From NCBI RefSeq assembly GCF_020515625.1, contig NZ_JAIWPJ010000002.1, positions 434,001 through 498,000 on the forward strand: a stretch of 64,000 nt of DNA, read 5' to 3'. The first letter of the stretch is position 1, and each line of letters opens with the position of its first letter. This document shows positions 1 to 64,000 of this stretch, piece by piece. This DNA comes from Natrinema amylolyticum. GTDB taxonomy: Archaea; Halobacteriota; Halobacteria; Halobacteriales; Natrialbaceae. The notes below the pieces were generated by a model. That model ran no database searches. It saw only the letters and a list, made by a program, of their open reading frames with translations, and was not told the origin of the DNA. A program made the translations under genes and the position numbers.

Positions 1-2
1 AC

Positions 3-458
3 GACATTCCGCTCGCGGTGGCCTCGACCGGCCTCCCGTTCCTGATCGCCCCGATCACGTACCTCTCGGACGTCGGCGACGCCGACCCGGACGCGGCGGC
101 GATCGAAGCGCTCACCGACGATGTCGACGCGACGGGCGTCTATCTCTTCACGTTCGACGCGCTCGAGGCTGAGTCGACGGTCCACGGGCGGATGTTCGCG
201 CCGGGGGCCGGCGTCCCGGAGGACCCCGTCACCGGCACCGCGAGCGGGGCCGTCAGCGCGTATCTCGACCGCTTCGGCGCGTTCGACGGCGATCTGCCCG
301 AGGAACTCCGGCTCGAGCAGGGCCACTACGTCGACCGGCCGGGGATCGTTCGCGTTCGCCTCGACGACGCGGTTCGGGTCGGCGGCCGCGGCGTGACCGT
401 CCTCGACGGCTCGCTGGTCGTCCCCGAGCCCGACGACGACGAAATCCTCGAGGCCTGA
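3..458 (+). CDS. PhzF-family isomerase/epimerase, C-terminal part
   Basis: The reading frame is open from the window edge, so the N-terminus lies outside. The visible 151 residues carry the PhzF signature of the second half of the fold: a glycine-rich stretch (APGAGVPEDPVTGTASGA) that closes the active site, followed by the short beta strands ending in LDGSLVVPE. PhzF-like proteins are cytoplasmic isomerases or epimerases with a diaminopimelate-epimerase fold; the substrate of haloarchaeal members is not known. It ends about 200 bp before the ppsA start, with no sign of an operon. Confidence 0.85.
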   Translation, partial: DIPLAVASTGLPFLIAPITYLSDVGDADPDAAAIEALTDDVDATGVYLFTFDALEAESTVHGRMFAPGAGVPEDPVTGTASGAVSAYLDRFGAFDGDLPEELRLEQGHYVDRPGIVRVRLDDAVRVGGRGVTVLDGSLVVPEPDDDEILEA

Positions 459-658
459 CCGCGCGGCCGTCGTCGGAACGAGAGCGGATTCCGCCGATCC
501 TCACTGTCACCGTGAGACGGCCGTCCAATCGGGACGCGAACCGGTCGGCCGGACGCGTCCGTCCGACGGTCAGAGCGCGATTTACTCGCGTTCGAGTTTC
601 GACTGGGCGCGTCCGTTCGCAACCTTCTTTATTCGTTCCAGTGATCGACTCTATAGAG

Positions 659-3004
659 ATGGCTGTACTCTGGCTGGACGAGATCAGTGCCGGCGACCTC
701 GAGAAGGTCGGCGGTAAAGGTGCCTCCCTGGGCGAACTGACGGGCGCGGGGCTGCCCGTCCCACCGGGATTCGTCGTGACCGCCGGGACCTATCGATCGT
801 TTATCGAAGAGGCCGAAATCGACGAGGAGCTGTTCGCGGCCGTCGACGTCGACGTCGACGATTCGGCCGCGCTGGCCGACGCCGCCGACCGCGCACAGGA
901 ACTCATTCTCGAGACCCCCTTCCCCGACGAGCTTCGGGCGGAGATCCTCGAGAGCTACAGTGAGGTCGGCGACGGCGAGGCGTTCGTCGCCGTTCGGTCC
1001 TCGGCGACGGCCGAGGACCTGCCCGACGCCTCCTTCGCGGGCCAACAGGAGACGTTCCTCAACGTCACCGAGGACGACCTGCTCGACCGCGTTCGGGAGT
1101 GTTGGGCCTCGCTGTTCACCCAGCGAGCGATCTACTACCGCCAGGAGCAGGGATTCGACCACTCGGCGGTGAACATCGCGGTCGTTATCCAGCAGATGGT
1201 CGACGCCGAGAAGTCCGGCGTGATGTTCACGAGCCACCCCTCGACTGGCGATCCGACGATGATCATCGAGGCCGCGTGGGGATTGGGCGAGGCCGTCGTC
1301 TCCGGTGCGGTCTCTCCGGACAACTACGTCATCGACCGCGAGGACCGCTCGATGGACGTGACCGTCGCCGAGAAGAAGGTGATGCACGAGAAAGACGAGG
1401 CCACCGGCCAGACCGTCGAGCGCGAGGTCCCCGAAGACAAGCGCACCCAGCGAGTCATTTCCGACGACGAGATCGACGCGCTGATGGATCTCGGCGAGCG
1501 CGTCGAGGACCACTACGGCGAACCCCAGGACGTCGAGTGGGCGATCGTCGACGGCGACGTCTACATGCTCCAGTCGCGCCCGATCACGACGATCGACGAG
1601 GGGACCGACGATGCCGCGGACGCGACCGGCAGCGTCGACGCCGCGAAGGGCCTGACCGACGGCAGCGGGAGCGTCCAGGCCGCTGACGCCGGCAGTAGCA
1701 GCGCCGAGACCGACGATGCGAGCGGCACCGGCGACGTCATCGTCGACGGCCTCGGCTCGAGTCCGGGAACGGTCAGCGGCCCTGCGAAGATCGTCACCAA
1801 ACTCGACGACCTGGCCAAGGTCAGCGAGGGCGACATCATCGTCACCGAGATGACGATGCCCGACATGGTACCCGCGATGAAACGGGCCTCGGGGATCATC
1901 ACGGACGAGGGCGGCATGACCAGCCACGCCGCTATCGTCTCCCGCGAACTCGGCGTCCCCGCCATCGTCGGCACGACCAACGCCACGACCGTCCTCGAGG
2001 ACGGCCAGGTCGTCACGCTCGACGGCGACAAGGGCTCCGTGCTCGAGGGATCGGAAGTCGATCCGGAGGAGGAGACCGAACCCGTCGAGGAGGTCCGCCC
2101 GCAGTCGCCGGTCAAGCCGATGACCGCGACGGAGGTCAAGGTCAACGTCTCCATTCCCGAGGCCGCCGAACGCGCGGCCGCGACGGGTGCTGACGGCGTC
2201 GGCCTGCTGCGAACCGAGCATATGATCCTCTCGCTGAACCAGACGCCAGAGAAGTTCATCGAGGAAAACGGCGTGGACGACTACATCACGGAACTCGTCG
2301 AGGGCATCCGCGGCGTCGCCGACGAGTTCTACCCGCGTCCCGTTCGCGTCCGCACCCTCGACGCTCCCAGCGACGAGTTCCGCCAGCTCGAGGGCGGCGA
2401 AAACGAACCCGAGGAGCACAACCCGATGCTCGGCTACCGAGGGATCCGTCGCTCGCTCGACCGCACCGACGTCTTCGCCCACGAACTCGAGGCGTTCCAC
2501 CGGCTCTACGAGATGGGCTACGACAACGTCGAGATCATGTTCCCGCTGGTCAACGACGCCGAGGACATCTATCAGGCCAAAGAGTGCATGAAAGAGGCGG
2601 GCATCGACCCTGAGAAGCGGAAATGGGGTGCGATGATCGAGACGCCGGCCTCGGCGCTGTCGGTCGATGAGATGGCCGAAGCCGGTATCGACTTCGCCTC
2701 GTTCGGGACCAACGACCTGACCCAGTACACGCTCGCGGTCGACCGCAACAACGAGCACGTCGCCGACCGCTTCGACGAACTCCACCCCGCCGTGTTGCGC
2801 CTGATCGGTGACGTCATCGAGACCTGTCGCGAACACGACGTCGACACGAGCATCTGCGGACAGGCCGGCTCCAAACCCGAGATGGTCCAGTTCCTCGCCA
2901 AGGAAGGGATCACGTCGATCTCGGCGAACATCGACGCCGTCCGCGACGTCCAACACGAAGTCAAACGCGTCGAGCAGAAGCTCCTCCTCGACTCGGTCAG
3001 ATAA
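659..3004 (+). CDS. ppsA: Phosphoenolpyruvate synthase
   Basis: Makes phosphoenolpyruvate from pyruvate, ATP and water for gluconeogenesis. 781 residues in family order: N-terminal ATP-grasp domain (GGKGASLGEL near residue 20), a swivelling phosphohistidine domain with the catalytic His423 in GGMTSHAAIVSRE, and the C-terminal PEP/pyruvate barrel (TNDLTQYTLAVDR, SICGQAGS with Cys733). A Ser/Ala/Asp-rich linker of about 45 residues (near 320-365) joins the first two domains and is probably disordered. The frame is open further upstream, but the ATG at 659 sits about 28 bp after a TATA-like box (627-633), so the transcript is probably leaderless. Confidence 0.96.
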   Translation: MAVLWLDEISAGDLEKVGGKGASLGELTGAGLPVPPGFVVTAGTYRSFIEEAEIDEELFAAVDVDVDDSAALADAADRAQELILETPFPDELRAEILESYSEVGDGEAFVAVRSSATAEDLPDASFAGQQETFLNVTEDDLLDRVRECWASLFTQRAIYYRQEQGFDHSAVNIAVVIQQMVDAEKSGVMFTSHPSTGDPTMIIEAAWGLGEAVVSGAVSPDNYVIDREDRSMDVTVAEKKVMHEKDEATGQTVEREVPEDKRTQRVISDDEIDALMDLGERVEDHYGEPQDVEWAIVDGDVYMLQSRPITTIDEGTDDAADATGSVDAAKGLTDGSGSVQAADAGSSSAETDDASGTGDVIVDGLGSSPGTVSGPAKIVTKLDDLAKVSEGDIIVTEMTMPDMVPAMKRASGIITDEGGMTSHAAIVSRELGVPAIVGTTNATTVLEDGQVVTLDGDKGSVLEGSEVDPEEETEPVEEVRPQSPVKPMTATEVKVNVSIPEAAERAAATGADGVGLLRTEHMILSLNQTPEKFIEENGVDDYITELVEGIRGVADEFYPRPVRVRTLDAPSDEFRQLEGGENEPEEHNPMLGYRGIRRSLDRTDVFAHELEAFHRLYEMGYDNVEIMFPLVNDAEDIYQAKECMKEAGIDPEKRKWGAMIETPASALSVDEMAEAGIDFASFGTNDLTQYTLAVDRNNEHVADRFDELHPAVLRLIGDVIETCREHDVDTSICGQAGSKPEMVQFLAKEGITSISANIDAVRDVQHEVKRVEQKLLLDSVR

Positions 3005-3159
3005 CTGGCCCCGTCGGCCCCGCCGCATTTTCTGCATCGCCGTCAGTCGCCTCGAGCGGCGCATTTCGGGAGAGGCCGGACGTGCGGTGGAACGCCGACC
3101 GCCCGCTCCCCTGCGGCCGCGGGGAAAGGCCCATGGTGCGGGCTGACTTCAGTTGACAT

Positions 3160-3792
3160 ATGAGCGATCGATCGGACGAGGTGACCGAGAGCCGGGACCG
3201 AGACCCGCCCGCCACCGACGACCTCTTAGAGGAGACGGACCGCCTGCTCTCGGAGTCGGGTGCCGACGTCGGCGATGCGTCCGAATCCGCTGCCCCGCCA
3301 GAGCCGTCCGTCGGTGACGATCCCCTGAATTCTCCGACCGACCGCGATCGCGGACCCGCCGGCACGGCAGCCGAGGAACCGACCGACGGGCCCGAGAACG
3401 ACTCGTCGCGCTCGTGGCTCTCCCCGCTCACCTCGCGGCTCTCGCTCGGTCGATACTTCTCGCCGAAGGAGTACATCGCACTCGTGGGCGTTCTCAGCGC
3501 CGGCTTACTGGCCGGCGAGACCGCGCTACCGTTCGCCGGTCGCACGATCGGCATGTTCGCCGTCGCCTTCACGGTCGGGCTCCTCGCCTCGAAGCGACGT
3601 TACCTCGAGATGGGCGTCGCCGGCGTCTCGGTCGGCGGCGTCGCGGCGGTTCTCTCCAACGCCGTCATCGCCGCCGTCGGCTCCGGACAGACGCTGGTCG
3701 CCGTCGGCGCGACCGTCGGCCTCCTCGCGTCCGTCGTCGGCTACTACTTCGGGCGCGACCTCCGGACCGGGCTCTCGCAGGATATCGACTGA
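3160..3792 (+). CDS. Membrane protein with acidic disordered N-terminus
   Basis: 210 residues. The first ~95 are hydrophilic and rich in Asp, Glu, Ser and Pro, as in many haloarchaeal cytoplasmic tails. After SPKEYIAL come four hydrophobic segments (about residues 105-125, 127-145, 150-170 and 175-195), then a short basic end. No catalytic motif is seen. It follows ppsA by 155 bp on the same strand and converges on the ArsR-type regulator. Function unknown; I recognise only the architecture. Confidence 0.75.
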   Translation: MSDRSDEVTESRDRDPPATDDLLEETDRLLSESGADVGDASESAAPPEPSVGDDPLNSPTDRDRGPAGTAAEEPTDGPENDSSRSWLSPLTSRLSLGRYFSPKEYIALVGVLSAGLLAGETALPFAGRTIGMFAVAFTVGLLASKRRYLEMGVAGVSVGGVAAVLSNAVIAAVGSGQTLVAVGATVGLLASVVGYYFGRDLRTGLSQDID

Positions 3793-3812
3793 GTCCCGTC
3801 GCGCCGTCGGCC

Positions 3813-4472
3813 TCACGCGTTCGTCGTCAGCTCCCAGCCGCGCTCGGTCCGACGCACGACCCCGTTGTCGGCCATCACCTCGAGCAACTCGGCGACGACC
3901 TCGCGGGGCGCGTCAATATCCTCGCTGAGTTCGCCGACCGATTTCGGCTCGGCGCGAACGCTCGCGAGCAGATCGGCGTAAATACGGCTCTCCGGGCCGG
4001 CACCGACGGTCTCGGAGATATCGTCGAGCACGTCACAGAGCCGCCCCTGAACCCATCGCTGGGCCAGCGAGAGTTCGTTCTCGAGTCGCTCGAGATCTTC
4101 CAGCGCGACGAGCAGGTCGTCGAGACCGTCAGTGTCGTCCCAGGAGACGTCGAGCGAGAGGTGCCGACAGGTCGTGATATCGAAGCTATTGTTCGCCGGA
4201 TAGGCGCTCTTGCTCGCGAAGCCGTAGGGCGAGACGGTCACCTCGAGGCGGACGTTCCGGGCGATATGGAAGTACTTTCGCCGCTGGTCGTCGACGCGGC
4301 TCTCGATCAGACCCGCCTCCTCGAGTTTTCGGAGGTGTTCGATAACCGCCTTGGGACTCACGCCGAGGTATTCCGATATTTCGGTCACGTAACAGGGTTT
4401 GCGGGCGAGCAACCGAAGGATTCGTCTTCGGTTTTCGTTCCCGAGTAAATCCAACAACGCGGCGGAGTCCAT
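3813..4472 (-). CDS. ArsR-type winged-helix transcriptional regulator
   Basis: 219 residues. An N-terminal winged helix (LLDLLGNENRRRILRLLARK, then YVTEISEYLGVSPKAVIEHL as the recognition helix, and a basic wing RVDDQRRKYFHI) is followed by a haloarchaeal C-terminal domain and a second short HTH-like segment near the end (SVGELSEDIDAPREVVAELL). I chose the ATG at 4472; an in-frame GTG seven codons upstream is possible. It lies alone between two converging or diverging unrelated genes, so its target is not apparent. Confidence 0.88.
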   Translation of the reverse strand: MDSAALLDLLGNENRRRILRLLARKPCYVTEISEYLGVSPKAVIEHLRKLEEAGLIESRVDDQRRKYFHIARNVRLEVTVSPYGFASKSAYPANNSFDITTCRHLSLDVSWDDTDGLDDLLVALEDLERLENELSLAQRWVQGRLCDVLDDISETVGAGPESRIYADLLASVRAEPKSVGELSEDIDAPREVVAELLEVMADNGVVRRTERGWELTTNA

Positions 4473-4558
4473 CGAGAGAGAGTTAGTGATCACCGCTGAA
4501 AAGCGTGTCTGCTTACTGTACTCGCGGGAGAGCCGGTCCGATCCGGCCGTTACGGGGA

Positions 4559-5851
4559 TTAGCGGCCGGTATCGTTCCCGCCGCCCGCGTCTGCTCCCGG
4601 CTCCTCGTCGGAATCGTCCGTCGAATCGTCGTTCCGTGGACCGGAATCGGCGGATGGTCCCGTCGATCGCTCGTCGTCCGCGTTGCCGGCGGACGTCCCG
4701 TCCTCGGATTCGGCGTTCTCGCCGTCTTCGGAGCCGTTATCGTTTCCCGCACCCTCACCGTTCTCGGAACCGCTACCGTTTCCGCGTTTCTCGCTGTCCG
4801 CGGAGTGCGTTCCGTCGTCTCCGCCCTCGTTGTTCTCGGGTCCGCTCCCGTCTCCGTTCTCCTCGCTGTTTTCGGCCCCGTTTCCGCGTTTGCTTTCACC
4901 TTTCTCGCCGTTCGCGGAGTCGGCGCCCGTCTCGCCGTCCGAAGCTCCGCTTCCGCGTTTCTCACTGTTCGCAGAGCCGTTCTCGTCGTTACCCGTCTCG
5001 CTGTTCGCTGTCCCCTTCCCGTTGTCTCCCTCCTCGTTGTCCTCGGATTTGTGACGGTTGTCCGACCCCTCGCTGTTCTCGGGCCCGTTCCCGTTTCCTG
5101 CACTCTCGCTATTCCCGGGTGCACCGCCATTAGCGTCACCGTTGCCCGTCGCTTCGCTGTTTCCAGGCCCGGTAGCGTTTCTCGCACTCTCGCTGTTTCC
5201 GGGCGTCCTGTCGGCGCTCGAGTCCCCCTTGTCGGCGGGCGGGCCGCGGTCGTCGGGCGGCCCCGCTCCGACACCGGGCGAACCGTTGGACTCAGACAGT
5301 CCTCGAGCGACCGCTGCGACGTCTGGCCCGGCCTCTTCCGAGGCGTTTCGCCGGATCTCCGTCGCGTTCTCTCGAAGCGTCGCGAGTTCGGTCTCGTCGA
5401 GACTGCTGTCGTCGACGGTGCTATTGGTTCGCTCGATCGACCGCTCGAGGCTGGCGATTTCGACGGTCAATTTCGCCATTCGGGACCGATAGGCACCGCG
5501 CGAGAGGTTCTCGCGTTCGTTCCGGAGGTCGGCGCGTTCGGCCTCGAGGGCCCGCAACTGTGCATCGAGTTCGGCCGTCCGATCGCCGACGAGGGCCGCT
5601 TGACTCTCGTTGTCCGCGGTTTCGTACGCCGCTTCGAACATTCCGGTTTCGACCGTTTCCTCCGTATCGGCCGCCGTCGCTTGCATCAGCGTTCCGACGG
5701 ACACGTTCGTCGATGCCGTCTCGGAGTGGTCGGATTGGGACGCGTGGCTGGCCGTCAGCGAACTCACGGCGGCGCCGCTCGCGAGCGGTGCGACCGTGAG
5801 TCCGACGACGGCGATGGCCACGAGGAGAGCGACCGACCGGGTGGTTGTCAT
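4559..5851 (-). CDS. Secreted low-complexity Asn/Gly/Ser/Glu-rich protein
   Basis: 430 residues from ATG 5851. A Sec-type signal (residues ~5-28) precedes a helical part with coiled-coil character (about 75-140, rich in LEAERADLRNERENL), then about 230 residues of degenerate short repeats built on GNSE, ENSE, NGE and GPGNS. The start is supported by a TATA-like box (minus strand, 5876-5884) 27 bp upstream; the in-frame ATG at 5875 would lie inside the box. No enzyme motif is present. A surface or matrix role is plausible but is inference. The high G+C repeat creates long open frames on the other strand, which are not real. Confidence 0.8.
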   Translation of the reverse strand: MTTTRSVALLVAIAVVGLTVAPLASGAAVSSLTASHASQSDHSETASTNVSVGTLMQATAADTEETVETGMFEAAYETADNESQAALVGDRTAELDAQLRALEAERADLRNERENLSRGAYRSRMAKLTVEIASLERSIERTNSTVDDSSLDETELATLRENATEIRRNASEEAGPDVAAVARGLSESNGSPGVGAGPPDDRGPPADKGDSSADRTPGNSESARNATGPGNSEATGNGDANGGAPGNSESAGNGNGPENSEGSDNRHKSEDNEEGDNGKGTANSETGNDENGSANSEKRGSGASDGETGADSANGEKGESKRGNGAENSEENGDGSGPENNEGGDDGTHSADSEKRGNGSGSENGEGAGNDNGSEDGENAESEDGTSAGNADDERSTGPSADSGPRNDDSTDDSDEEPGADAGGGNDTGR

Positions 5852-6248
5852 CAGCTTTGTTGTTGTCCGGAACATACTAAAAAGACGGACCTTCGTTCGA
5901 ATCGTTTACTCCGTTCGAAGAGCAGCCGAGAACCGTTGTGAGCGTTCAAGGCGGCAGTAGTTCCCGTAATTCGGATGGCTCGTCGGGCGGGTTTCGCGCC
6001 TCGAATCGACCGACCGTTACTCACTATTCGGACTGTTTCGCGCGGTCGCAAACGAGTCAATTGAGTGCTACGAACCGCCGTAAACGGAACGGGGAAGCAC
6101 CCGAAGACGACTCCCCGATATCCCGACGGCGTGTCACCGAGTACCTGCCCCGTGATCGAGATCGAGGCTAAGCGATCGGTCTGATTGCACGACCATTTAA
6201 ACGTATTCGCAAACAGTTATGTCTATCCAGATCATGGTACTAGTTAGC
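5852..6248. other. Intergenic region, no gene recognised
   Basis: About 400 bp between the divergent secreted protein and the DUF5802 gene. It holds the leftward TATA-like box at 5876-5884 and the rightward one (tttaaac) near 6195. Short open frames on both strands show no recognisable protein and I leave them out. Confidence 0.6.
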
Positions 6249-6632
6249 ATGTTCGAGGTGTTTTCCCGAAGCTATTATCTCGGACGTCTCTACGTGACCC
6301 CCACCGACGGGGAGCACGCACTCATGCACAGCGAGCAACACGAGCGGATCAACGAGGAAGTGTACGCGACCGGTGACGGGCTCGAGCGCCTCGATACCCC
6401 GCTGGTGATGAAACTCGAGTCCCGGCACTTCCCGGTTCACGGGGCGGCGGACGTCCCGACGAACACGCTCGCGTTGCCCGAATCGATGCTCGAGGGGACC
6501 GACGTTCGGAATCCGCCCTCGCTCCGAGAGGTGTTTCTCGCCCGCCGGGAACGAGCCCGACAGTTACTCGAATTCACCGGCCAGCGGTCAGATAGCGGTC
6601 CGATCGACGACCTACGAAACGCCGGAACCTAG
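6249..6632 (+). CDS. DUF5802 family protein
   Basis: 127 residues starting MFEVFSRSYYLGRLYV, the usual beginning of this small haloarchaeal family of unknown function. No membrane segment or metal motif. In-frame ATGs at 6219 and 6234 exist; the TATA-like box at 6195-6200 would put the RNA 5' end near 6221, so the start at 6219 cannot be excluded, but conservation favours 6249. It is 29 bp upstream of the aVLRF1 gene and probably co-transcribed with it. Confidence 0.8.
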   Translation: MFEVFSRSYYLGRLYVTPTDGEHALMHSEQHERINEEVYATGDGLERLDTPLVMKLESRHFPVHGAADVPTNTLALPESMLEGTDVRNPPSLREVFLARRERARQLLEFTGQRSDSGPIDDLRNAGT

Positions 6633-6661
6633 AAGTAGGCTCGCTTCCCGGTTTCGGCCGG

Positions 6662-7594
6662 ATGCTCGACGAGTTGCTTGGCCGCGCATCGCTCAAGGAC
6701 CGAATCGACGAACTCGAGGACGAAAACGAGCGGTTACGGAAGCGCTACGAGGCCGAATCCGAACGCCGGGCCGAAGCCGCCACCGCCAGACAGGACGCCG
6801 AGGAGCGGGTCAACCGGCTCGAGGACCGGATCGCCCAACTCGAGGGCGAACTAGAGCAGACTAACGAGGCGGAGACCGGACCGACCGTCCGCCACCGCGA
6901 CCAACTGCGAGGTGCCCGCCTCGAGTCGGTGTTCGATCGCCTCGCGTCGTTTCGAACGGGCCCCGAGGGCGCACTGACCGTCGGCGTGGGCGACGATGGA
7001 ATTTCCGAGTCCGTCCGCGCGGAGCTCGAATCCGTTCTCGGCGATCGGATCGCGCTCGTCGACGACGGCGCGCCCTGCCTGTGTTGCGTCGACGACGCCG
7101 GCCTGCTCGCCGTGACCCTCGAGCCGCCGGCCGTCCCCGATCTCGACGCGACCTGGCGCGATCGATTCGCCCTCGAGCGCGAGTGGTTCCTGCCGACCGG
7201 CCGCCACGCGGTCGCGCTCGTCCGGACCGATCTCTTCGCCCTCGGCGTCTACGAGGACGACGAGCGCGTCGACTATCGGGGCTTCGAGAGCGACGTCAAG
7301 GGGAGCCACTCCAAGGGCGGCTTCTCTCAGGCCCGCTTCGAACGGATTCGGGACGGGCAAATCGACGACCACCTCGAGCGCTGCCGGGACGCCCTCGCCG
7401 CGTACGAACCCGACGGTGAGCGCGCCGAGACACCGCTCTATCTGGTCGGCCAGCGCGGCATCGTCGAGACGCTCGTTGCGGAATCGGGGCTCGTGCCGAC
7501 CGCGACGGCCGCCGTCGACGCGACCGGCGATCCGGAGCCGGCGCTCGAGGATGCCGTTCACTCGTTCTGGACGACGGAGCTGCGGGTACTGTGA
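6662..7594 (+). CDS. Archaeal Vms1/VLRF1-like release factor
   Basis: 310 residues. A coiled coil (about 10-66) precedes the VLRF1 domain. Its conserved loop GSHSKGGFSQARFERIR is at about 212-228, with Gln223 in the position equivalent to the GGQ glutamine of eRF1. Members of this family (yeast Vms1, human ANKZF1, archaeal aVLRF1) release nascent peptides from tRNA on stalled large ribosomal subunits by cleaving the tRNA or hydrolysing the ester bond. The role here is by family; the motif and coiled coil are seen directly. Likely co-transcribed with the DUF5802 gene. Confidence 0.85.
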   Translation: MLDELLGRASLKDRIDELEDENERLRKRYEAESERRAEAATARQDAEERVNRLEDRIAQLEGELEQTNEAETGPTVRHRDQLRGARLESVFDRLASFRTGPEGALTVGVGDDGISESVRAELESVLGDRIALVDDGAPCLCCVDDAGLLAVTLEPPAVPDLDATWRDRFALEREWFLPTGRHAVALVRTDLFALGVYEDDERVDYRGFESDVKGSHSKGGFSQARFERIRDGQIDDHLERCRDALAAYEPDGERAETPLYLVGQRGIVETLVAESGLVPTATAAVDATGDPEPALEDAVHSFWTTELRVL

Positions 7595-7621
7595 GCTTCG
7601 AACTCGAGTCCCGACTGATCG

Positions 7622-7816
7622 TCAGTACCCGTCTCCGTTAGTAAAACAGCGGCCGCATCGGTTCACGTCGCCATCGCTGACGGCCTGCTCGACGGGAACC
7701 AGTCGGAGGTGCTCGTGTGCCACGTGCGATGTCGCTCCACAGGTCGTCTGAAAGTCGGACTGCCCGGATTTGTACTTGTGGATCTTGTCCGTCGTCTCGT
7801 TCAGGACACCATTCAT
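7622..7816 (-). CDS. Small haloarchaeal zinc-finger-like protein
   Basis: 64 residues with TTCGATSH, HEHLRLVP and a C-terminal NRCGRCF, so three Cys and several His that could bind one zinc. The ATG at 7816 is preceded by a clear TATA box (minus strand, 7841-7850) about 29 bp upstream, giving a leaderless transcript; an in-frame GTG at 7831 is less likely. It converges on the aVLRF1 gene with a 27-bp gap. Function unknown. Confidence 0.65.
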   Translation of the reverse strand: MNGVLNETTDKIHKYKSGQSDFQTTCGATSHVAHEHLRLVPVEQAVSDGDVNRCGRCFTNGDGY

Positions 7817-8044
7817 GCCATACGTTAGCACAGCTCCAGACTATATAAGTTCATCGTCCGTTGCGCGGCGAGGAGCGTCGAATCGCTCCGGCTATCGAAC
7901 GGAGCGAACGAGTAACGGAACCCGATTCGATACCGAAACCGGCTGTTTCCAGCGCTGAAACGATTATTTACGGGCAGGAACGTCGCTGTCATCGACCCGT
8001 GTCCAACACGTTTTCATTTTCGAACGACGAATGCTCGACCGAGT

Positions 8045-8164
8045 ATGTCTGACTTCGAAACCGTCACGTGCGAGCGGTGTGGTGACGACTTCAAGGCATA
8101 TCCGGACGCCGAAGCCGCGGAGCGGGGATTCTGTAGTCCCGCGTGTGCCCTCGCGGCGACCTGA
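8045..8164 (+). CDS. 39-residue zinc-ribbon mini-protein
   Basis: ATG to TGA gives 39 residues with Cys9-x2-Cys12 and Cys30-x3-Cys34 around an acidic/aromatic core (TCERCGDDF, FCSPACA), a complete four-cysteine metal site. An AT-rich box (near 8010-8020) about 27 bp upstream suits a leaderless start. The codon use is haloarchaeal (GAC, GCC, GAG). Function unknown; such mini-proteins are common regulators or adaptors in haloarchaea. It converges on the IucA/IucC gene, 48 bp away. Confidence 0.7.
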   Translation: MSDFETVTCERCGDDFKAYPDAEAAERGFCSPACALAAT

Positions 8165-8212
8165 TCGGCGACCGGTCTCGAATCCGTTATTTTCGGTCCG
8201 CCGTGCGGTCGG

Positions 8213-10369
8213 TTAGCCCCGATTACCGCCCGAGTCGGGGTCGTCGATTCGCCGGCGACCCGACGCGGAGAGCGGGTTCGACACCTCGCTGGTCGCGTAC
8301 TCGTGACGCTTGCCCCGCAGCCGCATCACGGTCAGCGCCTTGTGGACCGTCGGCTCCGCGAACAGCGCCCGTTCGTCCCGCCGGATCCGCGATTCGGGGA
8401 CGTCGCCGTCGGCTCGGAGCCGCTCGAAAGATCGCTCGCAGTGCTCGCGGATCCGCGCCCAACACGATCGTTCGTCGACGCCCAGTTCGTGGCCGATCGT
8501 CGCGACGAGTTCCGCGAGGTGGTTCTGGAAGAGCGCGTAGTACAGCTTCCGGTGGCAGTCCGCCTCGCCGTCGGCGTCCAGATCCGACTCCGGATACGGC
8601 TCGAGCGAGAGGCCGCGGTCCGCGAGTCGGTCGCCGTGAATGCGAATTCCTCCGAGGTCGCGAACCAGCGTTGCGAGCGGGCGCGCGTCGGCGTCGAAGA
8701 CGACCAGACTGTTCTGGAGGTGGCTCTCGAGAGCGATGCCGTACGTACACAGCAGCCGAAGCTGGTCGGGGACGACGACGCTGGCGTACTCGTCGACGAA
8801 CGCGAGCGCCGCATCCGCGGTGCTCGTCGTCTCCCGGGTCTCCCCGTATCGATCGATCAGATCGCAGACGAGAGGGCGTCCCGAGGTCGGCGCGTCGGCG
8901 ACGAGGCTCGCGGCCACCACCGGGTACGTCCCGTCCGTCGCGAGCGGGTGGGCCTCGGGCGGCGTCCGCACCAGTCCGGACAGGTGGCGAGCGTCGTCGT
9001 ACCCCTCGCCGCTGGGGTGGGGACCGCCGGGCGGGTAGTAACACGTCGCCGCGGGTTCGGCCAGCAGTCCCAGCGTCTCGAGCGAGTCCCTCTCTTCGAT
9101 CGCTCGCACGACGTCGGTCACCCGCGGCCCGTTCGTCACGGCCTGCGGTGAGAGCGTCCGGACGACGTTCGTCGTCTGAACGGGGATCGCGAGCTTCCAG
9201 TGTGGGAGCGGGCCGTCACCGGTTCGGTCAGTCCGCTGTGGAATAACCGTTCGGAGATTCAGCTGCGGCGTCGCCGGATGCGCGTACTCGGGCAGCGGAA
9301 CGACGCGGCCGTCGGCGCGCTGATCGGCGTACCGGTCGGGAACCGTGCGATGGTACTGGAACGGATGAACGGGGACGACGGCGTACTCGTCGGTCGCGCG
9401 TCCGTCGGGAAGCGCGGACTCGAGTGCCCCCTCGAGCCCCGCGAACGTCGCGAGCAGTCGATCGGTCAGGTCCGCGGAATCGGTCGCGCGCGTCTCGAGG
9501 GCGTACTCGCGATCGATCGCGACGAACCGGAGGTCGATTCGGTCCGCGAACTCCGGCGCGTACGCGAGTCCGTCGCCGGGCGTCATCCCGCGCCGGATCT
9601 TGCCGCCGGGATGGAACGGGTGACCGTCGGTGACGATCCGCTCGAAGGACGCGGCGGCGTCGGCGGCCGGAACGCCGGTCGCGACGGCCTCGAGCGGTGA
9701 CGCCGATTCGAGGTCCGACTCCGTCCGCGCGTGAACGGCCGCCGCGAGCCGCGCGAGCGCGAGATTGGCGACGCTCTCGGCGACTTCCGCCCGGATCCGC
9801 TCGGCCTGCTCGGCGTCGCTGAACGCGCCCTCGCACTCGAGTAGCGGGACGAGATCCACCGGATGCGTGACGGGATCGACGGCGGTCGCAGCTGCTTCGG
9901 CCGTCTCGGCTACCGACCACCGATAGATCGGTCCGGTCAGTCGGAACCGGTCGTAGCCGTGTCTCGCGGCGATCCCGGCGACCAGAACGCTCCCGGACGC
10001 GGGCAGCGGACCGAGCGCGAGTCGCCGGCACTCGTCGGGGAGCGATTCGACGAGCGACCGGAGGTAATCCCCCTCGAGCGCCGAGAGCGGTTCGGGCTCG
10101 TCCGGAACCGTCGGAGCCGGCGACGGCCCGAGCGCCACGAACTGGGTGTCGGGCAGTTCGTCCGGGTCGCCGCGCAATAGGCCGCTGACGAATCGATGCA
10201 GGATATCGCGGCGACCCTCTTCGAGGGCCTCGAGATAGGCCGTCTCGGCCGGCGTCGAAAGGTCGTGCACTCGAGCGTATCGCGTCGCGACGCCGAACGC
10301 GGCTCGTTCCGCGGCGGTGGCGAGCGACTCGCGACGCCCGGTCGGACCCCGTCGGTTCGTCCCGTTCAT
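8213..10369 (-). CDS. IucA/IucC-family siderophore synthetase
   Basis: 718 residues. NIS synthetases join carboxylates such as citrate to amines or amino alcohols with ATP, making hydroxamate or related siderophores. The family fingerprint HPFHPGGKIRRGMTPGDGLAYAPEF is visible around residues 250-275 (shown here only in part as HPFHPGGKIRRG), with RFVAIDREYAL after it, and the FhuF-like C-terminal half with QNHLAELVATIGHELG. The start ATG at 10369 gives a normal family length. No partner gene (decarboxylase, monooxygenase, second synthetase, exporter) is nearby, which is unusual. Confidence 0.9.
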   Translation of the reverse strand: MNGTNRRGPTGRRESLATAAERAAFGVATRYARVHDLSTPAETAYLEALEEGRRDILHRFVSGLLRGDPDELPDTQFVALGPSPAPTVPDEPEPLSALEGDYLRSLVESLPDECRRLALGPLPASGSVLVAGIAARHGYDRFRLTGPIYRWSVAETAEAAATAVDPVTHPVDLVPLLECEGAFSDAEQAERIRAEVAESVANLALARLAAAVHARTESDLESASPLEAVATGVPAADAAASFERIVTDGHPFHPGGKIRRGMTPGDGLAYAPEFADRIDLRFVAIDREYALETRATDSADLTDRLLATFAGLEGALESALPDGRATDEYAVVPVHPFQYHRTVPDRYADQRADGRVVPLPEYAHPATPQLNLRTVIPQRTDRTGDGPLPHWKLAIPVQTTNVVRTLSPQAVTNGPRVTDVVRAIEERDSLETLGLLAEPAATCYYPPGGPHPSGEGYDDARHLSGLVRTPPEAHPLATDGTYPVVAASLVADAPTSGRPLVCDLIDRYGETRETTSTADAALAFVDEYASVVVPDQLRLLCTYGIALESHLQNSLVVFDADARPLATLVRDLGGIRIHGDRLADRGLSLEPYPESDLDADGEADCHRKLYYALFQNHLAELVATIGHELGVDERSCWARIREHCERSFERLRADGDVPESRIRRDERALFAEPTVHKALTVMRLRGKRHEYATSEVSNPLSASGRRRIDDPDSGGNRG

Positions 10370-10518
10370 GGGTCAAAACAGCCAGTGCGGGCTTCGATAC
10401 GTGCCGTGTTAACTCACCGGGGGCAGCACGACTAATGAGAACGCGACCGCTCGGAGAGAGTGCGGGTGGAATCTCGCGACCAGTACGCCCGACGAGAACG
10501 CGGATACGGGTCTCGCGG

Positions 10519-11256
10519 TCAGTCCCGGTCGACGCTCGGATGCATCGTCGGCTCCTCGTCGAGCGGTTTGGCGAACGCCTCCCGGATCGTCTCCCGTGCC
10601 CGCTCGTCGCGCGCTCGTCGTTCCTCGTCGTCGATCTCCTCGCAACCCGGTGGCACCTCGCGGTCGCGACCGGTGAAGTAGCCCTCGGGGACGACCCAGT
10701 CCTGATAGAAGGGAACGTCGGCGTCGTAGAGGACTGCGAGTGCGACTTTCGCGCCGTGGCCGGCCGCGACGATCGCCTGATGGGGCTCGTCCGCGATCCG
10801 ACCCGCGGCGTAGACGCCGTCGACGGCCGTCCGTCCGCCCTCGTCGACGCTCACGAAGTGTTTGCTGCCCCGCTGCATCCGACCGACGTCCAGCGGCTCA
10901 AGATAGTCGCTGTTTGGCCACGAGGCGGCGACGACGCGACGCGCCTCGATCGGCTCGCCGCCCTCGGTCTCGAGGACGAACCCCTCCTCGAGCGCTCCCT
11001 CGGTGACCGGTTCGGCGTGAGTCACGCGCCCGAGTTCGAACTCGGTCCCCGCCGTTCGAGCCTGCTCGCGGGTCAACTGCAGGTGCCGGCGGGCATCGAC
11101 CCCGTCCGGGAACCCGGGGAAGTTCTCGAGGCTGGCGTTGCGCGCGAGGATGGACTCCCCGCCGTCGACGACGAGGGTATCCAGTCCCGCGCGAGCGGTG
11201 AAGATCGAAGCGGTGAGGCCGGCGACGCCCCCGCCGACGATGCAGACGTCTCGCAT
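10519..11256 (-). CDS. Thioredoxin-reductase-like FAD oxidoreductase without CxxC
   Basis: 245 residues. It begins MRDVCIVGGGVAGLTASIF (FAD-binding GxGxxG) and ends with the second FAD motif GVYAAGRIADEPHQAIVAAGHG. The central NAD(P)H insert is reduced and the redox-active CxxC pair of thioredoxin reductase is missing; the only cysteines are in VCIVGG and PPGCEE. So it is a flavoprotein of this fold with an unknown acceptor. The start at 11256 is supported by a TATA-like box (minus strand, near 11281-11287). Confidence 0.82.
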   Translation of the reverse strand: MRDVCIVGGGVAGLTASIFTARAGLDTLVVDGGESILARNASLENFPGFPDGVDARRHLQLTREQARTAGTEFELGRVTHAEPVTEGALEEGFVLETEGGEPIEARRVVAASWPNSDYLEPLDVGRMQRGSKHFVSVDEGGRTAVDGVYAAGRIADEPHQAIVAAGHGAKVALAVLYDADVPFYQDWVVPEGYFTGRDREVPPGCEEIDDEERRARDERARETIREAFAKPLDEEPTMHPSVDRD

Positions 11257-11547
11257 GGCCCTCGATTGACGGCCTCGAGTATAGAAGGTTGCCGTTCGCG
11301 GCGTTCTCGTCCTCACTGTCGTTCGGCCGGCCGTCAGCGCGCGCCGCCACGGGTCAGGAGATCAGCCCGGAGTGGGTACGTAATCCGTCTCCACTGATCG
11401 ATCCGCGATGTCGTGCACGGTCTCCCGAGGTCGAGCAACCAGCTTCCCAGATCATGCCAAACCCACTTACTGCTCGGCGGTTGACAGTATAGATATGAAC
11501 AGAATCTGCGCCGACTCGAGACAGCGATCCCCGCTGGTGAGGCCTCG

Positions 11548-12885
11548 ATGCGTGTGATCGTCGTCGGTGCGGGCGAAGTCGGATCGAACATCGCCGCGAG
11601 CCTCGACGACGACCACCACGTGATCGTCATCGACACGGACCCCGATCGCGTCGAGGCGGTCACCTATTCCCACGACGTGTTGGCGATTCGGGGCGACGGC
11701 ACCTCGATCGAGACGCTGCGGGAGGCCGGCATCGCGGAGGCGGACCTGGTCATCGCGAGCACCGACGTCGACGAGACCAATATCGTCGTCTGCGGGGCGG
11801 CGAAGGCCGTCGGTGACCCGTTCACGATCGCCCGCGTCAAGAAGACGAACCTGCTGCGAACCTGGGAGCAGTCGAAGGGCGCGTTCGGCGTCGACTTCAT
11901 GGTCTGTACGGACCTGCAGACCGCCGAGACGATCGTTCGAATCGCCAGCCTTCCCGGGGCGCACGACGTCGAGAGTTTCGCCGGCGGACTCGTTCAGATG
12001 GCCGAGTTCGAAGTCGGCCCCGACAGTCCCATCGCCGGCGAGACGGTTTCCGAGGCCGATCGGTTCGAATCGCTGACCTTCGCCGCGTTGCTCCGTGACG
12101 ACGATATCGTCATCCCGCAGGGAGAGACACTCATCAGGGCGGGAGACGCCATCGTCGTCATCGGTTCGCGGGAGAGCGTCCGCGCCTTCGCGGGGTCGCT
12201 GACGCCCGAACCGACTCTCGAGGACGCGAACGAGATCGTCATCGTCGGCGGCACCGAGATCGGCTATCAGACGGCTCGGCTCTTCGAGGAAGAGGGACTC
12301 GAGCCGCGGCTGGTCGAACGGGACCCCGAGCGAGCGCGGGAACTGGCCGAGAAGCTCCCGGAGACGCTAGTCCTGGAGAGCGACGCGACGGACATCGACT
12401 TCCTCGTCCGGGAACACGTCGACGAGTCCGACATCGTCGTCGCCGCCCTCGAGAACGACGAGAAGAACCTGCTCGTCTCCCTGCTGGCCAAACGGATCGG
12501 CGTCGAGCGCACCATCGGCCTCGTCGAGTCCGGCGAGTACGTCGACCTCTTCGAGACGGTCGGGATCGACGTCGGCGTCAATCCCCGCCTCGTCACTTCC
12601 GAGGAGATTACCCGATTCACGCGCGAGCAGCGGACGGAAAACGTCGCCATGCTCGAGTCCGACCGCGCCGAGGTCCTCGAGATCGAGGTCGACGCCGACA
12701 GCGTGCTCTTCGAGCGGCGGATTCAGGACGCGATGGCCGACCTGCCGAACGGCGTCGTCGTCGGTGCGATCAGCCGCGCGGGGGAGTTGATCACGCCGCG
12801 CGGCGAGACAGTCATCGAGGGCGGCGATCACGTGGTCGTCTTCGTCGATACCACGGTGTTAGACGAAGTCACGTCAGTGATGTGA
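11548..12885 (+). CDS. trkA: Trk potassium uptake regulatory subunit TrkA
   Basis: 445 residues made of two RCK repeats: Rossmann N-domains beginning MRVIVVGAGEVGSNIA and (about residue 230) EIVIVGGTEIGYQTA, each followed by an RCK-C domain. TrkA binds NAD(H) or nucleotides on the cytoplasmic side of the TrkH potassium channel and gates it. K+ is the main compatible solute in haloarchaea. No trkH gene is next to it in this window. The first ATG of the conserved domain is used. Confidence 0.93.
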   Translation: MRVIVVGAGEVGSNIAASLDDDHHVIVIDTDPDRVEAVTYSHDVLAIRGDGTSIETLREAGIAEADLVIASTDVDETNIVVCGAAKAVGDPFTIARVKKTNLLRTWEQSKGAFGVDFMVCTDLQTAETIVRIASLPGAHDVESFAGGLVQMAEFEVGPDSPIAGETVSEADRFESLTFAALLRDDDIVIPQGETLIRAGDAIVVIGSRESVRAFAGSLTPEPTLEDANEIVIVGGTEIGYQTARLFEEEGLEPRLVERDPERARELAEKLPETLVLESDATDIDFLVREHVDESDIVVAALENDEKNLLVSLLAKRIGVERTIGLVESGEYVDLFETVGIDVGVNPRLVTSEEITRFTREQRTENVAMLESDRAEVLEIEVDADSVLFERRIQDAMADLPNGVVVGAISRAGELITPRGETVIEGGDHVVVFVDTTVLDEVTSVM

Positions 12886-12891
12886 CCCGCC

Positions 12892-13968
12892 TCAATCGGC
12901 GTCTGTGACCCGGTCAGCGTCCGTGATCCGGTCGGCGACCTCGAGACCGTTCCGGAGCGCCGCGTGGAGTCGCCCCTCGCCGGCGACCCAGTCGCCCAGA
13001 CAGTACAGCCCGTCGGCCTCGGCCAGTTGGAGCGGGTCGCGGGCGACGCCGTCCTCGGGCAGGGCGTACCGCCACCCCTGGTGGTCGGTCCAGTCCGGTT
13101 CGCGCAGGCGCTCGTCGTCCAGCAGGTCGGCGGTCAGGGCCGCGAGCCGCTCGCAGTTCCGTTCGGGTGGCTCGTCGTAGCGGTCGACCGACCACCCGTG
13201 GTTGGCCTGGACGACCAGCAGCGACTCGCCGTCGGGGACGTGGCCGGGCTTACACTCCTCGCGGCCGATCCATCCGATTTCGTGCTCCTTGTCCGTATTG
13301 ACGAGCGCGTAGTAGGGCCGCTCGAGTTCGAAGGGATAGTGGAAGACCCCGGTCCAGATCGTCCGGAAGGGAACCTCGTCGATGGCGTCCGCGAGGCGAT
13401 CACGCAGGTCGGCGTCCCACTCGGCTGAGCGAAGCAGGGCGGCGGTCTGGGGTGCCGGCGGGTTCAACAGGAGGACGTCGAAGGGGCCCCATCGGGAGCC
13501 GTCGGCGTCCTTGAGGTGCCAGCGACCGGTCTCGGCTCCGTCTCCCTCGCCGTTTCGGATCACCGTCTCGACGCGCGTCTCCCGCTCGACGGTCGCGTCG
13601 GTCCGGGCGAACAGCCGCTTTGCGATCTGGGTCAGCCCCTGTCGGTAGGTCCACTTGTGCTCGTCGCGGTCGTCTCCCTCGGCGACGGCCCCGTCGCTAT
13701 CGAAGGTCCAGACCGGCGCCGTGATATCGACCAGCCCCTCGGTGTCGAGCGTCTCGGTCAGCAGGTCGACCACCCGCTCGTCGTCCGTCTTCACGTAGTT
13801 CGCGCCGTAGTCGTAGACGACCCCGTCCCGCCGCCTCGTCGCGGCGCGGCCGCAGAGCCCGCGGGACTTCTCCAGGACCGTTATCTCCGTCTCGGTCGCG
13901 GCTCCGTCGAGGGCAGCGGTCGCGGCCGCGGCGGCCGCTCCAGCGCCGACGATCCCGATTCGTACCAT
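12892..13968 (-). CDS. Renalase-like NAD(P)/FAD-dependent oxidoreductase
   Basis: 358 residues. N-terminal FAD motif VRIGIVGAGAAAAAATAAL, then TVLEKSRGLCGRAATRR, typical of renalase-like amine-oxidase-fold proteins, a substrate domain, and the C-terminal flavin motif GLYCLGDWVAGEGRLHAALRNGLE. The true substrate in archaea is unknown. Start chosen at ATG 13968, right before the FAD motif and about 28 bp after an AT-rich box (near 13994-14002). The gene is convergent with trkA, six bases apart. Confidence 0.87.
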   Translation of the reverse strand: MVRIGIVGAGAAAAAATAALDGAATETEITVLEKSRGLCGRAATRRRDGVVYDYGANYVKTDDERVVDLLTETLDTEGLVDITAPVWTFDSDGAVAEGDDRDEHKWTYRQGLTQIAKRLFARTDATVERETRVETVIRNGEGDGAETGRWHLKDADGSRWGPFDVLLLNPPAPQTAALLRSAEWDADLRDRLADAIDEVPFRTIWTGVFHYPFELERPYYALVNTDKEHEIGWIGREECKPGHVPDGESLLVVQANHGWSVDRYDEPPERNCERLAALTADLLDDERLREPDWTDHQGWRYALPEDGVARDPLQLAEADGLYCLGDWVAGEGRLHAALRNGLEVADRITDADRVTDAD

Positions 13969-14046
13969 GGACGGGGGTTGGGACTCGAGCAATGAAATAT
14001 CGTGGTCCGAACCAGTTGGGTTCCGACAGCCGACCGAGCCGCGCGG

Positions 14047-14781
14047 TCACTGCAGAAAGTTGCCGATCCACCGGTACGGCCGCGGGAGCTGGAGATACCG
14101 TTTCTGTTGAGCCTGTACCCAACCGATCGTCGTGAGGGAGCCGGCGACGAGCGGTGCCAGCGATGCGGTCCCGGTGAAGAAGACGTTGCTGCCGACGATC
14201 GCCGCGGTCGTCGCGGCCCCGACGATGGCGTAACTGCGCGTGTATCGGACGTCGGTCCCGCGTCGCCACGCGAGGCCGAAGAGGACGGTGCCTGCCCCGA
14301 ACAACGCGACGAGAAACGCCGTGTGTATCCAGTAGCCGACGTTCGGGTCGATCACGGTAAACGCCAGCGAGTCCGACGATCCGCCGGCGATCTGCCAGTA
14401 CAGCGCGTGTGCCGGGTTGGTGATCGCGAGCGCGATCTCGAGGCCGGCCAGCAGCGCGACGAGCCGATAGATCGTCTCTCGATAGGGCAGCGACGGCGTG
14501 CTACTCGCCGTGCTGGCGAACAGCAACCACCCGACTCCGGCCAACACAGCACCCAGCGTCGCGATGCTGAAGAAGAACCCCTTCACGATCGGTCTCGGGT
14601 CCATCACCTGTGCGGCGAACAGGCCGTTCCAGACCGCGACGCCCATGAGGAAGACGATATACGAGAGGCCGTTGTCGCGGTCCCGGTAGGCGATCGCGGT
14701 CGCCAAGTAGGGATACGTCGTCAGGACGACGAGCACAGCCCCAGTTGCGAGCGTTGCGGAAATCAACTGGGCGGAGTTCAT
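14047..14781 (-). CDS. Stand-alone 7TM sensor domain of histidine-kinase type
   Basis: 244 residues with seven hydrophobic segments and the features of the histidine kinase N-terminal 7TM region: WNGLFAAQVMDP, ITNPAHALYWQ and YWIHTAFLVALFG. In most haloarchaeal proteins this region is followed by PAS, HisKA and HATPase domains; here a TGA ends the frame right after the last helix and a short basic tail. The frame is open far upstream, but a TATA-like box at 14805-14812 fixes the ATG at 14781. It may signal through a partner or be a remnant. Confidence 0.82.
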   Translation of the reverse strand: MNSAQLISATLATGAVLVVLTTYPYLATAIAYRDRDNGLSYIVFLMGVAVWNGLFAAQVMDPRPIVKGFFFSIATLGAVLAGVGWLLFASTASSTPSLPYRETIYRLVALLAGLEIALAITNPAHALYWQIAGGSSDSLAFTVIDPNVGYWIHTAFLVALFGAGTVLFGLAWRRGTDVRYTRSYAIVGAATTAAIVGSNVFFTGTASLAPLVAGSLTTIGWVQAQQKRYLQLPRPYRWIGNFLQ

Positions 14782-14916
14782 ACACTCACTCTCAGTGGAA
14801 CTGACTTGTATATTCTGGCAAAGGATCGGGACGATCGCTCGTCGGCCGGTGACCGGCGGATTACCCGGGTCGGTCGATCGAACGGCTTTTGCAACGTCGG
14901 CAGGTAGGACCGGGCG

Positions 14917-15699
14917 ATGGACGTACTGATCGTGGGCGCGGGGTCGATGGGGACGTGGTTCGGGGACGCCGTCGACGCCCGAGTCTCGTTCGCCGATCTC
15001 GACCGAGACGCGGCGACGGCCGCGGCGAATGCGGTCGGCGGCGACGTCGCCGCCCTCGAGGCCGAGACGACGTACGACGTCGTCTGCCTCGCGGTGCCGA
15101 TGACCCACGTGACCGACGCGATCGCCGACCAGGCCGAGCGGGCCGAGCGGGCGATCGTCGACGTGTCCGGCGTCATGGAACCCGCGATCGCGGCGATGGC
15201 GCGACACGCTCCCGACTTGGAACGGGTGAGCCTGCACCCGCTTTTCGCGCCCGAGCGGGCACCCGGCTCGATCGCCGTCGTTCGCGACCGATCGGGACCG
15301 GTGACCGACGAACTCCTCGCGGGTCTCGAGGCGCGGGGCAACGCGCTGCTCGAGACGACGGCGGCCGAGCACGACGAGGCCATGGAATCGGTGCAGTCGG
15401 CGGCCCACGCCGCGGTCCTCTCCTTCGCGCTGGCCGCGGAGTCGGTCCCGTCGGGGTTCGAAACCCCGATCTATCGGGGGCTGCGGCGACTCGCCGAGCA
15501 GGTGACCGGCGGCACACCGCGGGTCTACGCCGACATTCAGGCGACGTTCGACGGTGCGGACGCGGTCGCCGACGCGGCCGCCGAGATCGCAGCCGCCGAC
15601 GCCGACGAACTCGAGTCGCTGTATCGGGAAGCGGCGGCGGGTTGGCAGGAGCACCGCGCCGAGGGACGCGAGGACGATACCGGGGGTGACACGGAGTGA
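14917..15699 (+). CDS. tyrA: Prephenate dehydrogenase
   Basis: 260 residues. NAD(P)-binding Rossmann start MDVLIVGAGSMGTWFGDAV, followed by CLAVPMTHV and the conserved active-site stretch SLHPLFAPE with its histidine. It oxidatively decarboxylates prephenate to 4-hydroxyphenylpyruvate for tyrosine synthesis. The C-terminal half is helical as in the family. It overlaps the next gene by four bases (GTGA), so the two are translationally coupled. Confidence 0.9.
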   Translation: MDVLIVGAGSMGTWFGDAVDARVSFADLDRDAATAAANAVGGDVAALEAETTYDVVCLAVPMTHVTDAIADQAERAERAIVDVSGVMEPAIAAMARHAPDLERVSLHPLFAPERAPGSIAVVRDRSGPVTDELLAGLEARGNALLETTAAEHDEAMESVQSAAHAAVLSFALAAESVPSGFETPIYRGLRRLAEQVTGGTPRVYADIQATFDGADAVADAAAEIAAADADELESLYREAAAGWQEHRAEGREDDTGGDTE

Positions 15700-17255
15700 A
15701 CGACCAACGCGAATCTATTCGATCGAACGCGAAGTATCTGCGTAACGTCCGGCCGATCGACCCCGAGGAGATCTGCGAGTACGTCTCGGGGAACCCGCAC
15801 CCGGCGGTCGTCAGGCAACAGCTCCGCGAGGAGGCCGCCGACCTCGAGCTGATCGAACGGGACGACGGCACGTTCGTCCCCGTCGACGACGAGCCGGTTT
15901 CTCCCCGTCGGGGACCGGTCGAGCGGTTCCCCGCCGCGTACGAGCGCCGGCTCGAGGACCTGCTCGTCGAGCGCTACGGGCCGAACTGGGAGAACGGGGC
16001 GTCCGGTGACCTGCTCCGGTCGACGATCCGCCGGTTCAAAGCCGACTACCTCGACGGCCGCTCCGTCGAGTACGACGACGACGTCGCCGCGGGCTACGCG
16101 ATCTATCACCTGCCCGGCTACTACGCGGCGATCCAGTACGCGCTCGACGACATCGCGGATCGCGGGCTGCTCGACCGCACCCTCCGCGTCCTCGATCTCG
16201 GGGCGGGCGTCGGCGGCCCCGCGCTCGGACTCTGCGATTATTTGCCCGACGACGCCCTGCTCGAGTACCACGCGGTCGAGCCGAGCGCCGCCGCGGACGT
16301 CCTCGAGGCGTTGCTCGCCGAGACGGGACGGAACGTACATCCGACGATTCACCGGACGACCGCGGAGGCGTTCGATCCGAGCCAGGCCGTCGGCGGTGAC
16401 GGGAGCGGCGACAGGTTCGATCCCACCGCGCCTGATGACGGCTTCGATCTCGTTCTCGCCTGTAACGTCCTGAGCGAACTCGAGGATCCCGCCGCCGTCA
16501 CGCGGTCGTTCCTCGAGACGCTCGCGCCGGACGGCACCTTCCTCGCGATGGCACCCGCGGACAAGAACACCAGCGTGCAACTGCGCGAGGTGGAACGCGA
16601 ACTCGAGGGTGAGCGGCTCTGGGACCGGGACGCCGTCGACTTCGAGACGACCGCCGCCGGGGACGCGGAGCGGTACCGGCGCGGCGAAGTAACCGTTTAC
16701 GGCCCCGCGGTTCGGCTCTGGCCCGGCGAGACGCCGTCGGATCGCGGCTGGTCGTTCGACGTCCGGCCGGATCTGGACGTGCCCGCGGTGCAGCGCCGAC
16801 TCGACGAGAGCGCGCCGGACGACGAGGAACATGCCGCCGGCGAGTTCGTCAACGTCGACGTGCAGTTCTCCTACTCGCAACTGCGGCTCGACGGCCGGCG
16901 GCGGATCGACATGGCCCTCGAGACCGACGAGTGGGCGAAGATGGCCGAGATGGAGCGCCACGTCACCGAGCGAATCGACCTCGTCGCGGCGAAGCTCAGC
17001 CGATCGCTCTCCGGCTCCGGGAACGGCGGTCGCGGGAGCGGGCGGTCGAACCCCCTGTTCAAGATCAGCGACGGCAGCGAGGACACCGATCACTACGCCG
17101 TCGTCACGAAGGAGACCGCGCTCAACCGACCGCTGCTCGAGGCTGACTACGGTGACGTGCTGTCGTTCGAGGGGATCCTCGCGCTCTGGAACGACGACGA
17201 GGAGGCGTACAACCTGGTCGTCGACGAGGAGACGATCGTCGACCGGATCGCCTGA
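15696..17255 (+). CDS. Rsm22-like ribosome-associated methyltransferase
   Basis: 519 residues from GTG 15696. An N-terminal helical part precedes a class I SAM-binding domain (RVLDLGAGVGGPALGL near residue 167, LACNVLSEL near 250), and an unusual C-terminal half with VTVYGPAVRLWPGE and an all-beta end. Haloarchaeal proteins of this form are annotated as small ribosomal subunit Rsm22 family, related to the mitochondrial assembly factor. The iron-sulfur cysteines of mitochondrial members are not evident. Coupled to tyrA by a GTGA overlap. Confidence 0.78.
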   Translation: MNDQRESIRSNAKYLRNVRPIDPEEICEYVSGNPHPAVVRQQLREEAADLELIERDDGTFVPVDDEPVSPRRGPVERFPAAYERRLEDLLVERYGPNWENGASGDLLRSTIRRFKADYLDGRSVEYDDDVAAGYAIYHLPGYYAAIQYALDDIADRGLLDRTLRVLDLGAGVGGPALGLCDYLPDDALLEYHAVEPSAAADVLEALLAETGRNVHPTIHRTTAEAFDPSQAVGGDGSGDRFDPTAPDDGFDLVLACNVLSELEDPAAVTRSFLETLAPDGTFLAMAPADKNTSVQLREVERELEGERLWDRDAVDFETTAAGDAERYRRGEVTVYGPAVRLWPGETPSDRGWSFDVRPDLDVPAVQRRLDESAPDDEEHAAGEFVNVDVQFSYSQLRLDGRRRIDMALETDEWAKMAEMERHVTERIDLVAAKLSRSLSGSGNGGRGSGRSNPLFKISDGSEDTDHYAVVTKETALNRPLLEADYGDVLSFEGILALWNDDEEAYNLVVDEETIVDRIA

Positions 17256-17320
17256 GTCCCGGTCGCCGATCGGAGTACGGAAGCGGTGGGCTTTTCGCGC
17301 CGCCGGCCGAGCGGGCTGAC

Positions 17321-18127
17321 ATGAGCGACGACCGCGAGATCCTGTTGACCAACGACGACGGGATCGACAGCACCGGTATCAGGGCGCTGTACGACACCCT
17401 CTCCGAGCACGCCAACGTGACCGTCGTCGCCCCGGCCGACGACCGGAGCGCCTGCGGCCGGTCGCTCTCCCACGAAGTCGAAGTTGACGAGCGCGACCTG
17501 GGCTATGCGGTCCACGGGACGCCGGCCGACTGCGTCGTGGCCGGCCTCGCCGAACTCGGCCCGTATCCCGACCTCGTCGTCGCGGGGTGTAACAAGGGCG
17601 CGAACCTCGGGGAGTACGTCCTCGGGCGCTCGGGCACGATCAGTGCGGCCGTCGAGGCCGCCTTCTTCGACGTCCCCGCGATCGCGACGTCGCTGTACGT
17701 CCCCGTCGACGACACGCCCTTCGAGGACGTCGAGGTGACGGCCGAGGAGTACGCCGAAGCCGCGCGCGTCACCTCGTATCTCGCTGAGAACGCGCTCGAG
17801 GCGGGGGTCTTCGATCACGCGGCCTATCTCAACGTCAACGTCCCGCTGCCGGACGGCGAGCCCGCGCCGATCGAGATCACGCGTCCCTCGAAGCGCTACG
17901 AGATGGACGCCGAACGCGAGGGCGGCCACGTCACGCTTCACGACCGCGTTTGGGAGGACATGACCCCCGACTCGCTTCCCGATCCCGAGGGCACCGACCG
18001 CCGCGCCGTCGTCGAGGGCCACATCAGCGTCTCGCCGCTGACCGCGCCCCACACGACGAACCACCACGACACCCTCGATGCGCTCGCTGACGCGTACTCC
18101 GACGCCGTCGCGTCGACCGACCGGTGA
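17321..18127 (+). CDS. surE: 5'/3'-nucleotidase SurE
   Basis: 268 residues. Starts with the metal-binding ILLTNDDGIDSTGIRAL (Asp-Asp pair), then PADDRSACGRSL, the HGTPADCV motif and the SurE signature VVAGCNKGANLGEYVLGRSG. SurE enzymes dephosphorylate nucleoside 5'- and 3'-monophosphates with a divalent metal in the cytoplasm. Full family length, single-gene unit 65 bp after the Rsm22-like gene. Confidence 0.94.
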   Translation: MSDDREILLTNDDGIDSTGIRALYDTLSEHANVTVVAPADDRSACGRSLSHEVEVDERDLGYAVHGTPADCVVAGLAELGPYPDLVVAGCNKGANLGEYVLGRSGTISAAVEAAFFDVPAIATSLYVPVDDTPFEDVEVTAEEYAEAARVTSYLAENALEAGVFDHAAYLNVNVPLPDGEPAPIEITRPSKRYEMDAEREGGHVTLHDRVWEDMTPDSLPDPEGTDRRAVVEGHISVSPLTAPHTTNHHDTLDALADAYSDAVASTDR

Positions 18128-18463
18128 CGCCGATCACTCGCTCGAGAGACCGGCTCGATCGTGGTATCGACGGGTCCACGGCCGTGTCGTACATCCGGAT
18201 GTGAGGCTCGGAAACCGGCGATTACGCAGTATCGGTCGTCTGGTACGTGTCGACGACCGTCCGAATCGCGTTGGTCGGCGAGCCTGTCGGTCGCGGAAAG
18301 TGATAACTGACTTGCGGGTCGCAAGGCGGCCGCTATTCGACGACGGGGCCGTCACGATAGTCATACCATAACTGACGGAATCCGATCATGGCACATACAA
18401 AACATAAAATCAAGGTAGGTGGGCGTTCAAGCTGTGGTAGTCCCAACGGAGCGTGATCCATAC
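18128..18463. other. Intergenic region, no gene recognised
   Basis: 335 bp. I see no convincing protein. An AT-rich patch (aaaacataaaat, near 18398-18412) is a probable promoter for the HTH gene that follows, which would give it a short 5' leader of roughly 30-40 nucleotides. Confidence 0.5.
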
Positions 18464-18856
18464 ATGGTATTCAATACACTCTGGGCTCGTCTGTCGTCTC
18501 TCTGGAGCGGGTCGACCGACGACTCCCCATCGGACGAGTCCGCGACGGCCGCCGAGGAATCGAGCGAGGAATCCGAGGACGAAACGTTAAGCTACGCCGA
18601 AGAAATCGAGTACGGCGTCGATGAACACGACCTCCCCGACGAAGACAAGGTTCTCAGACTGCTCGTCAAACGCGGCGGCCGCGTCGACCAATCGACCGTC
18701 CGCGAGGAGACCGGCTGGTCGACGGAACGCCTCGAGGACGTCATCGACCGCATGGAAGACGAGGACCAGATCAGTGCTATCACCGTCGGTCGCAAGCGCG
18801 TGATCTGCCGGCGCGGGTTCGAACCCAAGGGCTATCGCGGCCATCTCAACGAGTAA
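18464..18856 (+). CDS. Small helix-turn-helix protein
   Basis: 130 residues. A short amphipathic start (MVFNTLWARLSSLW), a long acidic Ser/Glu-rich linker and a C-terminal winged-helix-like domain: DKVLRLLVKRGGRVDQSTV, ETGWSTERLEDVIDRMEDE, and a basic wing QISAITVGRKRVICRRGFEP. Resembles haloarchaeal MarR-like HTH proteins that may sit near membranes through the N-terminal helix. The ATG at 18464 is the first with good codon bias. Target unknown. Confidence 0.78.
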   Translation: MVFNTLWARLSSLWSGSTDDSPSDESATAAEESSEESEDETLSYAEEIEYGVDEHDLPDEDKVLRLLVKRGGRVDQSTVREETGWSTERLEDVIDRMEDEDQISAITVGRKRVICRRGFEPKGYRGHLNE

Positions 18857-19063
18857 CGCGACCGATATCCGCGGCCAGTGATCGGATCCGCCGGCAGGGA
18901 GAGTCGACTCGAGTCCACCGACGGTCCACGACTGTTCTTTCTCTCTCCGGGTCGCTCTCGAGTGGCGATTCACCGCCCCGTCGGCGTCGCGACCGGTTCG
19001 GTACCCCGGCCGTCTCCCGGCCCAGGTTTATCCGTCCCATCGACGTACGACGATTCGATTCCG

Positions 19064-19243
19064 ATGGAGCTCACGATCGAGGACGCCCAGGTCATCGTCG
19101 ACTATGAGGGAACTGACTACGCGTTCGAGGTCGTCGGTGACAACGAACTCGAGTACGACGACACGAGCGGTTCGGACGCGGCGGTTCCCGACGCGATCGT
19201 CGAGGAGCTCGAGACGCGCGGGTACGTGGTCTACCCCGACTGA
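19064..19243 (+). CDS. Small acidic hypothetical protein
   Basis: 59 residues, MELTIEDAQVIVDYEGTDY then an acidic linker and a C-terminal VEELETRGYVVYPD. Two predicted beta hairpins, no cysteines and no membrane segment. A TATA-like box (gtttatc, 19026-19032) lies about 32 bp before the ATG. I do not recognise the family; codon use is native. Confidence 0.6.
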   Translation: MELTIEDAQVIVDYEGTDYAFEVVGDNELEYDDTSGSDAAVPDAIVEELETRGYVVYPD

Positions 19244-19345
19244 ATTCGGGCCGTCGTTTCGACCGACGGCGACGGGTTCGGTTCCGCGTGAACGTTCCGC
19301 GAGTGGAAACGTTCATTCCATCCTTCTGCTATATCTCTGGTGGGG

Positions 19346-19534
19346 ATGGCACACAAAGACGACGTAACGCGGGTGCTTGCAGCATGCACAGAGTGCGGAT
19401 CGATCTATGCGGCCCGGCAGTGGCCCACTGGCGAGATCCGGATCATCGGTCAAGACGGCTGTTCGTGCGGAGCGACCGAGTTCGACCTCGTCGAAGAATC
19501 CGACGACGATTCGGGGGGAGATTCCTCGGAGTGA
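19346..19534 (+). CDS. 62-residue zinc-ribbon protein
   Basis: MAHKDDVTRVLAACTECGSI opens the protein; one knuckle is CTEC and the second is CSC in QDGCSCGATEF, giving four cysteines for one zinc. The tail is acidic and Ser-rich. Small ribbon proteins of this form are frequent in haloarchaea; function unknown. An upstream in-frame GTG (19340) adds two residues only. Confidence 0.68.
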   Translation: MAHKDDVTRVLAACTECGSIYAARQWPTGEIRIIGQDGCSCGATEFDLVEESDDDSGGDSSE

Positions 19535-19706
19535 GCAGTCGCCCCGGCTCGATCACGGATTGAACGCGGCCGAAATGGATCGTCTCGATTTCGACTGGTC
19601 GACCAGCCGCGGCTCTCCCGCTCGGCTCGCCCTCGAGTCGATAGATCCGTGACCGTCTCGCTGAACGGACCATCACGTTTAAGCGGACGAATTGCGATCA
19701 CCGCCT

Positions 19707-19835
19707 ATGGACGTCGACGAATTCCTCGACGGCGAATCGCTCACCGGACGACAGGCGGGACTCATCTTCATCGGATTCCTCAGCTTCATCGTCCTCTCCG
19801 GGGTCGCCCTGGTCGCTCTCAGAGGCCTGTTCTAA
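19707..19835 (+). CDS. 42-residue single-span membrane protein
   Basis: MDVDEFLDGESLTGRQ is followed by one hydrophobic helix of about 22 residues (AGLIFIGFLSFIVLSGVALV) and a short RGLF end. It starts 27 bp after a TATA-like box (gtttaa, near 19677), as expected of a leaderless gene. Codon use is haloarchaeal. Function unknown; the acidic N-terminus would face the cytoplasm. Confidence 0.6.
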   Translation: MDVDEFLDGESLTGRQAGLIFIGFLSFIVLSGVALVALRGLF

Positions 19836-20037
19836 CCGGCGGTTCCGCCCTCGTGAGTCGATCGTCGCCTCGTGACGGCGGCCTCGAGTGCCCGTGAGCG
19901 GGGCGACCGTATCGGTGCGAGCGCGTGTTCGCGCGGACCGACGGCTCTCGTTCCGTGCGGGCGGGCGGTAGAACTCTTCGTCGCGAACGTGATCCGACTC
20001 GACTCGGTCGGCGGGCGATCGGTTCTGACCGTGGAGG

Positions 20038-20364
20038 TTACGATCCCGTTTCGACGAGGTCCGCTTCCCCGTGGGTCTCGTCGACGCTCGTCACGCGGAC
20101 CGTGGCCTCGATCGCCGCGATGTCTTCCTCGAGAAAGAGGACGAAGCCGCTCTCGGTCTTGCAGACGAGCGTGCCGTCGGACTGCTCGTCGACGATGTCG
20201 ACGGTGACCTCGTCACCGACTTCGGGTTTCCCGCCGAGGGATTCGCCGCATCGCCAGCAGTCAGTGTCGTACTCCGCGGACCCTTCCGGCGCGTTGTTCG
20301 CCCCGCATCGGGGCGTATCGCACTTGATGAACGAGTCGTGTTTTCCCGGCTGATAGCGTCCCAC
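20038..20364 (-). CDS. Zinc-ribbon plus TRAM/OB-like protein
   Basis: 108 residues from GTG 20364: GRYQPGKHDSFIKCDTPRCG and CWRCGES form a four-cysteine ribbon (residues ~14-41), then a beta-barrel-like part (EVGDEVTVDIVDEQSDGTLV, GFVLFLEEDIAAIEATV, HGEADLVE) with the shape of a TRAM domain, a nucleic-acid-binding OB fold. The open frame extends to 20526, but a TATA-like box at 20388-20396 is 28 bp from the GTG and no ATG fits. RNA binding is inference. It diverges from vapB. Confidence 0.65.
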   Translation of the reverse strand: MGRYQPGKHDSFIKCDTPRCGANNAPEGSAEYDTDCWRCGESLGGKPEVGDEVTVDIVDEQSDGTLVCKTESGFVLFLEEDIAAIEATVRVTSVDETHGEADLVETGS

Positions 20365-20506
20365 GTCGCCATCGACGCGACTGTTTCCTAAAAGGGTGCC
20401 GCTGGCTCGCCGCGAGAGTAGTATTCGGTCGACGCGAGAGCGCATCGAGTAGATCCGTTCGACGAGAGCACGGGAAACCCGGTTCGCGGCGAAAGGACTT
20501 AGATTC

Positions 20507-20521
20507 TGCATACGCGATGCA
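20507..20521. promoter_or_regulatory. Palindrome upstream of vapBC, probable operator
   Basis: TGCAT-acgcg-ATGCA is a perfect 5-bp inverted repeat with a 5-bp spacer, ending five bases before the vapB ATG. VapB-type antitoxins usually bind such sites in their own promoter together with VapC, so autoregulation is the likely function. This is inferred from position and symmetry. Confidence 0.5.
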
Positions 20522-20526
20522 TACAC

Positions 20527-20724
20527 ATGAGCACCTCCATTCGCGTCTCGGACGAGACGAAAGCGAAGCTCGATCGCCTCAAGCGCGATGACGAGAGTTT
20601 CGACGAATTGCTCGAGCGGCTGGCGAGCGACGAGGAGCCGATCACCGTCGGCGCGTGGGATTCGGACACCGCCGATCGCGCCCGCGATGCCATCAATCGG
20701 TCTCGAGAGAGCTTCGAGGGATGA
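20527..20724 (+). CDS. vapB: VapB-type antitoxin
   Basis: 65 residues. The N-terminus STSIRVSDETKAKLDRLKRD is a ribbon-helix-helix-like DNA-binding segment; the C-terminal part EEPITVGAWDSDTADRARDA would wrap the toxin. Antitoxins of this haloarchaeal type (DUF7557-like) neutralise PIN ribonucleases. It overlaps vapC by four bases (ATGA). Confidence 0.82.
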   Translation: MSTSIRVSDETKAKLDRLKRDDESFDELLERLASDEEPITVGAWDSDTADRARDAINRSRESFEG

Positions 20725-21116
20725 CGTTTCTCGATTCCTCGGTCATCATCGATATGCTCGAGGGCGTCGACGACACCGTCGAGTACGTCGAATCACAGGA
20801 CGAACCGTATCTCACCTCGGCGATTTGCGTCTACGAGGTCCTCGCCGGAACGCTCGGCAGCGGCGAACCCGATCTCCGTGCGGAGCGACAGCACTTCGGC
20901 GGCGTTCATTCCCTCGCGTTCAACGAAGATATCGCGCTCGAGGCCGCCCGGCTCCGAGACGAACTCCTCACCGACGGCGACCGGATGGCCGTTCGCGACC
21001 TCATGATCGCGGCGACCGCTCGCTCGACCGGCGATCACCTCGTCGTTGCGGATTCCGACTTTCGAACGGACGCCCTCGAGTCCACACTGCACGTGACGAA
21101 CCTCAGAGCGGACTGA
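20721..21116 (+). CDS. vapC: VapC PIN-domain ribonuclease toxin
   Basis: 131 residues starting MTFLDSSVIIDMLEG with the first PIN acidic residue; the others are in CVYEVLAG (Glu), RDLMIAATA (Asp) and VVADSDFR (Asp). These four acidic residues bind the metal that cuts RNA, commonly tRNA or rRNA loops. The ATG lies in the antitoxin stop (ATGA). The pair stands at the edge of a patch of decayed mobile DNA, consistent with horizontal arrival. Confidence 0.86.
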   Translation: MTFLDSSVIIDMLEGVDDTVEYVESQDEPYLTSAICVYEVLAGTLGSGEPDLRAERQHFGGVHSLAFNEDIALEAARLRDELLTDGDRMAVRDLMIAATARSTGDHLVVADSDFRTDALESTLHVTNLRAD

Positions 21117-21940
21117 ATCTGGTATCTCAGGGTGCGTGCTCGTTCTCGAGTGGCCGCCGTAGCCTCCCGTCGGTTCAGTGTGTTGGTGGGACGACCGCTC
21201 GAGGACCTTCTCGAGGCCGGGGTTGATGTGCCACAATTTCTGCCTGATAGGGATATCGACCCAGACGATGACCAGTCGTTGTGTTAGTACCGCCTCGCGG
21301 TGTTCGAGCTCTATGTGTGCCTGATCGCTCTCGTGAAGGCGATCGTGAGGAGATTCCAGTTGTGGTAGACCTCCTTGAGAGTCTTCTCATCACGAAACAA
21401 GAACACTACCGCCAGCCGCCGGTTCTCGATGAGTTAGTGACGTATATCGACTCCCACTGACGCTGCTGGGATCGCACCGGACGAGCCGATCGTCGACGTC
21501 ACTGATAAGACGATCGACCGCTGGATGCAGCGAGCTGCCGAACGACTCCAGGCCGAGAGCAGAGTCGATTGGAAGCGTCACTAGTTCTTGGAAGGTGACC
21601 GGACGGGGACCCGTACCGCCGAAGTGTTTCGCACACGTCTCGCAGAGACGGGACTGTCTCCTCGGTCAAGTGTGGTCTAATCATTGGACTCGAGACCGCA
21701 GGCACTCGCGACAATTTCGTCGGTGACGATTGCGACGACCTGGGCGGCAAGTCTATCGGGTGTCCGGGCGAGTGCGTTCCACTCTGGGGTGCAATTCTTT
21801 AGGCTGAAGTCGCTCATTTGCAGGTCACGAGCACCTCACTTTGAGAAGTATGTCTACAGTGATAGCGCTCTTGAATATCACATTTTCGTATTAATATAGA
21901 TAGTATTTAAATAAATTCAGATACAGGTAGAAATGTAGCA
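21117..21940. other. Decayed accessory DNA between vapC and the AbrB-like gene
   Basis: Over 800 bp without an intact gene. It contains the integrase-like relic (21453-21582) and, just before it, a frame reading VVVDLLESLLITKQEHYRQP and ending in a stop at 21458-21460 that looks like a protein C-terminus I cannot name. Base composition falls from typical haloarchaeal values to AT-rich near 21830. Confidence 0.5.
21453..21582 (+). pseudogene. Short relic resembling a tyrosine integrase
   Basis: One frame reads PTDAAGIAPDEPIVDVTDKT then IDRWMQRAAERLQAES and VDWKRH before a TAG. The pattern resembles the segment before the catalytic His-x-x-Arg box of haloarchaeal phage integrases (WVxRAAERxxxE, then W). 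The catalytic part is gone. The identification is by eye and weak. Confidence 0.3.
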
Positions 21941-22140
21941 ATGCCAATCCATCAGTTGGTACAGGTTGGTCGTACGTCGGGCGGTGTTCTGCTTCCGAAG
22001 AACGAACTTCGGGCGCTTGGATTGGTCGATGACGAGGGGAACGTAAAAGATCAGCAGTGCGAGTGACGCGGACAGATGCAGGAACGTGGGAGGTATCTTT
22101 GATCGATCCAAATGACTACCCAATAGATTCGTGTCCATGA
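21941..22140 (+). pseudogene. AbrB/SpoVT-like DNA-binding protein, broken by one-base deletion
   Basis: The first frame gives MPIHQLVQVGRTSGGVLLPK and NELRALGLVDDEGNVKDQQ, a SpoVT-AbrB-type swapped-hairpin domain, then a stop. From the GTG at 22057 another frame continues VRVTRTDAGTWEVSLIDPND and ends at TGA 22138-22140. Inserting one base near 22055 joins both into a protein of about 66 residues. A TATA-like box (tttaaata, 21906-21913) is about 30 bp upstream. It could be a decayed gene or a sequencing error. A second, more decayed relative lies at 32279-32425. Confidence 0.6.
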
Positions 22141-22264
22141 CACCGACGAGGACAAGAATCTTAACAAACTTTTTGAGACGGACATCTCCTTTCCCCGAGA
22201 TTATATCTGTGAAACGCCTTCTATAATATCATACTGTTGTAACGCCTATATGCAATAGTGCTGA

Positions 22265-22459
22265 TTAGCGAAAGCCGTAGTAGAGTGCTAAGCTAGTAAC
22301 AACGACGATAAAAGAAAGAAGGACTACGAGTATTGGGTCAAGAGCCATTTGGAACATACTCAGGAGGAACGAAATAACAAATGCGGTAATGTAGATCAGT
22401 ATTCCTACCACAAGGATACGTCCAATTTGGTCAATAAGGTCACGGTTGCTGGCATCCAT
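22265..22459 (-). CDS. Small two-span membrane protein
   Basis: 64 residues from ATG 22459: a polar MDASNRDLIDQIGR followed by two hydrophobic helices (ILVVGILIYITAFVISFLLS and ILVVLLSFIVVVTSLAL) and a short YYGFR tail. A TATA-like box (minus strand, 22483-22491) is about 28 bp upstream; an in-frame GTG at 22468 is too close to it. It sits in the AT-rich patch and uses AT-richer codons than the flanks. Function unknown. Confidence 0.55.
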   Translation of the reverse strand: MDASNRDLIDQIGRILVVGILIYITAFVISFLLSMFQMALDPILVVLLSFIVVVTSLALYYGFR

Positions 22460-22635
22460 ATATTTCACATCATTTCCGGATTGTAAAAGAAGTTCTGTTT
22501 TATTTCCGATAAAAATTAAGCATTCTCCTCGGCTATTAGTTCGAATTTATTATATTAAAAAATATATTAAAGGTATAATATTATTCATACTAATATAGGA
22601 AGTTATATACTACAGAAAAATAATTCTTAACTGCC

Positions 22636-23699
22636 ATGAATAGAAGAAATATTATAACGACGGCTGGATCAATTATGGGATTAAGCGCAATAACGAGTTC
22701 GGGGGCGACCGCGAAGCAAGCTGATCATAGACTCCCGGTCGAATTCCAGTCCAAAATAATCGAAAGATACGGAAAAAAAGAAGGGGGGGGGGAAAGTCAT
22801 AAAAGTTGTCCGAGGCCCTTATAAGCGGTTAAAAAGGGAAAATAGAACGGGATGAATTTAGAAACATCGTCACAGATACGATACTGAAAAGTAAGAATAT
22901 GGACGGGATTCAGAACGATATTACTGAATTATGGACTCAAAAGCCACCACACCATCAAATCAAAGAATCAGAATGGTCTATAGAAGAAAATTTAGAAGTG
23001 ATAAACGACCGCTCTAAAAATAGTATCACGGTGCAAGATGAAGGCGAAGAGTGGTTATTATCTTCAACTACTAAATATAAGGAAAAAACTACGACGGACA
23101 GTATTACAAGTAGTGAAACTGTAAATACTTCATCACCTTATCCCTATTGGGTGAGATTTACAAAATCAGAGACTGATAAACAAAGGTCTGGAGGGGCAAG
23201 ATCTGGTTCAGTTGTTGACCCAATAAGATGGTGTGATACTAGTGTACCACGCTGTTACACGAATGAGGCATACCTTCGAACGCATGCTTCGGCAGCAATT
23301 TATGGGAGTGCGTGGAGTCACTCAAGAGGATATCTTACATTTAAACCGCATGAAGACGGGAATCATACTATTACTGCACAATATGGTCTAGATGGCAATT
23401 CAGACACTGGTGCCACTAAGATGTCTATTTTTGCAAGACGCCACAGTGATGGAGCAATAAACTCCAAAATAATTGATGAGCCAGTGACCGTAGATGATGA
23501 AGAGAGATCGAAGTATAAACAATTCAATTTGAATAGTAATGAATACTATGATATTGGTGTCGAACTATATTCTGTTGTAAATGCTTCAGGGTCCGCAAAT
23601 AGCTCAGATTATTATTACTCAGATGACGCAAACGGATATCGTGGAGCTCGCATAAGAAAACACGACGATTCTTCAGAATCGATAAAGGTGAATACGTAA
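22636..23699 (+). pseudogene. Tat-exported protein, frame-broken at G10 and A5 tracts
   Basis: The N-terminus MNRRNIITTAGSIMGLSAIT is a twin-arginine signal. The frame stops after a run of ten G (22783-22792). With nine G the frame continues KVIKVVRGPYKRLK; a second shift at the five A at 22831-22835 (four A would fit) leads into the long open frame through MDGIQNDITELW to the stop at 23699. The repaired protein has about 353 residues, Ser/Asn/Tyr-rich beta character and four cysteines near CDTSVPRCYT, no known domain. A TATA box (ttatata, 22604-22610) lies 27 bp upstream. Codons are strongly AT-biased, so the gene is foreign. Either phase-variable, decayed or a homopolymer sequencing artefact. 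Confidence 0.6.
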
Positions 23700-23896
23700 A
23701 TAAGTCCTTTTCAATGTGATGTGTTGTGAGGGCCAAGGATTAGAATTTTCATTGGATCATCATTGAACTGTCCGCAAAGCCGGTCTTCGAGGACAATTTG
23801 CCCCCAGGTCGGGGCCGAGTCCCGTACTGATATCCACATTCTTCATGGTTTGTTGGGAGGACACTGAACATCGAGGACAGCGATGAGACTCAAGCT

Positions 23897-24154
23897 CTAC
23901 CCCCAGCCAGTCCACAGCCCCGTGTCCGGTTCCGGCCCGCCAGCGAGTGCGGTGTCGACGAGGTTCCCGAGAGCGCGCCGCATCCGACCCGACAATGCCT
24001 GATGCGAGCAGTCGAGGTCGTCGGCGAGATCGTTCAGCGTAATCCCACGCGGAACCTCGAAGTAACCGTGCTCGAGGGCGGCTGCCAGCAGTGTCGCCTG
24101 CCCGTCCGTCAGCGGAGCAGCCTGCGTGTCGGTCGGAGACTGATCGCTCGTCAT
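23897..24154 (-). CDS. HTH_10 (bacterio-opsin activator type) small regulator
   Basis: 85 residues: LTDGQATLLAAALEHGYFEV, then PRGITLNDLADDLDCSHQAL and SGRMRRALGNLVDTAL, the classic HTH_10 domain usually found at the C-terminus of Bat-like regulators, here standing alone. It starts five bases after the stop of the upstream zinc protein and is the last gene of a three-gene unit of a kind often seen on haloarchaeal plasmids. Confidence 0.8.
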   Translation of the reverse strand: MTSDQSPTDTQAAPLTDGQATLLAAALEHGYFEVPRGITLNDLADDLDCSHQALSGRMRRALGNLVDTALAGGPEPDTGLWTGWG

Positions 24155-24159
24155 CGCGA

Positions 24160-24456
24160 CTACCTCATGGACTCAGCCTCGATCTCGCCGGCCGTGACCG
24201 GCTGACATGCGGCCTTCACGTTCTCGGGGAGATCTTCGAAAGCCGACTGGAACCGAGTCGGATCCTCAAGCGGATCCGGGCTGCCGATATCCAGACCGGC
24301 AGCGCTGCCGTCGGAGAGTCGATCGTAGGTATCGCACGTGGTGCAGCGATGGGCCCGATCCTTCTCGTCATAGAACCCGCGCCGAAACTGGGGCGTGACG
24401 TGTGAGCCACAGCAGAGGCACTGGTCTTGGTCCGCATCAACATCGAACCGCATCAT
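24160..24456 (-). CDS. Zinc-ribbon protein of plasmid/integrated-element type
   Basis: 98 residues from ATG 24456 (or the adjacent ATG at 24453). CLCCGSHVTPQFRRGFYDE and HRCTTCDTYDRL give two CxxC knuckles spaced about 25 residues apart, followed by an acidic C-terminal helix region ending in ITAGEIEAES-like residues (TAGEIEAESMR). It overlaps the upstream 42-residue zinc protein by about 20 bases and is followed directly by the HTH_10 gene. Confidence 0.72.
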   Translation of the reverse strand: MMRFDVDADQDQCLCCGSHVTPQFRRGFYDEKDRAHRCTTCDTYDRLSDGSAAGLDIGSPDPLEDPTRFQSAFEDLPENVKAACQPVTAGEIEAESMR

Positions 24457-24565
24457 GGCCGACACCCCCCTCTTCAAGGGCAGGGCAGTCTTGCTCAGAC
24501 TTTTTGATCGAAAGCCCACAGAACGCACAGACTGGTCGATACTCGGCGCTGCGCTCGAGGCTCAC
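24437..24565 (-). CDS. 42-residue Cys-rich mini-protein
   Basis: GTG 24565 to TGA 24437. The core VCAFCGLSIKKSEQDCPAL has C-x2-C plus a third Cys ten residues later, and His37 and Cys42 near the end can complete a metal site. The CAFCG...DCPAL pattern recurs in small proteins of haloarchaeal plasmids (from memory). It is the first gene of a three-gene unit and overlaps the next zinc-ribbon gene. Confidence 0.6.
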   Translation of the reverse strand: MSLERSAEYRPVCAFCGLSIKKSEQDCPALEEGGVGHDAVRC

Positions 24566-24733
24566 GCCGACCACCTCCCTCTACTGATCGCCGGACAGCG
24601 GCGTGGTCCGAACGGAACCGTGGTGAACTCTGTTAAAAATGGAACTCTCGAAAAACGGAATTCCCCGGATAACAGCGAGTACAGGGTTGTTACTCGAGTT
24701 TCAGGAACCCACGAGACAACAGTTAATTTCGAG

Positions 24734-24805
24734 TGGACTCGCCGGGATTTGAACCCGGGGCCTCTCCCATGCCAAGGGAGTGATCTACCCCTGATCTACG
24801 AGCCC
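24734..24805 (-). tRNA. tRNA-Ala (anticodon GGC)
   Basis: On the minus strand the gene begins GGGCTCG and its 3' arm is CGAGTCC followed by the discriminator A. The anticodon arm CTCCC-TTGGCAT-GGGAG gives GGC, reading alanine codon GCC. The T arm is CCGGG-TTCAAAT-CCCGG. No intron and no encoded CCA. Accessory genes lie on its 3' side (lower coordinates), where elements integrate in haloarchaea, but I found no second copy of its 3' end. Confidence 0.95.
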
Positions 24806-24982
24806 TCGTACGCATCCCACAGTTCCCGTCGGGAATAGATAAACCCCTCGAATTCCTCGAGCCCCCGTCACGGTCCCACACTCTCACCGGCGAACGGCCC
24901 CGCTCGCCTCGAGCAGACCGGCTCAGACCCTCGGGGACCGATAATTCCAGTAGTTATAAGTTACACTACAAACAGTATTTCG

Positions 24983-25113
24983 ATGGAAGCTACGTTTCCG
25001 AAACCACCGCGAGGGGCATGCGTCGAAATGCCCCGGGTGCTGAGACACCCGAAGCGTGGCTTCCAAGCCTACCACGGCTTTGCAAGCCATGTTCCAGTTG
25101 ATTCTACCGAGAC
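24983..25113 (+). ncRNA. Candidate structured RNA with multibranch fold
   Basis: A TATA box (ttataa, 24954-24959) predicts an RNA start near 24983. From 24986 a 9-bp stem GAAGCTACG/CGTGGCTTC (24986-24994 with 25055-25063) encloses two hairpins: GGGGCAT/ATGCCCC (25013-25019, 25028-25034) and GGGTG/CACCC (25035-25039, 25046-25050). A third hairpin follows (AAGCC/GGCTT, 25065-25069 and 25076-25080). The 3' strand of the outer stem can pair instead with AAGCCAT (25084-25090), an alternative fold. No protein frame fits. H/ACA-like guide RNA or a regulatory leader are possibilities; I cannot name the family. Confidence 0.5.
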
Positions 25114-25125
25114 ATAAACGTCTCG
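25108..25125. promoter_or_regulatory. Inverted repeat after the candidate RNA
   Basis: CGAGAC-ataaac-GTCTCG is a perfect 6-bp inverted repeat with a 6-base AT-rich centre. It could end the upstream structured RNA or, because the centre resembles a promoter box, control the small gene at 25190. Symmetry is seen; function is inference. Confidence 0.35.
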
Positions 25126-25189
25126 CACGACAGCAGCGCCAGCATCGTCCGTACTCGAGCCAGCAACCGACCCCCGACGGAGCGCCACA

Positions 25190-25399
25190 GTGACCGACGG
25201 CAATCCGGACGCGCCCGAGCCCGTTGCGGCGGATGCGTCCACCGACGCCGACGCCGCCGAGTCGGACGGCCACTCGAGCTTTCCGCCGTGTCCCCACTGC
25301 GACGACCGGGTGGTCACGGTCACGTCTCGAGGACCGATGACCCACGTCGCCGGGCCGTGTGGCTGTCGGCTCACGCCGAGAGACGTTCGTCGGCTGTAA
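25190..25399 (+). CDS. Small zinc-finger-like protein
   Basis: 69 residues from GTG. The first ~30 are acidic and Ala-rich; the core PPCPHCDDRVVTVTSRGPMT and HVAGPCGCRLTP contains CPHC and CGC with a histidine, a probable metal site. Similar small proteins are conserved in haloarchaea (from memory). It might be expressed from the RNA promoter upstream with a long leader, which would make the structured RNA its 5' untranslated region. Confidence 0.62.
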   Translation: MTDGNPDAPEPVAADASTDADAAESDGHSSFPPCPHCDDRVVTVTSRGPMTHVAGPCGCRLTPRDVRRL

Positions 25400-25549
25400 G
25401 ACTAGATCCCTACTCCCGTCACAGCCGATCGCTTCGAACACCACGAAAGCCCGCGTCAGCCCCTTTCAGTCTCGACCGTATCGGCTGGCCGGAATGCCAC
25501 CGCGAGTGGTTACGAACGCTTTTTGCGCGTCCCGCGAGGAAACCTGACG

Positions 25550-26251
25550 ATGGCCGGGGACCAGGACCGAGAGCCGAACCGAGACGAGACCGCTCGACGC
25601 GCGGCCGTGCGCGACACCTACGACCGGATCGCGACCCACTTCGCGTCCACGCGGGAGTACGCCTGGCCCGAGGTCGAATCTTTCGTCGACGCCCACGCGA
25701 GCGCCGACCGACTCTCCGACGGCGTCGGGCTCGACCTCGGCTGTGGCAACTGCCGCCACGCCGAACTACTGGCCGCCGACTGCGAGTCCGTCGTCGGCCT
25801 CGACGTCAGCCGCGGCCTGCTCGAGACCGGTCGGGAGCGCGCAAGCGAGCGCGCGTTCGACGTCGAACTGGTTCAGGGCGACGCGGCGACGCTGCCGTTA
25901 GCCGAGAACAGCGTCGACGTCGCAGTGTACGTCGCGACGCTGCATCACCTGCCGACGCGGGCGGCTCGCCGGGCCAGTCTCGACGAACTCGCGCGGGTGC
26001 TCGCCCCCGACGGCCGCGCGCTCGTCAGCGCGTGGTCGACCGCCCACGACCGGTTCGACGCGACCGAGGGCTTCGACACGACGGTCGAGTGGACCCTCCC
26101 CGGCGGCGAGCCGGTCGACCGATTCTATCACATCTACGCGCCCGACGAGTTCGAGGCCGACCTCGCCGCCAGCGACCTCGCGCTCCGCGAGTGGGAGCTC
26201 TCGAGTGGCAACTGTTACGCGACGGCCGCGGGCGCGGGGCCGACCGGGTAG
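25550..26251 (+). CDS. Trm9-like SAM-dependent tRNA methyltransferase
   Basis: 233 residues. The start region RDTYDRIATHFASTREYAWP matches the beginning of Trm9/ABH8-type enzymes, followed by the SAM motif GLDLGCGNCRHAELLA, VVGLDVSRGLLE, and the late Trm9-like stretch GEPVDRFYHIYAPDEFEADL. Trm9 methylates carboxymethyl-uridine at the tRNA wobble position. The exact archaeal substrate is inferred. The ATG at 25550 fits an AT-rich box (cttttt, near 25520) 27 bp upstream. Confidence 0.8.
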   Translation: MAGDQDREPNRDETARRAAVRDTYDRIATHFASTREYAWPEVESFVDAHASADRLSDGVGLDLGCGNCRHAELLAADCESVVGLDVSRGLLETGRERASERAFDVELVQGDAATLPLAENSVDVAVYVATLHHLPTRAARRASLDELARVLAPDGRALVSAWSTAHDRFDATEGFDTTVEWTLPGGEPVDRFYHIYAPDEFEADLAASDLALREWELSSGNCYATAAGAGPTG

Positions 26252-26594
26252 TCGAGCCTGCATATGACCCGTGGCCGATTTCAAGTCCTATCCGCGCGGC
26301 TCGACTCGAGCCGCGCAACTCGAGGCCGTCCCGGCCGCCGATCGCCACTCGGGGGAGCGAGAGATAACCGAATTGCACCGTCGTGTAGAATCACCAACTG
26401 TTCCCCTGCTCCCTGCATCCGATTACCATGGAAAATTCGAATCGGTATTTTCACCCTACCAACGCCGCTGTTTTTCCGCCGACTATCAGTTAGTGAGAAC
26501 GGAATGAAATGGTGTAAAACGTCCGGAACGGACGTTAATCGTCTGAAGAACGTCCGGCTTTTATGGATGTGTCGTCGCCAGTGCCGGACGCGCT
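26252..26594. other. Promoter region of the Tat-exported protein; no gene
   Basis: 343 bp with no convincing protein. Its right third holds an 8-bp inverted repeat (26518-26536) and a third half-site (26549-26557) before a TATA-like ttttat at 26559-26564. Confidence 0.5.
26518..26557. promoter_or_regulatory. Triple AACGTCCG half-site, candidate operator
   Basis: AACGTCCG-GAA-CGGACGTT is a perfect inverted repeat with a 3-bp centre (26518-26536); another AACGTCCG follows at 26549-26556 in direct orientation, just before the TATA-like box of the exported protein gene. A dimeric regulator could bind the palindrome and a second dimer the extra half-site. Regulator unknown. Confidence 0.45.
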
Positions 26595-27539
26595 ATGACG
26601 GACTTCACCCGACGTTCGGCGCTGAAGGTCGCAGGCGCATCGCTTGCCGCAGCTACCGTCCCCGCGACGGTTTCCGCCGCCGAGTCCGACTGGACGATCG
26701 TCGAGACCCCGGTCGACACCACGCTCCACGACGTCACCGACACGGCCACGAACGCCCACGCGGTCGCGGGCGCTGGACTGGTCATCGAACGCACCGCGAA
26801 CGGCTGGGAGGTCGTCCTGCAGGGCGGTCCCACCGGTAACGGGAACGACCTCTACGGCGTCGACACCACCGACGACGGCGAGCGGCTCTGGCTCGTCGGC
26901 TCGAGCGGTGCGATCGGTGAGTACGACGTCACCACCGGCAACCTGATCGATCGCTCGGCTCCCAACGACTTCACGGCGAACTTCAACGACGTCGCCGTCA
27001 CCGGCCCCGCCGGCGAAGCGGACGTGTACGTGGCCGACGACTCCGGATCCGTTCACTACAGCTTCGACAACGGCAAGGAAGGCACCTGGAACTACGAGGT
27101 GCCCGGCAGCGGCTCCGGGCTGAAGGCCATCGAGTTCTACGACGCCCGCTCGGGCCACGTCATCGACACCAACGGGAAGGTCTTCGCCACCGACGACGGC
27201 GTCACCTGGAACCCGATCGGCATCGAGGACGCCGGCGTCACCTACTACGGCCTCGACAGCGACGCCGCGGACGACGTCTACGTCAGCGGCGGCAACGCCT
27301 CCGTCTTCGCCTACGACGGCAGCCGCTGGGTCCCCGAGAGCCTCGGCGATGCCGCCCTCTTCGACATCGAAACCGAGGCCGGCACCGGCTACACCGTCGG
27401 CAGCGGCGGCGCGATCTTCGAACTCGAAGGCGGCGAGTGGGTCCAGAACGAGACCCCGTCCGGCGAGAACCTCAAAGCCGTCACCACCGGCGACGTCGAT
27501 ATCGCCGTCGGCTCCGCCGGGACGCTGCTCGAGCGGTAA
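26595..27539 (+). CDS. Tat-exported beta-propeller-like protein
   Basis: 314 residues. Twin-arginine signal MTDFTRRSALKVAGASLAAA cleaved near residue 28. The mature part has about six repeats with Gly-Ser/Asp-rich turns, for example LWLVGSSGAIGEYDV, DVYVADDSGSVHYSF, GYTVGSGGAIFEL and IAVGSAGTLLER, a pattern of propeller blades as in photosynthesis-system-II assembly (YCF48-like) or BNR proteins. No cysteines in the mature part. Extracellular scaffold or sensor by inference. Confidence 0.78.
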   Translation: MTDFTRRSALKVAGASLAAATVPATVSAAESDWTIVETPVDTTLHDVTDTATNAHAVAGAGLVIERTANGWEVVLQGGPTGNGNDLYGVDTTDDGERLWLVGSSGAIGEYDVTTGNLIDRSAPNDFTANFNDVAVTGPAGEADVYVADDSGSVHYSFDNGKEGTWNYEVPGSGSGLKAIEFYDARSGHVIDTNGKVFATDDGVTWNPIGIEDAGVTYYGLDSDAADDVYVSGGNASVFAYDGSRWVPESLGDAALFDIETEAGTGYTVGSGGAIFELEGGEWVQNETPSGENLKAVTTGDVDIAVGSAGTLLER

Positions 27540-27713
27540 GCACTCTCGATATCGACGCCGTCGGAGTCGTTGCGCTCGCTCGAGCGGAACCGATCGATAC
27601 CTGACGGTCCGCTATTTTTCGGCGCAGCGATACGACTGATACGGGCTAATCGCTAGCGGAAGGCGGATCGGAAAAGGAAGAGCCTTAAACGTGGAACGGA
27701 AATCAGGGGATGC

Positions 27714-27784
27714 GCGCGGATGGTCTAGTGGTAGGACCTGAGCCTTCCAAGCTCATGGCCCGGGTTCAAATCCCGGTCCGCGCA
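27714..27784 (+). tRNA. tRNA-Gly (anticodon TCC), island attachment site
   Basis: Acceptor stem GCGCGGA/TCCGCGC with discriminator A; anticodon arm TGAGC-CTTCCAA-GCTCA gives TCC (glycine); T arm CCGGG-TTCAAAT-CCCGG. Intact gene. Its last 41 bases and one further base are repeated exactly at 40931-40972, so it served as the integration target and remained functional because the element carries the replacement 3' end. Confidence 0.96.
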
Positions 27785-27785
27785 T
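27744..27785 (+). repeat. attL: attL: 42-bp direct repeat inside tRNA-Gly
   Basis: Identical over 42 bases to 40931-40972. It begins in the anticodon loop (CTTCCAAGCTCATGGCC) and ends one base past the tRNA. The bases on either side differ between the two copies, so the boundaries are exact in this sequence. Confidence 0.93.
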
Positions 27786-27938
27786 CACTGTTCTCCGTAT
27801 CGTCAGCATCCATTCGAGCGAAGACCGTCTCAGTGCAGTAAGCCAGTGACCCACAAACAGGGTTCACGCGAAACTGGACGAGACGTAACTCGTGGCTTCC
27901 GGGTTTCCTCACGTAGACAGTACACGGTCCATCGACCT

Positions 27939-29048
27939 ATGAGTGAAGAAACCGAGAACATCGTCCTCGTACCAGAACCGTCAGTGAAACACCTTAACCC
28001 TCGACAGCGCGTCTCCTACCGAGACCACCGGAGCAAGCTCGTCGACTGGATGCTCTCCGAGGGAAAAGATCCGAAGCGATCGATCGGCTACGCCCGTTCG
28101 ACGACTCGTCAACGTTCGTACCGGCTCGATACGCTCTACCGAAAAACGTGGAAGGCAGAGAACCGATATACGGAGAATATCACCCCGACACATGCGGACG
28201 CTTGGATGGAAGAGTTAGCAGAGACGGACTACTCCCGGAGCTACAAACACTGCTGTCAGAAAGCGGCACAGACGTTGTTCAAGTGGAAACGACACGAGTT
28301 CGGCAGCTCGGTCGAATGGGAGCCGAAAATATCGTTTGTATCGCGATCGGTCCACAGTCCGCGCGATTTTCTCACGCGTGACGAACGGGAGCGCATCCGG
28401 GAGGCTGCACTCGAATATAGAGGGATTCCCGACTACGACGCCGTCACGCCTAACGAGCGCGAGAGCTGGTGCCAGTACCTCGCGCAGCGATTGGGAAAGC
28501 CGAAGGAGGATGTGACGGTAGACGACTGGGAAGCCGCGAACGACTGGAAGATACCGTCACTACTGTGGACGACGCTAGATGTCGGATTGCGCCCGATCGA
28601 AGTGCGGCGAGCGACGACGTCGTGGATAGACGCGGCGAACAGCGTGTTACGGATTCCGAAGGAGGATTCGGCGAAGAACACGGATCACTGGCAATGTAGC
28701 TTGTCGGACCGAACGGTGATGGCAGTCGAACAGTGGCTTGAAGAGCGGAGCTGTCGCGAGAAATACGAGGACACGGAGCAGCTCTGGCTCACTCGGTTCG
28801 AAAACCCGTATTCGACCGGATCACTGAACCGAATATTTAGAGAAATCTGTGCGGAGGCCGGAATCGCAGTGGTGAATCGAGACTTGACGTGGTACTCGAT
28901 GCGCCACAGCATTGGAACGTACATGGCGAACGAATTGACGGTGAAAGCGGCCGCAGCACAGTTACGCCATCGGTCCATCAAATCCACGATACGGTACGAT
29001 CGAGCGCCGATCGAGGAACGAAAGGCGGCACTCGAGCAGATGGGATGA
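27939..29048 (+). CDS. int: Tyrosine recombinase / integrase of the island
   Basis: 369 residues. N-terminal SAM-like core-binding domain (to about residue 135) and a C-terminal catalytic domain with Arg218 in GLRPIEVRRA, Arg322-His323 in WYSMRHSIGTYM (Tyr replaces the usual first His of the H-x-x-R box), His344 in LRHRSIKSTI and nucleophile Tyr353 in TIRYDRAP. It would cut and rejoin the 42-bp att sites. The upstream open frame extends to 27846; ATG 27939 is the best start. Codons are less G+C-rich than in flanking core genes. 154 bp from the tRNA. Confidence 0.9.
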   Translation: MSEETENIVLVPEPSVKHLNPRQRVSYRDHRSKLVDWMLSEGKDPKRSIGYARSTTRQRSYRLDTLYRKTWKAENRYTENITPTHADAWMEELAETDYSRSYKHCCQKAAQTLFKWKRHEFGSSVEWEPKISFVSRSVHSPRDFLTRDERERIREAALEYRGIPDYDAVTPNERESWCQYLAQRLGKPKEDVTVDDWEAANDWKIPSLLWTTLDVGLRPIEVRRATTSWIDAANSVLRIPKEDSAKNTDHWQCSLSDRTVMAVEQWLEERSCREKYEDTEQLWLTRFENPYSTGSLNRIFREICAEAGIAVVNRDLTWYSMRHSIGTYMANELTVKAAAAQLRHRSIKSTIRYDRAPIEERKAALEQMG

Positions 29049-29293
29049 TTACTCATCGGAATTGCTACCTTTCTACTAATGTTCTGGCTGACACTCCCCA
29101 TCAGTGCTGCTGGTTATACGTAGAACAAGTGCGAATAAAGAGCGGTGAGTAAGCACACCCACTTCGGTTCTGAGCGGTTGATCTACAAGTGTGATAACCG
29201 AGACACCTGGAAGCCTTGCTGGGACACAGAGGAACGCTCGCGAACGATCATAGCTGAATCGGCATGACTGGCCGTCTGGCTTTACTGCATTCA

Positions 29294-29452
29294 CTAACTT
29301 TGGGCTTCAGTGTCATCATTCGTCGGAACTGTATGGAGCTGTCCTCGAAGGTATCGCTCGCCGTATTGCGTCAGCCGATACTTCCCCCGTTCGACCTCCT
29401 CGACGAGCCCGTGTTCGTCCAGTTCAATCAGCCGACGGTTCACTTCCTCCAC
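29294..29452 (-). pseudogene. C-terminal relic of a PhiH1-type winged-helix repressor
   Basis: The minus strand reads EEVNRRLIELDEHGLVEEVE then RGKYRLTQYGERYLRG and a stop: the recognition helix, wing and C-terminal helix of PhiH1-like repressors common in haloarchaeal viruses and islands. The N-terminal half is absent; the homology ends where the UspA relic on the other strand begins, so a rearrangement joined the two fragments. Confidence 0.5.
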
Positions 29453-29772
29453 GTGATAGATATGGGAACGGAACTGTCTGCAGGCGCATCTGGGAGCATC
29501 GCGCCCGAACTCACAGAGACGCTCGAGGAGGAGGCTAAATCCGCCCTCGATGACGCCGCGAACCGGCCGAGGAGGCAGGGATCAGCTACGACCGAAACAC
29601 TCGTGAGGGCAATCCACACGAGGTGATCGAGGCGTACGTCGCCGAACACGATACCGATCTCGTCGTCATGGAGGCAAGCGGTCGTTCTGGATTGAAAGAA
29701 CGGCTACTCGGCAATACGTCCGATCGGGTCATTCGCACAGTAGATACGTCTGTACTGCTAGCACGGCCGTGA
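29436..29772 (+). pseudogene. Truncated, frameshifted UspA-family gene
   Basis: VHFLHVIDMGTELSAGASGS resembles the middle of the intact UspA at 33869 (VHLLHVVDVGTEMSA). Frame is lost by one base near 29565; from 29566 the next frame continues AEEAGISYDRNTREGNPHEV and ends TVDTSVLLARP at TGA 29770. About 45 N-terminal residues are missing. The second part keeps the Usp nucleotide-loop area in altered form (MEASGRSGLKERLLG). Confidence 0.65.
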
Positions 29773-30070
29773 ATATGCCTATAGGATGTCGACTCATGCA
29801 GTATCCAATCGACGCGTATAGGGTGACATCCTTCGCACTGTAAACGGAGAAGGAGCGTCGCTGTCACAAGCAGTCGGATAGAACCCAACGACGGCGCGAC
29901 TTCCCGGGTCAAGCGAATTGAGGATTCGCGTGCATCGCGAACCTCCGGTTCGCTCAACAGTGGTAGATCTATGAACTGGTTACTGAAACTTCTATCAAAT
30001 ATAGGCACTGCTCAGTGAGAAGTGCCTGTTATATTACACATATTCGTTAAATCACGTGGACTGATATCGG
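29773..30070. other. Intergenic region with one hairpin
   Basis: About 300 bp with no recognisable gene. GGCACT...AGTGCC (about 30004-30026) can form a 6-bp hairpin in an AT-rich setting, lying beyond the end of the CaCA exchanger gene (minus strand), so it may terminate that transcript. Confidence 0.4.
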
Positions 30071-31078
30071 TTAAATTCCCTGGATAGTCTCGATAACGCC
30101 CATCGATTCGAGAATCATCCAGAGAAGGAACAGCCCATACAGTCCGAGGAAACCGTATGCTTCGAAGTCGGTGAGTTCGAGGTGAGTACGAGTGAACACG
30201 ATAAATACGAGCGTAGCGAACGCGAGAAATCCCATCGTTGGGATCGCCGCGAGGAAGTTGATGGTCGCAGACCCCGCTAAGAGGACACCGACAGGGATAG
30301 CGACCAGGAGGTTAAACGTATTACTTCCGAGAACGTTCGTAAGACTGGTGACGCTGTCGTCATTCTGAGCGGCGCGAACACTGACGAATGCGTCGGGCAG
30401 ACTCGTTCCGGCAGCGATAACGGTCAACCCCCACAGGAAACTCGGTGTGTCGAAGATTGCTCCAAGTGAGAGGGCGGCACGGACGATTCCCTCAACGCCG
30501 ACGGCAATGACAAGTAGACCCACTGCAAGCGCTCCCCATTCTCGGGCCGGACGTACATCGAGAGAATCGTCAGCAACGTGTTCACTGGCATCCTGTTGGT
30601 GGAGAAAGACGTAAATTCCGTACGTGGCGAGTGGGAGTAGAGCCAACGTAGGCGTCAGGATCGCAGCGCGATTCGTTCCCCCTGGAACGTAGGTCGCACC
30701 GAGTGCGAAAATGATGAACAGGACGAGAACGCTAATGACGTAGAACTGGGCGTCTTTGTGAATGAGGTCGCGGGTCGCTTCCAGTTCCTCACTAGAGAGG
30801 GCTGAGAGAGCCGGAATCACGAGGAGGTTGAAGATGGCGCTCCCGACGATCGCTCCGACACCGAGAGAGAACTCGCCGTGAACGATCGTACTGATAACGA
30901 GAGAACTGATTTCGGGGAAACTTGAGCCGATGGCAACGACGATGGCCCCATGGACGGCAACCGGTAACCCATAGTGCTTACTCAGTCGCTCTGCCGCTTG
31001 CTCGAAGTATCCGCTTCCCTTCCAGATGACGAGTGCTGCGACGACTGCGAGAATGAGGGAACCAAGCAGTCCTGGCAT
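30071..31078 (-). CDS. CaCA-family sodium/calcium exchanger
   Basis: 335 residues with about ten membrane helices and the two inverted alpha repeats: AIGSSFPEISSLVISTI (about residues 50-66) and AAGTSLPDAFVSVRAA (about 225-240), with the acidic residues that bind Ca2+ and Na+. GSAIFNLLVIPALSAL and GSNTFNLLVAIPVG are the paired second motifs. Exports Ca2+ (or another divalent ion) in exchange for Na+ or H+, a useful trait in brine. Stands alone on its strand in the island. Confidence 0.9.
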   Translation of the reverse strand: MPGLLGSLILAVVAALVIWKGSGYFEQAAERLSKHYGLPVAVHGAIVVAIGSSFPEISSLVISTIVHGEFSLGVGAIVGSAIFNLLVIPALSALSSEELEATRDLIHKDAQFYVISVLVLFIIFALGATYVPGGTNRAAILTPTLALLPLATYGIYVFLHQQDASEHVADDSLDVRPAREWGALAVGLLVIAVGVEGIVRAALSLGAIFDTPSFLWGLTVIAAGTSLPDAFVSVRAAQNDDSVTSLTNVLGSNTFNLLVAIPVGVLLAGSATINFLAAIPTMGFLAFATLVFIVFTRTHLELTDFEAYGFLGLYGLFLLWMILESMGVIETIQGI

Positions 31079-31168
31079 CGATTATCGTTTGTCGACACAC
31101 GATGAAAGATGTGTTTCCTTCGAACGGAGGTAACCGCTTCTGAATACTCTCAGGGATCACAGCCGTGG

Positions 31169-31318
31169 ATGGCTACCGGACTCGATCACTCGGAAATCCT
31201 CTGTGATACGATCAACGAACTGGTCGACGTGCTCGAGGACGGCGACCTACTCGAGGCAGTGATCGGTGATATCGAGGATCCGCTCGATCAGGGACAGTTC
31301 GAGACGGCAGACCGCTGA
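31169..31318 (+). pseudogene. Possible CorC/CNNM C-terminal remnant
   Basis: The frame reads MATGLDHSEILCDTINELVD then VLEDGDLLEAVIGDIEDPLD and stops. The LEDxDLLEAVxGDIEDPxD pattern resembles the end of the CBS pair in CorC/CNNM proteins, two of which are present at 34393 and 35595 (EEVMGELEDPID). There is no upstream domain, so this is either a fragment or an unrelated small protein. Weak call. The rest of 31079-31485 has no gene. Confidence 0.3.
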
Positions 31319-31485
31319 TCAGGAGTTTGTCAATTGTTGTCGGCCGGACTGATACCGAGCCCTCGCACACGGCCATCTTTTGTCCGCTAGGGTGGTACCG
31401 ACGGCCGCGTACGACCGGGGGTATTTCTTTACCCCGAATTTGACGGTGAGTACATTACCCGGATTGAGGCATAATTACTAGTAGA

Positions 31486-32208
31486 ATGGTTGGGACCCTA
31501 GCTCAGGCGCTTTCGTACACGATGTTGGCGGTCGTCGCCGCGCTCGTCGGAGGGATTCTGGCTGTCTACCGTACACCGGGACCACAAATGGAGAGTAATG
31601 TCCAGCACTTCGCGGCTGGCGTCGTATTCGCCGCCGTCGCCGCTGAACTTCTCCCTGATGTCCATACACGGGCTCCAACCGTGGTTGTCATTGGATTTGC
31701 GATCGGTGTCGCCACCATGCTTGGCATCCATCGACTCAGTAAGTACGTCGAAAAGCGAGGTATCGGCGGAAAGATGGCGGGTGCCGCTGGCCTGCTGATC
31801 ACCGTGAGTATCGACATGCTGATCGATGGCGTCCTGATCGGTGTGACGTTTCTGGCGGAGGCGGCCACGGGAGTTCTCATTGCAGTGGCACTCGCAATCG
31901 AGGTCCTCTTTCTCGGCGTAACCGGCGTCATAGCACTCCCGGAAGAGACGAGTACGCTGAAGAAACTCGCCGTCCCCGCCGGGTTCGGGATTCTACTGTT
32001 AAGCGGAGTGACCACTGGCGTACTCGTGTTCGACGGCGTTACGGGCGCTCCAATCGCTCTCGTACTCGCGTTCGGATCTGCTGCTCTCCTTTATTTGGTA
32101 ACCGAGGAACTCCTCGTCAAAGCCCAGAAGGTACCGGAAACACCGACATCCACGACGCTGTTCTTCGTCGGATTTCTTCTCATCTTTCTCCTCGATATGT
32201 TGCACTGA
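31486..32208 (+). CDS. ZIP-family divalent metal transporter
   Basis: 240 residues, seven to eight helices. Helix 2 HFAAGVVFAAVAAELLPD and helix 4 ITVSIDMLIDGVLIGVTF carry the His/Glu/Asp residues found at ZIP metal sites; helix 5 AIEVLFLGVTGVIALPEE follows. ZIP proteins bring Zn2+, Fe2+ or Mn2+ into the cytoplasm, or in some archaea export. The His of helix 4 seen in classical ZIPs is replaced by Asp, so specificity is open. Confidence 0.82.
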   Translation: MVGTLAQALSYTMLAVVAALVGGILAVYRTPGPQMESNVQHFAAGVVFAAVAAELLPDVHTRAPTVVVIGFAIGVATMLGIHRLSKYVEKRGIGGKMAGAAGLLITVSIDMLIDGVLIGVTFLAEAATGVLIAVALAIEVLFLGVTGVIALPEETSTLKKLAVPAGFGILLLSGVTTGVLVFDGVTGAPIALVLAFGSAALLYLVTEELLVKAQKVPETPTSTTLFFVGFLLIFLLDMLH

Positions 32209-32278
32209 GCTTTAGAACTGTACGTACCGCTGACTCAGGTCCAGTGCCGCCCAAGAAGTTTGGAATCGTTGTCGTTTT

Positions 32279-32425
32279 CTATGCCTCTCCCAGATAGTTG
32301 TTCGGATCGAGTACAGTCATTTCCCCTGCACCTGTATTGGTCGGTGTCACTCGTACCGGCTAATCTGTTACGTTGCCGTCCTCGTCTACCAACCGGGACA
32401 CCCGAACCACGCTCTTCCGAGGCAT
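32279..32425 (-). pseudogene. Decayed AbrB-like gene with internal deletion and stop
   Basis: The minus strand reads MPRKSVVRVSRLVDEDGNVTD, a TAG (32360-32362), then PVRVTPTNTGAGEMTVLDPN and NYLGEA. It aligns with the AbrB-like gene at 21941 (LVDDEGNVKDQQ, VRVTRTDAGTWEV, LIDPNDY), but the central TSGGVLLPKNELRALG part is deleted. Clear homology by eye, clear loss of function. Confidence 0.55.
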
Positions 32426-32700
32426 CGTCGACACCGGCGGAGACTTCGTTGACGGCGTGGTCGATATCTTGTATCACTGACCGGCCAGCGGTCAGTTGTA
32501 TTCGAACTGTCGCCTTGCGCCATACAATGTATCACATGGAACAAGTTCAGGAGGGAACAATCGTCGCGTCCCAATAGCTGGCTGGAACACCAATCGGAGA
32601 TCGTCCAGCGATTCCAGACCGGACTCCGAACCCGACAACGGCTGATGTCCGACCCCGTTACCCACAGCGATCCATAATGCGCCGCCCCGGTCGGGGTAGC
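32426..32700. other. Intergenic region, no gene recognised
   Basis: The remainder of the 490-bp gap between the ZIP gene and the 4TM protein gene, apart from the AbrB relic, shows no recognisable protein or RNA. Confidence 0.45.
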
Positions 32701-33693
32701 TCAATCGTCCCAGTTAATGAGTGGTGCTCGCTCTGATTCGTGGAGGACGAACGGGCCGATAGCACCCGACTCCTTCGCGATAGAGGCCGTCCGAAGGACG
32801 TACGCAGTGAAGATAAAGAACGGAATCAACGCGAACGTTATGCCGCCGTTGATCAGCCAGACGAGTACGGGGACGCTGAGTACTGTTCCTGACACGGTCC
32901 CGGGCTTCAGATAGAGTGCGGCATAGATCGTGAGGAGGAGCGCCGGAATTCCCGTATAGAGGATCCGTCGGGAGAGGTTGACCAGTTCCCACTGGAGATA
33001 GTGGGCCTTGAAAAACTCCTCTGCAGGGCCGAACAGCTCCAAGATATCGACCAGATCGTCGATCGCCTCTCGTTCCTCGTCACTCAAACTCTCTTGATGC
33101 TCCCAGTACAGCCGACGAACGAGGTAGATCTTCCACGAGTAATTATACGAGAGGGCGGCTTGCATTATCGTGAACTCTCCGAATGGCGCGTCTTCCAACT
33201 CGTCGGTGATTTCGTCGGCGCTCGTAGTGATCCGATCGACTAGCTGATCGACCCGGTTCCGAAGGAGTTGGTCGGAATTTCCTTTCACGGCCTCCTGTAC
33301 TGTCTTGGCCCGATCGACGCTCGTGTTGATGAGCGTACTGAGGAACCGCTCCGGCTTTGGCGGACCAGTCCATTGAAACTCCCGCTCGGAGTCCTTCCTG
33401 AACGCCATCGATTTATCCATCCGCTCGCGTTGTCGACCCAGCGATCCGAATTCCTCGGACAGGACGAGTTGATTGATCGAGACGACCAGCGTCATTCCGG
33501 TTATAAGAACACCGACGAGGGTCTGAAACAGCGTCTCGACCGTGTCTCCCTCAGTCAATATCGACTGGAAAGGGATGGGAAGCATACTGAAAACCGTAAG
33601 GAGAACGAAGCAGGTGAGCGTCAGTATTCCCGTAACGGTCAAGCGGCTTGCGCTGAACAGGACCCAGTCTCTGAGTGATCGTCCGTTATCCAT
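32701..33693 (-). CDS. Membrane protein of unknown function, 2+2 helices
   Basis: 330 residues. Two helices near the N-terminus (LTVTGILTLTCFVLLTVFSM and LVGVLITGMTLVVSINQLVL), a cytoplasmic helical domain of about 140 residues rich in charged and aromatic positions (PKPERFLSTLI, SYNYSWKIYLVRRLYWEH), then two helices (IPALLLTIYAALYL and FALIPFFIFTAYVL). The layout, two membrane pairs around a soluble helical core, recalls bestrophin-like or other channel proteins, but no signature is present. Not identified. Confidence 0.72.
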   Translation of the reverse strand: MDNGRSLRDWVLFSASRLTVTGILTLTCFVLLTVFSMLPIPFQSILTEGDTVETLFQTLVGVLITGMTLVVSINQLVLSEEFGSLGRQRERMDKSMAFRKDSEREFQWTGPPKPERFLSTLINTSVDRAKTVQEAVKGNSDQLLRNRVDQLVDRITTSADEITDELEDAPFGEFTIMQAALSYNYSWKIYLVRRLYWEHQESLSDEEREAIDDLVDILELFGPAEEFFKAHYLQWELVNLSRRILYTGIPALLLTIYAALYLKPGTVSGTVLSVPVLVWLINGGITFALIPFFIFTAYVLRTASIAKESGAIGPFVLHESERAPLINWDD

Positions 33694-33868
33694 TCTAGTT
33701 CAGGCATGTAAACGCTCGCCAGGGGAGCGCGGTTCAACGGTCATCTCTCGAGCGGAGTCCAGATCTACCGGTTTCACCTTGAATCGTCATCCGGAGGGCC
33801 AGCATCCTATGGCTGGTTCTCTTTCTCTGATGGACTGGTGCAGTAACGGTAATTTCTACGAGCGGGAC

Positions 33869-34300
33869 TCATTCCCGAGCGACCAGCACCGAGGTAGTCA
33901 CCGACTCGAGAACGTCCTCCGTCGTGCTCCCGAAGAGTCGTTCTGTGAGGGTCGAATCCTCGCTTTCTCCGATCACGATGAGGTCGATCCCGTTATCGGC
34001 GCTATACTGAGGTATTGCGTCTTCTGGAAATCCTTCGAGAACGGCTCGTTCGGACGTGACTCCAGCCTCGTCGGCCATTTGCTCGGCCTGCTCGAGCGCC
34101 TCTTCCGCTTCCTCATCGAGTGCTTCGGTGAGGTCATCCGCGATGTCGCCAACGGCAGATGCGGACATCTCTGTCCCGACGTCTACAACGTGCAGGAGAT
34201 GCACCTCGGCACCCATACTCGACGCGATTTCCATCCCGTGATCCAGCGCTGTGACGCTCGCGTCAGAGCCATCCGTCGGGATAAGGACGTCGCGGTACAC
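33869..34300 (-). CDS. Universal stress protein, UspA family
   Basis: 143 residues from GTG 34300: YRDVLIPTDGSDASVTALDH, HLLHVVDVGTEMSASAV and a C-terminal IDLIVIGESEDSTLTERLFG followed by TSVLVARE. The ATP-binding loop G-x2-G-x9-G(S/T) is degenerate (GESEDSTLTERLFGSTTEDV), so nucleotide binding is uncertain. The GTG is 28 bp from an AT-rich box (34326-34330) and the longer open frame is not needed. It diverges from the first CNNM gene through a mirrored promoter. Confidence 0.87.
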   Translation of the reverse strand: MYRDVLIPTDGSDASVTALDHGMEIASSMGAEVHLLHVVDVGTEMSASAVGDIADDLTEALDEEAEEALEQAEQMADEAGVTSERAVLEGFPEDAIPQYSADNGIDLIVIGESEDSTLTERLFGSTTEDVLESVTTSVLVARE

Positions 34301-34322
34301 GTCAAAGCCCTCTTTCCTGAAC

Positions 34323-34368
34323 GGCAAAAAGCGTGCGCCTGTGTTAGACGGCCTCACGCTTTTTTGCC
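34323..34368. promoter_or_regulatory. Mirrored divergent promoter of uspA and CNNM genes
   Basis: GGCAAAAAGCGTG (34323-34335) and CACGCTTTTTTGCC (34355-34368) form an inverted repeat of 13 bp apart from one extra T, separated by 19 bp. Each A/T run lies about 27 bp before the start codon of its own gene (34300 leftward, 34393 rightward), so both boxes look like identical core promoters. Equal strength or shared control of the two genes is inferred. Confidence 0.55.
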
Positions 34369-34392
34369 TCAACGTCGATGGACCAATACCGA

Positions 34393-35499
34393 ATGCAAGC
34401 ACCCGAAATCCTCCTTCGTCTCGTCGCGGGTGCCGCGTTGATTCTCGCCAACGGGTTTTTCGTCACTATCGAGTTCGCGCTAACTCGCGCCCGACAGTAT
34501 TCCGAAGCCGAGTTCATGGAACCCGGTCTCGAACGCGCGTGGGAGATGACCGAGGACCTCGAAATCTATCTCACCGGGTGTCAGGTCGGCATCACCGCCG
34601 CTAGCATCGCACTGGGTATCGTCGCCGAACCCGCACTCGCAGCGCTGTTCGAGCCGTTGTTCGGCGGGACGGTTCTCGCGTCGATCGGCGCGGGCGTGAT
34701 CTTGGCGTACATCATCGTGAGCCTGGTACACAAGGTCTATGGCGAACAGGCCCCCACCTACCTCGGCGTCGAGCGCTCGAAACAGGTCTGCCGCTACGGC
34801 GCGACGCCGCTGTATTGGTTCACGTGGGTCATTCGACCGATTCTCCGCGTCGGTGACTGGGTGGCGAAAGGGACGCTTTCGCTGTTTGGCGTCGAGATGA
34901 CCGGTGCGTGGCTCGAATCCGACGGCGAGGATATCGAGGGGCGTGCGGACCTCCACCGACAGCTCGGGTCGATACTTGACGACAGCGAGGTTTCCGAAGA
35001 GCGTCGTCAGGAAGTGATGAACGCGTTGGTGGTCGAGGAAATCCCCATCCGTGACACCATGGTGCCGCGTGAGGAGATCGTCACGCTCTCGACCAACAAT
35101 ACCCCTGAGGAAAACCTCGCGGTCATCGAGGAGCATCCACATCTCCGCTTTCCGCTGGTCGGCGAGGACATTGACGATTTCCAAGGGGTCGTTTACCTCG
35201 CGGCGGTCACAAACCAGTTCGAGGCGTTCAAAAACGGCGACATCGACATCGAAGACCTCGCCGAGCCACCGATGACGCTGCCGGCCGACGAGGAAATCAG
35301 CAACGCTATCGACCGCTTCCAGACGGAAAATCAGGAGCTCGCGCTCGTCACTGAGGAGGGACGGGTCGTCGGCCTGCTAACCTCGACGGACGCCTTCGAG
35401 GAAGTGATGGGCGAACTCGAGGACCCAATTGACGCCTACCAGCGCGAACAACGCGGGGACGACGCATCGGGACTAGACTCCCAGAGCGACCCGGCTTGA
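34393..35499 (+). CDS. CNNM/CorC-type DUF21-CBS membrane protein, copy 1
   Basis: 368 residues. DUF21 domain with an N-terminal helix (LVAGAALILANGFFVTIEFA), ALTRARQYSEAEF and two more helix groups, then a CBS pair (about residues 205-330: DTMVPREEIVTLSTNN, LRFPLVGEDIDDFQGVVYL, LALVTEEGRVVGLLTSTDAF). Family members transport or sense Mg2+/Co2+ and Na+. The ATG at 34393 aligns with the start of the tandem paralog and with the promoter spacing; ATG 34378 is the alternative. Confidence 0.88.
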   Translation: MQAPEILLRLVAGAALILANGFFVTIEFALTRARQYSEAEFMEPGLERAWEMTEDLEIYLTGCQVGITAASIALGIVAEPALAALFEPLFGGTVLASIGAGVILAYIIVSLVHKVYGEQAPTYLGVERSKQVCRYGATPLYWFTWVIRPILRVGDWVAKGTLSLFGVEMTGAWLESDGEDIEGRADLHRQLGSILDDSEVSEERRQEVMNALVVEEIPIRDTMVPREEIVTLSTNNTPEENLAVIEEHPHLRFPLVGEDIDDFQGVVYLAAVTNQFEAFKNGDIDIEDLAEPPMTLPADEEISNAIDRFQTENQELALVTEEGRVVGLLTSTDAFEEVMGELEDPIDAYQREQRGDDASGLDSQSDPA

Positions 35500-35594
35500 G
35501 ACATCTCGTGAGGATAAGATCCGTCGTAGCGCGAAGAATCGGTTTGCAGACAAGCCGTTTATCCGTGTTGCTACTCGTATAACTTGGTATGCCG

Positions 35595-36692
35595 ATGACC
35601 GCGCTCGAAGCCTCCATCAGGCTTATCGCCGGTCTATTACTCATTCTCGCCAACGGGTTTTTCGTCGCCATCGAGTTCGCGCTAACCCGCGCCCGACAGT
35701 ATTCCGAAGCGGAGTTCGTGGAACCCGGAAGAACCGCTCTCGAACGCGCGTGGGAGATGACTCAGAATTTGGAGATCTATTTGACCAGTTGCCAGATCGG
35801 GATTACGTTCTCGAGCATCGCGGTCGGTATCGTCGCCGAACCCGCGCTCACGGCCATCTTCGAACCGCTGTTCGGTGGGACGGTTCTCGCATCGGTCGGC
35901 GCAGGGGCCATCCTCGCGTTTCTCATCGTCAACCTCGTCCATCTGACCCACGGCGAGCAGACCCCTACCTATCTCGGCGTTGAGCGCTCGAAACTGGTCT
36001 GTCGGTACTGTGCGACGCCGCTGTACTGGTGGACGCGAGCCATCTGGCCGATCATCAAGTTTGGAGACGGGGCGGCGAAATGGACGCTTTCGCTGTTCGG
36101 CGTCGAGATGACCGGCGCGTGGCTCGAAACCGAAGCCGACGTCATGCAGGGGCGTGCGGGCCTCTACAAGCGCTTCGGCTCGGCTCTCGAAGAGGGAGAA
36201 CTCTCCGAGGAACGCCGGCAGGAGGTCATGAACGCGCTGGCCGTTGGCGAAATCCCGGTCGAGGTGATCATGGTTCCGCGCGAGGAGATCATCGCGCTCT
36301 CGACCGAGAACACCCCCGAGGAGAACCTCGAGCTCATCGAGAAACACTCCCATTCTCGCTACCCCGTGGTCGGCGAGGACATGGACGACTTCCGCGGCAT
36401 CGTCTATCTCCCGACGATCACGAACCATTTCGAGGAACTCATGAGCGGTGACATCGGCATCGAAGATATCGCCGCGTCGCCGATGACGCTCCCGGCCAAG
36501 GAGGAAATCAACGACGCCATTGATCGCTTCCAGACGGAAAATCAGGAGCTCGCCCTCGTCACTAAGGGCGGCGAGATCGTTGGTCTCCTGACCTCGACGG
36601 GCGCCTTCGAGGAGGTCATGGGCGACCTCGAAGATCCGATAGACGAGCGGGCCGGACGCGCGCGCCGCGGTGCGGACCCGACCGGGACCTGA
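35595..36692 (+). CDS. CNNM/CorC-type DUF21-CBS membrane protein, copy 2
   Basis: 365 residues with the same layout as the preceding gene: MTALEASIRLIAGLLLILAN, LTRARQYSEAEF, TYLGVERSK, VSLFGVEMTG-like middle (LSLFGVEMTGAWLE), CBS pair ending AFEEVMGDLEDPID. Many stretches are identical to copy 1 at protein level, so the pair arose by tandem duplication. The genes are separated by 95 bp with its own TATA-like box (gtttat, near 35557). ATG 35589 is two codons upstream. The C-terminal tail differs, rich in Arg. Confidence 0.88.
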   Translation: MTALEASIRLIAGLLLILANGFFVAIEFALTRARQYSEAEFVEPGRTALERAWEMTQNLEIYLTSCQIGITFSSIAVGIVAEPALTAIFEPLFGGTVLASVGAGAILAFLIVNLVHLTHGEQTPTYLGVERSKLVCRYCATPLYWWTRAIWPIIKFGDGAAKWTLSLFGVEMTGAWLETEADVMQGRAGLYKRFGSALEEGELSEERRQEVMNALAVGEIPVEVIMVPREEIIALSTENTPEENLELIEKHSHSRYPVVGEDMDDFRGIVYLPTITNHFEELMSGDIGIEDIAASPMTLPAKEEINDAIDRFQTENQELALVTKGGEIVGLLTSTGAFEEVMGDLEDPIDERAGRARRGADPTGT

Positions 36693-36749
36693 AACGACCT
36701 GACGTCTCGTTCAGGCGATCGTAGTGGGTTCTGTCTGGTTATCGGTGTC

Positions 36750-37187
36750 TTGGCGGTGCCCCTCGGCGATCAGCCGCTCGACGAAGCGCTGGAGTACCTT
36801 TCCGGTCGTCGGGGTCGGACCTTCGAGCAGTTACGGATCAATCTGAACCACCACCCCGCCACTGAGACGATAGTCGTCAGACCGACTTGCGACCAGAAAT
36901 TCGTCGCTCACTTCGATACGCAGATCCTGGTCGATGGATTCGTCGACGCGGACGAAGCCAGTCTCGAGATCAACTGGTGGACACATCCGGCCAGGATCGA
37001 CGACCAGTTCAAATTCCACTACGTCGAGTCGTCGGGCTACGGTTGCGGCTGGCACCGACAACCGCATCCGGAAGAGTCGGACATCCCGTTCGACCACTTC
37101 CAGCAGCGGGCCTCGCCGGAGAGCAACTACCAGTCCCAGGGCGTCGACTTTCTAGAAGCCACTCCCGTCGGACTACCGTGGAAGTGA
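36750..37187 (+). CDS. Hypothetical protein, TumE-like in appearance
   Basis: About 145 residues; first codons are TTG at 36750 or GTG at 36756, so the N-terminus may be truncated or differently placed. The body is beta-rich: ATETIVVRPTC, SLEINWWTHP, QFKFHYVESSGYGCGWHRQP and PFDHFQQRASPESNYQ. The aromatic, His-rich end recalls TumE-type (DUF6516) toxins only loosely. No partner gene on the same strand. Not identified. Confidence 0.55.
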   Translation: MAVPLGDQPLDEALEYLSGRRGRTFEQLRINLNHHPATETIVVRPTCDQKFVAHFDTQILVDGFVDADEASLEINWWTHPARIDDQFKFHYVESSGYGCGWHRQPHPEESDIPFDHFQQRASPESNYQSQGVDFLEATPVGLPWK

Positions 37188-37275
37188 CGCGAACGCGACT
37201 TTCGAGGATCATCCGATCTCGGTACGATCATAATACGGGATTTTAGGATTCGCTGGCAACCCCGCCGTAAATATC

Positions 37276-37377
37276 TTAGTGACGGTCTGTGTTGCGTCGC
37301 CCGATGAACCGCAGCAATCGCTCATAAACCACATCAGGTGTCACGTCCTCGAGTTCGTCGTCGGTCGAAGGCGTCAT
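37276..37377 (-). CDS. 33-residue ORF, uncertain
   Basis: ATG 37377 to TAA 37276 encodes MTPSTDDELEDVTPDVVYER then LLRFIGRRNTDRH, acidic first, basic last, with haloarchaeal codons. A TATA-like box (minus strand, 37409-37417) lies about 35 bp upstream. It may be a real small protein or the surviving N-terminus of a longer one. The rest of 37188-37652 shows no gene. Confidence 0.35.
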   Translation of the reverse strand: MTPSTDDELEDVTPDVVYERLLRFIGRRNTDRH

Positions 37378-37652
37378 AGAACGCTTCCCACAGTGTTAGT
37401 TACGGCCCCTTATACAGCGAACATACTGATGAGTAGGTTTGCGAATTGAACGGTGGCACTCCTGTCAATTACCGGTGGTATTGACAGAGCTGTGCTGAAT
37501 ACATAGCGCGAATGTCGCACGAGATTCGGCGCGATTTACGACGGTAGTGATCGCTCAGTACAGCGTGAGTAGTTTTCAATACATGTGTAGCATAGCGCAA
37601 GCATAGATCTTACCACTTTAAGGGAGTGCCTGTTCGGTGGAGGGATCCTGTT

Positions 37653-38204
37653 ATGCCAGAGAAACAGAGGAATCTAGTCCTCAGTAATTCGGACGATTCG
37701 CGTCGATCCTTCATGAAGAAGGGTGCGCTCGCGACAGGCGCACTTGCCCTCGGTGCATCGGGAACTGCGATGGCGCAGGAAGACGACGGAGTCTTCGGCG
37801 ATCTTGACGACGCCTGGAAAGCGCTCATTCAGGTCGATAACTTCCATCCGAACGCCCGGTTCACGTTCGTCTCAGGGGTTATCGAGTGGTCGCCGAACTA
37901 CGGCGATGTGCAGGACAGCTGGTTCTCGGACTACAACACATATCAGATTCGGTGGCTCAATACCGACGAGGTCGTTCCGTTGTATGTCGCACACGACGCA
38001 AATATCGGCGAGTATGACGAAGAGCTTGGATTCATCCCCGACGCCGACGATGATCAGAACCAACCGCAGTTGTTCGAGATGAACCAAGAATGGACTCCAT
38101 TTAGCGACAACAACCGGCTCATCACCGTCAACGCCAGTCCGGTTAGCGAGGACGAGGAAGACAATATTCTCGACACAGAAGACTGGTGGCAAAATACTGA
38201 GTAG
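37653..38204 (+). CDS. Tat-exported acidic protein of unknown function
   Basis: 183 residues from ATG 37653. Signal: RRSFMKKGALATGALALGAS with Ala-x-Ala cleavage near AMAQ. The mature part is acidic and aromatic-rich (DNFHPNARFTFVSGVIEWSP, SDYNTYQIRWLNTDEVVPLY, DADDDQNQPQLFEMNQEW). Haloarchaeal homologues are sometimes labelled calcium-binding, which I cannot confirm; a DADDDQN stretch is the only candidate site. A TATA-like ctttaag (near 37616) is well placed. Island cargo. Confidence 0.75.
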   Translation: MPEKQRNLVLSNSDDSRRSFMKKGALATGALALGASGTAMAQEDDGVFGDLDDAWKALIQVDNFHPNARFTFVSGVIEWSPNYGDVQDSWFSDYNTYQIRWLNTDEVVPLYVAHDANIGEYDEELGFIPDADDDQNQPQLFEMNQEWTPFSDNNRLITVNASPVSEDEEDNILDTEDWWQNTE

Positions 38205-38423
38205 GCATTGCGGTGTCACCCGCCTCAGCGACGGAATTGAAGCTAATTTTCTAATTTCTTCGGCTTAGCTGACAGCGTACGCAATTGGCGTTACGTACAT
38301 GTGCGTACTGAGCAGAATTGTCTTTGAAGCAGCGGTCCATTCACGGATCATTCGTTATTGCCCATTCGTGGCTCATCTCGACATCAATCGCATCGGGAGT
38401 CCATCTCACGTGCCTCAGTCCCA

Positions 38424-39131
38424 CTATTTTTCGGCGACGAGCATCGTTGTGTACTTTCTCGTCTCAAACTCCGTCACCGAGAACCCATAGCGCCTGAGTG
38501 GCGAAGATACCTCCTCTACCTCAATACCGCGCTCGTCGTGTACCTCGCAGAAGATCGTCCGACACTGCTGTTTGGACAGTGTGCGTTTGAGTCCGTTCAA
38601 CACTGCCGCTTCGTGTCCCTCGACGTCGATCTTGACGAGAGTGGGAGTGGGGAGGTCGGCGTCGTCGACGAAATCGTCCACCCGTCGGAGAGTGGCCTCG
38701 ATACTACCGTCATCCGACACAGCGGTTTGCCCGTGTTCCCACGGTGCTTCGAGGCGTCCGGTGCCGTTTTCGTCCGACAGAGCGACTTCGAATACTGACG
38801 GCTCGACCCCGTTGCGTCGCAACGTTTCCCAACACTTCGCTGCCGTCGATTCGTTCGGTTCGAACGAGTGGACCGTCGCCCTGGTGTGCGTGGCGACCGC
38901 GGCGGAGACCACCCCGAGGTTCGCCCCGATGTCGAAGAAGACATCGTCCGAGCTGGCGCGTGAACACAGCTCGGTGATCAGGCTCGATTCCGATCCGACC
39001 CGGTTCAACTCTACGTAGTCGCCATACTCTATTTGCACAGCTGAGACACTACCACGAGAAAACGACAGTTCCCGCTCAGACGGCTGGAACCGCATGAACA
39101 CCCATCTCCGGAGGTCCCTGAGCTGCTGCAC
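38424..39131 (-). CDS. FkbM-family methyltransferase
   Basis: 235 residues from GTG 39131. SAM site DVFFDIGANLGVVSAAVA, then HSFEPNESTAAKCWETL, VALSDENGTGRL and the FkbM hallmark LVKIDVEGHEAAVLNGL. FkbM enzymes O-methylate sugars or other small or polymer-bound hydroxyls; in islands they often modify surface glycans. A TATA-like box (ctatatc, minus strand, 39155-39161) is 27 bp before the GTG. A CTGCTG-ca-CAGCAG palindrome (39123-39136) covers the start codon. Confidence 0.88.
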   Translation of the reverse strand: MQQLRDLRRWVFMRFQPSERELSFSRGSVSAVQIEYGDYVELNRVGSESSLITELCSRASSDDVFFDIGANLGVVSAAVATHTRATVHSFEPNESTAAKCWETLRRNGVEPSVFEVALSDENGTGRLEAPWEHGQTAVSDDGSIEATLRRVDDFVDDADLPTPTLVKIDVEGHEAAVLNGLKRTLSKQQCRTIFCEVHDERGIEVEEVSSPLRRYGFSVTEFETRKYTTMLVAEK

Positions 39132-39179
39132 AGCAGACAGTTATGATCAACTGATATAGTGATTATGCCTGATAGAAAC

Positions 39180-39275
39180 ATGGATTCGAATGAACGACCA
39201 CCGTTCCTCGTTGTCGGCCCGACGGGAACAGTGTGGAGCGTCTGCCTGCCGGTTCTTGTTGTCGTCCACTACTAA
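39180..39275 (+). CDS. 31-residue hydrophobic ORF, uncertain
   Basis: ATG 39180 to TAA 39273-39275 gives MDSNERPPFLVVGPTGTVWS then VCLPVLVVVHY. It uses the same AT-rich box as the FkbM gene, in the other direction, 27 bp upstream. Could be a tiny membrane peptide or chance. Confidence 0.3.
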   Translation: MDSNERPPFLVVGPTGTVWSVCLPVLVVVHY

Positions 39276-40256
39276 CTATTGAATTGCTGTAAGTCGTTCA
39301 GTCATCTCTGTCTCAATCCACCTCGCAACTTCCTCGGGTGAGTCGTCGGAGGAGTCGACGACTTTGTCGAAGTATCCAGCCGTCCCGAGGAACAGAACTG
39401 CATCGTAGATCGGTGCACGATCATCGAGGCCGGCTGGCAAGGAACCCGCGCGTTGTCGGTACCCTTCGTGAAGTGCGCGTACGAGTTGCTCGTCGTCTCC
39501 ACGATCCACCGATTCGAGTAACCGCTTTTGTGCTTTATGAAGCTCCCTGGCGGGATCGCCAATATGCGCAATTTCCCAATCGATGAAACCGAACGTCGTT
39601 TCGCTTCGACAGATGTTTGGCATCGCCGGATCGCCGTGAACGAGAGTCGCTGGTGCGAGGTCAAGACGTTCGTGATTTGTGTTGACGGCCTCGACCACTT
39701 CGTCGAAGTAATGTTCGAAGCGATCTGCCGACGCTAATTCTCGCATCATCTCGATTCGTTCGACGAGGATGGTGGTCCACGATCCGGTGTCTACCACAAA
39801 TCCGTCTGCATCACCATCTACGATGTGCCCGTGGTGATCGAATTTTTGGGAGTGTACCTCAGCGATGGCACCCCCAACTTGTCGCAGGACAGTTGTCCGT
39901 TCAGTCCTGCTCAATTCTTCCCATTGAGATGCGAGAGTCCGCTCACACATCGGTGCTGTAGCGAGATACGGCGGTTCACTGGTCGCATCGCTTGCAACCA
40001 CCGTTGGCACGTCCACGTCACAGCATGTGTCGACGTAGTCGATAACGGCACACTCCCGGGTGATTCTGGACCCATCGTCATCTCTGGCGACCTTTAGAAA
40101 CGCCGATCGACCGTCGGCGAACTCGACACGAACTGTCTCGTTTAGGTCGTTCCAAGACAGTCCCGCGGGACGCACCGCCTCGATCTCTCGCTCGGGGAAC
40201 GCATAGGTGAGACCTGCCGTGATATCTTCGTCTGTCGTATTATTTTCGTTCATCAC
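39276..40256 (-). CDS. Aminoglycoside phosphotransferase-like kinase (APH family)
   Basis: 326 residues. Kinase-like fold: nucleotide-binding strands with SAFLKVARDDDGSRITRECA, catalytic loop ATLVHGDPAMPNICRSE (H-G-D-x4-N) and metal motif FGFIDWEIAHIGDPARE. APH proteins phosphorylate aminoglycosides, choline, homoserine or sugars; antibiotic resistance is not implied for an archaeon. First ATG at 40256, second one codon later. Last intact gene of the island. Confidence 0.85.
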   Translation of the reverse strand: MMNENNTTDEDITAGLTYAFPEREIEAVRPAGLSWNDLNETVRVEFADGRSAFLKVARDDDGSRITRECAVIDYVDTCCDVDVPTVVASDATSEPPYLATAPMCERTLASQWEELSRTERTTVLRQVGGAIAEVHSQKFDHHGHIVDGDADGFVVDTGSWTTILVERIEMMRELASADRFEHYFDEVVEAVNTNHERLDLAPATLVHGDPAMPNICRSETTFGFIDWEIAHIGDPARELHKAQKRLLESVDRGDDEQLVRALHEGYRQRAGSLPAGLDDRAPIYDAVLFLGTAGYFDKVVDSSDDSPEEVARWIETEMTERLTAIQ

Positions 40257-40447
40257 TAGTTTACTCCGTGCTTCATCGACTGGATACCGAGAACACTCTG
40301 CCCGGGAGTTCGGATACTCTGCTGTACTGTTGGATCGGTCGTCGGTTGGCGGCTATTCATATTGATTCTTGATTGTTGGTAAGGCCTACTGTGGATGTTA
40401 ATCAGGATGCTTTGAGACGACGAGTTGGAGTGTAACATGAATTCCAC

Positions 40448-40700
40448 ATGTACTTCGGAACTGCGACTGACAGTGCTGCGGCGCAGATGGTGCTCCGAAG
40501 TCTGGACGCATCAGTCCAGTAGTTAAGGAGGTACGAAGAGGACCCTCTCTCGAATCTGTGGTTCTACGTGACCGTTGCTGTCCAGGTATGGATGCAGCAT
40601 CGCTATGGTACCATCCCGAATGCCATCGAGGGACTTCCGTCTTGGTTGGTGCCTCTTGATACGTGAGGACGACCTCGTCTTCCTCACAAAGGGAGGTCTC
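40448..40700 (+). pseudogene. Unidentified decayed reading frame near the island end
   Basis: One frame reads MYFGTATDSAAAQMVLRSLD to a TAG at 40520, continues RYEEDPLSNLWFYVTVAVQV and WMQHRYGTIPNAIEGLPSWL to a TGA near 40663; the next frame continues REDDLVFLTKGGLLLSEHPV. Coherent protein-like sequence across stops suggests a dead gene. Family not recognised (a transposase end is one guess). The rest of 40257-40930 has no gene. Confidence 0.3.
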
Positions 40701-40930
40701 CTGCTAAGTGAGCATCCTGTACTTACCGAATCTAATGATAAGGTAGCAAGTGTCTGCCAACCATTCTTTGACACCCTCCGTCGGTCGGGAAATAAGGATC
40801 AGCGATCATGTACTCTGCCTCCGCGTTCGGGTAATCGTTCGGATCAATTGCTGAGTTCTCCCGTAGCGGTGAGAGATCGCGACCGACTGAAAACGGCGGT
40901 AGACCGGACGGTACGTGTTACGGATGTAAG

Positions 40931-40972
40931 CTTCCAAGCTCATGGCCCGGGTTCAAATCCCGGTCCGCGCAT
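40931..40972 (+). repeat. attR: attR: 42-bp copy of the tRNA-Gly 3' part
   Basis: Exact repeat of 27744-27785. No tRNA 5' half precedes it, so this is the displaced 3' end left by integration. It marks the right boundary of the island. Confidence 0.93.
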
Positions 40973-41006
40973 TGCTGTCGCGAGCAAGCCCGCGAGCGAC
41001 AGCAAT
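40971..41006. terminator. 11-bp inverted repeat at the attR border
   Basis: ATTGCTGTCGC (40971-40981) and GCGACAGCAAT (40996-41006) are perfectly complementary with a 14-base loop. It starts on the last two bases of attR. It may be a terminator or part of the integrase recognition region; the former is a guess from shape. The following 41007-41252 has no gene apart from a tRNA relic. Confidence 0.4.
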
Positions 41007-41067
41007 TAGAAAAGGGATTTGAATTATACCGAGGTTCTGCGAACGAAGTGAGCAGGTTCTCGGGAGT

Positions 41068-41089
41068 GGTTCAAATCCCGGTCCGAGCA
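41068..41089 (+). repeat. Second tRNA-Gly T-arm relic
   Basis: GGTTCAAATCCCGGTCCG (41068-41085) followed by a-GCA is the last 22 bases of tRNA-Gly with one change. It lies 96 bp after attR and has no tRNA body, so it is probably the end of an earlier integration. Confidence 0.6.
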
Positions 41090-41252
41090 CTTCTCACGCC
41101 TTCTCTCGTCGATTTTCGGTTTATAGAGACAACCCCATCGGTTCCATCTGTTGCGTCCACATGAGAGACGTGATGTATATGAATAATCAACGGAAAGGCT
41201 TTCGAGGAGATCGAATCCCAGTACTAGTCACTGCAAAGAGAACGTTCTCTCT

Positions 41253-42023
41253 TCAGACCGCCTCGACGCGCTCGAATAGCGTCGCACCGATCGCGACCAT
41301 CACCGCTGAGGAGACGACGAGCGCGCCGAAATCGAGCCAGACGGAGAACGACGACGTGCCAACCAGTACGCCGCGCAGGCCGTCGACGCCGTAGGTCAAC
41401 GGGTTCGCGTACGCCAGATACCGCACCGAACTCGGGAGTCCCTCGAGCGGGTACAGCGCTCCGGAGAGGAAAAAGAGTGGGAAGATGACGAACTGGACAA
41501 TCAGGCCGAACCCCTCGCTGTCGCTGAACTGTGAGGCGAGCGCGATTCCGAAGCCGACGAACGTGATCGCGAGCAGCGCGAGGAAGACGACGGCGATCGG
41601 CAGCGAGAGCAGGCTCACGGGGGCGAACCCGAGCGGAATCGACAGTCCGAGGATCGACAGCGCCTGGACGAGCGCCGTCGTCGATCCGCCCGCGATCCGG
41701 CCGAGGACGATCGACGTGCGGCTCACGGGGGCCACGAGGATCTCTTTTAATAAGCCGACCTCCTGATCCGCGAGGATCGAGAGCCCGGCGAACGAGGCCC
41801 CGAACAGCATGGTGAAGCCGACGATCCCGGGCACGAGGTACTGCAGATAGTCGACGTCCTCGGGGAGGCCGGGGATCGCCGCGCCCGAAAACCCGAACCC
41901 CATGAAGACGAGAAACAGCAGCGGCATCGCCAGCGAGCCCACGATCCGCGACGGCGTCCGGAGGAACCGCTTGGTGTCGCGCAGCCAGAGCCCGTAGATC
42001 GCTTGCCAGTCGAGGACGTTCAT
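41253..42023 (-). CDS. ABC-2 type transporter permease (DrrB-like)
   Basis: 256 residues, six membrane helices, with the ABC-2 permease pattern: RDTKRFLRTPSRIVGSLAMP, LFGASFAGLSILADQEVGLL, KEILVAPVSRTSIVLGRI and the late FPLFFLSGALYPLEGLP. It forms an exporter with the ATPase encoded upstream, overlapping by four bases. DrrAB-type pumps export drugs, lipids or polyketides; substrate unknown. Confidence 0.9.
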   Translation of the reverse strand: MNVLDWQAIYGLWLRDTKRFLRTPSRIVGSLAMPLLFLVFMGFGFSGAAIPGLPEDVDYLQYLVPGIVGFTMLFGASFAGLSILADQEVGLLKEILVAPVSRTSIVLGRIAGGSTTALVQALSILGLSIPLGFAPVSLLSLPIAVVFLALLAITFVGFGIALASQFSDSEGFGLIVQFVIFPLFFLSGALYPLEGLPSSVRYLAYANPLTYGVDGLRGVLVGTSSFSVWLDFGALVVSSAVMVAIGATLFERVEAV

Positions 42024-43132
42024 CGCCGGTCCTCCGTGGAGGCCCGACTCGAGCGGTCACCCGTATCGGTGTCCGCATCCGTGTTCGCGTTCGAGCGGTC
42101 GCCGTTCGTTCCCACGCTCGAGGCAGCGGTCGATGCATCGCCTCTCGCTCCGGTATCGCCGCCGGCCTCGAGGCGAGTCCCGCTGCGCTCGTCGCTCGCG
42201 CCCGACCGATCGGTCAGGTCGAGGAAGACGTTCTCGAGGGTCGGTTCGCGGAGGTCGACCGCGGAGATTCGGGCGTCGGTCTCGTCGGCAAGTCTGACGA
42301 GGTCGGCGATCCGGGCGTCGCCGTCATCGACCGTGACGCGAACGCCGGTCTCGACGACGGTGTACTCGCGGGCCCACGATCGCTCGTCGAGTCGCTCGAG
42401 CAACGCGGACGGGACGTCGTCGCCCGCGAACTCGAGAGCGACCACGTCGCCGCCGAGCGACGCTTTGAGCGCTCCCGGCGAGTCCATCGCGACGATGTCG
42501 CCCTCGTCGACGATCGCGACGCGATCGCAAAGGTGCTCGGCCTCCTCGATGTAGTGAGTCGTCAGGACGATCGAAACGCCGGCGTCCTCGTTCAGTCGTT
42601 CGATGTACTCCCACATGTCCCGGCGGGTGCGCGCGTCGAGGCCGACGGTCGGCTCGTCGAGAAAGAGGACCGCCGGTTCGTGCAGCAGGCCGCGGCCGAT
42701 CTCGAGGCGGCGTTTCATCCCGCCGGAGTAGGTGCCGACGGGGTCGTCACGCTCCGCGTCGAGGCCGACGAGTGCGAGCACCTCGTCGATGCGGTCGGTT
42801 CGGTCGGCCCCGTTCTGGCCATACAATCGCGAGTGAAAGGCCAGGTTCTCCGCGCCGGTGAGCTCCTCGTCGAGGGCGGGTTCCTGAAAGACGATGCCCA
42901 GACTGGACCGGACGGCTCCCTTTTCGGACCGGACGTCGTGGCCGTTGACGGTCGCGGTTCCCGACGTTGGCGGCAGGAGCGTCACCAGCATATTGATCAG
43001 CGTGGATTTGCCGGCCCCGTTCGGACCGAGCAGGCCGAACAGTTCGCCGCGCTCGACCGCGAACGACAGGTCGTCGACGGCGGTAACGCCGTCGAACTCC
43101 TTGGTAATTCCGTCGACGTGTATCGCATTCAT
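42020..43132 (-). CDS. ABC transporter ATP-binding protein (DrrA-like)
   Basis: 370 residues. Walker A LLGPNGAGKSTLINML, Q-loop VFQEPALDEELTG, signature TYSGGMKRRLEIGRGL, Walker B AVLFLDEPTVGLD and switch TTHYIEEAEHL. After the DrrA-type C-terminal domain comes an unusual Ser/Asp/Thr-rich tail of about 60 residues, probably disordered. Paired with the permease through an ATGA overlap. A palindrome in the promoter suggests repression by a TetR-type protein. Confidence 0.92.
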   Translation of the reverse strand: MNAIHVDGITKEFDGVTAVDDLSFAVERGELFGLLGPNGAGKSTLINMLVTLLPPTSGTATVNGHDVRSEKGAVRSSLGIVFQEPALDEELTGAENLAFHSRLYGQNGADRTDRIDEVLALVGLDAERDDPVGTYSGGMKRRLEIGRGLLHEPAVLFLDEPTVGLDARTRRDMWEYIERLNEDAGVSIVLTTHYIEEAEHLCDRVAIVDEGDIVAMDSPGALKASLGGDVVALEFAGDDVPSALLERLDERSWAREYTVVETGVRVTVDDGDARIADLVRLADETDARISAVDLREPTLENVFLDLTDRSGASDERSGTRLEAGGDTGARGDASTAASSVGTNGDRSNANTDADTDTGDRSSRASTEDRR

Positions 43133-43151
43133 GGCAAGGACTCTCTACCTC

Positions 43152-43169
43152 TGACTGAACGGTCAGTCA
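43152..43169. promoter_or_regulatory. TGACTGA palindrome in the drrAB-like promoter
   Basis: TGACTGA-ACGG-TCAGTCA is a perfect 7-bp inverted repeat with a 4-bp centre. It follows directly the TATA-like box (minus strand, tttatt at 43170-43175) and precedes the ATG at 43132, so a bound protein would block transcription. TGACTGA-type half-sites are typical of TetR-family operators; no tetR gene is adjacent. Confidence 0.6.
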
Positions 43170-43248
43170 ATAAACGCTCGTCGATTCTGGTAACGATCTT
43201 ACACGTCACGGCAGTCCCGCTCGAGACGAAGATGGCGAATTTCCCGGA

Positions 43249-43794
43249 CTAAAACGGGTCCTCGGCCGTTCTGTCGTGGAGATCGACCGTTGCCGCGAAG
43301 ACGGCCCCGAGGACGATTCCGAACAGGGTGTGCCCGAGCAGGGTGCCCGTGGCGGCCGTCGTGAGGACGTCGGCGCCGCTGCCGCCGACCGCGTCTATCC
43401 AGAGGGGGAGAACGAGAAGCGGGAGGACCGTCCAGACCACGAGTCCGTAGACGAGACCGGCACCGACCATCCGGAGGAGAATGCCGGTCTGGGAGAGCGC
43501 GTCGGTCTCGACGTCGGTCTTCAGGACGCCGAGGACGAGGTCGCGCGTGACGAGCAGGCCGAAGACGATTCCGAGGACGATCCCGTGTGCGATGTTGATC
43601 GCCCAGCCGACGGGACTGGCGAGGTCGAGCCCGTAGAGCGCCGGAATCGCGCTCGAGATGATCTCGGGATTGACGAGCCACACGACGATTCCGAACGCGA
43701 CCGCGCCGATCGCGCCGCCGAGTGCACCGCCGACGAGCCACCCGGTGCTCCCGCTGAGTCCGTACGCAGCCATCGTGTTGGATTCGCCGCTCAT
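43249..43794 (-). CDS. Four-span membrane protein, function unknown
   Basis: 181 residues from ATG 43794. Four or five helices: WLVGGALGGAIGAVAFGIVV, INIAHGIVLGIVFGLLVT, MVGAGLVYGLVVWTVLPLLV and LLGHTLFGIVLGAVFAATV. The repeated GxxxG and H-G-I-V-L/H-T-L-F-G-I-V-L pattern suggests an internal duplication, as in histidine-containing haloarchaeal membrane proteins of the DUF6789 sort (uncertain). Divergent from the GNAT gene. The longer open frame upstream is not supported. Confidence 0.72.
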   Translation of the reverse strand: MSGESNTMAAYGLSGSTGWLVGGALGGAIGAVAFGIVVWLVNPEIISSAIPALYGLDLASPVGWAINIAHGIVLGIVFGLLVTRDLVLGVLKTDVETDALSQTGILLRMVGAGLVYGLVVWTVLPLLVLPLWIDAVGGSGADVLTTAATGTLLGHTLFGIVLGAVFAATVDLHDRTAEDPF

Positions 43795-43914
43795 CGTGAC
43801 GTCGGTACCACGAACGAGTCCAAAAGTGTTGGTTACGTTAGTAATTCGGCATCTCAGGACGGGCGGAAGGTTCCGATCCCGCACATTGTAGTGTCTCGCC
43901 CGCCAAGCGGAGCC

Positions 43915-44469
43915 GTGGAGTACGAACTGCTCGCGTGGCCGCCCGACGGGCCCAAGCTCCGACTCGATCACGAACGGTTCAGCTACGCCGGCAAGTTCGT
44001 CATGACGAACACGGGGAAGGCGGTGGCTCGAGCCGAGGACGGCCAGATCGTCGCGGCCGTCGCGTTCAACGAAGATCGAACCGACGAGGACACGCTGTGG
44101 CTGCGCTACGTGACCGTCGATCGCGAGCGCCGCGGCGAGGGGATCGGTCCCCGGCTCTGCGGACTGGTTCGCGATCGGGCCGTCGACCGGGGCTACGACC
44201 GGCTCCGGATCGCCGTCAACAACCCCTTCGCCTACGAGGCGCTCTATCGAACGGGATTCGCCTATACCGGCGAGACGACGGGCATCGCCGAACTGATTCT
44301 CGAGTACCCGACACCGACCGCTGATTCTGACACGGACTGGGACGAGCGAGAGCGCTACCAGACCGGACTCGACGAGTTCCGCGACCGGGAGCTCTCCGAG
44401 GAAGAGGCGGCGTTCCTCGAGTCGCGGCGCGACAGCGAGCCGCCCGCCCTCGAGTCGGACGGCGAGTGA
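43915..44469 (+). CDS. GNAT-family N-acetyltransferase
   Basis: 184 residues from GTG 43915 (EYELLAWPPDGPKLRLDHER). The acetyl-CoA loop is WLRYVTVDRERRGEGIGPRL (R/Q-x-x-G-x-G/A), followed by YDRLRIAVNNPFAYEALYRT and GFAYTGETTGIAELIL. A charged C-terminal tail of about 45 residues is specific to haloarchaeal members. Substrate unknown. The open frame reaches far upstream across the divergent membrane gene, which is an effect of G+C content. Confidence 0.85.
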   Translation: MEYELLAWPPDGPKLRLDHERFSYAGKFVMTNTGKAVARAEDGQIVAAVAFNEDRTDEDTLWLRYVTVDRERRGEGIGPRLCGLVRDRAVDRGYDRLRIAVNNPFAYEALYRTGFAYTGETTGIAELILEYPTPTADSDTDWDERERYQTGLDEFRDRELSEEEAAFLESRRDSEPPALESDGE

Positions 44470-44641
44470 ACCGCGGTACGATCGTCTTCCGGCGTGCAGT
44501 GTCGCAGTGAGCGACGCGAGACGAACGAGTTAATCTCGGAGAGCGACCAGCGCGGGGAAGGTCACGCGACCGATATCGAATACGAGTCGCGTGGCCGACG
44601 GGCTGAATAGAGGAGACTCGAACGGCAGGTTCGGGAGGGGT

Positions 44642-44683
44642 GGTAACGGATCAGCGAGAGGGGCGGTAACGGATCAGCGAGAG
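44642..44683. repeat. Two tandem 19-bp direct repeats, 23-bp period
   Basis: GGTAACGGATCAGCGAGAG occurs at 44642-44660 and again at 44665-44683. The repeats lie just beyond the stop of the lipoprotein gene on the other strand. Possible protein-binding site or slippage product. Confidence 0.6.
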
Positions 44684-44694
44684 CGGACCCCTCC

Positions 44695-45195
44695 TTAGGT
44701 AGTCGGTGTCGCATCGAGTGCGATCCGGCCGGTGTCTTTGACGATGACGTCTACCGCAACGCTCGTCGGATCATCCCCTCGGACGTAGTCGGCGAGATCG
44801 ATCGAGGGCCACTCCGTCGCGACGCTGATCTTCCCGGTCGCTACTTTCCGCGCGTGAATCGTCCACTGACCGGCTTTCGACGGCCAATTATTCCGAACGA
44901 GGTACTCTTCCTCGTGATCGAGGACGTGTTCGGACCATTGGACCGGCGTCCCGTCGAATTCGACGAGGAGAGCGATCCCGACGCCGCGATCCGCGGAGTC
45001 GGTCTCTTCGGCGGGCGTTTCCTCCGCGTCTTTTTCGTACCGGTTGTGGAGCAGAATACTGTCGAGCGTAACATTCCCGTTCCCGGAGGGATCGTCGGCA
45101 GCGGGCTCGTCCGACGTGTCATCGGCGGCGGAACAGCCGCCGAGTAGTGCCACTGAACTGGCGAGGACTGCTCGTCTGGAAAGCTGATCGATCAT
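44695..45195 (-). CDS. Tat-exported lipoprotein
   Basis: 166 residues from ATG 45195: MIDQLSRRAVLASSVALLGG followed by Cys, i.e. a twin-arginine signal ending in an LGGC lipobox, so the protein is lipid-anchored outside. An acidic spacer precedes a beta-rich domain (VTLDSILLHNRYEKDAEE, GIALLVEFDGTPVQWSEHVL, GQWTIHARKVATGKISV). Domain not recognised. Confidence 0.78.
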   Translation of the reverse strand: MIDQLSRRAVLASSVALLGGCSAADDTSDEPAADDPSGNGNVTLDSILLHNRYEKDAEETPAEETDSADRGVGIALLVEFDGTPVQWSEHVLDHEEEYLVRNNWPSKAGQWTIHARKVATGKISVATEWPSIDLADYVRGDDPTSVAVDVIVKDTGRIALDATPTT

Positions 45196-45428
45196 TGGTG
45201 TGAGAGAGGTAACTGAAGCGACGCAACCGGTCGCAACCTGCCGGACGTGTCCGGTACGCGGGCATGAGCTTTGTGATAGAGGACCCTCGCCCCTTCGCAT
45301 CTCCGTCGCTGGCGCCGTCGGGCGGAGCGGTCCGGATTCGTCGCTTCTCGGCTCAGTGGCAGCACGCAGCCGACACGACTGCGTGACCGCTCGCGTCGCT
45401 CGAGCGCGACCAACCCGGAAGCCAACGA

Positions 45429-45448
45429 TTCAAATCCCGGTCCGCCCA
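45429..45448 (+). repeat. Third tRNA-Gly T-arm relic, before fen1
   Basis: TTCAAATCCCGGTCCGC (45429-45445) matches the last part of tRNA-Gly exactly; one mismatch and CA follow. No tRNA body is present. It lies 11 bp before the fen1 ATG. Confidence 0.55.
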
Positions 45449-45458
45449 AATACCACCA

Positions 45459-46436
45459 ATGGGAAACGCTGCACTTCGGGACATCGCCGTCATCGAGGAC
45501 ATCCCCTTCGACGAGATCGAGGGCGTCGTCGCCGTCGACGCGCACAACTGGCTCTATCGGTACCTGACGACGACGGTCAAGTGGACCGACAGCGGGACGT
45601 ACACGACCGCGGACGGGACCGAAGTCGCCAACCTCGTGGGAATCATCCAGGGACTGCCCAAGTTCTTCGAACACGACATCACGCCGGTGATGGTCTTCGA
45701 CGGCGGCCCCTCCGATCTCAAGGACGACGAGATCGAGTCCCGCCGCGAACAGCGCCGGAGCTACGAGGACCAACTCGAGACCGCTCGCGAGGAGGGCGAC
45801 GAGGTAGCCATCGCCCAACTCGAGTCGCGCACGCAGCGGTTGACGCCGACGATTCAGGAGACCAGCCGCGAACTCCTCCGGCTGCTCGACGTGCCGATCG
45901 TCGAAGCGCCGGCGGAGGGCGAGGCCCAGGCCGCCCACATGGTCAAACGGGGCGACGCCGATTACGTGGGCTCGGAGGACTACGACGCCCTGCTCTTCGG
46001 CTCGCCGCTGACGCTGCGCCAACTGACGAGCAAGGGCGATCCCGAACTGATGGACCTCGAGGCGACCCTCGCGCATCACGACCTGACCCTCGAGCAGCTG
46101 ATCGACGCGGCGATCCTCATCGGAACGGACTTCAACGAGGGCGTCTCCGGCATCGGCCCGAAGACGGCGATCAAAGCGATCACCGAGCACGGCGACCTCT
46201 GGAGCGTGCTCGAGGCCCGCGGCGCACACGTCGAGTACGGCGACCGCGTCCGGCAGCTGTTTCGCGACCCCGACGTGACCGACGACTACGAGTTCGACGC
46301 GGCCGTCGATCCCGACCTCGAGGCCGCGAAGTCGTACGTGACCGACGAGTGGGGCGTCGACGCCGGCGAGGTCGAGCGCGGCTTCGAGCGCATCGAGGAG
46401 AGCGTCACGCAGACGGGTCTGGATCGCTGGACCTGA
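45459..46436 (+). CDS. fen: Flap endonuclease 1
   Basis: 325 residues. N-region [20 protein letters not shown] with the first metal Asp, then [16 protein letters not shown]-region [20 protein letters not shown] and [13 protein letters not shown], and the helix-hairpin-helix [20 protein letters not shown]. The C-terminus TQTGLDRWT is a PCNA-interacting peptide. Removes 5' flaps and RNA primers in Okazaki fragment maturation and repair. Family length. Confidence 0.95.
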
Positions 46437-46478
46437 CCGCGGTCGGGCCCCGTGCTCGTCGCAAAATGAAACCGGGCG

Positions 46479-48743
46479 TCAGTTCGGGCCGCGCTTCGGG
46501 AGGGTGATGTAGAACGTCGACCCGTCTCCGGGTTCGGACTCGACCCAGATGTCACCGCCGTGATTGTCGACGATCTCTTGGCACAGCGAGAGGCCGATAC
46601 CGGTCCCCGTGTACTCGTCCTCGTGGTGGAGTCGCTTGAAGACCTCGAAGATTCGGTCCGTCCTGTCCGGGTCGATACCGATCCCGTTGTCTGCCACCGC
46701 GAACCGCCAGTGATCGGTCCGCTCTTCGACCGTGACGTCGACTCGCGGTCGCTCGCTGTCGTTGTACTTGATTCCGTTCGACACGAGATTACAGAACAGC
46801 TGTTCGAGCTGTTCGCTGTCGGCCGTCACCGTCGGGAGCGACTCGACCGAGAGCGCCGCGTCGTTCTCTTCGATCTGAACCTGCAGGTCCTCGCTCACGT
46901 GGTCGAGGACCGCGTCGCAATCGACCGTCTGGAACTCCCCGTCGGACGCTTCGACCCGAGAGAACGCGAGGAGATCGTCGACCATCGCTCGCATCCGGTC
47001 GGCACCGTCGACCGCGAAGTCGATGAACTCCCGCGCCTCCCCGTCGAGGTCGTCCCCGTACCGTCTCTCGAGGAGCTGGAGATAGCTCGAGACCATCCGC
47101 AGCGGCTCTTGGAGGTCGTGGGAGGCGGCGTAGGCGAACTGCTTCAGTCGGTCGTTCGACTGCTGCAGTCGATCGATCGTCTCTTCCAAGTCTCGCTCGT
47201 ACTGTTGTCGTTCGAACTCGTACTTCACCCACTGTCCCATCAGGTGGTGGAAGGTCCGTTCGGCCTCCGAGAACTCCGCTCGCGATTCGGTCGAGACAAA
47301 CCAGAACGTCCGATCGTCCGTGCCCTCGAGATCGAGGTGCGATCCGAGGTAGGTTCGAATGCCGAACTCCTCGTGACACAGTTTGTCGCCGAACCCGTCC
47401 GTCGCGGGATCGGTAATGGCGTGCGTCTCCTCCGCGTCGACGATATCGCTGCAGTACATCCTGGAGAGCGGGTACCGCTCTCCCGACTCGAATCGACCAC
47501 GGTCACCGTTCGTGAACTCTACCTCGAACCGGTCGGTGGACGGATCCACTTTCGCGATACCGCCCAGCTCCATATCGAACCGGTCACACCCCAGATCGAA
47601 TACCGCCTGCAGCTTCTCCTCGAACGACTGATCGGGATCGGCCGCGATCTCGTACAACCGCTGTTGGGAGCGCTCGTGTTCTTTCCGCTCGCTGATGTCG
47701 CGGACGATCGCGAGCATGCACTGCCGATCGTCGTATTCGATCTGGGACGCCGACATCTCGACCGGGATCCGTCTGCCGTCCCTGTGGAGACACGTGAACT
47801 CGTCGGCCCAGCCGGCCCCCTCCTCGTACACCTCGTCGACGAACTCCCGGAACCGATCCATCTCGTCGGGATGGAAGTCCGACGGGCCGCGCGAGCGGAC
47901 GTCCTCCTCCGAGTACCCGAGCATCTCACAGCCCGCCTGGTTGACGTCGAGTATCTCGTCGGCGTAGGGATCGTTGATGTAAATCGCATCGTGACTGCTC
48001 TCGAAGACGCGCTCTAACTGCTCTTTGGACGCTCGGAGCTCCATCTCGCGCTGCTGGCGCTCGAGTTCGTAACTCAGCCACTGTCCCATCAGCTCCAGGA
48101 ACGTGTACTCGGCGTCGGTGAACTCCAGCGTCCGGGCCGAACTGGACGCGAAGCACACCGACCCGTAGACCCCGTCTCCGTCGGTCACTCTGGTGCCGAG
48201 ATAGCAGCCGAGATCGTACGTCCGGTACAGCGGATCGTCGTCCCACCCGGCCGCGGCGGTGTCTTCGACCCCGACCGGCACGTCCAGCGTGATCGTCTGC
48301 TTGCAGTACTGATTCGGACACGCCGAGAGCGTCGCGACGCCCTCCTCGAGGTCGGTCCCGCGCGTCTTGATGACCCGAAACTGATCCCCCTCCTTCTCGA
48401 GGAAGAATCCCATCTCGAGACCGAACCGGTCGCGGCCCAGGTCGAGCAATCGCTCGGTCTTCTCGTCGAAGGAGAGTTCGGGATCGGCGGTGATGTCGTA
48501 CAGGTCGCGCTGGGCCCGGTCGCGGTCGGTGCGCTCCAGTTCGTTGCTCACCCACTGGCCGATCAGCTCCAGGAAGGTGTACTCGTCCTCGGAGAACGGT
48601 CGTTCGCGGGGCTCCGCGCTGCCGAACCAGAGGGTTCCGTACGGCGTCGTGCCGCTCGAGACCCTCGTTCCCAGATAGCTCGACAGTCCGAGCTCTCGAT
48701 GAACCCGGTCGTCCTCCCAGTCGGTCCCCGAGACGTCCCGCAC
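46479..48743 (-). CDS. Downstream product: GAF-PAS-GAF histidine kinase
   Basis: 754 residues if initiated at GTG 48743, inside GAF2. It retains GAF3, PAS, GAF4, the phospho-acceptor His in ASHDLQEPLR and a complete ATPase (VADNGIGIDP, FKRLHHEDEYTGTGIGLSLC), so kinase activity is possible. No promoter or leader is obvious before the GTG, and no response-regulator gene is adjacent. Confidence 0.65.
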   Translation of the reverse strand: MRDVSGTDWEDDRVHRELGLSSYLGTRVSSGTTPYGTLWFGSAEPRERPFSEDEYTFLELIGQWVSNELERTDRDRAQRDLYDITADPELSFDEKTERLLDLGRDRFGLEMGFFLEKEGDQFRVIKTRGTDLEEGVATLSACPNQYCKQTITLDVPVGVEDTAAAGWDDDPLYRTYDLGCYLGTRVTDGDGVYGSVCFASSSARTLEFTDAEYTFLELMGQWLSYELERQQREMELRASKEQLERVFESSHDAIYINDPYADEILDVNQAGCEMLGYSEEDVRSRGPSDFHPDEMDRFREFVDEVYEEGAGWADEFTCLHRDGRRIPVEMSASQIEYDDRQCMLAIVRDISERKEHERSQQRLYEIAADPDQSFEEKLQAVFDLGCDRFDMELGGIAKVDPSTDRFEVEFTNGDRGRFESGERYPLSRMYCSDIVDAEETHAITDPATDGFGDKLCHEEFGIRTYLGSHLDLEGTDDRTFWFVSTESRAEFSEAERTFHHLMGQWVKYEFERQQYERDLEETIDRLQQSNDRLKQFAYAASHDLQEPLRMVSSYLQLLERRYGDDLDGEAREFIDFAVDGADRMRAMVDDLLAFSRVEASDGEFQTVDCDAVLDHVSEDLQVQIEENDAALSVESLPTVTADSEQLEQLFCNLVSNGIKYNDSERPRVDVTVEERTDHWRFAVADNGIGIDPDRTDRIFEVFKRLHHEDEYTGTGIGLSLCQEIVDNHGGDIWVESEPGDGSTFYITLPKRGPN

Positions 48744-48803
48744 GCTGACCGGGTCCGCTCGTTCGATGGTTCGCCGGCAGAAACACCCCTCGTCGGGATC
48801 GGT

Positions 48804-50261
48804 TCACAGTGACTCGTCCGCGGGACCCGTATCGAAGCCGACGCCCGCCTCCAACCGGAATTCGCCGTCCCACGAGGGGAGATGGTTCAGCCCGGCCATC
48901 TCGAGGCCCAACCGCTCGCAGCCGAGCTCGAGCAGCGCCTCGAGTTTCTCGTCGAACGAGCGGTCGGGGTCGGACGTGATCTCGTAGCTCTCGCGGAGGT
49001 ACCGTTCGCGGTGACGGCGGTCCAGTTCGTAGCTGAGCCATTGGCCCATCAGGTCGAGGAAGGTCCGTTCGGCATCGGTGTACTCTCGCTCGCGCGGCGT
49101 CTCGGACGCGAAACACAGCGTCCCGTAGTCCTCGGCGCCGACGCTCACGGTCGTCGCGAAGTAGGCGTCCAACCCGAACCGCTGATAGGCGCGGTCGTCG
49201 GTCCATCCCTCCGCCGCCGCGTCCGTCACGGAGATCGGGCCGGGCGCTGCGAGGAGCTTCTCGCAGTACGTGTCCGCGAGCGAGTCGGTCACGCCCGCCT
49301 CGATCCGTTCGTTCGGTCCCACCGCGTCGACGATCTCGAACGCACCGTCGTCGGTGCGGGCGAAGTAGCCGATTTCGAGCCCGAACCGGTCGCGGCCCAG
49401 CGCGAGCAGGTCCGCGAGTTTCTCGTCGAACGACGCCTCGGTGTCCGAGACGACGTCGTACAGTTCGCGACGGTATCGCTCGCGAGCCCGGAGCGTCACT
49501 CGCGCCTCGGTCCGATCGACCAGCGTCGCCAACTTGCGGTCGACCTCGCGTGACGGCCGCTCGGGGCCGAAGAACTCCGCCGGCGGTGTGTAGTAGAAGT
49601 TCCGGCAGACCGTGCCGTCGTAGATGAGATAGGGATGGGTCTCGATGGCTTGCTCGATGACCGACGTCGGGAGTTCGGTGCGATCGTACTGACAGAGCGC
49701 CAGGGCGTTCTCGCCATCGATGAGGTTGTTCACGTGTGCCTCGCAATCTGCGAAGCCGCGCTGTGCCGTCTCGTCGCCGCCGAGCCACGTCTCCTCGGCG
49801 GTCACGCGAACGCCCTCGTACTCGTCGAGACCCTCCGCCACGGCGGTCTCGAGGAGCGTCCGAGTCTCGTCGGTGTCGAACTCACCGCCGGTCAGATAGG
49901 TCTCCTCGGCGGCGCGTATCGAGAGCTGACCGGTGTCGAGCGCGGCGTCGACGTCGACGCCGCCGTCCCGAAGCGCGGCGAGCACCTCGTCCCGCGAGCC
50001 GTCGTCGACGATATACAGGCACCGCTCACCTCGCTCGATCCCTTCCCGAATAAACGGGACGACCGCCGCGAACCGTTCGTCGCTGTTCTCGTAGATCAAC
50101 GCGAGATGGTTCGTCGGATGGTCGTGATCGGTGAGCGACCGCTCGCGGTCGCTGAGCGGTTCGAGCGGGCCGCGAACCGCCGAGTTCTGACGCAGCGCCT
50201 CGAGTTCTCCCCCGGAACCCGTTCCGCCCGGCTGGTCACTGCGGTCGGCCGGTTGACTCAT
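48804..50261 (-). CDS. Upstream product: MEDS-GAF fragment of the kinase
   Basis: 485 residues if translation ends at the TGA. Contains MEDS (ALIYENSDERFAAVVPFIRE, TAEETWLGGDE, ALCQYDRTELPTSVIEQAI), a sensor domain named for methanogens and DcmR, then GAF1 (SFDEKLADLLALGRDRFGLE) and half of GAF2. It could still fold and act as a decoy or sensor. See the whole-gene entry for the interruption. Confidence 0.7.
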   Translation of the reverse strand: MSQPADRSDQPGGTGSGGELEALRQNSAVRGPLEPLSDRERSLTDHDHPTNHLALIYENSDERFAAVVPFIREGIERGERCLYIVDDGSRDEVLAALRDGGVDVDAALDTGQLSIRAAEETYLTGGEFDTDETRTLLETAVAEGLDEYEGVRVTAEETWLGGDETAQRGFADCEAHVNNLIDGENALALCQYDRTELPTSVIEQAIETHPYLIYDGTVCRNFYYTPPAEFFGPERPSREVDRKLATLVDRTEARVTLRARERYRRELYDVVSDTEASFDEKLADLLALGRDRFGLEIGYFARTDDGAFEIVDAVGPNERIEAGVTDSLADTYCEKLLAAPGPISVTDAAAEGWTDDRAYQRFGLDAYFATTVSVGAEDYGTLCFASETPREREYTDAERTFLDLMGQWLSYELDRRHRERYLRESYEITSDPDRSFDEKLEALLELGCERLGLEMAGLNHLPSWDGEFRLEAGVGFDTGPADESL

Positions 50262-50495
50262 TGGTCCGGTATAAACAATGGGCCGGTCAAAGCCTTGGTT
50301 CCAAAGTGAGATGGTATGTCCGTCGCCCGTCTCCCGGTTTCGGCCCGCCGCCCGTTCGAGGAGGCTCGTCCCCGTGGCGGCGAGTCAGCGACCGCGACGG
50401 TCGACTTGGCGTCGTCGCTTGCCGGTAGTTCCGAGTTCCGGTAACGCGGTCGCCGGGCAGAGGGTTGAAACATCGAGCGTCCTTCCGCTCGAGCG

Positions 50496-51512
50496 ATGAA
50501 GGCTTACGAAGTTCAGGACGCCACGAGTGACTACTCCGGCATCGTCGAAGTCGAACGCGACCGTCCCGAACCGGCGGCCGACGAGGTGCTCGTCGAGATT
50601 CGCGCCGCCTCGCTCAACTACCGCGATCTGGCGATCGCCAACGAAGACCTCACGTATCCCGGCACGGAACTGCCGGTCGTCCCGCTCTGTGACGGGGCCG
50701 GCGAGGTCGTCGCGGTCGGCGAGGACGTCCGGCGCCTCTCGGAGGGCGCCCGCGTCGCGACCCCCTTCGCGCCCGACTGGGTCGACGGTCCGGTCGCGCC
50801 CGAGAAGATCGCGCGGACGACGGGCGGGAACGTCGACGGCGCGCTGGCCGAGTACGCGACGTTCCCCGCCGACAGTCTCGCGGTGCTCCCCGACAACCTC
50901 TCGTACGAGCAGGGGGCCACGCTGACCTGCGCCGGACTGACCGCGTGGCGCGAACTCCGCGAGGAGGGCGATCTGACCGCCGACGAGACCGTCTTAGTGC
51001 TGGGCACCGGCGGCGTCTCGACGTTCGCGCTGCAGTTCGCGACGATGCAGGGCGCCGACGTCTTCGTCACCTCCTCGAGCGACGAGAAACTCGAGCGCGC
51101 CCGCGAGTTGGGCGCGACCTGGACGCTCAACTACGAGGAGACGACCGAGTGGGGCGAGGCCGTCCAGGAGGATGTCGGCGGTGTCGACCACGTCATCGAG
51201 GTCGGCGGTTCGGGAACGCTCCAGCGGTCGATCGAGGCCACGGCCTTCGACGGACACGTCCACCTCATCGGCGTCCTCTCCGGGCCGGAGGGGCAGGTCC
51301 ACCCCGGTCCGATCCTCCAGAAGGCGGTCACGGTCAAGGGCTCGATGGGCGTCGGCAGCCGCGCGATGTTCGACCGGATGAACAGCGCGATCGAAGCCGC
51401 GGACCTCGAGCCGGTGATCGACCGCACCTTCGGCTTCGACGAGGCCCGAGAGGCCTATCGCTACGTAGAGGCCGGCGAGCACCAGGGAAAGGTCGTGATC
51501 TCGCTCGAGTGA
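50496..51512 (+). CDS. Zinc-independent medium-chain dehydrogenase (MDR)
   Basis: 338 residues. GroES-like start with SLNYRDLAIANEDLTYPG and PLCDGAGEVVAVGEDV, nucleotide fold TVLVLGTGGVSTFALQFATM and GATWTLNYEETTEWGE. The GHE zinc ligands and the structural four-cysteine loop are missing, so it belongs to the quinone-oxidoreductase/MDR7-like branch that reduces quinones, enones or alcohols with NAD(P)H. Diverges from the kinase gene across 234 bp that contain no other gene. Confidence 0.87.
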   Translation: MKAYEVQDATSDYSGIVEVERDRPEPAADEVLVEIRAASLNYRDLAIANEDLTYPGTELPVVPLCDGAGEVVAVGEDVRRLSEGARVATPFAPDWVDGPVAPEKIARTTGGNVDGALAEYATFPADSLAVLPDNLSYEQGATLTCAGLTAWRELREEGDLTADETVLVLGTGGVSTFALQFATMQGADVFVTSSSDEKLERARELGATWTLNYEETTEWGEAVQEDVGGVDHVIEVGGSGTLQRSIEATAFDGHVHLIGVLSGPEGQVHPGPILQKAVTVKGSMGVGSRAMFDRMNSAIEAADLEPVIDRTFGFDEAREAYRYVEAGEHQGKVVISLE

Positions 51513-51530
51513 CGTTCGATCGTCCGATCG

Positions 51531-52682
51531 TCAGCGATCGCGCCGGAACCGATCCGGAACGAACTCCCGATAGGCGAAGCCGGCAGCGTTGCCGGCGTCG
51601 CCGACGCCGGAGAGGTAGCCCACGCCGACGCTCGCCTTCAGCGCCTTCGCGGGCCGTCCCGTGAGGATCTGAGAGCCGACCGTCGCAACCGCATCGTCGC
51701 CGACGCTGACGACCCAGCCCGGCGACTCGAATGTGAACGACTCGAGGTCGGGTTCGAACGTTTCGACGCCGTCGAGCCGGGCCCCGACGAGCCGCTCGAT
51801 GTTCTCGGCCGCCGTTCGGGCCTCTCGAACGGCCGCCTGCGCGCTCGCGGGGACCGCCTCCCCGTCCGCGTCGACGACCCGCGCGGCGTCGCCGAGCGCG
51901 AACGCGTGGTCGTCGAGTCGCAGGTCGCCGTCGACCGCCGGCCGGTCGCCCCCGAGAGCGTCCGGACCCCGAATGCCGCCGGTCCAGACGAACAGGTCCG
52001 AGGGGAGGCGTTCGCCCGACTCGAGGCGGATGCCGCTCTCGTCGGCTCCGACGACGGCCGTCCCCGTTCGAATCTCGATATCGTCGTCCTCGAGCGCGCG
52101 TGCTATCGCGTCCCCGAAGTCGGTGGAGAACCCCGGCGCGACCCGCTCTCGCTGCTCGAGGACCTCGATCGACGCCGAGCCGCGCTCCTCGCGGGCCAGC
52201 GCGGCGAGTTCGCCCGCGACCTGGACGCCGGAGAGGCCGGCTCCGCCGACGACGATTCGACCGTCGTCCCGTAGCGCCTCGAGTGCCCGCCGCCGAATCC
52301 GACGTGCGTGTGCGAGCCGCTTCAGCGGAATCCCGTGTTCGGGGACGCCCTCGAGTCCGTAGTAGGCCGTCCGCGCGCCCAGACAGATCGCCGCCACGTC
52401 GTAGGACAGCGCGCCGGTCGAGAGGGAGACGACCCGCTCGTCTCGATCGATCTCCTCGACGCGGGCGACGCGAACGGTGGCCCGCTCGAGCACCTCGGGG
52501 AGCCCGACCGTGATCGCGGCGGCCAGCTCCGGCCGCCGAATCACGCGGTGGAGTTCGTGCTGGACGAGGTGGTCCGGCGACTCGTCGACCAGCGTGATCT
52601 CGGCCTCCTCGGGGAGGTCCGCCTCGAGCAGCCGCGTCAGGGTCAGCCCCGCATAGCCCGCGCCGAGGACGACGACGTGCAT
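51531..52682 (-). CDS. Type II NADH dehydrogenase-like flavoprotein
   Basis: 383 residues from ATG 52682. FAD motif MHVVVLGAGYAGLTLTRLLE, NAD motif RIVVGGAGLSGVQVAGELAA and DDHAFALGDAARVVDADGEA, with a C-terminal amphipathic part ending in FAYREFVPDRFRRDR. NDH-2 enzymes transfer electrons from NADH to quinone at the membrane without pumping. A TATA-like gatatag (near 52703) is about 27 bp upstream; the longer frame is not needed. Confidence 0.85.
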   Translation of the reverse strand: MHVVVLGAGYAGLTLTRLLEADLPEEAEITLVDESPDHLVQHELHRVIRRPELAAAITVGLPEVLERATVRVARVEEIDRDERVVSLSTGALSYDVAAICLGARTAYYGLEGVPEHGIPLKRLAHARRIRRRALEALRDDGRIVVGGAGLSGVQVAGELAALAREERGSASIEVLEQRERVAPGFSTDFGDAIARALEDDDIEIRTGTAVVGADESGIRLESGERLPSDLFVWTGGIRGPDALGGDRPAVDGDLRLDDHAFALGDAARVVDADGEAVPASAQAAVREARTAAENIERLVGARLDGVETFEPDLESFTFESPGWVVSVGDDAVATVGSQILTGRPAKALKASVGVGYLSGVGDAGNAAGFAYREFVPDRFRRDR

Positions 52683-52772
52683 GGGTCGGCGTAGGGGCTC
52701 GAGCGATATAGTTGTGCTCGAGATGAAGGTGGGATCGAGGGATGGCAGTCGAAAACCGTGGCCGGGAGCGGT

Positions 52773-52797
52773 GATCAGCCGCACTTCGCGGCTGATC
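52773..52797. repeat. 10-bp perfect hairpin upstream of the NDH-2 gene
   Basis: GATCAGCCGC-acttc-GCGGCTGATC. It lies about 90 bp upstream of the NDH-2-like ATG and beyond the end of the decarboxylase gene. Terminator or attenuator-like; function unknown. Confidence 0.5.
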
Positions 52798-52928
52798 GCG
52801 TGATTCGCGGGAGGGCAGGCCGTTGCCCGGATCGTTGACCGCGAGCGACGACGGAGAGCGAGCGGACCGACGACCGATATGAAGCGAACGAAGTGAGCGG
52901 AACGGAGGGAGGAGTGTTTTTAATCGAA

Positions 52929-52972
52929 TTTTGCCGAGGGCCGCCTTCGGCGGCCCGCAGAGCAAAACTTCG
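52929..52972 (-). terminator. Long stem-loop after the phosphomevalonate decarboxylase gene
   Basis: GGGCCGCC-ttc-GGCGGCCC (52938-52956) is framed by ATTTTGC (52928-52934) and GCAAAAC (52962-52968), giving a nested hairpin of about 40 bases right after the decarboxylase stop codon (minus strand). Placement suits transcript termination or 3'-end protection. Together with the second hairpin it fills a gene-free gap of 292 bp. Confidence 0.5.
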
Positions 52973-52974
52973 TC

Positions 52975-53958
52975 TCAGAACAGGTGGTCGTCCTCGTCCA
53001 ACAGTCGCGCGGGGCCGCCGACGTCCCAGGTGGTCGTCGAGACGCCGCAGTCGGCGACGGCCTCCTCGACTTCATCGGCGTGCTCCTCGGTAGTGTTGAC
53101 GTAGACGCTGGCGCCGGTGTCGGTCGAGAAGTAGACGGGGATGTCCTCTTCCTCGCGGAGTTCGCGCACTTTGTTGAAGATCGCGAGGGTGGCCGGCTGC
53201 CAGTAGACCCAGCCCGACGGGCCGGTCATCGTGGTCGCGGCCAGCGACAGCGAGTCGTGTTCGGCGCGTTCGAACACGCCCTCGAAGTCGTCGTTGCGCA
53301 GGGAGTCCCGCATCTTCGCGATCTGCTCGTGGATGTGGGCGTTGCGGGCCTGGAACATGTGGCTGTCGGCGGCTTCCCGGTGGGCGTCGTCGGTGTCCTT
53401 GTGGTAGGGGACGAGGCCGACGATGATCTTCAGGTCCTCGTGGAGGTCCGACGGCACCCGCTCGGAGCGACAGTCCTCGTCGTTCATCCCGGTACGGAGA
53501 TGCGAGAAGGCACCGGTGACCGCTCGTGCGGCCGAAGCCGAGCCGACGCGCGCGATGGTCGAGATTTCCTGTTTCGTGGCGTCGAGTTCGGCCGCCTCGG
53601 CCAGCGCCATCGCCGCCGCCGCAAAGCCCGACGAGGACGAGCCCAGCCCGACGTTAGTGGGGAAGCTGTTCTCGCTCTCGAGGCGGACGGGATACACCGT
53701 GTGCGCGGCGTCGGACTTCGAGCGGGCCTTCTCGACGACGGCCTCGACCCGTTCGTACGCGCGCCCGTCGAGTTCCTCGCCGTCGACGACGAAGGTGTCC
53801 TCCTCGTAGTCCATGGAGAACTCGACAGTCGTCCGCGTGTGGCTGGGAGCCGTACAGACGCTGATACTGTCGTGATAGGGAAGTCGCTTGATATCGTCGC
53901 GCATCCCGTGATACTTGACCAGTCCCTGAATGGGGTGGGCCATGGCCGTGGCTTTCAT
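52975..53958 (-). CDS. mvaD: Phosphomevalonate decarboxylase (mevalonate pathway)
   Basis: 327 residues from ATG 53958 (MKATAMAHPIQGLVKYHGMR). GHMP fold with NVGLGSSSSGFAAAAMAL as phosphate loop and SFPTNVGLGSS; GMNDEDCRSERVPSDLHED and FSTDTGASVYVNT complete the site. Haloferax work (by memory) showed that haloarchaeal members use mevalonate phosphate, leading to isopentenyl phosphate and then, after a kinase, IPP for archaeal lipids. TATA-like gtttaag (53980-53990) upstream. Confidence 0.9.
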   Translation of the reverse strand: MKATAMAHPIQGLVKYHGMRDDIKRLPYHDSISVCTAPSHTRTTVEFSMDYEEDTFVVDGEELDGRAYERVEAVVEKARSKSDAAHTVYPVRLESENSFPTNVGLGSSSSGFAAAAMALAEAAELDATKQEISTIARVGSASAARAVTGAFSHLRTGMNDEDCRSERVPSDLHEDLKIIVGLVPYHKDTDDAHREAADSHMFQARNAHIHEQIAKMRDSLRNDDFEGVFERAEHDSLSLAATTMTGPSGWVYWQPATLAIFNKVRELREEEDIPVYFSTDTGASVYVNTTEEHADEVEEAVADCGVSTTTWDVGGPARLLDEDDHLF

Positions 53959-54174
53959 ACCCACATAGGTGGCTGAGGGCCGCTTAAACCTCACGGCATC
54001 CGGCGACCGGTTTCAGTTCGGGACTGACTCGAGTGTGGGAGTTCCAATACGAGCGACTGGTTTCGCCGCTCGATTCTCGAGCGCAGTCCGCTTCGCCGAC
54101 CTCGTATCCGCGTCACCGAACGCTTCCCGATCCGGAACCCGAACGCTGAAACGAACCGGTTCCCACCACCCTCT

Positions 54175-54858
54175 ATGGGAACCCCACGTGAGACGACGCA
54201 GGCTCAAGCCGAGGCGGTCGTCGATCGCCTCGAGGAGGAGTATCCCGACTCGACGATTTCGCTGCGGTACTCGAATCGCCTCGAGTTGCTGATCGCGGTG
54301 ATCCTCTCGGCGCAGTGTACGGACGAACGGGTGAACCAGGAGACGAAGCACCTCTTCGAGACGTACGACGGGGCCGAGGACTACGCCAACGCCGATCAGG
54401 ACGAACTCGCCGAGGACCTGAACTCGATCACCTACTACAACAGCAAGGCGGAGTACATCCGCGACTCCTGTGCGACGATCCTCGAGGAACACGACGGCGA
54501 GGTGCCGGACACGATGGAGGAACTGACCGAGCTCTCCGGCGTCGGCCGGAAGACGGCGAACGTCGTTCTCCAGCACGGCCATGACATCGTCGAGGGGATC
54601 GTCGTCGACACGCACGTCCAGCGGCTCTCGCGACGGTTGGGGCTGACCGAGGAGGAGTATCCCGAACGGATCGAACAGGACCTGATCGAGATCGTCCCCG
54701 AGGACGACTGGCAGCAGTTCACGCATCTCTGTATCGATCACGGGCGGGCGGTCTGTACGGCACAGAATCCCGACTGTACCGACTGCGTGCTGGCGGATCT
54801 CTGTCCGTCCGAAAAGGGCGACAGCGAGATCGACCTCGCCTCCGGGGACCCCTGGTAA
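54175..54858 (+). CDS. nth: Endonuclease III
   Basis: 227 residues. Helix-hairpin-helix SGVGRKTANVVLQHGHD with catalytic Lys126, Asp145 in GIVVDTHVQRLSRRLG, and the iron-sulfur loop C194-x6-C201-x2-C204-x5-C210 (CTAQNPDCTDCVLADLC). DNA glycosylase/AP lyase for oxidised pyrimidines. Full length, single gene. Confidence 0.95.
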   Translation: MGTPRETTQAQAEAVVDRLEEEYPDSTISLRYSNRLELLIAVILSAQCTDERVNQETKHLFETYDGAEDYANADQDELAEDLNSITYYNSKAEYIRDSCATILEEHDGEVPDTMEELTELSGVGRKTANVVLQHGHDIVEGIVVDTHVQRLSRRLGLTEEEYPERIEQDLIEIVPEDDWQQFTHLCIDHGRAVCTAQNPDCTDCVLADLCPSEKGDSEIDLASGDPW

Positions 54859-54959
54859 CCGGCATATAGCGGGGCGAACGCGCCGATATATCGGATACGC
54901 CGACTGTCGCAAGCCCAACGTCTTTTCGGCGAACGCGGATACCCACACGTGGGATCACT

Positions 54960-55220
54960 ATGTCCGACAACACCGACGAGCGCGAGAACACCGGCAAGGA
55001 CGAACACGGGCGGGACGTCCAACTCGCACAGGAGGAGACCGATCCCGAGGAGGCTCGGGACGAGGAGGGACTCACCGAGGAAGAGAAGGAGGCTCGCGAG
55101 CGGCAGGCCGAAGAAGAGCGCAAGCAGGACATCGACGAGGGCTCCGTCGATCGGGAAGACGACGCCCTCGAGAACACGAACCCGGACCACCATCGGGACG
55201 AGGAGCCGTACAACAGCTAG
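54960..55220 (+). CDS. Highly charged small protein, probably disordered
   Basis: 86 residues, almost entirely Asp, Glu, Arg, Lys, Asn and Gln (EEEKEARERQAEEERKQ forms a likely helix). No cysteine or hydrophobic core. It begins about 100 bp after nth. Haloarchaea encode several such hydrophilic proteins; function unknown. Confidence 0.62.
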   Translation: MSDNTDERENTGKDEHGRDVQLAQEETDPEEARDEEGLTEEEKEARERQAEEERKQDIDEGSVDREDDALENTNPDHHRDEEPYNS

Positions 55221-55284
55221 ACGAGTCGCAGTCGAGGGCCAGTTCCGTCCGCCGCTCGAGCCGACACCGCTTTTTCGCGCTCTC

Positions 55285-56097
55285 CTACTTGCCCTCGAGT
55301 CGCTCGTCCGGAACGACCAGCGTCGGGAGCGAGCCGGCGAGGGAGACGGTGACCCGCGAGTCGACGGTGACCGTGCCGACCGATCGGCCGTCGACGACGA
55401 GGGTGATATCACCCTCATCACGTTCGACCGCGAACGTCAGCTCGTCGTCGGGCAACACCCACCGTCGGGTCTGGGTGACGAAGGGACCGATCGGGGCGAC
55501 CGCGACCGCGTCGACGGCCGGAGAGAGCTGCGGCGCGTCGACCGCGCTCGCGTAGCCGTGGCTCCCCGCTGGCGTCGCCGTCACGACGCCGTCGGCGCGA
55601 AAGGTCGCGACGTCGGCCCCCCGATCTCGGATACTGTACTCTGAGATTCGGGCGGGTTCGTCGGTGATGAGCGTCACGTCGAACAGAGCGCGCTCCCGGA
55701 CCGCGGGCTCGTCCGAATCGCCATCGCCAGCCGACTCGAGAGTGACCTCCAGAACGGGCCGCTCGCGACGGACGGCGCGTCCGGCGAGGACGGCAGCGAG
55801 CGCGTCGGGGAGGCGGTCGCGATCGACCGAGTTGATCCCGGTGACCGAACCGACCGGGACTACGGGCGAGTCGAGATCGGCGCGAGCGACTGCCGACAGC
55901 GTCGCCTCGCCGACCGCCACCAGCACCGACGGCTCCGCCGCGAGGACTTCCTCGAGTGTGCCGCTCGCGATCGTCCCGTCGACGTCGGCGACCGCCGACT
56001 CGAGGGGGTTGTCGATCTCGATGGCGTCGCTGGTGTCCGTCTCGGTATCGACGACCCCGACGACGGGGGAGTCGTCCCCGTCCCACGCGGCATCCAT
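55285..56097 (-). CDS. NAD-kinase-like protein lacking the GGDGT loop
   Basis: 270 residues from ATG 56097. The C-terminal half matches NAD kinase (DGVVTATPAGSHGYASAVDA, VAPIGPFVTQTRRWVLPDDE), but the catalytic GGDGT loop is replaced by VAVGEATLSAVARADL and the N-terminal Rossmann part is shortened. It probably binds a nucleotide but cannot be a normal NAD kinase. TATA-like cttttga (56121-56127, minus strand) is 27 bp before the ATG. A TTG at 56124 would lengthen it by nine residues. Confidence 0.78.
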   Translation of the reverse strand: MDAAWDGDDSPVVGVVDTETDTSDAIEIDNPLESAVADVDGTIASGTLEEVLAAEPSVLVAVGEATLSAVARADLDSPVVPVGSVTGINSVDRDRLPDALAAVLAGRAVRRERPVLEVTLESAGDGDSDEPAVRERALFDVTLITDEPARISEYSIRDRGADVATFRADGVVTATPAGSHGYASAVDAPQLSPAVDAVAVAPIGPFVTQTRRWVLPDDELTFAVERDEGDITLVVDGRSVGTVTVDSRVTVSLAGSLPTLVVPDERLEGK

Positions 56098-56185
56098 GGC
56101 CGTCAGTTCACACGGCCCGCTCAAAAGCGTACGGTTGTCGAACGCGTGCCCGCGGTCGATCTCCCCGACCGCGCCTCACTCGTCG

Positions 56186-56268
56186 TATAGTAGCCACTGA
56201 AACGATTTACACACGGATCGCAAGCCGTCCAGCGATCAGGTGTGCATTGACTTTCAGTGGCTACTATA
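56186..56268. mobile_element. 83-bp palindromic mini-element (MITE-like)
   Basis: Ends are a perfect 17-bp inverted repeat, TATAGTAGCCACTGAAA and TTTCAGTGGCTACTATA. Inside, GATCGC/GCGATC and ACAC/GTGT also pair, so the whole element can fold into one long hairpin. It has no coding capacity. Its right arm contributes the last four codons (YSSH) and stop of the M28 peptidase gene. No target duplication is obvious. Confidence 0.65.
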
Positions 56269-57567
56269 GGGCCAGTCGCCGGTGATCCGCATACCTTCGG
56301 CGAGGCCCTGTGACTCGAGGTCGGCCGCGATTTCCTCGCGGTCGCGACGGGCGACCGTCACGTCGTCGCGAGCGAGTGTCGCGACGTATTCGGTCAGGAG
56401 GATCGCCTGTTCGCGCAGCGTCCGGGGCTCGAGTTTCTCGATGGTGTCGGCGAAGGTGTGGCCCCAGCCCCGGCCCGCACCGTCCGATATCGACTTGACG
56501 TGACAGCCCGGCACGCCCCACTTGACGAACGACCAGTGATCGCTGTGGGGGCCGAGCTTCGGGACGGTTCCGATCGGGTGATCGTACCGCTCCGCGACGT
56601 CGTTCGCGACGTCCTGTAGCTCGTCGAACCCGTGCGTAATGATCGAGAGCGTCCGGTCGCGGACGACGCCGTCGCTGTTGACGACCGCCTCGATCGCGTC
56701 GTGATCCGCCTGCTCGGCGTACCGCGTCGAGCCCAGCAGGCCGACCTCTTCCGCCCCGAAGCCGACGAACTCGACGCGGGTCTCGAGGTCGTCTTCGCGG
56801 TCCGCGAGCGCGGTCGCGATTTCGACGATCATCGCGGTTCCGGCACCGTTGTCCATCGCCCCCTCGGCGATGTCGTGGGCGTCGACGTGGCTCGTCACGA
56901 GGACGCGTTCGTCGGTGTCGGGGCCGAGCTCGGCCCGGACGTTCTGGCTCTCGGCGGGATGGACGTCGGCCTCGACCGAGACCGTGATCGACTCGCCGTC
57001 GAACCGACGGCCGAGCCGTGCGCCGACCTCGCTCGAGACGCCGACGGCCGGAATCGGCCCGATCGGCTCGTCGTTCCAGCCGACGCTGCCGGTCGGCGGG
57101 AGACAGCCCTCGACGTGATTGCGGTAGACGAATCCCACCGCGCCGTGCTCGACCGCGTGGTGGTACTTCTCCCGGCGGTGGATGTACCGGTCGTAGTAGT
57201 TCGGAACGTCGCTGCGGACCATGACGATCGCGTCCTCGACGTCGGTCTCTTCGAAGTCCGCGGGCAGCCCGTAGCCGAGGTCGATCAGCGGCGCGACGAC
57301 GCGGTCGTCGGGACTGCGCGGCAGCGCGATACAGTCCTGGGTCGTGTCGCCGGCCGTGATCGCGCTGTCTCCCCGCGTCCAGCCCTGTATCTCGAACGAC
57401 TCGAGGCGGGCGTTTCGCGCACCCGCGTCGGCCAGCGCGTCCCGCGTCAGTTCGGCGGCCTCCCGCTCGCCCTCGCTGCCGGCCATTCGGTTCCCGATAT
57501 CGACGAGACCCTCGAGATGGTCCCAGCCAGCGTCGCTCTGAAAGACGGTTCCGATCCAGTCGGACAT
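56254..57567 (-). CDS. M28 family zinc aminopeptidase
   Basis: 437 residues from ATG 57567. A PA-type insert (about 120-240, VRSDVPNYYDRYIHRREKYH, GAVGFVYRNHVEGCLPP) precedes the catalytic core: SHVDAHDIAEGAMDNGAG (metal His and Asp, bridging Asp), GAEEVGLLGS (Glu-Glu), NSDGVV and GPHSDHWSF. Cuts N-terminal residues from peptides with two zinc ions. No signal peptide, so probably intracellular. The C-terminus was redefined by the palindromic mini-element: GDWP then YSSH and stop. Confidence 0.88.
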   Translation of the reverse strand: MSDWIGTVFQSDAGWDHLEGLVDIGNRMAGSEGEREAAELTRDALADAGARNARLESFEIQGWTRGDSAITAGDTTQDCIALPRSPDDRVVAPLIDLGYGLPADFEETDVEDAIVMVRSDVPNYYDRYIHRREKYHHAVEHGAVGFVYRNHVEGCLPPTGSVGWNDEPIGPIPAVGVSSEVGARLGRRFDGESITVSVEADVHPAESQNVRAELGPDTDERVLVTSHVDAHDIAEGAMDNGAGTAMIVEIATALADREDDLETRVEFVGFGAEEVGLLGSTRYAEQADHDAIEAVVNSDGVVRDRTLSIITHGFDELQDVANDVAERYDHPIGTVPKLGPHSDHWSFVKWGVPGCHVKSISDGAGRGWGHTFADTIEKLEPRTLREQAILLTEYVATLARDDVTVARRDREEIAADLESQGLAEGMRITGDWPYSSH

Positions 57568-57705
57568 GCCAGGAACGTGGACGGACGGGCTGGTAACTGT
57601 ATCGCTCGCGCGGTTCGGACCGCCGGAATCGACGTGGCTGTCGATATCACTCGTTGACACGACAAACTGCGAATCTTTTTTACGCCGGTCCGTCTCGGAG
57701 ACGAT

Positions 57706-58770
57706 ATGCGGGAGACGCTTGCCGACTGGCGGCCGGCCGTTGACGAGGCGATCGCCGATCTGGTCCCACGAGAGATCGACGCTGACTACCTCGAGTCCTT
57801 CTTCGGTACGCCCACCTACGAGTACGATCCCACCGGTATCCAGCGCGCGCTGGCGACGCCGCTGTGGGATCTCCTCGATCGCGGCGGGAAGCGGTGGCGC
57901 GCAGTGCTCTTTCTCGTCTTCGTCGAGGGGTTCGGTGAGGATCCGGCCGAGTACTTGCCCTACGCCTGTATTCCGGAGATACTGCACAACGGGACGATCA
58001 TCGTCGACGACGTCGAGGACGGGGCGACGATTCGGCGCGGCGAACCGGCGCTGCACCGCGTCTACGGTCGCGATATCGCGCTCAACGCCGGCAACGCGAT
58101 GTACTTCTTACCGCTGAAGGTTCTCACGCGGAACCCGGCTGACCTCCCGGCCGACCGGCGACTGGCCGCCTACGAGATGCTGATGCACGAACTCAACCGA
58201 ACGCATCTCGGTCAGGGGATGGACATCTGCTGGCACAACGAGCGCGAGGTTCGAATCACGACCGACCAGTATCTGGAGATGTGTGCGTGCAAGACCGGCT
58301 GTCTCGGCCGGATCGTGGCCCGTCTCGCCGCGATCATCACCGACCAACCCCCCGAGATCGAGCGGGCCGTCGCCGAGTACGCGGAACTGACCGCCGTCGC
58401 CTTCCAAATCGGCGACGACATCCTGGACGTCGAGCACTCGCTGGGCCGAGCCGGCGAGTTCGGCAAGGAGTTCGGCAACGACATCCGCGAGGGTAAGAAG
58501 ACTCTCATGGTCATCCACGCGATTCAGGAGAGCGAGCCCGACCGCGCCCGTCGGCTGCAGGACATCCTCGAGACCGAGGACAACACCGACGACGAGATCC
58601 TTGAGGCCCTCGAGATCCTCGCGGACGCCGGCAGCATCGACTACGCGCGCGAGCGAGCGCTCGAGCTGGCGGCCCAGGCTCGCGCCGCGATCGACGGGCT
58701 GGAGTTCGACGACGAGACAACCCGGAAGTTGAACGAGTTCACGGAGTTCGTCATCGAGCGCGACGAATAG
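57706..58770 (+). CDS. idsA: Geranylgeranyl diphosphate synthase-type prenyltransferase
   Basis: 354 residues. First aspartate-rich motif DDVED at 101-105 in NGTIIVDDVEDG and second GDDILD at 236-241, plus GGKRWRAVL and FGKEFGNDIREGKKTL. Adds isopentenyl units to allylic diphosphates for archaeol lipids. An AT-rich box (tcttttttac, near 57675-57684) is 27 bp upstream. Functionally linked to mvaD, 4 kb away, through isoprenoid supply. Confidence 0.93.
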   Translation: MRETLADWRPAVDEAIADLVPREIDADYLESFFGTPTYEYDPTGIQRALATPLWDLLDRGGKRWRAVLFLVFVEGFGEDPAEYLPYACIPEILHNGTIIVDDVEDGATIRRGEPALHRVYGRDIALNAGNAMYFLPLKVLTRNPADLPADRRLAAYEMLMHELNRTHLGQGMDICWHNEREVRITTDQYLEMCACKTGCLGRIVARLAAIITDQPPEIERAVAEYAELTAVAFQIGDDILDVEHSLGRAGEFGKEFGNDIREGKKTLMVIHAIQESEPDRARRLQDILETEDNTDDEILEALEILADAGSIDYARERALELAAQARAAIDGLEFDDETTRKLNEFTEFVIERDE

Positions 58771-58912
58771 CTGCGCCGCGCGACGTCGTCCGGTCGCACA
58801 CGAAACCGCCGTGGCAATCCCGGCCGATCGCGCTCGTTTTTCGGAACCGGTGACTGTCGTCCGATCCGACGGGTAGGGCCAGATACTACCCCCTCGACGT
58901 GGAACCCCGGGT

Positions 58913-59332
58913 ATGGCAGATCACTCGAGGCGGTCGACGGCCGACCGGACCGACGCCGCGAGGCCGTGGCACGTTCTCGTCGCCGTCGGACTCGTCGGTT
59001 CGGAGGTCGGCATCGTCGTCGACCTCGTTCCCGTCGCCGTCGCCGGCCTCGTCGTCTTCGCCGCGAGCGTCGCCGGCATCCTCGCGGACGCCGACTACGT
59101 CGAGCGGCCGCTCACGCTCGCCGCCGCGTTCGGCGTCGCGTTCGTCGCCGTCGGCGCGGTGTTGACGGCCCACGGGACCGGAGCGCTCCCGATCGACCTC
59201 CTCGAGCCCCTCTCCGGGCTGACGAGTCGCGGCGTCGCGCTCGTCCTCGCCGGCCTCGTGACGGTCGTCGGGGCGGGGTTGGTACGGTCCCGACGGACCG
59301 AAAACGACGGCGGCCGCGGCGTCGAGACGTGA
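58913..59332 (+). CDS. Four-span small membrane protein
   Basis: 139 residues: hydrophilic start, then helices HVLVAVGLVGSEVGIVVDLV, VAVAGLVVFAASVAGILA, LAAAFGVAFVAVGAVLTA and GVALVLAGLVTVVGAGLV, with a basic tail. Resembles the haloarchaeal DUF7541-type proteins that often sit near oxidase genes (weak memory). It precedes the DUF6684 gene by 49 bp and is probably co-transcribed. Confidence 0.72.
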   Translation: MADHSRRSTADRTDAARPWHVLVAVGLVGSEVGIVVDLVPVAVAGLVVFAASVAGILADADYVERPLTLAAAFGVAFVAVGAVLTAHGTGALPIDLLEPLSGLTSRGVALVLAGLVTVVGAGLVRSRRTENDGGRGVET

Positions 59333-59381
59333 TCCGGAACCGATCATCGACCGACTCACTCGACACAGACACTCCACTCCT

Positions 59382-59630
59382 ATGAGCAGACGCGCCTTCG
59401 ACGCGGAAATCGCACTGGACCTCGCAGTCAACGTGATCCCGTTCCTGATCATCGGGTTCTTCGTCGCGGTCTTCGCGGTGTTCAACCCGTGGGGGTTCGA
59501 CCCGCTCCAGTCGACGATCCAGTTCGCGATCCTGTTGGTGACGATGGGGACGCTCGCGGTCGTGACGTATTTCGCGGCTCGCGTGATCGAAACCGACGAC
59601 CGGACGCGACACGACACGTCCGAGACGTAG
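59382..59630 (+). CDS. DUF6684 family membrane protein
   Basis: 82 residues with two helices (VNVIPFLIIGFFVAVFAVFN and IQFAILLVTMGTLAVVTYFA) and the conserved NPWGFDP between them. DUF6684 proteins are often near haem-copper oxidase subunits in haloarchaea; none is seen here. Acidic Arg/Asp tail in the cytoplasm. Confidence 0.8.
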   Translation: MSRRAFDAEIALDLAVNVIPFLIIGFFVAVFAVFNPWGFDPLQSTIQFAILLVTMGTLAVVTYFAARVIETDDRTRHDTSET

Positions 59631-59659
59631 GCCGGTCGCGCCGTCGCCGGCCGTCGGCG

Positions 59660-59788
59660 TCAGTTGATGATGAGGACGAACCCGGTCACCGCCATCATGA
59701 CTGTGATCCCGACCAGCAGGAACAAGAACAGCTCTTTCTCGGAGAAGCGCCGGTCGGAATCGCTCGCGTCGGAACGCACAGGTCTCAC
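59660..59788 (-). CDS. 42-residue single-span membrane protein
   Basis: GTG 59788 (or GTG 59779) to TGA 59660. Reads MRPVRSDASDSDRRFSEKEL then FLFLLVGITVMMAVTGFVLI and IN: a charged head and one helix. Convergent with the DUF6684 gene, 29 bp away. Codon use is native. Possibly a small subunit of a membrane complex; unnamed. Confidence 0.58.
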   Translation of the reverse strand: MRPVRSDASDSDRRFSEKELFLFLLVGITVMMAVTGFVLIIN

Positions 59789-59865
59789 TGGCGGCGGTAC
59801 AACGCCGTCTGACAAGAGCGTTTCCCAGGGGCGTACTTCGTGAGGGTGCGCCGACGGACGAGACG

Positions 59866-60630
59866 TTAGCTCATGAACAGCCGTCGCCCGGCGCGTTCGT
59901 GGCGCATCCCCATGATCTCGGCCAGCGGGGCGAACGAGGCCATCGCCGCGGCGTCGTCGTCGACGTGGCGCTCGCAGACCGCGGTGATCACCGGCTCCAG
60001 CGCCTCGAGCACCGACTGGATCTCGGTGTGGCCGAACCGACCCAGCCGCTGTGCCGCGCCGAGCAGCCCCGTCACGAACGAGTACGCGTGCGAGAGGCAG
60101 GCCTCGAGTCGCTCGAGCCCGCGCGCCTGTGTCACGACGCCGAAGACGACCGGGTAGTGGCCCGGCGTCGCGCCGGTCTCAATCGCGTCGGCGAACGCGG
60201 CCGTGAGGTCGCCGCCGTCGGCCGCCGGTGACGCCGATTCGGCCCGCGCCGCCCGCTCGTCGCCAGCGTTCGCTCCGCTCGGACTCGCGTCCGGGCCGAG
60301 CAGTTCGCAGAGCTTCGCCCCCGCTTTCGTCGAACTCTCGCGGAACTCCCGGGGCATCGTCACCGCATGGAGCCGCTCGTCGACGGCGAGCAGCCGCTGG
60401 CGGTCGCCGGCGGCGCTGGCGGCGTGGGCGTTCGCCAGCGCGACGGTCTCGCAGGGGCCGACCACCCGCCGTAGGTAGGCCGCGAGCAGTTCCCGGAGAT
60501 CCTCGCCGTCCTCGATCCGGTCCTCGTTGATGTACTGCTCGAGGCCGTAGGAGGCCGTGTACCCGCCGACGGGGAGAAACGAGTCCGAGAGTCGGAGCGC
60601 CGTCAGGAACGAACTGGGGTCAGTGGTCAT
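59866..60630 (-). CDS. ureF: Urease accessory protein UreF
   Basis: 254 residues. Starts LTALRLSDSFLPVGGYTASY, then GLEQYINEDRIEDGEDL and the late ATPGHYPVVFGVVTQARGLE. UreF gates GTP hydrolysis by UreG while nickel is delivered. A haloarchaeal insert rich in Ala, Ser and Glu lies near residue 115-135. Last gene of the operon; overlaps ureE by 11 bases. Confidence 0.93.
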   Translation of the reverse strand: MTTDPSSFLTALRLSDSFLPVGGYTASYGLEQYINEDRIEDGEDLRELLAAYLRRVVGPCETVALANAHAASAAGDRQRLLAVDERLHAVTMPREFRESSTKAGAKLCELLGPDASPSGANAGDERAARAESASPAADGGDLTAAFADAIETGATPGHYPVVFGVVTQARGLERLEACLSHAYSFVTGLLGAAQRLGRFGHTEIQSVLEALEPVITAVCERHVDDDAAAMASFAPLAEIMGMRHERAGRRLFMS

Positions 60631-61240
60631 GGGTGTGGTCGCGGTCGTTCGTCTGCCCGTGACTGTACTGGCCCTGCTCGTGGGGGTGACCGTGTTCGTG
60701 TTCAGCCCCGTGTGTGTGATCGGGGCCGTCGGCCGACTCGTGCGTTTCGTCTTCGAGGGTCGTCACGAACAGGTCGGCCTCGACGGTCGTCTCCCGGACG
60801 TCGGAGCCGGGGACGACGTCGGCGACGACGCGCTCGACGATGTGGCGGTCGGCCTCGAGCGGGACGTAGACGGTCCCCTCGTCGACGGCGAGGTCCCAGT
60901 GCTGGTTGCCGACGCGGTGGCCGAGTTCGACCGCCGCCTCGAGCGCCTCGGTCGTCGCCTCGGGCAGCGAAATCGCGAGCGCGTCCACCGGTTCGAACGC
61001 GACGACGATCATCCGGTCGTCCTCGACGAGCAGCACGTCGCCGGCCGAGACCGCCGCCCCGTCGACGATGACGCCGACGTCGGTGCCGCCGTCGGTCGTC
61101 GCCCGGAACCGCGAGCGCCGCCGCTCGTCCGCGTCGATGACGACGCGCTCGAGGGTCCCGTTCTCCTCGTGATCGGCGCGCGACGCGGCGAGGTCGTCGT
61201 CGGCGTGGACGTTGCCGACGACGCCGTCGATTCGCTCCAT
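60620..61240 (-). CDS. ureE: Urease accessory protein UreE, nickel carrier
   Basis: 206 residues from ATG 61240 ([18 protein letters not shown]). Domain core with GTDVGVIVDGAAVSAGDVLL and HRVGNQHWDLAVDEGTVYVP, then a His/Asp/Gly-rich C-terminal tail (more than ten His, e.g. DHTHGAEHEHGHPHE) that binds Ni2+. The long open frame upstream is the opposite phase of ureD. Start overlaps the ureD stop (ATGA). Confidence 0.92.
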   Translation of the reverse strand: MERIDGVVGNVHADDDLAASRADHEENGTLERVVIDADERRRSRFRATTDGGTDVGVIVDGAAVSAGDVLLVEDDRMIVVAFEPVDALAISLPEATTEALEAAVELGHRVGNQHWDLAVDEGTVYVPLEADRHIVERVVADVVPGSDVRETTVEADLFVTTLEDETHESADGPDHTHGAEHEHGHPHEQGQYSHGQTNDRDHTHDH

Positions 61241-62250
61241 CAGTATCGCCGGTCGGCGGGTGCGCCGACCCCGAGCGTCGCTCGTCTCGTTTCGTCCCAC
61301 GCGCCGCGCAGCGCCTCGGTCACGTCCGTCTGTCGATGGCCGAGCAGTCGGACGATCGCACCGGCGTCGTCGGGGAGCCGCGAGACCCCGACCCGGACGC
61401 CCGCTCGGTCCGCGAGCCGATCGTGAACGGCCTCGACGAGTCCCTCGAGGTCCGGATTCCGGCTCGAGTCGTCGGCCGCCTCCTCGTCGCCGTCGTGGCT
61501 CCTCCGGCGACCGTCGCCATCGTCCTCCCCGCTCCCCGGTGCGAAGACGTACAGCGATCCGACGACGCCGTACTCGCCGACGCTGGCCGGATCCCGCGGA
61601 TCGCGTTCGTCGGGGCGCAGATCGACGGCGTCGGCACAGACCAGTCGACCGTCGTACGCTGCCTCGACGCGCGCGTGGTAGTGGTCGAAGCCGAACGACT
61701 CGTGGTCGGTCAGCCCGTCCGGGACGAGCACGTCCGCGACGACGACCACCGAATCGGGTGCGAGGTCGACCGACACCGTCTGGAGGCACCGGGCGTCCTC
61801 GTTGACGATCGTCGGTCCAGGCACGTACTCGAGGTGGCCGCCCGCCTCGACCCGGAGCGAGGCGTCGAGGTGAGCGTAGTTCGCGTCCATGCTGTGGACC
61901 TTCGTCGCGCTCTGGGTCGTCACGTGCGCGCGGGCACCGGCCTGCGCGTCGACGGCCATCCGATGGCGGTCTCCCTGCGCCACGCCCCCGGTCGGCTCCT
62001 GTGCAACCAGCGTCGCGAGTCCGGGTGCCGGATCCGTCTCCAGCGTCCCGGTCAGATGGTAGGGGACCTTCACCCGGTCACGGACCATGCGGGTCGGCCC
62101 GTCGCCCTCGCGGGCGAACGTCGCCTCGAGCAGGCCGTTCTTGCCCGGGCCGCCGGCGGGAGCCTGCGCGAGCGGTTCGTCGGCGTAGCCCTCGAAGGCG
62201 GGCGGCAGCCGCGCCGCATCCGGACGTTCGCTCGAGCGGCCCGCGCTCAC
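61240..62250 (-). CDS. ureD: Urease accessory protein UreD (UreH)
   Basis: 336 residues from GTG 62250. Core [60 protein letters not shown], the usual UreD motifs that dock on apo-urease. A long Asp/Gly-rich insert ([19 protein letters not shown]) in the C-terminal part is not general. GTGA overlap with ureG, ATGA overlap with ureE, so the operon is translationally coupled. Confidence 0.92.
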
Positions 62251-62867
62251 GCGAACAACACCTCCCGCTCGACGTGTTCGAGGACGTCGTCGATCCCCTC
62301 GCCGGACTTGCAGTTCGTGAAGACGAACGGATCCTCGCCGCGGACCGTCGCCGCGTCGTCCTCGATCACGTCCAGATCGGCGTCGACGTGGGGTGCGAGG
62401 TCGGTCTTGTTCACCACGAGGAGGTCGGCCTGCGTGACGCCGGGGCCGCGCTTGCGCGGAATGTCCTCGCCCTCCGCGACCGAGATGACGAACAGGAAGT
62501 AGTCCGCGAGCTCGGGGTTGAACGTCGCGGCGAGGTTGTCGCCGCCGCTCTCGATCAGGACGACATCCAGTTCGGGGTGGCGCTCGGTGAACTCGTCGAT
62601 GGCCGCGAGATTCATCGACGGGTCCTCGCGGATGCCCGTGTGCGGGCAGGCGCCGGTCTCGACCCCTTCGACGAGGTCCGCCGGGAGCAAGTCGGCGAAG
62701 GACTCGCGGAAGACGTCGGCGTCCTCCTGGGTCATGATGTCGTTGGCGATGACGCCGACCTCGTAGTCCCGGTCGACGAGTTCGGGAACCAATCGGCGAA
62801 CCATCGCCGTCTTGCCCGAGCCGACGGGACCGCCGAGGCCGACCTTCGCGACGTCTCGGTACCCCAT
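62247..62867 (-). CDS. ureG: Urease accessory GTPase UreG
   Basis: 206 residues. P-loop [18 protein letters not shown], nickel/CPH motif [34 protein letters not shown], and [11 protein letters not shown] (NKxD). GTP hydrolysis drives nickel insertion into urease. One-base overlap TGATG with ureA. Confidence 0.96.
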
Positions 62868-63313
62868 CAGTCTCCCTCCGTGGGTTCGGGGCCGCCACCG
62901 GTCGTGTGCGCTTCGCTCTCGTCTGCTGCGCCGGGTTCGCCCGCGTCGTCGCCACCCTCGAGATCCTCACCGGGACCGGGATCGACCGTCTCGAGTTGCT
63001 CGTGACTATCGGCTCGGATCGGATCGTGGATCGTGACGAGCTTGGTGCCGTCGGGGAAGACGGGCTCGATCTGGATCATGTCGACCATCTCCGGGACGCC
63101 GTCCATCACGTCCTCGCGAGTCAGGAGCTGGGTCGCCTCCGAGCGGATCTGCGAGACGGACTTGCCCTCGCGGGCGGCCTCGCAGGCCCAGTCCGAGATG
63201 TAGGCGACCGTCTCTGGGTGGTTGAGTTTCACGCCGCGATCCTTGCGCCGTCGGGCGAGTTCCGCGGCCATGAACACCGTGAGCCGCTCCATCTCCTTCG
63301 GCGAGAGGTTCAT
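62867..63313 (-). CDS. ureA: Urease gamma subunit UreA
   Basis: 148 residues from ATG 63313 ([20 protein letters not shown]), the normal start; an ATG two codons upstream (63319) is also open. Contains [20 protein letters not shown] and [20 protein letters not shown]. The last ~45 residues (acidic, Gly-rich) go beyond bacterial UreA and are probably a halophilic tail. The ATGA formed with the stop of the preceding small ORF supports the 63313 start and translational coupling. Confidence 0.93.
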
Positions 63314-63453
63314 TCCCATCGGCTCACCTCGCGTTCCGGTTCGGAGTCGGTCTCGAGCGCGTCGAACGTGCTCGAGGCCGAGTGCGGTCGTGCTTGCGGC
63401 GGCGATGCTGTCGGAACCGTCGTGAGCGTCAGAGATGCGTCTTGGGAGTCCAT
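63310..63453 (-). CDS. 47-residue ORF between ureC and ureA
   Basis: ATG 63453 starts two bases after the ureC stop and TGA 63310-63312 overlaps the ureA ATG. It reads [20 protein letters not shown] then [20 protein letters not shown] and REVSRWE: polar, Ser/Thr/Pro-rich, no helix or metal site. The position fits a translational link that keeps ribosomes moving from ureC to ureA; whether the peptide matters is open. Confidence 0.5.
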
Positions 63454-63455
63454 AT

Positions 63456-64000
63456 TCAGAGCAGGTATCGCTGTGCGAGCGGGATTTCGTCGGCCGGGTC
63501 GCAGGTGACGTGTTCGTCGTCCACTTCGACCTCGAACGTCTGGGCGTCGATCTCGATGTCGTCCGGACAGTGGTCGTTGTGGACCATGTCCGATTTCCGG
63601 ACCTCGCGGGTGTCGCTGACGGGCCGAACGGGCGTCTTCAGGTCGTAGGCATCGCCGACGTCGTTCTCGTAGGCGGCCTCGCTGACGAACGATACCGAGA
63701 GCCCGTGTTTCGCCCGGCCCTGCGCGCCGGCGCGTTCGCGACCGATGACCGGTTCGCAGGTCATCAGCGAGCCGTTGGCCTCGCCCATCTGGGACCAGAC
63801 CGGGAACCCGCCCTTGATGACCGCCTTCGGCTTGACGCCGAAGAAGGCCGGATCCCACAGCGCGATGTCCGCCAGCTTGCCCGGCTCGAGCGAGCCGACG
63901 TAGTCGTCGATGCCCGCGGTGATCGCAGGGTTGATCGTGTACTTGGCGACGTAGCGCTGGATACGAGCGTTGTCCGCGTCGGTCCCCTCGTCGGCCTCGA
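63456..64000 (-). CDS. ureC: Urease alpha subunit UreC, C-terminal part
   Basis: Frame open to the window edge. The visible part reads [60 protein letters not shown], then [20 protein letters not shown] and the usual end LPLAQRYLL-like ([10 protein letters not shown]). This is the amidohydrolase end of the catalytic subunit. Nickel-binding residues lie in the missing part. First visible gene of the operon. Confidence 0.95.

Follow-up and report, generated by a model that had tools for sequence, protein, structure and literature searches.

Bacterial attenuators and translational riboswitches work through mutually exclusive helices, one of which covers the start region; as for archaea, few natural cis-regulatory RNAs are to our knowledge known. 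Among haloarchaeal viruses, the T1 leader of phiH1 is reported to be targeted by an antisense RNA called T(ant) (Stolt and Zillig 1993, as relayed in PMC4284463), and binding of T(ant) is followed by cleavage by host RNases, which removes the ribosome-binding site (reviewed in PMC4284463). Hand inspection of T1 reveals a leader of 151 nt directly before a PadR gene, in which a 5', a middle and an AUG-proximal third strand compete, and T(ant) starts one base before the T1 AUG (MK002701 annotation). With regard to gene content, a similar pair is found in the brz-brb operon of Halobacterium salinarum (PMC3184054), where a small CPxCG zinc finger is co-transcribed with a small basic protein; the zinc finger comes first in that operon, unlike in the operons described below.

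The window, the whole stretch of 64,000 nt of Natrinema amylolyticum DNA that was analysed, contains a leader that likewise has exclusive helices with one of them over the start region, but it differs from the bacterial attenuators and riboswitches in being archaeal, in having no known ligand, and in having its start codon between conserved helices on both sides. It is probably an mRNA leader that acts in cis and contains the start codon, recurring widely in haloarchaea and in their plasmids and temperate viruses, and it is likely a translational switch. Its parts are the following:

24955..24960, + strand: TATA box TATAAG, the leader promoter, 30 nt 5' of the first P1 base (read directly)
24982..25133, + strand: full extent of the structured leader as matched by the covariance model; the RNA is predicted to begin near 24985
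24985..24998, + strand: P1 5' strand, GGAAGCUACGUUUC (fold, covariation, swap test)
25013..25034, + strand: P2 hairpin, stem 25013-25019/25028-25034 (fold; two-sided changes in 5 of 6 model pairs, 79 sequences)
25035..25050, + strand: P3 hairpin, GGGUG/CACCC (fold; 99% of cells paired; two-sided changes in 3 of 5 pairs)
25051..25064, + strand: P1 3' strand, the middle strand common to both folds (fold, covariation, swap test)
25065..25080, + strand: P4b hairpin, AAGCC/GGCUU (two-sided changes in 4 of 4 model pairs)
25084..25089, + strand: third strand, AAGCC plus the A of AUG, which pairs with 25057-25062 (P4a) and excludes P1 (swap and shuffle tests)
25089..25193, + strand: upstream ORF, 34 aa, basic, MFQLILPRHKRLARQQ...; its stop overlaps the next start (GTGA, 4 nt)
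25108..25125, + strand: P5 hairpin, CGAGAC-AUAAAC-GUCUCG, within the upstream ORF at +20 to +37 from the A of AUG (two-sided changes in 6 of 6 pairs)
25190..25399, + strand: single zinc-finger protein, 69 aa, CPHC...PCGC, second cistron (reading frame)

A first-pass annotation of this DNA had proposed a TATA box, an outer stem enclosing two hairpins, and a CGAGAC/GTCTCG repeat; all are present, the stem being P1 around P2 and P3, and the repeat forming P5, with stem strands 25108-25113 and 25120-25125. That annotation overlooked the start codon, AUG at 25089-25091 inside the leader element, and the multicopy nature of the sequence. The predicted fold has a minimum free energy of -59.1 kcal/mol and a z of -4.4, and 0 of 200 shuffled sequences folded equally well. 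An ORF starting at 24983 and translated as a leaderless message was considered and rejected, the ATG not being conserved.

Regarding the family, a DNA search covered 61 genomes, and a covariance model, R1, was widened twice, giving R2 and then R3. The DNA search matched 28 of the 61 genomes, nearly all belonging to the genus of the window and a second one, and the genome of the window itself has 8 copies; R1 gave 33, 29 and 28 copies in single genomes, 33 being the maximum in Natrialbaceae. With R3, the element in the window scored 138.7 bits and was the sole match within it, and 300 of 391 Halobacteria genomes, from 78 of 86 genera, were matched at E<=1e-3, a count based on rough E-values in which weak matches were not checked singly. 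In a control set of 247 genomes of the phylum, R3 matched 35 of the 43 Halobacteria and 0 of the 204 others, whose base composition may differ from that of haloarchaea. The covariance models of Rfam 15 were run against the window and 20 diverse loci, and tRNA alone exceeded the gathering threshold; the leader element itself had no Rfam match up to E 1. The leader is thus a member of a previously unlisted structured-RNA family of haloarchaea and their viruses. In several species the copy corresponding to that of the window adjoins tRNA-Ala(GGC) at the same site, which indicates an old chromosomal copy; this conserved position, together with the promoter and gene carried by every copy, led to the rejection of a MITE-like mobile element.

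The layout is the same across copies: P1 encloses P2 and P3 and is followed by P4b, by the start codon, and then by P5 within the coding sequence. The spacing between the TATA box and P1 is 30 nt in 35 of 37 close copies; under a strict pattern this offset recurs in 72 of 135 copies, and no other offset exceeds 3. Stems P1 to P5 all covary. In 79 class-wide copies, aligned by fitting to the structure and hence biased towards it, two-sided changes affect 30 of 33 pairs, and the double-change cells number 362, against 91.7 ± 8.6 when shuffled (0/500) and a maximum of 66 when slid. The covariation of the stems in 102 close copies agrees with this picture. Conservation and compensatory change, on which the first-pass annotation had made its proposal depend, were therefore found in both sets of copies, and they extend to the alternative pairing.

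This alternative pairing, also foreseen in that annotation, involves the 3' side of P1: bases 25057-25062 (UGGCUU) are complementary to 25084-25089 (AAGCCA), with the hairpin 25065-25080 between them. When the P1 strands were exchanged between copies, the energy went from -23.5 kcal/mol for own strands to -18.4 for swapped ones (0/5000); for P4a, a strict swap test (15 nt by 8 nt) returned -7.98 for own strands and -7.19 ± 0.17 for swapped ones, again with 0/5000. Between the middle and third strands, 106 of 122 copies show a run of at least 5 contiguous pairs; once the third strands are shuffled, such runs are left in 24 copies on average. The two strands also change jointly, as in L194 (middle UGGUCUUCC with third AAGACCAUG), L190 (GGCUGUCUC with CAGCCAUG) and L204 (GGGUUCUC with AGAACCCAUG); other clear cases are L131, L134, L140, L160, L187, L202 and L199. 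Column-wise pair counting found no signal for P4a alone, probably because the third strand shifts register, and the swap tests were used instead. Both exclusive pairings are thus supported by covariation, as seen in the swap and shuffle tests, which is the first property expected of a two-state switch.

The predicted energy prefers P1 by several kcal/mol in 50 of 55 copies, so a switch without assistance would remain ON. This dominance of P1 would also suit a static platform for translation initiation or mRNA stability, in which P1 to P5 present the start codon or shield the 5' end and P4a is a by-product; the fixed AUG-to-P5 spacing and downstream genes that share no metabolic theme fit it as well. 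However, the third strand tracks middle-strand changes in several separate lineages, and the middle/third runs given above far exceed those with shuffled strands, making a static platform unlikely. A translational switch is probable instead, given two competing folds of which one covers the start codon, and it would operate as follows. RNA synthesis would start at the first P1 base. In the ON state, the 5' end would pair with the middle strand as P1, enclosing P2 and P3, and the start codon would be accessible in the gap from P4b to P5; in the OFF state, with P1 lost or invaded, the middle strand would pair with the bases up to and including the A of AUG (P4a), so that the start codon is covered. 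Translation of the first ORF would then be relayed to the next cistron via the 4- or 8-nt stop/start overlap, the relay target in the window being the small zinc-finger protein of the second cistron. We infer that the two folds interconvert in cells and control initiation, as well as which of them is the default state.

As for the coding part, nearly all leader copies sit just 5' of coding genes, with the start codon included in the element, as expected of a cis-regulatory leader. An ORF of at least 25 codons begins at the embedded AUG in 132 of 135 copies, compared with 41 and 14 in the other frames. The overlap between its stop and the next start is -4 nt in 86 of the 135 copies, -8 in 19 and -11 in 6, an arrangement that, as read from the sequence, is that of a translationally coupled operon. 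In close relatives the product of the first ORF is basic and about 30-45 aa long (M..ILPGYKRPAR or RHKRLAR), while that of the second is a small CPxC...PCGC zinc finger; leader, overlapping short ORF and zinc-finger gene co-occur in nearly all close copies, and some copies have an in-frame fusion of the leader ORF with zinc-finger domains or with an integrase. The zinc-finger protein at 25190 had no profile match above cut-off in Pfam, NCBIfam or PHROGs, and a sequence-pattern scan of the loci, a weak test, found no Bat/HTH_10 neighbours of the kind known from brz. In L106, L109, L112 and L115 the first zinc-finger gene is followed by another small CPxCG protein, and in one genome (G062; L113, L116, L125-L133) the leader and upstream ORF lie 5' of small zinc fingers of a distinct type, CYRCDRDVA...YCCEHCAAAMNLSEF, for which Pfam and PHROGs gave no match. 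Two leader copies, L005 and L016, have a broken zinc-finger frame; in L005 the frame of the upstream ORF is shifted too, a sign that leader and genes decay together.

Even where the genes are unrelated, P5 keeps a fixed spacing, beginning some 20 nt past the A of AUG. Its stem exchanges A-U for G-C along with a peptide change from GYKRP to RHKRL (Gly to Arg, Pro to Leu), so that pairing is preserved at the cost of the peptide. On the minus strand, the complement of the P5 loop (25114-25119 in the window, and likewise in other copies) is T-rich (GTTTAT or TTTATA), keeps a constant distance to the AUG, and is a candidate TATA box for an antisense RNA.

The first-pass annotation had left two options for this locus. 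The first, in which the RNA is a leader that switches the zinc-finger gene at 25190, is supported by the recurrent order of leader, ORF and zinc finger and by the covariation of both pairings, the effect on translation being the part we infer. The second, a free-standing small RNA such as an H/ACA guide positioned before genes by chance, would account for the compact structure with its own promoter, but it is very improbable: neither the window nor the 20 diverse loci matched a known H/ACA family, or any other RNA family for the element, in Rfam, and the ORF from the embedded AUG, the in-frame protein fusions and an annotated start codon within the leader of the virus SNJ2 all tie the structure to coding sequence.

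In other families, the leader lies 5' of SWIM-type zinc fingers, PadR regulators and tyrosine integrases. The two exclusive folds, the conserved junction and hairpins, and the many copies in one genome would suit a riboswitch with a small molecule or a metal ion as its ligand; the zinc fingers, integrases and PadR genes downstream, however, share no common pathway, and a riboswitch is improbable. A separate expansion of the leader was observed in genome G389, from another family and with 15 copies, where it took place independently before paralogous proteins of no known function (MTLPVFQFWDRLGE...; L199, L204).

An independent check came from seven haloviruses that were picked by integrase similarity alone and then scanned for the leader. 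Six of them, SNJ2 and five other pleolipoviruses, carry it before the int operon: E-values range from 8.5e-17 to 1.8e-10 for HRPV9, SNJ2, Harhisp1, Humcor2 and Halfgib1, and the value for HHPV4 is 1.5e-6; the seventh, LSV-48N, has no leader. In the betapleolipovirus SNJ2, whose int operon comprises int and two accessory ORFs, the leader (E 3.8e-11) has its embedded AUG at the annotated start of gp3, a PadR-type protein; the surveyed literature, which did not include the original SNJ2 integrase paper, holds no description of it. Plasmid pHK2 carries the leader too. Exact leader DNA patterns had 0 matches in viral contigs, probably owing to sequence divergence, and blastn against phage records had none; the viral copies were located through integrase homology.

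For the early lytic transcript T4 of phiH1, the start has been mapped to 34556, 31 nt past TATAAG, and a P1-like stem begins with this very base. The T4 leader shares with the haloarchaeal one the promoter type, P1, P2 and P3, and a competing third strand, but the start codon is further downstream, beyond an apparent second set of competing helices, and the third strand does not adjoin it. The counterpart in phiCh1, in the gap between ORF48 and ORF49, is matched by R3 with E 1.7e-5; a leader of the phiH1 T4 type, with homologous structure and a start at P1, therefore belongs here, phiH1 itself being a partial match (E 0.19). No RNA family has been described for the phiH1/phiCh1 T4 leader in the surveyed literature. 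Within this T4-type leader, in phiCh1 (L341, ~9046-9260) and phiH1 (L342, 5557-5730), there is an apparent chain of exclusive helices, s2-s3, s3-s4 and s4-s5, the last of which covers the phiCh1 start codon.

The comparison with T1 of phiH1 bears on one more explanation, namely that an antisense RNA acts on the leader: starting just 5' of the AUG, it would span the leader entirely, as is reported of T(ant) on T1, with the T-rich complement of the P5 loop as TATA box. The 151-nt T1 leader before a PadR gene, its three-strand logic, the position of the T(ant) start and the reported removal of the ribosome-binding site by RNases after antisense binding (PMC4284463) are in line with this explanation, as is the A-rich P5 loop at a fixed +26. 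The P5 stem, on the other hand, shows covariation, a feature not required of a DNA promoter, and R3 did not match the T1 leader, so that any common descent with the haloarchaeal leader is putative. Antisense targeting of the leader is thus somewhat unlikely; the antisense RNA may also be what triggers the switch, and is a concrete candidate for this role because phiH T1 is reported to be so controlled.

The leader is present in most sampled haloarchaeal genomes, absent from the RNA family libraries searched, and placed ahead of int or early lytic operons in model haloviruses, and it offers a concrete RNA basis for the post-transcriptional control of phiH reported in the 1990s. It also marks an unannotated family of small zinc-finger operons; a single genome can have as many as 33 leader copies, and the operons may respond to a common signal. 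A broader proposal can be made tentatively: the leaders might form a haloarchaea-wide class of start-codon switches common to viruses, plasmids and chromosomes, in which early and int operons are under post-transcriptional control, possibly by antisense RNA, and the zinc-finger copies of Natrialbaceae are a co-opted and expanded regulon responding to one signal.

Elsewhere in the window, a tyrosine integrase-like gene (27846-29048) adjoins tRNA-Gly(TCC) (27714-27784), and this adjacency (27714-29048) suggests an integrated element starting there. Upstream of tRNA-Ala, on the minus strand at 23897-24528, an 85-aa ORF with a GYF..PR HTH-like signature lies beside an ORF with CxxC motifs.
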